From a virus, in the IMG/VR virus record IMGVR_UViG_3300032267_000076, positions 1 through 26,071 of that record: DNA of 26,071 nt, one strand, 5' to 3'. The first letter of the stretch is position 1, and every line of letters begins with the position of its first letter. Shown piece after piece: positions 1 through 26,071 of the stretch. A program made the translations under genes and the position numbers. The notes beneath the pieces are model-generated. The model was not told the DNA's origin and searched no databases. It saw only the letters and a program-made list of their open reading frames with translations.

Positions 1-7
1 TGTTCCT

Positions 8-400
8 ATGCCTGGACCCATGTCTAATCGAAGTGACTTACCTCCATCACAAGGAGCTAAGCGATTACCAAATCCAGAGTATGGTGAGCAACAGCGATTT
101 TTAGCAGAACAAAAATCTGCACCTATGGCTAAAGCAGAAAATCCTCTAGCAGGCATAATCCCATTAGGTGCGGAAACCCGCAGACCAAATGAGTTTGTTA
201 CTGCTGGAGTTGATGCAGGTCCTGGTCCAGGTAGAGATGTACTTGGTTTACCAACAACCGCTGACACACAAGTTCAAGATTTAACAATGATATCTAAATA
301 TCTTCCATTGATGCAAACTTTTGCTGATTCACCTAACTCAACTGGAACTATGAAAGCATTTACTAAATATTTAAAAAGTCAAATAGATGAAAATATTTAA
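8..400 (+). CDS. Hypothetical phage protein, possibly 5'-truncated
   Basis: A 130-residue reading frame with no recognised domain. It is rich in Pro, Gly and charged residues, with a GPGPG run near residue 72 and a short helical C-terminus (about 91-128). The frame is open to the left window edge, so the ATG at 8 or the one at 20 may be internal; no ribosome site is visible because only seven bases precede it. The low-complexity N-terminus and the downstream giant virion protein suggest a small structural or assembly protein, but that is inference from position only. It overlaps the next small gene by 14 bases, typical of translational coupling within this late operon. Confidence 0.6.
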   Translation: MPGPMSNRSDLPPSQGAKRLPNPEYGEQQRFLAEQKSAPMAKAENPLAGIIPLGAETRRPNEFVTAGVDAGPGPGRDVLGLPTTADTQVQDLTMISKYLPLMQTFADSPNSTGTMKAFTKYLKSQIDENI

Positions 401-557
401 AAAATTTGAAGAGAATCTTGAGTATCTGGGTTTTGAATTAGCACCAGTCGCTTGGGATTTAGCACGATTTGATTTTGAATCAGATGATGATCGTCTTGCG
501 TTATTAGAAGAATTAACTGCTGGAAGGGAAATTAATACTGATGGGTCTATGGGATGA
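387..557 (+). CDS. Small acidic hypothetical protein (56 aa)
   Basis: A 56-residue frame starting MKIFKKFEENLEYLGFEL and ending GREINTDGSMG. It overlaps the preceding gene by 14 bases and the following giant gene by 17 bases, and fills what would otherwise be a 140-base gap in a region without gaps. The N-terminal 10 residues are basic and aromatic; the rest is acidic (an ESDDD run near residue 31) and predicted helical. No Shine-Dalgarno site is obvious, so translation probably depends on the upstream gene. I recognise no family. The call rests on gap-filling, a plausible amino-acid composition and a stop overlapping the next start. Confidence 0.55.
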   Translation: MKIFKKFEENLEYLGFELAPVAWDLARFDFESDDDRLALLEELTAGREINTDGSMG

Positions 558-3500
558 CTGGAGAGCTGAAACAGGAACAACCGCCGTACCTAACCCTTTA
601 AGCAGAGTTAATGAATTTAAAAAAGAACAATTAGATAAAACTGCTGTAGGTAAAGTAGAAGAAAAAGTTGGCGGAGCACTTGTCAGTGGAATAGAAAAAG
701 CACAAAAAAGTAGATTTGCTCCAATAGTCAACCCAGCACTTAATGTGATGCAAGGTATTGGCAATGTGGTTAGTGCTGTTACTCAAACAGTAGCAACACC
801 TTTCCTTGCTGGCGAAGCAGCACGTCAAGGTCAAACAAAAGGATTCGTACAAAGTTTTAGATTTGCTAGAGAGCAAGCAAAAAAGATTTCAATGGGTCAG
901 GCTATTGCTACCCAGGTTGGTCAGACAGTTGGTGCATTTTTACCAGATCAAATTACACCAACATTTATGGACAAAGACTTTAACGTCTTTGATGATAAGA
1001 AAAGAAACCAAGCATATAAGAATGAGTTTCTTGGTTGGATTGCATCAGGTGGTACTGACTTAGGTGCTGCATTATTAGGATCAAAAGGTCTTGGAGTTGT
1101 AGTTAGATCAGGTAAGACAGCAGCATTAGGTTCTGAAGTAATTAAAAACCCAGCAGCTCAGGCTGCATTTAAACAAAACTTAGAAGATACAGTTGCATGG
1201 GCTGCTCGTAATGATGGAACTCCTGCTCCTACAGGGTTAGCCAAACTAGTAGATGATGCAGTTAAGACAAGAGATGCAAGTAAGATTATTTCTAACCCAT
1301 TAGTATCTAATGGTTTTAATCCAAATAGATCTGCCACAATTATGTCTCGTATTGATAACCATAGAGATATGGCTGACTACCTTTTAGCAGAACGTGGCGA
1401 TAAATTAGCTTTTCAAAGATTATATACAAAATCTCCTTTGTTGGCTGATCACTTAGATAACTATGGAATGAATAATGTAAATCCAATTTCGGATCTAACT
1501 AAATTTCATACAGAGGTTCTTGACCCTAAGCTTGCGCCTAGATTAAAAGATGTTCTTAATGATAAAGCAGGACGAGATAGAGAACTTAAATATGCTTTAG
1601 AAAGTTTTAAGAACGATGTTAATGTTGGAATAGCATCAAGTTACCAACCTGGCAAGTATGCCTCCATTGAGTCAGTTAAACTTGCTAAAGAAAAACTTAA
1701 GCTTCAAGCTAAGTTTGGTGATATAAAGTTATTTGGTAAAGACGGAGATAACGGTTGGCGTACTAAGGTTTACCAATCAAATCCATATGATCGTGTTATT
1801 CGTACCATTGCTTGGGTAGGCTCAGGTCGCCCACAGGGAATGATTAACATATCAAACCCACGTAAGTACGAAGCGGTAATGGATGTACTCTCAGATTTAA
1901 ATCGTCTACAGATTCTTCGTGGTGGTGAAGGCACTGACTTCAAACGTAAGATGGTATCTAAGTTTATAAATGCCCAAGATGATACCCAACGTGCTATTGC
2001 TTTAGATTATATAGAGCAACAGGTTATGTTAAAACTTGCAAAGTTTGCTGGTGCTGCAGATGTTGCAGATATTAGAACTACCGCTGACCAATTAAAATTA
2101 ATTACTGATTGGCATAAAGCAACCAGTGGTCGTAGGCAATCTATCAAAGAGTATGCCTCAAAAAATGGATTTATTCCAGATGAAAATGGCGGAATCAACA
2201 CAGGTAACTTTGTTATTCAAGCAAATGAAGCATCGGTTATTCCGATGCTTGACTTCCGCAAACTGGAAATAGAAATTATATTAAACTCTAAAAGAGTTTT
2301 GGGTGAAGCATCCCCAATTACTGCAGGTCAAGTTAAAGGTGCTAGAGCAACTAAAGTTACTATGGGAATTGGTGAGGTATTAGACTTAGCTAACGCTACT
2401 TTTAGTAATTTAAATTTAATTCGTGTTGCTTACATCCCAAAGAACTCAATGCTTGATCCATTTGCTAGAGCAAGTATGGCTCTTGGTAACCTAAGTCTAC
2501 TTAAAAACATAGTTCCAGGTACATCAAATTTAGTTCATAATACAAGTTTAAGAGTTGATTCAGCAAAAAGATTTATTCCAGGGTCTCCATCTAATCATGC
2601 TCGTAAGATGGAAAAGCAAGCCCAGAAAGAAATGGATATTTTAGCTGTTGAATTAAAGCCAGTTGTTGAAAGATGGCGAGATGCACAAAAAGCTGTAGAT
2701 GAAGCAGAAAAAAACTTTAATACTGCTACCGCAGCACAAGCAAAAGCTGAAGCAGCGTTGCGTGGTGCAAGTAAAACCAAGAAAGCAGATCTAACTGCTG
2801 CTAAAAACAATGCAGACTATCAAATGTTTTTGGCTCAAAAAGCTTTTTTAGAGGCACAAGATTCGTTAACCAATAGTGCTGACATGGTAAATGGTATGTC
2901 TTCTGTTATGAAGAAACATCGTGATGTCTTAACTACCGCTGCAACCAAAAGAGCAGAATTAAAAGACTATAAATATTTAGGACAAGATGCAGAGATCCTA
3001 GAAGTTGGTGGTGTTAAGTACACTATTGATGGTTTAGCAGATCCCAACATACGTGGAGCAAGTGCTTATCTTGCTGAAATGGATACTGCTGCAAATTTTA
3101 TCCAAGCACAATCTCAATCTCAGATATCTCGACAAATAAAATCAGCAGGTGTCGGTTTTGTAAAGATTTCTCGCAACGAAGTTAAACCTTATATGAATGC
3201 TTTAACCCATGTAGCGAATCGTCAGATTCGTAATGAGTTAGATTTACCAGCAGGAATGCTCTTCAAGGGAGATTCAGCACTTGATGTAGTTAGATGGATA
3301 TTTAAAGACCCTAAAGGTCTTGAATATCGTATGCGTATGCAATCTAGAATACCAGAAGCTAACACTCAAGAGTGGTGGTTAAACTGGGCTACTGCAACTC
3401 AAGATAAAATGTTTAAAATGTATCCAGATCCTAATCTTCGTAAGATTATTCTTGATAGAAACGTTAGTGTTGATGAAGTAACAGCAGCGTTAAAGAATAG

Positions 3501-5478
3501 ACCAGATCTATTAGATGAAATTAATGGACCAAACATTGATTTAGCAGATCTTAATAATCTTGAACGAGGAATTATGGGAGTCCAAAGCGGTATTGACTCA
3601 GCTTGGAGAATTTTAGCTGCTTCTGAAAATAGAATGGTTCGTAATCCACTCTTCCTTACTTACGTAAGAGAAGAGATGAAAGAACTTATTGCAGCAGCAC
3701 AGAGAAATGGTATTAACCCAGCACAGGCTACGGTAAATAACCAATTTCGACAGATTGCCTACCGTAAAGCTACAACTCGTGTAGAGCAAACCTTGTATTC
3801 TTCACGTCGTTTAAGTAATGGTATGTATGCAGCACGATTTGCAATGTCTTTCCCTCTAGCATTCTTCAACTCACAGGCTGTGGCTCTTCGCCTTATGGCA
3901 AAGAACCCAATGAATGCTTATTGGTATGGAACTATTGCCAATGCTTTTGATAACTTTGAAGCTTATGAAGATGATGAGGGTAATACCTATAAGTCTATGA
4001 AAGATGTACCTGCAGGTACCAATGTAACTGTTAAGTATCCAATACCTTATGGTGATAAGTTACCAAAGTCTATTAAAGATTCACTTAAACCTTTTACTGA
4101 CTCTCGTGGTGGTGGATTAAAGTGGAATCCAAAGCAAATGGAGTTCATGATTGCCGACCCAAGCGTGTCTTGGTTTGGTGGAGTTACATTATCTGAACTT
4201 ATTAAGAATGGATTTACTGCACCAGGTTCATTATGGAAGATTCATGGCGAAGATATATCTGAAGGATTAAGAAATACCTTTGGTGATGACTTCTATGAGA
4301 ATAGCTTGCTTTATGCTGGTTATCCAATTGAAGGTAAGAACATTTTTGAGACTACAAAGAATGCTATCCTTCCTGCTTATTTACAGTCTGCAATTGATTC
4401 AGGTAAAATCCCTGGGTTTAAGAGTGAGCGTTTCGCTGATGATGTAAACATGTTCTTTAGAGTTCAATACTCTGAATGGGATCGTAATGGTCGTGTAGGT
4501 AGTCCACCTAATATGGATGCTGCTGCTAAAGCAGCAGGAAATATGTCATTCATTAGATCTATAGTGCAATTTATTGCACCTATATCTACAACATTTGACC
4601 CAGTAACTAGGGCTGCAACTCAATACTATAGCGACTTAGTAACACAGAACAATGGTGATTACGACAAGGCTCAAGAGATATTTGTTAAAGACTTTGGTGT
4701 AGATGGTCTAGCATTTATTGGATCTAACCGAAAGAACATAGCAGGAGTAGCAGCAAACCTATCTGATATTAAGATGCTACGTAATAACCCAGAGTTATTA
4801 GAGAGTATTGGTAGATACAATACCAAGTTTGCTCAGATGCTATCTACTGGTTATGGTGATTTAACGGATGAATACTCAACCGAGGTCGCTGCTATATACA
4901 AGAGATTAAACTTTCCTGGTGGATACAACTCACCATTGACTCAGCAAAAGAGTTCTGAAGAAGTAAGAGCATCTGTTGAGGCAAGACGTGGTTGGTATGA
5001 GTATGACAAACTTTCCAAGTGGAGAGATGCCATGATGTATCAGTATGGTATTAAATCTACATCAGAAGCTAGATATGAATCTACTGGTATACAAGCAGAG
5101 TTTAATCGTATCGTTTCCAACATTGGTACCGAATTTAAAGGTTGGGCTGACGAGCGTCAGCAAGGTCAAAAAGATTTTTGGAATGTAACCGTTCCAGTAA
5201 TTGAAGAAATTATTAATAATCAACAATGGATGAATCATTCTAGTAAGCAAAGTAATAAATGGAATGAGATCTCTTATTACTTACAAGAGATTAAACAATG
5301 GAAGAAAGAGTATGACTTAGTTATGAATGATCCTCGTCGTGAAAGAGATTTAAAAACTAGATTATCTCAATTTCATTTTGATTTCTTACAAGTAGCATCA
5401 GATGATTTTGATACATTCTCAGCAAAATATTTTGAAAGCATGCCTCAACTCAACCCAGATTCGGCGGTAAATAGATAA
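541..5478 (+). CDS. Giant virion-associated protein, candidate internal/DNA-ejection protein
   Basis: A 1645-residue protein, the largest in the window. The N-terminus (about 60-110) has Gly/Ala/Val-rich weakly hydrophobic stretches; residues about 690-780 form a long charged, Ala/Lys/Glu-rich segment that looks like a coiled coil; residues about 1110-1130 contain a hydrophobic run (FAMSFPLAFFNSQAVAL). The C-terminal quarter is rich in Trp, Tyr and charged residues. I see no lysozyme or protease motif. Size, coiled coil and position among virion genes fit an internal virion protein analogous to T7 gp16 or another ejected protein. A tape-measure role is less likely because no tail-tube gene is nearby. 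The stop shares one base with the next start (TAATG). Function is inferred from context. Confidence 0.6.
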   Translation: MGLWDDWRAETGTTAVPNPLSRVNEFKKEQLDKTAVGKVEEKVGGALVSGIEKAQKSRFAPIVNPALNVMQGIGNVVSAVTQTVATPFLAGEAARQGQTKGFVQSFRFAREQAKKISMGQAIATQVGQTVGAFLPDQITPTFMDKDFNVFDDKKRNQAYKNEFLGWIASGGTDLGAALLGSKGLGVVVRSGKTAALGSEVIKNPAAQAAFKQNLEDTVAWAARNDGTPAPTGLAKLVDDAVKTRDASKIISNPLVSNGFNPNRSATIMSRIDNHRDMADYLLAERGDKLAFQRLYTKSPLLADHLDNYGMNNVNPISDLTKFHTEVLDPKLAPRLKDVLNDKAGRDRELKYALESFKNDVNVGIASSYQPGKYASIESVKLAKEKLKLQAKFGDIKLFGKDGDNGWRTKVYQSNPYDRVIRTIAWVGSGRPQGMINISNPRKYEAVMDVLSDLNRLQILRGGEGTDFKRKMVSKFINAQDDTQRAIALDYIEQQVMLKLAKFAGAADVADIRTTADQLKLITDWHKATSGRRQSIKEYASKNGFIPDENGGINTGNFVIQANEASVIPMLDFRKLEIEIILNSKRVLGEASPITAGQVKGARATKVTMGIGEVLDLANATFSNLNLIRVAYIPKNSMLDPFARASMALGNLSLLKNIVPGTSNLVHNTSLRVDSAKRFIPGSPSNHARKMEKQAQKEMDILAVELKPVVERWRDAQKAVDEAEKNFNTATAAQAKAEAALRGASKTKKADLTAAKNNADYQMFLAQKAFLEAQDSLTNSADMVNGMSSVMKKHRDVLTTAATKRAELKDYKYLGQDAEILEVGGVKYTIDGLADPNIRGASAYLAEMDTAANFIQAQSQSQISRQIKSAGVGFVKISRNEVKPYMNALTHVANRQIRNELDLPAGMLFKGDSALDVVRWIFKDPKGLEYRMRMQSRIPEANTQEWWLNWATATQDKMFKMYPDPNLRKIILDRNVSVDEVTAALKNRPDLLDEINGPNIDLADLNNLERGIMGVQSGIDSAWRILAASENRMVRNPLFLTYVREEMKELIAAAQRNGINPAQATVNNQFRQIAYRKATTRVEQTLYSSRRLSNGMYAARFAMSFPLAFFNSQAVALRLMAKNPMNAYWYGTIANAFDNFEAYEDDEGNTYKSMKDVPAGTNVTVKYPIPYGDKLPKSIKDSLKPFTDSRGGGLKWNPKQMEFMIADPSVSWFGGVTLSELIKNGFTAPGSLWKIHGEDISEGLRNTFGDDFYENSLLYAGYPIEGKNIFETTKNAILPAYLQSAIDSGKIPGFKSERFADDVNMFFRVQYSEWDRNGRVGSPPNMDAAAKAAGNMSFIRSIVQFIAPISTTFDPVTRAATQYYSDLVTQNNGDYDKAQEIFVKDFGVDGLAFIGSNRKNIAGVAANLSDIKMLRNNPELLESIGRYNTKFAQMLSTGYGDLTDEYSTEVAAIYKRLNFPGGYNSPLTQQKSSEEVRASVEARRGWYEYDKLSKWRDAMMYQYGIKSTSEARYESTGIQAEFNRIVSNIGTEFKGWADERQQGQKDFWNVTVPVIEEIINNQQWMNHSSKQSNKWNEISYYLQEIKQWKKEYDLVMNDPRRERDLKTRLSQFHFDFLQVASDDFDTFSAKYFESMPQLNPDSAVNR

Positions 5479-6272
5479 TGGCTGAAGTAAGATATGGTCC
5501 TAATGGTGAGAGTCTTGTACCAGGAACTCCTGCTTATGCACAAGGTTCAACAGTTAAACCTGGAACAGTAAGCACATCTTTTACACCAAACCTTAGCGGT
5601 AGAACAAATCCAATATCACTTCCTGGTATTGATGGTGGAGTTACTATAGATGAAGGAAAAGCTTGGTTTAAGTTTCTTAAAAATAACGACAGAGAACATT
5701 ATAATGAACTGATTGCTGAGATAGTTGCAAGAGGTGTTCCTAAATCTGCAGCAGCTAAAGTCTGGAGCGATGCTCTTGAATGGGTATCATCAATTGGTTC
5801 TCCAAGTTCTTTACCAGAAGATTATTTTGATATCTTAGATCCATCAGATTACCAAGGTACTGCTAAGAAGTATGGAACTACTAAGGTACGTGATGAACGT
5901 GTAACTCAATACAGCCCATCTAGTGGAGCACAAGTAGTTTCAGATACTATGGAACAAGAGCTTGGGCGTACCGCATCTGCTAATGAAATAGCAGCGGGAA
6001 CTACTGGTATGAACGCTGCTGCTATGAAGGAACCATCTATATTTGAAGGAACTACAACTACTGCTCCTGGTGGTAAAGGTTTTGAATTAGGTTCAACATC
6101 TACTAAAGGAACTCAAACAACTGGATTTGATCCAACTATGTTTGCTCGCAACTTTGCTCGTAGCCAACCAGACTTTGCAGAATCATTTGCTGCTAAGAAT
6201 TTCTTAAAACTAGTCAGTGGTTTATTAACTGATCCAAATGCAATTGGACAGGTGGTGAGCGATGGCAGATAA
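5478..6272 (+). CDS. Hypothetical virion-operon protein
   Basis: A 264-residue protein of unknown function. It starts at an ATG that shares its A with the stop of the giant upstream gene, so it is probably translated by reinitiation. Residues about 1-55 are Pro/Gly/Ser/Thr-rich and look disordered. Residues about 56-105 (GKAWFKFLKNNDREHYNELI and onward) look helical. The middle is again Gly/Thr-rich, and the last 50 residues (FARNFARSQPDFAESFAAKN) are amphipathic helical. It ends 11 bases inside the next gene. The alternation of disordered linkers and helices, and its place between the giant protein and a LysM protein, suggest a small virion component; the sequence alone does not show which. 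Confidence 0.6.
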   Translation: MAEVRYGPNGESLVPGTPAYAQGSTVKPGTVSTSFTPNLSGRTNPISLPGIDGGVTIDEGKAWFKFLKNNDREHYNELIAEIVARGVPKSAAAKVWSDALEWVSSIGSPSSLPEDYFDILDPSDYQGTAKKYGTTKVRDERVTQYSPSSGAQVVSDTMEQELGRTASANEIAAGTTGMNAAAMKEPSIFEGTTTTAPGGKGFELGSTSTKGTQTTGFDPTMFARNFARSQPDFAESFAAKNFLKLVSGLLTDPNAIGQVVSDGR

Positions 6273-7518
6273 ATATACCGTTAAGTCTGGTGATTCATTA
6301 TCAAAAATTGCTACTGCTAATAATACAACAGTTGCAAAAATAGTTGCTGCTAACCCTGTATTAACCACCAATCCTAAATATAATGGTGGAAGTACAATCT
6401 TTTCTGGAACTAAACTAACTATTCCAACCTCTGTAAATACATCTGCGCCAGTAGTAAATACACCAGGTATTCCACCTGTAACTGGATCAAGTACTGCCTA
6501 TAGTCCTGGAAACACCTCAGTAGTAAATTCAGGTATCTCATCTACAGGTGCCACCCAAATGGATACTTTAAATATGGCAACTTTGCAAGCAAAGTTTGGT
6601 GTTGCTGCTGCGGTTATTGGTTCAGATAAAAGCCTTCAAGATGCATTAAATAAAATCCTTGGGCTTGATGGTAGCGGAACTATGATTACAGATCCTGGGT
6701 TACAAACACAAATCATTCAGGGAACTACTTGGTATAAGAACCAAACAGATACCCAACGTAAACATTCATATTTCAAAGAGACTAACCCTGGTCAATATGC
6801 TGCAGATTTACAGTTAAACGCAAGTAATATTATTAAACAATATGCAGGTAATGGTTTAACCATTACTGCAGCAAATGCTATTACATACGCTGATCAGATG
6901 ATGCAACAGGCTGTTATTAAAGACGGCAAAGTTGTTAGATATAACCAATACTTTTTAAATAAGTTAATGGCTGACTCCATTAAGTTTGATACAACAAACA
7001 CTTTTGAAAGCAACGGCAAGGTTGTTTACGATCTTGATGGAAAGCTTGAGACTATGGCTCAAGCTTTATATGACAGAGCATATGACTATGGTTATCCATC
7101 AACTGTATCTAATGCAGGATTTAAGAAATGGTTTGAAGCATCAATCAAAGGATTAGTTGCTGGCACTTTAAACCCAGAAGATGTTGATAATGAATTAGAA
7201 CAACGTGCCATGTCATTATTTCCTGGTTTAAAAGATCAGATGCTACGTGGTCAAACATTACGTGAGGCTGCAGATCCTTGGCTAAATACAATTGCCAATA
7301 CTTTAGAAATTGATGTTAAGTCTTTAGATCTTAACAACGATATTGTCCAACAGGCTCTTAACTTTACAGATGAAAAAGGAAATATAAAACCTATGAATCT
7401 TTACAGTGCTAAGAAAGCAGCACGACGTCATCCAGACTTTGATTTTACTGAAACAGCTAAACAAGAAAAGACAAATATTGGAGCAACAATCCTTAAAGAT
7501 CATGGGTTCCTAGCATGA
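6262..7518 (+). CDS. LysM-domain virion-associated protein
   Basis: A 418-residue protein. Residues about 4-55 form a LysM domain: YTVKSGDSLSKIATANNTTV, then an AANP segment, and GTKLTIP closing the module. LysM binds GlcNAc-containing glycans such as peptidoglycan. A Ser/Thr/Pro-rich linker (about 56-95) follows, then about 300 residues of mostly helical sequence with no catalytic motif I can identify. The gene starts inside the end of the previous one and its TGA overlaps the next ATG (ATGA). In the late operon next to the giant virion protein, a role in contacting the host wall during DNA entry is a reasonable inference. A LysM-bearing lysin or baseplate hub is an alternative, but no lytic motif is visible. 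Confidence 0.75.
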   Translation: MADKYTVKSGDSLSKIATANNTTVAKIVAANPVLTTNPKYNGGSTIFSGTKLTIPTSVNTSAPVVNTPGIPPVTGSSTAYSPGNTSVVNSGISSTGATQMDTLNMATLQAKFGVAAAVIGSDKSLQDALNKILGLDGSGTMITDPGLQTQIIQGTTWYKNQTDTQRKHSYFKETNPGQYAADLQLNASNIIKQYAGNGLTITAANAITYADQMMQQAVIKDGKVVRYNQYFLNKLMADSIKFDTTNTFESNGKVVYDLDGKLETMAQALYDRAYDYGYPSTVSNAGFKKWFEASIKGLVAGTLNPEDVDNELEQRAMSLFPGLKDQMLRGQTLREAADPWLNTIANTLEIDVKSLDLNNDIVQQALNFTDEKGNIKPMNLYSAKKAARRHPDFDFTETAKQEKTNIGATILKDHGFLA

Positions 7519-9002
7519 GAGATAGCGAAAACTGGGCAAGAACTGTTGGTGCATTTCAAGAAGTATATAAAGCAGCAAGTACACCTGCACCTGTTACTGA
7601 TAAACAATTTACAAAAGACATAACTGAAAACTTTATGTCCAACTCCTCAATTGGAGGAGAAGAAGCTAACGCTGCTGGTAATTCCATCTTAGCGCAAGGT
7701 GGTTCAATGGCAGATGCTGCGTCATCTGCACGTTATGCAGGACAAGCAGCAGCATACTTTAAAGCTAATCCAGATATAGATCCATTAACTGGACAAAAGA
7801 AAGTTGTAACAGAAGAACCTCCTGCTGGTGGGAATCAACCACCTCCTGGTGGGAATCAACCACCTGCTGGTGGAGGTGGACCAGCACCTGTATTCGTTGA
7901 TCCAAACGTTGCTGCTACCGCAGCAGTTACTGATCAGATTGCAGAGTTAACAAAACAAATAGCAGCAATGCAAACCGCTGCAGCAGCAGAAGCTGCTAAG
8001 CCAAAAGTTGTTGGTCAAAAGACTGTACGTAAAACTGGTGGCGTAGTTGAAGTTTATCAAACCATGTCAGATGGTACACAAGGTTCTTTATTAGATTCAT
8101 ATAAAGATTTTGGTGCTAAAGATTCAGTAATGAAGATGTTTGAAAATACTGGATTGGGTCAAGCATATATTGATTCTCTTATGGAAACAATTGATAAGGT
8201 TTATGAAGATAATATAGCACCTACCGATGCACAAGTTTTAAATAGTATTTACAATAGCGGGGCTTACAAGACCCGCTTTGCTGCGAATGAAGCAATTAAA
8301 AAGCGTATGGCTGATGGTAAGGGAAGACCTGGAGACAGACTTCTTACACCTTATGAATATATTCAAACTGAAAAAGCTTACGAAGAAATCCTTAAAGAAG
8401 CAGGGCTGCCTACAGGATTCTATGATCAACAAGAAGATTTTACTAACTTTATTGCTATGGGTGTAAGCACAGCAGAATTAACTGACCGAGTTAACATAGC
8501 CAGAAATGCTTTAAACAATGCTGACCAAGGTATTAAGACAGCACTTCAAGATTTCTATGGTTTAAGTAATTCAGATTTAACAGCATATCTTCTAGATAAA
8601 GATAGAGCAATGAATGTTATTGACTCTAGATTTAAATACACAACCGAAGAAGCTAAGAAGATGTACACCTCTGCTGAGATTGGCGGGGCTGCACTTCGTG
8701 CAGGTCAGATGTCTGACAAAGCATTTGCTGAAGAAATCTATGCTGCTGGTAAAGCAGGTCAAGCAGAGTCTGCGTTCCAGACTGCTGCTACCCAGCAAAG
8801 AGATTACAAACGTTTAATGGGTCTTTATGGTGAGACTAGTAGCGAACAAGATCTTGCTCGTGAAGAGTTAGCTCTTGCTGGTGGTACTGATGTAACCATT
8901 AAGAAGAAGAAACTTGCCTCTCAAGAAAGAGCCAAGTTCCAACAGAAATCTGCAATTGATACGACATCACTTGGTCGTAGATCTAAAACAGCAGACGTAT
9001 AA
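7515..9002 (+). CDS. Hypothetical virion-operon protein with Pro/Gly linker
   Basis: A 495-residue protein starting at an ATGA overlap with the LysM gene. The N-terminal 95 residues are Ala/Ser-rich and helical. Residues about 98-130 form a low-complexity linker made of tandem PPAGGNQ-like heptads. An Ala-rich probable coiled coil follows (about 130-165), then a largely helical C-terminal region of about 330 residues. The tail is basic (TIKKKKLASQERAKFQQ near residue 460). No domain is recognised. It is the last gene before the capsid leader region and completes the upstream virion block. The helical-linker-helical layout fits an internal or scaffold-like virion protein; this is inference only. 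Confidence 0.6.
   Translation: MRDSENWARTVGAFQEVYKAASTPAPVTDKQFTKDITENFMSNSSIGGEEANAAGNSILAQGGSMADAASSARYAGQAAAYFKANPDIDPLTGQKKVVTEEPPAGGNQPPPGGNQPPAGGGGPAPVFVDPNVAATAAVTDQIAELTKQIAAMQTAAAAEAAKPKVVGQKTVRKTGGVVEVYQTMSDGTQGSLLDSYKDFGAKDSVMKMFENTGLGQAYIDSLMETIDKVYEDNIAPTDAQVLNSIYNSGAYKTRFAANEAIKKRMADGKGRPGDRLLTPYEYIQTEKAYEEILKEAGLPTGFYDQQEDFTNFIAMGVSTAELTDRVNIARNALNNADQGIKTALQDFYGLSNSDLTAYLLDKDRAMNVIDSRFKYTTEEAKKMYTSAEIGGAALRAGQMSDKAFAEEIYAAGKAGQAESAFQTAATQQRDYKRLMGLYGETSSEQDLAREELALAGGTDVTIKKKKLASQERAKFQQKSAIDTTSLGRRSKTADV
7821..7871 (+). repeat. 21-bp in-frame tandem repeat coding a PPxGGNQ linker
   Basis: Two adjacent 21-base units (7821-7841 and 7842-7862) differ at one base (CCTGCT against CCTCCT), followed by a partial third unit that drifts into GGTGGAGG. 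They encode PAGGNQP and PPGGNQP heptads in the flexible linker of the 495-residue protein. Near-identity at DNA level suggests recent duplication by slippage. Confidence 0.8.
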
Positions 9003-9144
9003 ATAGTTTCCGTTCCTGATCGACCAGCCCAGGTAACGAGTATAAGTCTGGTAGTCATCACTTCTATGAATCACTTCCCCTAGTGAGGAGTACGTGTGGT
9101 GCAAGCCCGATGAGGGTCCAATCAACTAATAGGGAGAAAACGCA
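9003..9144 (+). promoter_or_regulatory. Untranslated leader before the scaffold/capsid genes
   Basis: A 142-base gap, the longest in the virion region, with no ORF of note and higher G+C than its flanks. It holds a direct repeat ATCACTTC (9057-9064 and 9070-9077), a 5-bp hairpin TCACT/AGTGA around loop TCCCCT (9071-9086), and GCCC/GGGT around GATGA (9105-9117). CCCTA (9078-9082), partly in the first loop, is complementary to TAGGG (9130-9134) of the ribosome site before the scaffold-like gene. I see no clear -35/-10 pair. A structured 5' leader or RNA-processing region controlling capsid synthesis is plausible but unproven. Confidence 0.4.
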
Positions 9145-9603
9145 ATGGCAGAATATACAGAGTACGACTTCGAGGATGACACTTCGGATTTCGGCACTGA
9201 TCTAGTAAAGAAACTACGCAAGCAAGTTGATCTACTTTCTAAAGAAATTAAAGAAAGAGATCAAGTTATTGAAGAGTTTCAAACATATAGTCATGAAGCA
9301 TCAGTAGGAGAAATCCTAGCTGGCTTTGGGCTTAGTCCAAAAATCGCTCAGTTCATTCCAGCGGAAATAGAAGCCGATGAGGATAGCATTTCTGAATGGT
9401 TAACTGAATACGGCGAAGCTTTTGGAATTACTGCCGTTGATGAGTCAGAAGCTGGTTACGAACCAGATGCTGACGCTCAATCTTTTGAGCAAATATCAGA
9501 CTTTGAGAATGGTGATATCGATCCGAATGTGGGTCGAGACATCTCTTCACTTATTGCTAACGCAACAAGTCCAGAGGAATTAACCAACTTCTTAAAACGC
9601 TGA
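9145..9603 (+). CDS. Capsid scaffold-like protein
   Basis: A 152-residue, strongly acidic protein directly before the major capsid gene. Residues 1-18 are acidic (YDFEDDTSDF), residues about 20-48 form a charged coiled coil (VKKLRKQVDLLSKEIKERD), the middle (about 52-85) is compact, residues about 95-130 are again acidic, and a short helix ends in FLKR. Phage scaffolding proteins are typically small, acidic, coiled-coil-rich, and encoded just upstream of the capsid gene, often with a basic helical C-terminus that contacts it. That matches, although the family is not diagnosable by motif. The start is supported by a good ribosome site (AGGGAGA, 9131-9137). No protease gene is seen beside it. 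Confidence 0.65.
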   Translation: MAEYTEYDFEDDTSDFGTDLVKKLRKQVDLLSKEIKERDQVIEEFQTYSHEASVGEILAGFGLSPKIAQFIPAEIEADEDSISEWLTEYGEAFGITAVDESEAGYEPDADAQSFEQISDFENGDIDPNVGRDISSLIANATSPEELTNFLKR

Positions 9604-9635
9604 TAGTCCATATCAAACCCTAATAGAAGGAAATT

Positions 9636-10613
9636 ATGCCTACTACCCCAGCAACATCAACCACGACATCAACGATGTCGAACTTGGTGCAGACGGCGTA
9701 TGATAAGTATATCGAGTTTAACCTTCGATCAGAGCCAATGTTCCGCAAGTTTGCGGACAAGCGTCCTGTCGATGTGACAAACCCTGGTAACACTGTTGTA
9801 TTCCAAGTCTACACCGATCTATCTCGTGCTACTTCAGCACTAACTCAGACTGAAGATCCAGATGCAGTACAGTTGAGCAACACTAACCGTGTTAACGTAA
9901 CAATTAACGAGTACGGTAATGCTGTTATCACAACTGAGAAGCTTGCTCTAGAGTCTTTGTCTGCAATTGACCCAGCAGTCGCTGACATGTTGTCTTTCAA
10001 CATGCGTGATTCACTTGATTCATTAGTATGGAACAAGTTGACAACTGTTGCAACAGGTCGCTATACAGGAACAACATCTGCTGATGAGTCCACCATGAAT
10101 GGTGAGAACGTTTCTGCAAGCACAACTGCAGCAAACATCACAGCAGCACTAGCTCGTAAAGGCGTTGCAAGACTACGTGGAGCCAACGTATCACCTCGTG
10201 ATGGTGGCTTCTACACAGCACTTATCCACCCAGATGTGTCTTATGACCTTCGTTCAGAAGCACAATCAAGCGGATCTGCTGTATGGCAACTACCTCATAC
10301 CTACACTGAAGCTGGTGTTGGTAACCTATGGACAGGTGAAATCGGAATCTTTGATCAGGTTCGTTATATCGAGACACCTCGTGCAGAATCAATTTCAGGA
10401 TCTGGTACATCAAAGGTTTACGCAACTGTTCTTCTTGGTAAGCAAGCTCTTATCGAAGCAGTTACATATGAGCCAAAGACTGTTATCGGTCCAGTAACTG
10501 ATAAGTTGATGCGTTTCCGTCCTGCTGGATGGAAGGGTCTTCTTGGATGGAACGTATTCCGCAAGGAAGCACGTTACGTCATTCAGACCAAATCAAGTAT
10601 CGCACAAGCTTAG
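9636..10613 (+). CDS. Major capsid protein, N4-gp56-like
   Basis: A 325-residue protein forming the phage head shell. It resembles the N4-gp56 major capsid family, which has an HK97-type fold. Supporting segments are FADKRPVDVTNPGNTVVFQV near residue 31, a helical region LSAIDPAVADMLSFN near 107, the motif ALIHPDVSYDLRSEAQ near 195, and a C-terminal region with PAGWKGLLGWNVFRKEARYV. The start has a ribosome site AGAAGGAAA a few bases upstream. Codon choice is clearly shifted towards C-ending codons (AAC, ATC, TTC, GAC) compared with the AT-rich upstream genes, as expected for the most abundant virion protein. It follows the scaffold-like gene and ends just before a strong hairpin. Confidence 0.85.
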   Translation: MPTTPATSTTTSTMSNLVQTAYDKYIEFNLRSEPMFRKFADKRPVDVTNPGNTVVFQVYTDLSRATSALTQTEDPDAVQLSNTNRVNVTINEYGNAVITTEKLALESLSAIDPAVADMLSFNMRDSLDSLVWNKLTTVATGRYTGTTSADESTMNGENVSASTTAANITAALARKGVARLRGANVSPRDGGFYTALIHPDVSYDLRSEAQSSGSAVWQLPHTYTEAGVGNLWTGEIGIFDQVRYIETPRAESISGSGTSKVYATVLLGKQALIEAVTYEPKTVIGPVTDKLMRFRPAGWKGLLGWNVFRKEARYVIQTKSSIAQA

Positions 10614-10620
10614 TTATAAA

Positions 10621-10648
10621 GAAGAGGGGCTGGCAACAGCCCCTCTTC
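10621..10648 (+). terminator. Perfect 12-bp hairpin with GCAA loop after the capsid gene
   Basis: GAAGAGGGGCTG (10621-10632), loop GCAA (a GNRA tetraloop), CAGCCCCTCTTC (10637-10648). It begins seven bases after the capsid stop. The following ATCTAATAATAATTT is AT-rich but lacks a U run, so it may be a partial terminator, an RNA-stabilising 3' end or a processing site rather than a full intrinsic terminator. Confidence 0.7.
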
Positions 10649-10675
10649 ATCTAATAATAATTTAAAGGAGATAAA

Positions 10676-10813
10676 GTGTCAGCAAAAGGTGAAAAGTACA
10701 AGTCTATGATGGCTATGAAAAAGCATGAAAAGACTGAAGGCAAAAAAGAAATGATGATGGAATACGGCAAAAAGAAGATGGGTGTTAAGAAGCCTAAAGT
10801 AAAGAAGAAGTAA
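10676..10813 (+). CDS. Small lysine-rich basic protein (45 aa)
   Basis: A 45-residue protein starting at GTG with an excellent ribosome site (AAAGGAGATAAA, 10664-10675). It is highly basic and Met/Lys-rich (MMAMKKHEKTEGKKEMMME), and its tail KMGVKKPKVKKK nearly matches the tail of the next protein (KMGVKKPKLKKKK). Its stop overlaps the next start as TAATG. Such charge suggests binding of nucleic acid or of an acidic capsid surface, but the family is unknown to me. Immediate placement after the capsid gene suggests a late, abundant product. The strong ribosome site and the TAATG junction support it as a real gene despite its size. Confidence 0.7.
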   Translation: MSAKGEKYKSMMAMKKHEKTEGKKEMMMEYGKKKMGVKKPKVKKK

Positions 10814-11000
10814 TGAAGAAGCCAGGAAAAGTGCAGAAAGTAATGCATGAGTTTAAATCTGGTGGATTACATTCAGGTTCCAAAAAGGGACCAAAAGTAA
10901 CTTCTCGTAAGCAGGCAATTGCAATTGCTTTATCTGAGGCTGGTATGTCAAAGCCAAAAATGGGCGTTAAGAAGCCTAAGTTAAAAAAGAAAAAGTAATG
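10774..11000 (+). repeat. Duplicated lysine-rich tail sequence (two copies)
   Basis: Positions about 10774-10815 and 10956-11000 encode nearly the same C-terminal tail (KMGVKKPK followed by V or L, then Lys run), each ending in TAATG. GTTAAGAAGCCTAA is shared exactly. The two adjacent small genes thus carry a duplicated basic tail, probably from a local tandem duplication or recombination. Confidence 0.7.
10813..10998 (+). CDS. DUF6496-like small basic protein
   Basis: A 61-residue basic protein: KVQKVMHEFKSGGLHSGSKK, GPKVTSRKQAIAIALSEAG, then a lysine tail. The VMHEFK, SG(S/G) and SRKQAIAIALSEA signature is that of the DUF6496 family, a short protein found in bacteria and phages whose function is not established. 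Its start overlaps the preceding stop (TAATG). The extra tail KMGVKKPKLKKKK is shared with the upstream 45-residue protein and is not part of the family core. Placement after the capsid gene suggests a virion-associated or DNA-binding role; that is inference. Family assignment is confident by motif; biochemical role is unknown. Confidence 0.8.
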   Translation: MKKPGKVQKVMHEFKSGGLHSGSKKGPKVTSRKQAIAIALSEAGMSKPKMGVKKPKLKKKK

Positions 11001-11144
11001 TCTTCGGGGCAATATAAACGCCACGATGGTTTCAACCCAGTGCAGATTAAAAACGGAATGGTAGTTCGTATAAACAAAGACGGACGTATCAAATCAATAC
11101 TCGGGAAAGTTGGAGAGTACAAAAAGAATGGACCCAAGGCTTAA
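10998..11144 (+). CDS. Small hypothetical protein (48 aa)
   Basis: A 48-residue frame starting MSSGQYKRHDGFNPVQIKNG and ending in a basic tail. It starts at a TAATG overlap with the DUF6496 gene and overlaps the next gene by 17 bases. The middle (GMVVRINKDGRIKSILGKVG) looks like two beta strands joined by a turn. It fills an otherwise empty 130-base gap in a tightly packed operon, which is the main support. No family is recognised. Confidence 0.6.
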   Translation: MSSGQYKRHDGFNPVQIKNGMVVRINKDGRIKSILGKVGEYKKNGPKA

Positions 11145-11403
11145 AAGAGCAGGCGTATCTGGTTTTAATAAACCAAAGAAGACACCTACCCATCCTAAAA
11201 AATCTCATGTGGTTGTAGCCAAGTCTGGCTCCCAAATAAAAACAATTAGGTTTGGTCAACAGGGTGTATCTGGATCTCCAAAGAAGTCTGGTGAGACAAA
11301 GTCTTACCGACAAAGACGCCAGTCTTTTAAAGCACGTCATGCTAAAAACATTAACAAAGGTGTTATGTCAGCAGCATACTGGGCAGATAAGGTGAAATGG
11401 TAA
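11128..11403 (+). CDS. Conserved phage basic protein with SAAYWADKVKW tail
   Basis: A 91-residue basic protein: MDPRLKRAGVSGFNKPKK, then KSHVVVAKSGSQIKTIRFGQ, a GSPKKSGETKSYRQRR segment, and SFKARHAKNINKG with MSAAYWADKVKW at the end. I recognise this combination from many phage genomes as a conserved small protein, but no name or function I trust is attached to it. The ATG at 11128 is preferred over an in-frame TTG at 11110 because GGAGAG at 11112-11117 lies at proper spacing and the conserved region begins MDPRLKRAG. The high Lys/Arg content suggests nucleic-acid contact or a virion internal role; this is inference. Confidence 0.75.
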   Translation: MDPRLKRAGVSGFNKPKKTPTHPKKSHVVVAKSGSQIKTIRFGQQGVSGSPKKSGETKSYRQRRQSFKARHAKNINKGVMSAAYWADKVKW

Positions 11404-11657
11404 TGACAAAAATATTCCGTGGACCTACTTATCGCTACAAGCTTGGTCGTCCTAATGATCTTTGGTTTGTATCTTATCCAATTGGTAAGAGTGTTATTAA
11501 GAGTAATGGAACATGGTCAACGGTTGTTGTTCCTAAAGATAGTGATCTAGCCACATACCAACGTGTATTACGTGGTGGGTATGACAATGTTATTACAGAC
11601 GCTGAAGCTGCTGAGCTAACAGCAGCAGGTTATGGAGATTACATCTGGGATGAGTAA
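11403..11657 (+). CDS. Small hypothetical protein (84 aa)
   Basis: An 84-residue protein beginning MTKIFRGPTYRYKLGRPNDL. The chosen start at 11403 overlaps the previous stop as TAATG, like several neighbours; an in-frame ATG at 11397 adds two residues and cannot be excluded. The sequence is rich in aromatic and beta-prone residues (LWFVSYPIGKSVIKSNG, then WSTVVVP) and ends in an acidic helix and YGDYIWDE. It looks like a compact all-beta fold with a terminal helix. No family is recognised. Its neighbours are small conserved late proteins between capsid and neck genes, so a head-decoration or completion role is possible but unsupported by motif. Confidence 0.65.
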   Translation: MTKIFRGPTYRYKLGRPNDLWFVSYPIGKSVIKSNGTWSTVVVPKDSDLATYQRVLRGGYDNVITDAEAAELTAAGYGDYIWDE

Positions 11658-11892
11658 CTGTAGATCTGGTTGTAAGACCCAAGACCATGCTAACTGGGGC
11701 GAATGTGCAAGAGCAGCAAATTTTAGTATTACAGATCCACTGGCTAATGCCGTATCTAAGCAAGCCAACACAGAATTAAACGCATATAGAAGTGCAAGGC
11801 AACAAGGTATTCAACCTAGGTCTACAAAGTTGCATGATATCAAGGCTGCTGTTATGGCATCCGATACTTTAGGAAAGGCGGTTCAAGCATAA
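11650..11892 (+). CDS. Small Cys-containing conserved phage protein (80 aa)
   Basis: An 80-residue protein beginning MSNCRSGCKTQDHANWGEC. Cys4, Cys8, His13 and Cys19 could form a small metal site. The rest is helical with NAYRSARQQGIQPRSTKLHD, a pattern I recall in other actinobacterial phages between capsid and neck genes. ATG 11650 is preferred over ATG 11632 because GGAG at 11635-11638 sits about 11 bases upstream and the Cys motif starts right after it. It overlaps the previous gene by eight bases and the next by one (TAATG). Function is unknown; metal binding is a proposal from residue spacing only. Confidence 0.7.
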   Translation: MSNCRSGCKTQDHANWGECARAANFSITDPLANAVSKQANTELNAYRSARQQGIQPRSTKLHDIKAAVMASDTLGKAVQA

Positions 11893-12785
11893 TGGCTACG
11901 TTAAATCAGTTAACAGAGCAAACGCTTGGTGAAGTTAGTGGTTATGTTAAGAACCAAGAGTCAGTAACTATTACAACTAATACTACAACAGCAGGTGATA
12001 TATCTATAACTGTAGATGATGCTACTGCTTTAAGTAAAGGTATTGTTGAAATTGATGATGAATTATTATATGTTAAAAAATCTGTTTCAGCATCTGGAAC
12101 AATTCAAATTTTAGGAACATCTGCAAATCCTTCTGGTAGAGGGTGGCGTTCTACTACTGCCACTAGCCATGTATCTGGATCAGTTGTTAAGAACAATCCC
12201 ATGTTCCCACGTACTCAAGTTAAGCGAGCAATCCTTGAAACAATTAAAGGAATGAACTTTCCTGTTCTCGCTAATGAAACATTTACATTTAATGGTAGTG
12301 ATTTTTCTTATGTAATGCCAGATGCTTTAGTAGACGTTACTGGAGTATCTTGGGAACTACCCGACTCTTCGGGAGTTTGGGGTTTAATTAAGCGTTGGAG
12401 ACTAGATACTAACTATCTATATTCAGGTTCAACCGCACAAGCTTTAATATTAAATGAAGCACCAATGCCTGGAGCAGCAGTTCGTGTTCAATACACAAAG
12501 TTCCCAACAACTATTACTGATAACCAAGAGTTAACAGTAAGTGGTTTACCAGCATCATGTGAGGATGTAGTCCGCCTTGGTGCTATGTATCGACTGTTAT
12601 CAACAGTTGATCCAGGTAAGGTAATTGCTACATCGGTATCTGCTGATGCTTTAGATCAACCTGTTTCAGCGGGTGCTTCTACAAATACAGCCAAGTATAT
12701 ATTCCAGCTTTATACCGTCCGCCTAGCGGAAGAGGTATCAAAACAACAAGCCAACTTCCTAAACACTATCCAGTACTCGAGGTAA
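11892..12785 (+). CDS. Neck / head-tail adaptor candidate
   Basis: A 297-residue protein. Residues about 1-20 form a helix (LNQLTEQTLGEVSGYV), residues about 30-100 a beta domain with VDDATALSKGIVEIDDELLY, a Gly/Ser/Arg segment (GRGWRSTTATSH) and a closing strand, and residues about 110-297 mixed alpha/beta ending in a long helix (LAEEVSKQQANFLNTI). A helix-rich adaptor with an inserted beta domain encoded between small head genes and the fibres fits a portal-proximal adaptor such as T7 gp11, but I do not recognise a family motif. The beta domain is similar in outline to the N-terminal domain of the next protein. Start and previous stop overlap as TAATG. Confidence 0.55.
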   Translation: MATLNQLTEQTLGEVSGYVKNQESVTITTNTTTAGDISITVDDATALSKGIVEIDDELLYVKKSVSASGTIQILGTSANPSGRGWRSTTATSHVSGSVVKNNPMFPRTQVKRAILETIKGMNFPVLANETFTFNGSDFSYVMPDALVDVTGVSWELPDSSGVWGLIKRWRLDTNYLYSGSTAQALILNEAPMPGAAVRVQYTKFPTTITDNQELTVSGLPASCEDVVRLGAMYRLLSTVDPGKVIATSVSADALDQPVSAGASTNTAKYIFQLYTVRLAEEVSKQQANFLNTIQYSR

Positions 12786-12788
12786 TAA

Positions 12789-14117
12789 ATGCCATCACCG
12801 TCACGCTATTATAGTTCGAATGCTGCTAAAACAACTTTAGCGGATTCGATATCTTCTTCAGCAACCAGCTTAACGCTGTCTGCTGCATCTAATTTACCCG
12901 CACAATATCCTTACACACTGATCCTTGAAAAGGATACAGCGAATGAAGAGGTCATTGAGGTAACCAGTCTTGTAGGTTCTTCCTATCAGATCACACGTAA
13001 CATTGACTCATCTGGTGCTAAGGCACACGCTGTTGGTGCTAACGTTGAACACGGTGTATCTGCTAGAGACTTTACAGAATCTAGATCACATGAAATATCA
13101 ACCACTTCTGCTCACGGTGTAACTGGAGACGTAGTTGGTACTGGTGGCACACAAACACTTACTGGAACAAAGACTTTATCCGCAGCAATTATTACTGCTG
13201 CTGGAACATTCAATGCTAATAGCAATAGAATTACAAATGTACCTACTACACCAACAAGTTCTACGGATGCAGTTAACCAAGCATACGTAACTAGCATTTC
13301 TGGCTCTGCTGCTGCTGCAGCAACCAGCGCAACCTCTGCTTCAACTTCAGCAACATCGGCTGCAGCGTCTGCAACCGCTGCTGCTACTAGCGCAACTTCG
13401 GCAGCAACAAGTTTTTCATCTGCATCTACTCAAGCAACCAACGCAGCCACATCTGCTACATCCGCTGCAGCAAGTGCTACCGCAGCAGCAACTAGTGCTA
13501 CTAGTGCTGCTACATCTGCAAGTTCTGCAGCAACACAAGCAACCGCTGCAACCACAAGTGCTACAAGTGCTGCGACTAGTGCATCTTCTGCATTAACTTC
13601 TGCAACTTCTGCTGCTGCTAGTGCTACCGCTGCTGCGACAAGTGCAGCCAGTGCATCAACATCTGCAAGCTCGGCATTAACATCTGCTACAAGTGCTGGT
13701 GCTTCTTATACTTCAGTTGCTGGTCAAGTAGCATCTGGTCTTGTTAGAGATATGGGAGATATTACATCTGCCGATAACTCTACTGGTACATGGATTTCTT
13801 TATCTTCACTTGAAACTAATACACAGGCTTCAGCAACAGCAGCAGCAACTAGTGCAACTAGTGCTGCAGCTTCGGCTACCGCTGCTGCCACTTCAGCAAC
13901 ATCTGCATCCGCATCAGTAACTTCCGCAGCAACTAGCGCAGCCAGTGCTGCAACATCAGCATCTTCAGCAGCAACAAGTGCAACATCGGCAGCAGCAAGT
14001 GCTTCTGCAGCAGCAGGTTATATACCTGCTATCTCTGATGGAGTAAATGGATATTTCTTAACCAATAACGGAACTACCGCTTCTTGGTCCAACCTCTCAG
14101 ATTGGGGAACACTATAA
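12789..14117 (+). CDS. Tail fibre with Ala/Ser/Thr heptad-type repeats
   Basis: A 442-residue structural protein. Residues about 12-100 form a beta domain (SATSLTLSAASNLPAQYP, then EEVIEVTSLVGSSYQITR and a KAHAVG segment) like the attachment domains of actinophage fibres. Residues about 110-165 contain TLTGTKTL and a TDAVNQAYV segment typical of trimeric fibres. Residues about 171-302 and 348-411 are almost wholly Ala/Ser/Thr, separated by a short ordered segment (VRDMGDITSADNSTGTWISL). Such repeats form long trimeric shafts. The C-terminus is a short domain (GVNGYFLTNNGTTASW). It is encoded first of a fibre/adhesin series and its stop overlaps the next ATG (TAATG). Receptor specificity cannot be read from the sequence. 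Confidence 0.8.
   Translation: MPSPSRYYSSNAAKTTLADSISSSATSLTLSAASNLPAQYPYTLILEKDTANEEVIEVTSLVGSSYQITRNIDSSGAKAHAVGANVEHGVSARDFTESRSHEISTTSAHGVTGDVVGTGGTQTLTGTKTLSAAIITAAGTFNANSNRITNVPTTPTSSTDAVNQAYVTSISGSAAAAATSATSASTSATSAAASATAAATSATSAATSFSSASTQATNAATSATSAAASATAAATSATSAATSASSAATQATAATTSATSAATSASSALTSATSAAASATAAATSAASASTSASSALTSATSAGASYTSVAGQVASGLVRDMGDITSADNSTGTWISLSSLETNTQASATAAATSATSAAASATAAATSATSASASVTSAATSAASAATSASSAATSATSAAASASAAAGYIPAISDGVNGYFLTNNGTTASWSNLSDWGTL
13347..13556 (+). repeat. Two tandem 35-residue (105-bp) fibre repeats
   Basis: Copy one (13347-13451) and copy two (13452-13556) encode nearly the same 35 residues (SATSAAASATAAATSATSAA, then an SS, TQAT and AAT ending), with four protein differences. 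Thirty-five residues equal five heptads. The DNA copies differ at many synonymous positions, including serine switches between TCN and AGY codons, so the repeat is preserved at protein rather than DNA level. Degenerate versions continue on both sides. Confidence 0.8.
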
Positions 14118-14677
14118 TGCCATTCGCATTCCAACGCCGTAGAGGAACTACGGCACAACACGCATCCTTTACAGGACTACTGGGCGAATTGACAGTAGAT
14201 ACTGATAAGGACACAGTAGTAGTACACGATGGATCCTTAGCAGGTGGATACCCTCTAGCTCGTGCAAAGGGTGGAACCCTTGAAGACACAGTTATTAGAG
14301 GACTAGAAGAAGATGTCAATGTTGTAGCTTCTGCTGCAACTGGAACAATCAACTTAAATGTTGAGACTGCTTCTATCTGGTATTACACATCTAACGCAAC
14401 AGCTAACCATACACTTAACATTCGATATAGTTCTACTGTATCTCTTAATACTGCACTAGCAGTTGGTGATGCTATTACCGTAGTATGGCTTAACACTAAT
14501 GGTGCTACTGCTTACTATCCAAGCACAATCCAGATCGATGGAACTACTGTAACTCCAAAGGTTCCAGCAGCAATCACCGCTGGTAACGCATCATCTATTG
14601 ATGCTTACTCATTTACAATTATTAAGACAGCATCAGCTACATTTACAGTTCTTGAGACACAAACCAAGTTTGCCTAA
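14117..14677 (+). CDS. Tail protein with Mtd-N-like N-terminal domain
   Basis: A 186-residue protein. Residues 1-40 (MPFAFQRRRGTTAQHASFTG, then LLGELTVDTDKDTVVVHDGS) match the N-terminal domain pattern of the major tropism determinant family (Mtd_N), found in many phage receptor-binding proteins. The rest is beta-rich with Thr/Ala/Asn repeats and ends in KTASATFTVLETQTKFA, like an all-beta jelly-roll or sandwich. The ATG at 14117 overlaps the fibre stop (TAATG); an upstream in-frame ATG at 14084 lies inside the fibre gene and would add residues not matching the domain. No diversity-generating template repeat or reverse transcriptase is visible. Likely a fibre or fibre-tip component. Confidence 0.75.
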   Translation: MPFAFQRRRGTTAQHASFTGLLGELTVDTDKDTVVVHDGSLAGGYPLARAKGGTLEDTVIRGLEEDVNVVASAATGTINLNVETASIWYYTSNATANHTLNIRYSSTVSLNTALAVGDAITVVWLNTNGATAYYPSTIQIDGTTVTPKVPAAITAGNASSIDAYSFTIIKTASATFTVLETQTKFA

Positions 14678-14692
14678 TAAGGAGATCTAAAA

Positions 14693-16420
14693 ATGCCACT
14701 TATCGGTACATTAGCAGGAGGCTCAGCCAGAGGCTTGGGCGGTATGAGAACTTTTGGACCATCAGCCTTAACTTATGAATTGTTGGTTATTGGTGGCGGA
14801 GGTGGTGGTGGTGGCGATGGTGGAGGAGGTGGAGGTGCAGGTGGAGTTCTTCACTTTGCAACGGAAACCCTAACCCTTGCCACTAGTTACAGTTGTGTTG
14901 TTGGCGCTGGTGGGTGGGATTATTCTGCTGGTAGAGGCAATAACTCTCAATTTGGTTCTTTAACTGCTGCGTTAGGTGGCGGTGGCGGTAAAGCAAATGG
15001 CGGTGTAACTACGCATATGTCAGGTGGTTCTGGCGGTGGCGCTTCTGGTTTTGCAGTTGGAACTGGTGGAGCATCTACTCAAAGTTTAGGAACAGCAACT
15101 ACCAAATATGGTAATGCTGGAGGAAGTAATCCAAGTGCTAGTTATTATGGAGGCGCAGGTGGAGGTGGTGCTGGTGCTGCCGCTACTGATACGGCTGGTG
15201 GTTCTGGCAGTGCAGGCGGCGCTGGAACAAATGCTTTTTCTACTTGGGCAACTGCAACTGGCACTGGCGTTAGTGGTTATTACGCAGGCGGTGGTGGTGG
15301 CGGTAATGGTGCAAATCAAACTGGTGCAGCAGGAGGCGCAGGCGGTGGAGCACAAGGTGGTGGACCAAACGGTGCTGCTAATGATGGTTTAGCCCGTGGT
15401 CCTGGCGCAATAAATACTGGTTCTGGTGGCGGTGGTGGTTCTGGTAACCCAAGCTATCCTGGCGCGGGTGGATCAGGAATTGTTATAGCCCGCTATCAAT
15501 CTGCTACACAAAAAGCATCTGGTGGTAATACTGTTGTTTCTTCTGGTGGATATTTTTATCATACATTTACTTCGTCAGGAACTTTTTATACTGATTGGGG
15601 AACTGCCAAAGCAACAGGTGGAGATATTTACACCGATGGTACTTATTGGTACCACGCATTTAGGTCTTCAGGAACATTTACTCCTACTCAATCATTAACT
15701 GCCAATATATTGGTTATTGGTGGCGGTGGCGGTGGAGGATCAAACATTGGTGGAGGTGGAGGCGCAGGTGGCTTGCAATATCACACATCTCAAAACTTAT
15801 CTGTAACCCCATACACTTGCACTGTTGGTAATGGTGGAACTGGTCCAATAGTAACCCCTAATTATCAGGGCGGTACTGGTGGTGCTTCACAATTTGCTGG
15901 ATTAACTTCTGCAGCAGGTGGTGGTTATGGAAGTGGTGCTAATAATACCTCTATCCCATCTGGTTCAGGTGCAAGCAGCGGTGGTAGCAGAGCAGGCGAC
16001 CCAATAGGTTCTGCAAGTAATGGAAATGTTGGTGCCAATGCTACTGGGTATGCAAACATAGCAGGTGGTGGCGGTGGATTTGGTGGAGCAGGAACACAAG
16101 CAACTTCTTCTTCAGGTGGAAATGGTGGTATTGGTACTGCTACTTATTCATCTTGGGCAAACGCAACTGGAACTGGTGACAGTGGTTATTATTGTGGTGG
16201 TGGTGGTGGTTCGGGCTATTCAGGTTCACCAGGTGGTCCTGCTGGTGCGGGTGGTTTAGGTGGTGGTGGTAACGGATTCTTGTATTCAACTGTTCCTTCA
16301 ACTCCAGGAAAACCAAATACTGGTGGCGGTGGTGGCGGTGGATATAGCGATGGTCAGACTAATCCTGTGCAATACAATAACGGCGGTTCAGGTGTCATTA
16401 TAGTAAGATATGCAGTCTAA
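14693..16420 (+). CDS. Glycine-rich tail adhesin with two tandem modules
   Basis: A 575-residue protein with very high Gly content. Two modules share the same layout: a strand ELLVIGG or NILVIGG followed by a poly-Gly run and GGAGG, a Cys-containing strand (SYSCVVGAGG or PYTCTVGNGG), long Gly-rich loops, and the closing motif GGSGIVIARY or GGSGVIIVRY. Module one is about residues 30-268, module two about 339-575. Between them two short repeats read GYFYHTFTSSGTF and TYWYHAFRSSGTF. Gly-rich domains of this type occur at the tips of phage fibres, where packed polyglycine helices present variable loops. It has a strong ribosome site (AAGGAGATCT) and lies last in the large fibre genes, fitting a receptor-binding adhesin. 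Confidence 0.75.
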   Translation: MPLIGTLAGGSARGLGGMRTFGPSALTYELLVIGGGGGGGGDGGGGGGAGGVLHFATETLTLATSYSCVVGAGGWDYSAGRGNNSQFGSLTAALGGGGGKANGGVTTHMSGGSGGGASGFAVGTGGASTQSLGTATTKYGNAGGSNPSASYYGGAGGGGAGAAATDTAGGSGSAGGAGTNAFSTWATATGTGVSGYYAGGGGGGNGANQTGAAGGAGGGAQGGGPNGAANDGLARGPGAINTGSGGGGGSGNPSYPGAGGSGIVIARYQSATQKASGGNTVVSSGGYFYHTFTSSGTFYTDWGTAKATGGDIYTDGTYWYHAFRSSGTFTPTQSLTANILVIGGGGGGGSNIGGGGGAGGLQYHTSQNLSVTPYTCTVGNGGTGPIVTPNYQGGTGGASQFAGLTSAAGGGYGSGANNTSIPSGSGASSGGSRAGDPIGSASNGNVGANATGYANIAGGGGGFGGAGTQATSSSGGNGGIGTATYSSWANATGTGDSGYYCGGGGGSGYSGSPGGPAGAGGLGGGGNGFLYSTVPSTPGKPNTGGGGGGGYSDGQTNPVQYNNGGSGVIIVRYAV

Positions 16421-16432
16421 CAAAGGAGCAAT

Positions 16433-16630
16433 GTGAGTAATGTAAGTAAAATTAAACCAACTAAACCAACTCAATGTTTTAGTTATGAGGTTAATATGTT
16501 AGTTCATATTATTGCCGATGATGAAACAACTGCCAAAGCCCAGCTTGATGAAAAGGGTGGAATAGTAACAAAGCGAGATGTTAAATTAGTAAATACAGCA
16601 ACCCTATATGGAGAAGACAAGGATAAATAA
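16433..16630 (+). CDS. Small hypothetical protein of the fibre operon (65 aa)
   Basis: A 65-residue protein starting at GTG behind an AAAGGAGCA ribosome site. After a Lys/Pro/Thr-rich lead of about 14 residues comes a compact core: FSYEVNMLVHIIADDETTA, KAQLDEKGGIVTKRDVKLV, and an acidic tail. The strand, helix and strand pattern resembles small alpha/beta proteins found beside tail genes in other actinophages, but I have no family name. It ends directly against the next ATG with no gap, and is likely co-translated with it. Function unknown. Confidence 0.7.
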   Translation: MSNVSKIKPTKPTQCFSYEVNMLVHIIADDETTAKAQLDEKGGIVTKRDVKLVNTATLYGEDKDK

Positions 16631-16972
16631 ATGGGTCACTATGCAAAAATAGAAAACGGAATCGTCACACAAGTAATTGTTGCTGACGGACCAGACTGGT
16701 GTGAAAAAAACCTAGGTGGTGAGTGGGTTCAAACCTCTTACAACACATTTGGTGGAGTTCACTCAAGCGGTAAACTTCCTATCCACAAAAACTATGCAGG
16801 TATTGGATATACATTTGATGGTATTGGCTTTGCTGCACCTCAACCTTATCCTTCTTGGACAAAGAACTCAGATACTTACCTATGGGAAGCACCAGTTGCT
16901 AAGCCAGTAGATGACAAGTTCTATCGTTGGGATGAAGATACAACATCTTGGGTTGAGATTCCTGCGCTTTAA
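16631..16972 (+). CDS. Conserved marine/freshwater phage protein, cyanophage-like
   Basis: A 113-residue protein starting MGHYAKIENGIVTQVIVADG. The segments WVQTSYNTFGGVH, HKNYAGIGYTFD, PQPYPSWT, and FYRWDEDTTSWVEIP make up a pattern I know from cyanophage and other aquatic phage genomes, where it is an uncharacterised structural or fibre-associated protein. It is rich in Trp, Tyr and Pro, so likely a small beta structure. It begins immediately after the preceding stop and is the last gene before a strong terminator, so it belongs to the fibre transcript. Function is not established; its conservation across phages of different host phyla suggests an exchangeable part. Confidence 0.75.
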   Translation: MGHYAKIENGIVTQVIVADGPDWCEKNLGGEWVQTSYNTFGGVHSSGKLPIHKNYAGIGYTFDGIGFAAPQPYPSWTKNSDTYLWEAPVAKPVDDKFYRWDEDTTSWVEIPAL

Positions 16973-16990
16973 GTTTTAACAATTATTAAT

Positions 16991-17014
16991 AGCCCCGCTT
17001 CGGCGGGGTTTTTT
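16991..17014 (+). terminator. Intrinsic terminator with TTCG loop
   Basis: CCCCGC (16993-16998), loop TTCG, GCGGGG (17003-17008), extended by two weaker pairs, and a run of six T ending at 17014. A UUCG tetraloop on a GC stem followed by a U tract is a textbook rho-independent terminator. It separates the fibre genes from the lysis genes. Confidence 0.9.
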
Positions 17015-17031
17015 ATTTAAAGGAGATATAA

Positions 17032-17238
17032 ATGGACAGATTAAAGTTAACAACAAAACAAAAGGCAATACTTAAGTCATACCTTCGTGGTGTGCTAGTT
17101 TCATTCTTAGGATTCTTAGCAAGCAATGAACTTGGATTAGATCCAATTGTATCTATTGCTATTGCTGCTATTGCTGGTCCAGCTGCCAAAGCATTGGACA
17201 AGACAGAATCCGAATACGGCATAGGTTCTAAAGAGTAG
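17032..17238 (+). CDS. Small membrane protein, holin candidate
   Basis: A 68-residue protein with a strong ribosome site (AAAGGAGATATA). A basic N-terminus (about 1-17, several Lys/Arg) is followed by two hydrophobic stretches: about 20-31 (GVLVSFLGFLAS) and about 38-53 (PIVSIAIAAIAGPAAK), separated by a short turn (NELGLD), then a charged tail. A short protein with two membrane segments encoded two genes before the endolysin fits a holin, which permeabilises the inner membrane to time lysis. Its stop overlaps the GTG start of the next gene. The first stretch is short for a membrane span, so the topology is uncertain. Confidence 0.65.
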   Translation: MDRLKLTTKQKAILKSYLRGVLVSFLGFLASNELGLDPIVSIAIAAIAGPAAKALDKTESEYGIGSKE

Positions 17239-17432
17239 TGACTACCAACGAATGGGCTGGTATCGCAGTAGCGGTAACCACAATAGTCGCCAGCTTTGCT
17301 GGCTCGGTTCGTTGGCTAGTAAAGCATTACCTTAATGAACTTCGTCCGAACGGAGGCGCAAGCCTTCGTGATTCTGTTGACCGACTAGAACGACAGGTTG
17401 AGGAAATAGTAAAAATTCTAATACAAAGGTAA
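17238..17432 (+). CDS. Small one-span membrane protein, second holin-like protein
   Basis: A 64-residue protein starting at GTG that overlaps the previous stop (TAGTG). Residues about 5-28 are hydrophobic (WAGIAVAVTTIVASFAGSVRW), followed by KHYLNELRPNGG and an amphipathic helix likely to form a coiled coil (LRDSVDRLERQVEEIVKIL). Proteins of this design lie next to lysins in many actinobacterial phages and are usually annotated as holins. Here it could be the holin, with the preceding protein as partner or antiholin, or the reverse. It ends two bases before the endolysin start. Confidence 0.65.
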   Translation: MTTNEWAGIAVAVTTIVASFAGSVRWLVKHYLNELRPNGGASLRDSVDRLERQVEEIVKILIQR

Positions 17433-17434
17433 CA

Positions 17435-17890
17435 ATGAATTTAATTGAAATAGCAAAGTCACAAATAGGTTATACAGAAAAAGGAAACAACGACACAATC
17501 TATGGCAAATGGTTTGGTGCTAACAACCAACCATGGTGTGCTTCATTTGTATCTTGGTGCTTTAACGAGGCGGGAGAACTTGCCAAAGTAACTGCACAAA
17601 ATGGCAAGGGGTTTGCTTCTTGCGCCGTTGGATTAAAGTGGTTTACTAAACGAAACAAATTAATTCCAGTAGGTCAAGCTAAAGCAGGAGACATAGTCTT
17701 CTTTCAATTTGATGATGATGCAGAGCCAGATCATGTTGGAATAGTTAAATGGAATAATACTGCTTTAAAGTATTTAAATGTTATTGAAGGTAATACAAGT
17801 AGTGGAAAGACTGGCAGTCAATCAAATGGAGATGGCGTGTATCTTAGACGACGTTCATACTCTTTAGTGATGGGCGTAGCTCGTCCTTAA
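17435..17890 (+). CDS. CHAP-domain endolysin
   Basis: A 151-residue cell-wall hydrolase consisting of one CHAP domain. Catalytic Cys35 lies in WCASFVSW, catalytic His100 in DHVGIV, and a likely third polar residue in VIEGN (Glu118/Asn120). CHAP enzymes cut peptidoglycan as amidases or endopeptidases; which bond is cut cannot be told from this sequence. AGDIVFF (84-90) is also typical. There is no signal peptide and no separate wall-binding domain, so export would rely on the holin candidates encoded just upstream. Its length is close to the minimum for an independent CHAP lysin. Confidence 0.88.
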   Translation: MNLIEIAKSQIGYTEKGNNDTIYGKWFGANNQPWCASFVSWCFNEAGELAKVTAQNGKGFASCAVGLKWFTKRNKLIPVGQAKAGDIVFFQFDDDAEPDHVGIVKWNNTALKYLNVIEGNTSSGKTGSQSNGDGVYLRRRSYSLVMGVARP

Positions 17891-17906
17891 ATAGTTAGGG
17901 AAAATA

Positions 17907-19814
17907 GTGGCAACTACCAATAAGTATCTTAAAGGTGATTTGCCTATTGCGATCAGCACCAATATTCCTACTGCGTTGGTTAGATACCAACGTGAGGATT
18001 TCGCTGCTAGTTATGCTATAGGTAATACTCCTTGGCTTTCTGCTGCTTCGGATAATAATAAAATTTCTAGAATTACTACGACATACCAGAAGGAACGTAT
18101 TGACCAAAGCGCAACTGCTGGTGAGCAGTCGCTATCTAACTGGTGGTTAAGATCTGCGACCTCATGGCACCATGGTGCAGGCGAAAGATATTATGACGCA
18201 GAAGCATCTGATCTATATAGATTCTATGAATCAAACAACATAGATCCTTGGACTCTTGGCGAGCTTTCGTTATTGCCAGCAACCACACAATTAAGTACAG
18301 CAGCAGCATCTTACCCAGCAACTGTATCAGGTGGTACATTTTTTATATCAGGTGGTAACGTAAGTTTTTACAATGGTAGTACAACTACATCCACATCTTT
18401 GGCTACATCTACAACCGCACAGGTATTAACATCAGATGGAACCTTTGCAATTGTTGGAGCTAACAATGGTATATATCAAGTAAGCACAGCGTTGGCTGTA
18501 ACTAAATTATATAACAAACCAGCAGCCCATACATCTATAACAGTTCAGACTATTGCCTATGTTAAAGATAGAATTATTGCTGGAGTTATGCATGACTCTG
18601 TTGATATGCATGTATATGAATTAGGTAGGAACCCAACCTCTCCTCCAGTTAATATGACTAGTGGTCAGGAAAGATATGATTTCGCAAACACATCTTTAAC
18701 TTTTAATTCAATTAGTGAACTACCTGGATCTATTATTGTTGGCTATACACAAGGTGCCGTATCAAGAATCCAATCTTATACAATGAATGCTACCTCTGCA
18801 GTAGCTGCAATTAACGACCCTGTCGTTATTGCAGAATTGCCTAGGGGTGAATCTTTAAATCAAATCCGAGTTTACTTAAATGAGTTTGTTGTTCTTGCTA
18901 CATCTAAAGGTATTCGTGTAGGTACAGTTGGAACAGATGGTACATCATTTACATATGGACCTCTTAATGTTACTGGTAATGTATCTGACCTAGCCTTTGA
19001 CCAGTCTTATATATACGGAACTAGATCTGAAACCGTATCTGGGTCTACTGGATTGTGGCGAATTAACCTAGGTCAAGCCGTAGGTAATGGCTATGCCTAT
19101 GCATCTGATTTAGTTATTGATAGTAGTTCACCTAACGGTGTTGCATTTATTGGTACAACAGGACAAAAACTTATTACATCATCTACTGGTGTGTGGATTG
19201 AATCTGCCACAGTTAAAGCAGCATCTGGTTATTTAAAGTCTGGCTGGATTAGATGGGGTACTAGTGAAAGAAAACAACCAGTATCTTTATTGATTAACTC
19301 TGAGGCAGACACTGGCGGTACATTAGGTTTTACTGTAGAAGACCAAGATGACCAGCTTATAACTATTGGTTCTACTCCCCTTGGTATGAGCACTGAGATT
19401 ACTTTAGCTGGCTATGTTGAACCATCAGATCACTTTGAAATTACATTTAACCTTACTAGAGATTCATCTGATACTACTAAGTCACCTTTATTAGAAGAGT
19501 GGCAGATACGTGCATTACCTGCACCACAAAGATCTAGAACGTTAACTGTTCCATTACTTTGTTATGAAGAGGAGCGAGACCCTAATGGCAATACCAGAAT
19601 CTCAATACCGTGGGAACGGATTAGTTATTTGGAACGCATTGAACAAAATGGAGGAGCGGTACTCTACCAAGACTTTTCTAACGGAGAAGAAAGAATCTGT
19701 GTTATCCGTGCTATTCAATTTGAGCAAGTCTCACCTCCCACTTTTGCGAGCGGGTTCGGAGGAATAGTAACTATTCAGTTACAGACTATTGATACTGAAC
19801 AAATTATTTCTTAA
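17907..19814 (+). CDS. Large beta-rich tail protein, nozzle-like candidate
   Basis: A 635-residue protein starting at GTG with an AGGG ribosome site six bases upstream. Residues about 80-110 contain NWWLRSATSWHHGAGERYY, followed by LYRFYESNNIDPWTLGELSL, which I recognise from actinophage minor tail proteins. Residues about 130-460 form repeated beta blades (for example KLITSSTGVWIES), consistent with a beta propeller. The C-terminal part contains a sandwich-like domain and SFNLTR-like strands, ending with acidic segments. T7 gp12 (nozzle) is a beta-propeller tail protein of similar scale, so a nozzle or distal tail role is possible. The position after the lysin is unusual but occurs in actinophages. 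Family not proven. Confidence 0.6.
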   Translation: MATTNKYLKGDLPIAISTNIPTALVRYQREDFAASYAIGNTPWLSAASDNNKISRITTTYQKERIDQSATAGEQSLSNWWLRSATSWHHGAGERYYDAEASDLYRFYESNNIDPWTLGELSLLPATTQLSTAAASYPATVSGGTFFISGGNVSFYNGSTTTSTSLATSTTAQVLTSDGTFAIVGANNGIYQVSTALAVTKLYNKPAAHTSITVQTIAYVKDRIIAGVMHDSVDMHVYELGRNPTSPPVNMTSGQERYDFANTSLTFNSISELPGSIIVGYTQGAVSRIQSYTMNATSAVAAINDPVVIAELPRGESLNQIRVYLNEFVVLATSKGIRVGTVGTDGTSFTYGPLNVTGNVSDLAFDQSYIYGTRSETVSGSTGLWRINLGQAVGNGYAYASDLVIDSSSPNGVAFIGTTGQKLITSSTGVWIESATVKAASGYLKSGWIRWGTSERKQPVSLLINSEADTGGTLGFTVEDQDDQLITIGSTPLGMSTEITLAGYVEPSDHFEITFNLTRDSSDTTKSPLLEEWQIRALPAPQRSRTLTVPLLCYEEERDPNGNTRISIPWERISYLERIEQNGGAVLYQDFSNGEERICVIRAIQFEQVSPPTFASGFGGIVTIQLQTIDTEQIIS

Positions 19815-20032
19815 TGGATACAAATAAATTATTGACACTTGTTGGACCAGATGAAAGAAGTGAGCTAGTTACGAAGGTTCGTATAGCTCTTAATGTTGCT
19901 GGCGATGATGTGCTTGATGCTCCCCTACAGGAAATGTTAAAAGGGTTGCAGCGTCGTATTGACATCCCAGCAGTCGGGTGCATCAATATAGCCACGCTAG
20001 ATGCGCTCGCAGTTGCTCCACCTGAATGGTAG
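19814..20032 (+). CDS. Small peptidoglycan-binding-like protein (72 aa)
   Basis: A 72-residue protein starting in a TAATG overlap with the tail protein. Residues about 30-67 (DDVLDAPLQEMLKGLQRRID, IPAVGCINIATLDAL) match the pattern of the PG_binding_1 helical module (LxxLQRRxGxPxxGxxxxxTLxAL). The N-terminal half (LLTLVGPDERSELVTKVRIAL) forms additional helices. No catalytic part is present. It may bind the host wall as a virion part or act with the lysin. Module identity is moderate because the sequence is short and degenerate. It is the last gene before a double terminator. Confidence 0.55.
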   Translation: MDTNKLLTLVGPDERSELVTKVRIALNVAGDDVLDAPLQEMLKGLQRRIDIPAVGCINIATLDALAVAPPEW

Positions 20033-20042
20033 GGCTAAGAAG

Positions 20043-20076
20043 AGAGGGGGATCTTAATTGATCCCCCTCTTTTTTT
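20043..20076 (+). terminator. Strong intrinsic terminator of the late operon
   Basis: AGAGGGGGATC (20043-20053), loop TTAATT, GATCCCCCTCT (20060-20070), then six T (20071-20076). An 11-bp perfect stem followed by a U tract, 10 bases after the last late gene stop. Confidence 0.92.
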
Positions 20077-20095
20077 GTTTCCTATTATCTTTCAC

Positions 20096-20116
20096 GGCTC
20101 GCCTGAGCGAGCCTTT
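20096..20116 (+). terminator. Second tandem hairpin terminator
   Basis: GGCTCGC (20096-20102), loop CTGA, GCGAGCC (20107-20113) and a short TTT. It backs up the preceding terminator or insulates the downstream promoter from read-through. Confidence 0.65.
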
Positions 20117-20130
20117 CCCACCCACCACCC

Positions 20131-20158
20131 TTTTACTTTATCAGATTCTTGGTATAAA
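20131..20158 (+). promoter_or_regulatory. Promoter of the replication/takeover operon, extended -10
   Basis: TATAAA at 20153-20158 is preceded by TGG (20150-20152), giving an extended -10 (TGnTATAAA). A weak -35 candidate, TTTTAC or TTTACT, lies at 20131-20137 with a 15-16-base spacer. The site lies after two terminators and before the first gene of the next operon. A start of transcription six to nine bases downstream would fall at 20164-20167, at or beside the GTG start codon at 20167, so the transcript may be leaderless. Confidence 0.65.
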
Positions 20159-20166
20159 TGTGATTC

Positions 20167-20403
20167 GTGTCGCTACCAAATAATGTCAGTTGGTTAGATT
20201 ACTATTCGACTATGAACGAACTTCCTCCTCATAGATCTTATAGCCAGTTATCTACATGGCAGTCCTGCCCACAGAAATACTATCTTAGCAAAATAGCTAT
20301 GGTTCCAGAGAAACCTGCGGTATACCTTGCTGCTGGTTCGGCTGTCCACTCCATGCTGGAGTGGTTAAACCATGAGTTCTATAAGAAGCAACTTGGCAAT
20401 TGA
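20167..20403 (+). CDS. N-terminal half of a split RecB/Cas4-like Fe-S nuclease
   Basis: A 78-residue protein carrying the first part of a PD-(D/E)XK exonuclease: YSQLSTWQSCPQKYYL (25-40), with Cys34 as the expected first ligand of a 4Fe-4S cluster, and AAGSAVHSMLEWL (55-67), containing the GxxxH motif with His61. It stops before the catalytic Asp and Lys residues, which are encoded at 20583-21254 in another frame. It starts at GTG with no ribosome site but right after a -10 element, suggesting leaderless translation; ATG 20212 is an alternative start that keeps the motifs. It overlaps the zinc-ribbon ORF by 32 bases. It may pair with the C-terminal half, or be a remnant of a broken gene. Confidence 0.75.
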   Translation: MSLPNNVSWLDYYSTMNELPPHRSYSQLSTWQSCPQKYYLSKIAMVPEKPAVYLAAGSAVHSMLEWLNHEFYKKQLGN

Positions 20404-20596
20404 CCAGCGTGGTATACCAAGTAATGAGTGTATCAACTGTGGCTCAGACATACAGGTCATTAGAGCAATCTTTAAAGATTACGAACTGGTCATGTGGTTT
20501 CTTGATTCTTTCTGCGCTAACTGCGGTTCTCCTATGACCGCCCCAACACCAGCCGATCACCCTGAGTACAAAGGAGAGACTGATGACTTCCTTTGA
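20372..20596 (+). CDS. Small zinc-ribbon-like protein lying between nuclease halves
   Basis: A 74-residue protein with Cys20-x2-Cys23 (CINCGSD) and Cys48-x2-Cys51 (CANCGSP) separated by 24 residues including a helix (FKDYELVMWFLDSF). Four cysteines in this layout suggest a zinc ribbon. A GGAG ribosome site (20358-20361) lies 10 bases before the ATG. It overlaps the end of the N-terminal nuclease half by 32 bases and the start of the C-terminal half by 14. Its frame differs from both halves, so it is not a simple fused part. The tail is Pro-rich then acidic (HPEYKGETDDFL). Possible nuclease accessory or inserted gene; function unknown. Confidence 0.65.
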   Translation: MSSIRSNLAIDQRGIPSNECINCGSDIQVIRAIFKDYELVMWFLDSFCANCGSPMTAPTPADHPEYKGETDDFL

Positions 20597-21254
20597 TTTG
20601 ACACAGAAGTGGCTTGAGGTATTTAATGATGCCGTCAAGGAGACCGAAGACAAGACAGGTATTCCCTCGACAGAGTGGAAGACGGCTGGACGCAAGACCA
20701 CCTTGCGCCCAGACGGAGAAGATCTATCGTTTTGGCAAAGCGATGGACTCAAGCAGGTAGAGGCATATCAGAAATGGTATGAGTCTTCTGGTTGGCAAAT
20801 TGCTACGATGCCAGATGGTCGTCCTGGAATTGAATGGTCAGCAGATGTTCACTTCGGGGGAACACCAGTTCGATTTATTGTTGATGCGATCTACCAAGTA
20901 GGGGAAGACTTGGTAATCGTTGACTACAAGACAGGTTCTAGGACACCATTCGGTATGATTCAAGCAGGCTTATATGCTGCTGGTATTGAAAAAGCTTATG
21001 GCATTCGCCCCAAGTGGGGAGCATTCTTTATGACAAGATCAGGTTCGCTTGACGATCTAATAGATTTGTCGCACCTAACAGTAGAATATTTTGATTATGT
21101 ATTCGGAGCAATGAACCATTCAGTATTACAAGGATGGTTCCCACCATCCGTAGGCGACTCATGTCGCATGTGTTCATTCCAATCCCAATGCCCAGCCATG
21201 GGTAGTAAAAGTTTCCCATTGAAAATACCAACAACAAAGGGAAAGAAAGGATGA
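20583..21254 (+). CDS. C-terminal half of a split RecB/Cas4-like Fe-S nuclease
   Basis: A 223-residue protein carrying the catalytic part of a PD-(D/E)XK nuclease: Asp101 in FIVDAIY, Asp114 and Lys116 in IVDYKTG, the QAGLYA motif at 127-132, and a Cys194-x2-Cys197-x5-Cys203 cluster (SCRMCSFQSQC). In AddB/Cas4-type nucleases the last three Cys join one N-terminal Cys to hold a 4Fe-4S cluster; that Cys and the GxxxH motif are in the separate protein at 20167-20403. The start is supported by a strong AAAGGAGAG ribosome site. The likely role is DNA end processing during phage recombination or replication, or host DNA breakdown. Its tail is basic (TTKGKKG). Confidence 0.82.
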   Translation: MTSFDLTQKWLEVFNDAVKETEDKTGIPSTEWKTAGRKTTLRPDGEDLSFWQSDGLKQVEAYQKWYESSGWQIATMPDGRPGIEWSADVHFGGTPVRFIVDAIYQVGEDLVIVDYKTGSRTPFGMIQAGLYAAGIEKAYGIRPKWGAFFMTRSGSLDDLIDLSHLTVEYFDYVFGAMNHSVLQGWFPPSVGDSCRMCSFQSQCPAMGSKSFPLKIPTTKGKKG

Positions 21255-21260
21255 ACATAG

Positions 21261-21701
21261 ATGACTGAGTCTAAGTTCTCATACACAGGTAAGCTAAACA
21301 GTACTGACCTATTCACCGTCCGAGGTGACAGTGCTGCTGAGTTTGCTACTAACATGCAAGCTGCAGTTGAAGCAATCAAAGCAGCAACTGAACTACAGAT
21401 CGCCCTTGGTGGTCGTGGTGGCATGACATCAATGGATAAATCAATGCAAGTACTAACTGCTAGTGGGTTAAATCCAACTGTAGTTCCTGCTGGTATTGAA
21501 GTAATCAAAGATAGATACGACAATGAATGGACATATGGTCACCCAGATGCACCTGATCTACCAGATGGTAGAGGTAAGTACGCTAAGAAGAAGGGCGTAT
21601 CGAAAGCAGGCAAGTCTTACATAGGTTGGTTTGATCCAGCTAAGGGACCAAAGCCATTTACTGTTGGCGCAGTAGAAGCAGAAACAATCTGGACTAAGTA
21701 A
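21261..21701 (+). CDS. Conserved actinophage protein next to the nuclease
   Basis: A 146-residue protein beginning with beta strands (KFSYTGKLNSTDLFTVRGDS), then a helix (AAEFATNMQAAVEAIKAAT), a central low-order part with a GGRGG run, and a C-terminal segment rich in Lys/Gly/Asp with SYIGWFDPAKG and AETIWTK. The pattern of a TLFTVRGDSAEEF-like start and a GWF...IW end recalls a small protein commonly encoded next to the RecB-like exonuclease in actinobacterial phages, thought by some annotations to bind single-stranded DNA; I do not regard that as established. No Cys motif is present in this copy. Ribosome site AAAGGA lies about 12 bases upstream. Confidence 0.6.
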   Translation: MTESKFSYTGKLNSTDLFTVRGDSAAEFATNMQAAVEAIKAATELQIALGGRGGMTSMDKSMQVLTASGLNPTVVPAGIEVIKDRYDNEWTYGHPDAPDLPDGRGKYAKKKGVSKAGKSYIGWFDPAKGPKPFTVGAVEAETIWTK

Positions 21702-21704
21702 TCC

Positions 21705-22538
21705 ATGCGTACCTTATTGCAAGTAGTAGGGGTCGAATCTCCAGCAGGGCATGCCCTTCCTGAGATTCTCCCTCAACTCACCAGCAATCAAGTTGTATTC
21801 CGTCAGGCACAATTACACTTGGTTGCAGCGCAACCAGGTGGTGGTAAAACCATGCTTGCTTTATGGTACGCAATTACATCTAAGACTCCAGCATTATATT
21901 TTTCAGCAGACTCTGATTCAAGAACGATAGCCCTTCGTGCTGGTGCAATCCTAATGAATAAATCAGTAACTGATATGGAGAAGATGATGGACTCTGATGC
22001 ATCTGTCTTATTGGAAGATGCACTGGCTGATGGTGCTTCACATGTTCGTTTTAGTTTTGACCCCTCTCCTTCTTTACAAGATATTGAAGAAGAGATTGAA
22101 GCTTGGATTGAACTGCACGGTGCTCCACCATCAGCAATCTATATAGATAATTTAATGAATGTTGCTGCAGTTAGCGACAATGAATGGACAGCATTGCGTG
22201 ATGCAATGTCTGCGTTCCACTACATGGCTAGAGAATATGAATCAGCGTTCATAGTGCTACACCATGTATCTGAAAATGAGAAGATGTCTAAGCCTAACTA
22301 CCCAGCCCCACGTAAAGCTTTAATGGGTAAGGTCTCCGCCTTACCTGAACTGGTACTGAGCGTAGCGTTAGATGCTATAGCCAATGCATACAGAGTTGCT
22401 GTTGTAAAGAATCGCCATGGTAAGGCTGATCCAACGGCAGAAAATTATATAACTTTATCTGTTGAACCAAGTCATATGAGTTTATATAACTCTCCCGCAG
22501 AATTAAACAGGGCAAGGACTTTGCAACAATGGAAGTAG
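21705..22538 (+). CDS. RecA/DnaB-like P-loop ATPase
   Basis: A 277-residue ATPase. Walker A is AAQPGGGKTM (41-50) with Lys48 and Thr49; an acidic-Arg segment follows at SADSDSRTIALRAG; Walker B is the hydrophobic AIYIDNLM near residue 145; a further segment SAFIVLHHVSEN matches the Q/H motif region of RecA-fold ATPases. The DnaB N-terminal primase-binding domain is missing and the length is below that of a full replicative helicase. It may be a stripped-down helicase, a helicase loader or a recombination ATPase. It begins three bases after the upstream stop with no ribosome site, and its end overlaps the next gene by 10 bases, so translation is probably coupled. Confidence 0.78.
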   Translation: MRTLLQVVGVESPAGHALPEILPQLTSNQVVFRQAQLHLVAAQPGGGKTMLALWYAITSKTPALYFSADSDSRTIALRAGAILMNKSVTDMEKMMDSDASVLLEDALADGASHVRFSFDPSPSLQDIEEEIEAWIELHGAPPSAIYIDNLMNVAAVSDNEWTALRDAMSAFHYMAREYESAFIVLHHVSENEKMSKPNYPAPRKALMGKVSALPELVLSVALDAIANAYRVAVVKNRHGKADPTAENYITLSVEPSHMSLYNSPAELNRARTLQQWK

Positions 22539-23047
22539 AACTAACTGAAGATGAGATTATAGATTCACTTAGGTTTATCCACAGGGTAAGACAGAACAAG
22601 AAAGAGTTTGATGTTACGGATCGTAAGTTTGATAAAAATAATTCCTCGTATTCCGTTAATCTTATGGGTAGGTTGGGTGAGGTGGCATGTTCTAGGGTCC
22701 TTGGGATACCGACGGATAAAACGATTACGCCTGGCGGTGATAACGGACACGACCTCATATCAGTATTGGGTAAATCTATACAGGTTAAGACGTCAACATT
22801 ATCGCAATTAATATTTAATGCACCAGAATTATTTATATCTGATGTAGCTGTACTTGTAAAATTTTCTGGGGATAAACAACTTCCACATGTGGATAGTTTG
22901 TTTGATGTAATTGGTTGGACAACACGAGAAAATTTCCTTGCTAATCATTACTTACATGACTACGGTTATGGCACTCGGTTAGTAATGGATGCTAACCAAC
23001 TACAACCGATAGAGGTACTCATCAATGAAATATCCAGACTTCACTAG
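22529..23047 (+). CDS. PD-(D/E)XK nuclease-like protein
   Basis: A 172-residue protein with a nuclease-like core: Glu51 in MGRLGEVACSRVLG, Asp75 in DNGHDLIS, and Gln85-Val-Lys87 in SIQVKTSTL, which together give the E, D and QxK pattern of the PD-(D/E)XK fold. The N-terminal 40 residues are charged and helical. The C-terminal part (about 95-172) is a beta sheet followed by a helix. It could be a phage endonuclease or a restriction-endonuclease relative that has become a repair or packaging enzyme; the substrate cannot be told. It overlaps its neighbours on both sides by 10 and 23 bases. Confidence 0.68.
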   Translation: MEVELTEDEIIDSLRFIHRVRQNKKEFDVTDRKFDKNNSSYSVNLMGRLGEVACSRVLGIPTDKTITPGGDNGHDLISVLGKSIQVKTSTLSQLIFNAPELFISDVAVLVKFSGDKQLPHVDSLFDVIGWTTRENFLANHYLHDYGYGTRLVMDANQLQPIEVLINEISRLH

Positions 23048-23300
23048 TGCAACTTGCAGAGGAATTGGTTTAGAGTTTTTCTTTCAAGAGCATAACAATG
23101 CTACAAGTAGTGAAGAACGGAAAGCTAAATCAATATGTAAGGAGTGTCCAGTAATGCAAGCTTGTTTAGAATGGGGTCTTGCCCATGAGTCACACGGTAT
23201 ATGGGGTGGCACCTCTCCGAGAGAGAGAATGCGAATCAGAAAAAAACTTGGTATAGAAGTTAAACAAATATTGGTGAGTCATTATGTTAATGTCAAATAA
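23025..23300 (+). CDS. whiB: WhiB-family Fe-S transcription regulator
   Basis: A 91-residue WhiB-like protein. The four cluster ligands are Cys11, Cys38, Cys41 and Cys47 (C, then CKECPVMQAC), followed by the diagnostic turn GIWGG (58-62) and TSPRERMRIRKK, the basic region. WhiB proteins bind a 4Fe-4S cluster and interact with the primary sigma factor of Actinobacteria; phage-encoded copies can redirect host transcription. It starts within the end of the preceding nuclease gene with a GAGG ribosome site. It is a strong marker of an actinobacterial host because the family is essentially confined to them and their phages. The Trp after the cluster (Trp50) is also typical. Confidence 0.95.
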   Translation: MKYPDFTSATCRGIGLEFFFQEHNNATSSEERKAKSICKECPVMQACLEWGLAHESHGIWGGTSPRERMRIRKKLGIEVKQILVSHYVNVK

Positions 23301-23430
23301 TGTTTGGAGACGCAGGTGTCAACGATCTGGATGTAATGAATATGTATATCTAAAGATTGGAACAAGAGTTCCAGAAATTTTATGTAAAGATTGTAGAGAT
23401 TCGGAGTGGGTTAATGTCAACACCAAGTAA
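23284..23430 (+). CDS. Small four-cysteine zinc-ribbon protein (48 aa)
   Basis: A 48-residue frame beginning MLMSNNVWRRRCQRSGCNEY with Cys12-x4-Cys17, then Cys34-x2-Cys37 (EILCKDCRDSEW) after 16 residues. The spacing fits a small zinc ribbon. It starts within the end of whiB (17-base overlap), ends 17 bases inside the resolvase-like gene, and fills a gap of 113 bases in a packed operon. The start may be ATG 23284 or 23290. A nucleic-acid-binding or protein-interaction role is possible; no family name is offered. Regular Cys spacing and gap-filling are the main support. Confidence 0.7.
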   Translation: MLMSNNVWRRRCQRSGCNEYVYLKIGTRVPEILCKDCRDSEWVNVNTK

Positions 23431-23767
23431 ACGCAAAGGCTCGCAGTATGAGCGTGATGTATCCAAGTGGTTAGTTGCTAATGGTTTCCCTTGCGCTGAG
23501 CGGGCGTATGGTGCAGGTAGGCACGACGACGTCGGCGATATTGATGGCATAGATGGTGTTGTAGTAGAATGTAAGAATGAAAAAAAGATAGATTTGTCTG
23601 GGTATATGAAAGAGTTAGACAATGAAATGACTCATGCAGATGCCGAGACTGGAGTGGTACTAGTAAAGAAACGTGGCACAACAAATGTCTCAGAGTCGTA
23701 TGCAGTAATGCCTGCGCAACTCTGGGTCGATCTGCTTAAACAGGCAGGTTACAATGGACATAGATAA
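23414..23767 (+). CDS. Holliday-junction-resolvase-like PD-(D/E)XK nuclease
   Basis: A 117-residue protein with the Hjc-type arrangement: a basic start KRKGSQYERDVSKWL containing Glu13, GRHDDVGDIDGI containing Asp42, and VVVECKN containing Glu52 and Lys54. This E, D, ExK series is the active site of archaeal-type and phage resolvases that cut four-way DNA junctions. The start at 23414 is preferred over an in-frame ATG at 23357 because GGAG lies eight to ten bases upstream and the extra residues are encoded inside the zinc-ribbon gene. A resolvase near nuclease and primase genes fits debranching of replication intermediates before packaging. Confidence 0.82.
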   Translation: MSTPSKRKGSQYERDVSKWLVANGFPCAERAYGAGRHDDVGDIDGIDGVVVECKNEKKIDLSGYMKELDNEMTHADAETGVVLVKKRGTTNVSESYAVMPAQLWVDLLKQAGYNGHR

Positions 23768-23805
23768 CAAGGTGACAGTTAGTTATCAACTGAAAAGAGG
23801 TAACT

Positions 23806-24183
23806 ATGCGGTTGATTGCAATGACCGTAGCAACGGTGATGTTGATAGTAATGTCACCAGCAAGAGCAGACTCTCCGCTTATGACTTTGGAACATCGTAT
23901 AGCTACGCTGGACAAGGAAGAGGCGTTGGAGTTGGCTCTAACTACAGTAACGACAGACAAAGAAGAAGCTGCTTGTGCGAAGAAGATTGCGTACAAGGAG
24001 AGCCGTTACAACATCGACTCGTACAACAAATCGAGTGGAGCACGTGGAGTTTGGCAGTTACTCTGGGCAAAACCAGAGTGGTCAATACTCAAACAAACAT
24101 CAGAAGCACACAAGTATGTGCTTCATCGTTACGGAACTTGGTGCAAGGCGTTCGAGTTCCATCAAGAAAGGAATTGGTATTAA
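23806..24183 (+). CDS. Secreted lytic-transglycosylase-like enzyme
   Basis: A 125-residue protein. Residues 1-21 form a signal peptide: MRLIAMTVATVMLIVMS, then PARA with probable cleavage after Ala21. A short helical region (about 25-55) is followed by a lysozyme/SLT-type core: the likely catalytic Glu65 in AYKESRYN, GARGVWQL (78-85), and YVLHRYGTWCKAFEF near 104-118, ending in RNWY. The family cuts the MurNAc-GlcNAc bond of peptidoglycan. A ribosome site (AGAGG) lies upstream. The protein is exported by itself, unlike the CHAP lysin, and is encoded among replication genes far from the lysis cassette. Possible early wall modification, superinfection exclusion or spread; these are inferences. 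Confidence 0.78.
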   Translation: MRLIAMTVATVMLIVMSPARADSPLMTLEHRIATLDKEEALELALTTVTTDKEEAACAKKIAYKESRYNIDSYNKSSGARGVWQLLWAKPEWSILKQTSEAHKYVLHRYGTWCKAFEFHQERNWY

Positions 24184-24513
24184 ATGAATCAATCTGAATT
24201 TCTTGAAGCAGTTTTTAATCATTATGATTTAACCTTGCCACAAGGAGAGAAGTCTATTCTCTGTCCTGTGCATGATGATTCTCGTAAGTCTGCTTCAGTT
24301 AATTCAGACAAGGGTGTCTGGGTATGTTATGCATGTAACAGTAGTGGTTCTGGTATTCACATAATCATGGCTCGTGAGAAGCTAACATACTCAGAGGCTC
24401 GTAAGTGGGCAGAAAAAAATATAGGATCCGAAAAGAGTAAAGAGTTTGCCACGCCTATGCGTGGCAGAAGACGAACCAATGGTCGGTGGATACCACCAAG
24501 ATTGAGGAAGTAA
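24184..24513 (+). CDS. Primase zinc-binding domain protein (CHC2-type), split primase part 1
   Basis: A 109-residue protein with the DnaG-type zinc-binding motif: Cys27-x2-His30 (ILCPVHDDSRKSASV) and Cys48-x2-Cys51 (GVWVCYACNSSG), followed by GSGIHIIMAREKLTYSEA and a basic tail with MRGRRRTNGRW. In bacterial and phage primases this domain recognises the template and is joined to a Toprim catalytic domain; here the Toprim domain is in a separate gene at 25242-25886. It starts after an AAAGGA site about 11 bases upstream and directly follows the stop of the transglycosylase gene. Two genes lie between the two primase parts. The split form is a genuine feature rather than a frameshift, because both genes have their own starts. 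Confidence 0.88.
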   Translation: MNQSEFLEAVFNHYDLTLPQGEKSILCPVHDDSRKSASVNSDKGVWVCYACNSSGSGIHIIMAREKLTYSEARKWAEKNIGSEKSKEFATPMRGRRRTNGRWIPPRLRK

Positions 24514-25046
24514 TGACAACCATCATTGGTATACAAAAGAATGATTACTGTGTTATCGCAGCCGACTCTCGTACAACTACAGAGAAGGGCAGACCATACT
24601 CTCATCCTATTATTACAAAGATTACTAAGCGTGGTAAGTATATAATTGCAGGAGCTGGCACAACCATGCCATGCGATACCATCCAACATATCTGGAAACC
24701 ACCAGCACTACCACCTTCAGTTAAAGATCCATATCATTTTATGATTACAGATATAGTTCCTAGTATGCGTGAGTGTTTGAAAGACAATGGTTGGGTTGCG
24801 GATGATAAATCAGATGACTATGAATTTTTATTTTTAATTGCAGTTAACGGAACTATTTATGAAATAGACGATACCTTCTCGGTATTCTTGCGTGATGATG
24901 GTGTGTATGGAATAGGATCAGGATCTTCTTATGCAGTAGGTGCGTTACAACAAGGCGCAACTTGGCGTAAGGCGTTGCAAATAGCAACGAGGAATGATGT
25001 GTATACTGCACCTCCATTCTTAATGCACAGACAGGAGAAGAGGTAG
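24513..25046 (+). CDS. HslV/proteasome-like Ntn peptidase
   Basis: A 177-residue protein of the proteasome beta-type fold. It begins MTTIIGIQKNDYCVIAADSR; removal of Met exposes Thr as the N-terminal nucleophile. Counting this Thr as 1, Asp17 lies in AADSR and Lys35 near the usual Lys33 position in PIITKITK, and a GSG turn (134-136) matches the usual Ser129 region (YGIGSGSSYAVGAL). There is no propeptide, as in HslV. The tail has KALQIATRNDVYTAPPF. No HslU-like ATPase is present in the window. I recognise similar proteins in other actinophages. It starts by TAATG overlap with the primase part-1 gene. Likely a self-compartmentalised protease; target and partner are unknown. Confidence 0.82.
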   Translation: MTTIIGIQKNDYCVIAADSRTTTEKGRPYSHPIITKITKRGKYIIAGAGTTMPCDTIQHIWKPPALPPSVKDPYHFMITDIVPSMRECLKDNGWVADDKSDDYEFLFLIAVNGTIYEIDDTFSVFLRDDGVYGIGSGSSYAVGALQQGATWRKALQIATRNDVYTAPPFLMHRQEKR

Positions 25047-25252
25047 TGGGAAGACTTAGTTTATATGTAGGGTTTAATCGTATTTATTGTTGGGGTCTTG
25101 GTATTACTTACCACACTATGACTTCAGTATATGAAGATTTAGATTCACTTGATCTGGTTGAGTATATAGATGCCAGAGTAATGCGTTTTGATTTCTTAAT
25201 ATTTTATATTAACTTTACCTCATGGGCGAAGCAGGAGTGGGATGAGAATTAA
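25046..25252 (+). CDS. Small hypothetical protein (68 aa)
   Basis: A 68-residue protein starting at GTG one base within the previous stop (TAGTG) behind GAGG. It is rich in aromatic and hydrophobic residues: LSLYVGFNRIYCWGLGITYH, then an acidic helix (SVYEDLDSLDLVEYIDARVM) and a hydrophobic segment FDFLIFYINFTSW. Similar small proteins with a strand start and a hydrophobic tail occur in actinophage replication regions, with no known function. It might contact the membrane or the peptidase encoded before it, but there is no direct sign. It overlaps the next gene by 11 bases. Confidence 0.6.
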   Translation: MGRLSLYVGFNRIYCWGLGITYHTMTSVYEDLDSLDLVEYIDARVMRFDFLIFYINFTSWAKQEWDEN

Positions 25253-25886
25253 TCCAAAGCTAATTGAACTATGGACTAGAGCAGCCAAGCAATACCACGA
25301 GAGCCTTGCTGGTTCACCAGCAGAGGCTTACTTAAAAGAGCGTGGGATTCTTGATGGTGCTAGTCGGTTCATGCTTGGATATGTAGCAGAGGTAGCACCT
25401 GGGCATGAAGATAGAATCAAGAATCATTTATCTATTCCATATATAACTGAGGCTGGGGTAGTTGGATTTAAGTTCCGTCGTATTGACGGAGGAGATCCTA
25501 AGTACATGATACCTACTGGTCAGAAGCACCACCTATATAATGTTGATGCAATACTCAACGCAATTAATAAAGTCCTAATAGTAGAAGGAGAAATAGATGC
25601 AATCAGTGCAACACTTATTGGTCATCCTGCTGTCGCTGTTGCAGGAGTTAACGCTTGGAAGCCTCACTTTGCTCGTTGCTTTGATGGGATAGGTACAGTA
25701 GTAATCTGTACCGATAACGATGCCAAAGAGGATGGCTCAAATCCTGGGCAGGAACTGGCTAGGAGATTACAAGATGCAATTCCTCAAGCTGTCCGCGTGT
25801 CGCTACCGACTGACAGTGATGTTAATAGTATAATCTGTACACAAGGAGCACAAGCATTGACTGACTTAGTCAATGCGATCAACTAG
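25242..25886 (+). CDS. Toprim primase catalytic subunit, split primase part 2
   Basis: A 214-residue protein. Residues about 17-60 (YHESLAGSPAEAYLKERGIL) and SRFMLGYV match the N-terminal region of the DnaG catalytic core. The Toprim motifs are VLIVEGEIDAISA (Glu115) and VVICTDNDAKEDG (Asp158 and Asp160), with GHPAVAVAGVNAW between. These residues bind the metals used to make RNA primers. It lacks the zinc-binding domain, supplied by the gene at 24184-24513, and has no helicase domain. It starts with GGAG five bases upstream and overlaps the preceding gene. A DnaB-like helicase part may be the ATPase at 21705 or encoded beyond the window. Confidence 0.85.
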   Translation: MRINPKLIELWTRAAKQYHESLAGSPAEAYLKERGILDGASRFMLGYVAEVAPGHEDRIKNHLSIPYITEAGVVGFKFRRIDGGDPKYMIPTGQKHHLYNVDAILNAINKVLIVEGEIDAISATLIGHPAVAVAGVNAWKPHFARCFDGIGTVVICTDNDAKEDGSNPGQELARRLQDAIPQAVRVSLPTDSDVNSIICTQGAQALTDLVNAIN

Positions 25887-25898
25887 AAAGGTGCTCCG

Positions 25899-26071
25899 TT
25901 GGCGACTGAAAAATCCGACCAGCTAATCCTCGAGTTCGAAGAGGATGCTCAGAAAATATATGATGAGTTGCTGGCTATTCTCGTAAAGAAACAAATTGAT
26001 TATGGTCCATTCAATATCTGGAATGCACCTGGTGGTGCAACCAATGGGTTAATGGTTCGTATGTCAGACAA
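25899..26071 (+). CDS. DUF1599-like protein, partial at window end
   Basis: A 57-residue fragment beginning at TTG with AAAGG about seven bases upstream and running off the window. The sequence contains an acidic helix (LILEFEEDAQKIYDELLAIL), then VKKQIDYGPFNIWNAPGG and GLMVRMSD. The pattern K-K-Q-x-D-Y-G-x-x-N-I followed by L-x-V-R-x-x-D is that of the DUF1599 (nucleotide modification associated domain 1) family in phages and bacteria. Its exact activity is uncertain; a link to nucleotide metabolism or base modification has been proposed for the family. The start is inferred, because no ATG is available before the conserved part. Confidence 0.65.
   Translation, partial: MATEKSDQLILEFEEDAQKIYDELLAILVKKQIDYGPFNIWNAPGGATNGLMVRMSD

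Follow-up and report, generated by a model that had tools for sequence, protein, structure and literature searches.

Several phage enzymes are encoded as genes-in-pieces, among them NrdA of Aeromonas phage Aeh1, topoisomerase 39/60 of T4, and the product of the split gene 43 of T4-like Aeromonas phages (PMC2988022). For Aeh1 NrdA, activity in pieces was demonstrated. A homing endonuclease at the break is typical of the known cases but not required (PMC2988022).

AddB, AdnA, Dna2, ACE1, and Cas4 are iron-staple nucleases, in which the cluster is thought to tie the two ends of the chain together. To our knowledge, every solved member has one chain running through the nuclease domain, although this is not a mechanistic need. 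In the solved Cas4 proteins, one Cys near the N terminus and three near the C terminus ligate the cluster, and in Pcal_0546, Cys mutations removed the cluster but did not stop cleavage (PMC4176176). Retained cysteines are therefore no proof that catalysis needs the cluster. In actinobacteriophages (Mycobacterium cluster A, Rhodococcus Erik, Gordonia Soups, Streptomyces Ponzi, and Cutibacterium PAC3), related exonucleases of the Cas4 family or RecB-like type are single ORFs of ~260 to 320 aa.

Here we analyze a 26,071-nt stretch of viral DNA (IMG/VR record IMGVR_UViG_3300032267_000076; the whole stretch is referred to as the window), in which a similar exonuclease is distributed over two cistrons with a gene between them. 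Judging from the sequences, we consider it likely that this locus encodes a two-chain recombination exonuclease that originated in an ancestral split, with four Cys residues probably holding one Fe-S cluster across the chains. As in the three genes-in-pieces mentioned above, a phage replication or metabolism enzyme is divided between two cistrons, and the principle of a split enzyme is thus not new. In those cases, however, homing endonucleases or an untranslated insert occupy the break, whereas here no homing endonuclease was recognized, the junction contents vary, the split extends over a wide clade, and the metal-cluster ligands are divided. To the extent of our searches, novelty lies in which enzyme is split, how broad the clade is, the variable small genes of the junction, and the distribution of the metal ligands over two chains. 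No earlier account of this split was found in the literature, a weak negative given that most subscription papers were outside the search. A wide clade of abundant freshwater phages has a core recombination enzyme in two genes. Gene-by-gene annotation would miss such an enzyme, and its half of 61 to 63 aa passes as a small hypothetical protein.

Two ORFs of the window tile one nuclease

According to a preliminary description of the window, a RecB/Cas4-like nuclease is encoded by two separate ORFs of 78 aa (20167-20403; N) and 223 aa (20583-21254; C). Both were confirmed in the sequence and lie in different reading frames. The residues ascribed to them are also present: Cys34 (codon 20266-20268) and the GxxxH motif G-S-A-V-H61 (His codon 20347-20349) in N, and D101, D114-Y-K116, Q127-x3-Y131, and C194-x2-C197-x5-C203 in C. 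The length of N needs correction, since the GTG at 20167 is probably not its start. The sequence comparison points to the ATG at 20212, which gives a protein of 63 aa: it was retained in 66 of 70 distinct N regions, while GTG was found at the position of 20167 in 39 of the 70, and in one relative (L051) a stop codon lies upstream of the equivalent ATG. The claim that C has its own ribosome site held (Table 1); A/G-rich stretches precede the start of C in most relatives inspected. In the window, 180 nt separate N and C, and a conserved 74-aa ORF (M) spans them, which the preliminary description had overlooked.

Table 1. Features of the split exonuclease locus and its surroundings in the window
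Feature	Position	Strand	Remarks
Intrinsic-terminator-like hairpin	20036..20077	+	Stem of 18 pairs, then a T run
N half of the exonuclease, probable 63-aa form	20212..20403	+	First nuclease helices, Fe-S Cys, GxxxH His
Zinc-ribbon-like protein M, 74 aa	20372..20596	+	Conserved ORF, two CxxCG knuckles
Ribosome site AAAGGAG for C	20570..20576	+	Sequence; 6 nt before ATG 20583
C half of the exonuclease, 223 aa	20583..21254	+	Catalytic motifs plus C194/C197/C203
146-aa gene directly after the nuclease	21261..21701	+	No confident family match
DnaB-like helicase	21705..22538	+	phrog_243, 2.9e-74
RusA-like Holliday junction resolvase	23420..23767	+	phrog_244, 3.4e-22

The position of the hairpin is suggestive of an end of the upstream gene block, with N opening a new transcription unit; one terminator-like hairpin was found where 1.2 were expected by chance.

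Consistent with the proposal that the two proteins make one nuclease, their profile matches are complementary. Within the 247 positions of Pfam PDDEXK_1, N matches 3-50 (6.1e-07; 30.1 bits) and C matches 90-247 (9.6e-08; 32.7 bits), both above the cut-off of 22. On the PHROG_1870 exonuclease profile, the matches are to 6-67 and 75-292, respectively, so that N and C tile one nuclease almost without a gap. The enzyme is not assigned to CRISPR-associated Cas4 proper, as the TIGR00372 scores (C, 31.8 bits; N, 16.3 bits) are well under the cut-off of 65.

The fold was judged from an AlphaFold2 model of L222, an environmental homologue that is intact (256 aa; pLDDT 87.5, pTM 0.86). Compared as a full chain including the N part, it matched AdnA with a Z score of 17.0 (223 residues), followed by ACE1 (15.7), AddB (14.6), Dna2 (14.1), and type I-C Cas4 (13.4). 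Thus, the intact homologue resembles the iron-staple nucleases over its whole length (Z 13 to 17), and the pattern of one plus three Cys residues is common to them; while the solved members are single-chain, here the N-terminal Cys and GxxxH are on another polypeptide. In the model, the GxxxH helix (32-49) is connected by a loop (50-55) to the next helix (56-73), and by alignment the end of N and the start of C map around this loop. The modeled break therefore sits in an inter-helix loop of an AddB/AdnA/Cas4-type fold, which would explain why the split was tolerated.

The split is shared by two phage families

Two families of relatives were retrieved from IMG/VR. Family 1, to which the window belongs, comprises 91 distinct C sequences (65 to 100% identity to the window C), and 90 of them are preceded by a separate N. 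Family 2 comprises 98 distinct C sequences with ~30% identity to family 1, preceded by a separate N in 97 cases. Both exceptions are contigs too short upstream to contain N. No single N-C ORF was detected among the 189 distinct sequences of both families, and no C without N among contigs with 1.3 kb of sequence upstream of C. Three family 2 loci (L122, L123, and L125) lacked N at first appearance only, as it was found further upstream. Furthermore, an IMG/VR scan with C yielded 80 loci (77 to 100% identity) with the order N-zinc ribbon-C wherever upstream DNA was present, and the best 80 loci of a scan with the zinc-ribbon profile all had the order N-M-C. One contig of 82,688 bases (IMGVR_UViG_3300027754_000069) harbors two N-M-C loci ~42 kb apart (L291 and L300) and appears to combine the genomes of two related phages.

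By E value, the top relative among isolates was OX376641, the record of phage LanE43-AprF5 (F5; 38,889 bases). Its C is ~30% identical and it is split at the same place, but has no zinc ribbon at the junction. The 115 IMG/VR relatives of OX376641 are split in all cases where N is visible, and so is phage LanE43-AprE7 (E7; OX376640; 39,112 bases). The two records match the two lytic phages of 38.9 and 39.1 kbp isolated on 'Ca. Planktophila' LanE-43 (PMC10202952).

Hence, the split with its conserved motifs is common to a lineage and not peculiar to one copy among intact relatives. Split genes are a common artefact of assembly, and the preliminary description had considered an assembly error at the junction. 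Since the cultured lytic phages E7 and F5 carry the split, such an error is excluded as a general cause; moreover, the same junction recurs in dozens of independent assemblies. A dead gene would be at odds with dN/dS values of 0.07 to 0.10 in both halves, and we assign next to no probability to either explanation.

Outside the overlaps, the family 1 medians of dN/dS were 0.092 (N), 0.088 (zinc ribbon), and 0.104 (C), and the family 2 medians were 0.069 (N) and 0.098 (C). Strong purifying selection acts on both halves, on N as strongly as on C. This selection, together with the sharing of the split among so many phages and the differing junction genes described below, led us to reject the idea that a recent insertion broke the gene. 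As is characteristic of genes-in-pieces, intact homologues exist elsewhere and both split cistrons are under selection.

The nuclease residues and all four cysteines are retained across N and C

The D, DxK, QxxxY, and GxxxH motifs are essentially invariant in both families and distributed over N and C. In family 1, where some contigs were counted twice, Cys34 of N was present in 156/157 copies, the GxxxH His in 159/159, and C194, C197, and C203 in 156/156 each, while D101, D114, K116, Q127, and Y131 were essentially invariant. The Cys pattern of family 2 is likewise conserved. The arrangement of one N-terminal and three C-terminal Cys residues of the iron-staple nucleases is thus present, but across two proteins.

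Metal identity cannot be read from sequence, and the cleavage by Pcal_0546 after cluster loss (PMC4176176) would accommodate a two-chain nuclease without an Fe-S cluster, or one in which the cysteines bind zinc or serve stability only. Such an enzyme seems unlikely to us, because the pattern is that of the solved Fe-S members and the four Cys residues occur in essentially every copy.

We also considered that C acts as an exonuclease that dispenses with N, and that N is a small regulator or DNA-binding piece. N does persist as a gene of its own even ~955 nt away from C. However, the residues that it retains are exactly those of the nuclease (Cys and GxxxH), it aligns with the beginning of the nuclease profiles, its region belongs to the nuclease fold in the intact model, and no C lacks an upstream N on contigs that reach far enough. 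Pieces that had diverged toward unrelated functions would also not be expected to retain all four Cys residues together. We regard separate functions as very improbable.

Junction contents differ between phages

In the window, M lies in the third frame and shares 32 nt with N and 14 nt with C. It is conserved at every family 1 locus whose junction is covered, and both CxxCG knuckles, a typical zinc-ribbon feature, are invariant in 13 aligned copies. In two loci (L022 and L024), the usual ATG of the zinc-ribbon gene reads ACG; the start may be elsewhere or unusual. No fold is claimed for M, for which the model was unreliable (pLDDT 49), and its best PDB sequence matches (0.049 and 0.96) were taken as chance.

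Most family 2 phages have no gene at the junction, and their N and C overlap by a short stretch. Other members of this family have a 71-aa gene (L173 and L174), a ~109-aa gene (L150, L156, L177, and L178), or genes of 107 and 218 aa (3045-4017 in L122, L123, and L125) at this place; in the last case, N and C are ~955 nt apart. The family 2 exonuclease junction is an insertion site for varied small genes, some without a recognized family. In profile searches, the junction genes matched no endonuclease family. As the contents differ, N and C must form separate cistrons, in the phages with such inserts if not in all, and together with the selection on both halves this argues that each is a working gene.

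These inserts also bear on programmed +1 frameshifting, by which N and C would be fused where they overlap and N, the zinc ribbon, and C would be fused in the window family via two shifts. The overlapping N and C of family 2 are always in a +1 relation, a shift at the N stop would yield a continuous homologous protein, and in the window the steps from N to M and from M to C are both +1. Nevertheless, the whole genes between N and C in several family 2 phages (up to ~955 nt) cannot be joined by a shift, so that frameshifting is not a general route to the enzyme. Furthermore, neither the N stop, where TAAC, TAAT, TGAA, and TAGT occur, nor the M stop has a conserved slippery sequence; the start codon of C is retained; and the window would require two successive shifts. 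We regard frameshifting as improbable. With its own start, its own ribosome site, and no kept slip site, separate translation of C is the straightforward reading.

A zinc-ribbon search in isolate phages gave none. In F5 (L321), a free-standing, distant 59-aa relative of M (26775-26954; E 2.5e-05), ~5 kb from the split exonuclease, has the RGxP...C...CG...TAPTPxD pattern in common with M. The free-standing relative points to M being a small gene in its own right, which settled in the junction.

Intact homologues and the origin of the split

Intact homologues were found in mycobacterial, Rhodococcus, Gordonia, Streptomyces, Thermobifida, and Cutibacterium phages. A genome scan with a narrower alignment added five intact prophage-like relatives in five actinobacterial genomes. 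Over the C part, the actinobacteriophage exonucleases are ~25 to 35% identical to the split enzyme, and the motifs and the Cys pattern are alike.

A tree of the C part with 38 rows placed both split families on one side of a branch that separates them from 20 intact rows (support 90/79), and supported each split family by 100/99. The support of 90/79 is moderate, and long branches meet. According to this tree, the split lines likely form one clade with a single origin, although the loop may have been split twice independently.

Gene neighborhood and proposed mode of action

The neighbors of the exonuclease among the ORFs scanned include the DnaB-like helicase, WhiB, the RusA-like Holliday junction resolvase, and a primase. 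A DnaB-like helicase, a downstream neighbor here, is also near the intact exonucleases of Ponzi, Erik, Soups, and P318, and in Ponzi a Holliday junction resolvase is close to the intact exonuclease, as in the window. Based on these neighbors, the exonuclease most likely has a role in phage DNA recombination and processing.

We propose that the gene of a single-chain phage exonuclease of the AddB/AdnA/Cas4 iron-staple type was divided into two cistrons in the lineage ancestral to a freshwater actinophage clade. N (~61 to 63 aa) would provide the first helices, the N-terminal Fe-S Cys, and the GxxxH His, and C (~200 to 223 aa) the D...DxK...QxxxY catalytic core and the remaining three Cys residues. 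The two would be translated separately from one mRNA, on which they overlap or lie close together, and most likely bind each other, rebuilding the complete nuclease. If they reassemble, the cluster must have ligands from two chains, presumably with N contributing one Cys and C three. Together with its neighbors, the DnaB-like helicase and the Holliday junction resolvase, the enzyme would probably act in phage recombination and DNA processing. Once the gene was split, the junction would have become a normal landing place for small genes such as the zinc-ribbon gene.

An extension of this proposal, to which we give a low but not negligible probability, is that the cluster is a staple between the chains, and that N and C turn into a nuclease only once it has formed across their interface. 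Activity would then be gated by cluster assembly or by the supply of N, and in the window family M, translated from the same overlapping message, would be a third subunit or assembly factor. Because the chain is cut and all four ligands are kept, this enzyme can be used to test directly if the staple suffices by itself to keep a nuclease together and if it can act as a switch. The cultured host-phage pairs (E7 and F5 on LanE-43) make the two-chain enzyme testable.

Other observations

The primase of the window is also in pieces, with a CHC2 zinc-finger ORF (24184-24513) and a Toprim ORF (25242-25886); an HslV/proteasome-like ORF (24513-25046) sits between them. In F5, the same primase pieces are adjacent and overlapping (29498-29887 and 29023-29649, minus strand). 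Two further ORFs of the window (12789-14117 and 14693-16420) encode low-complexity proteins, one with ATSAAAS-type repeats and one glycine-rich, which are probably tail or fiber proteins.
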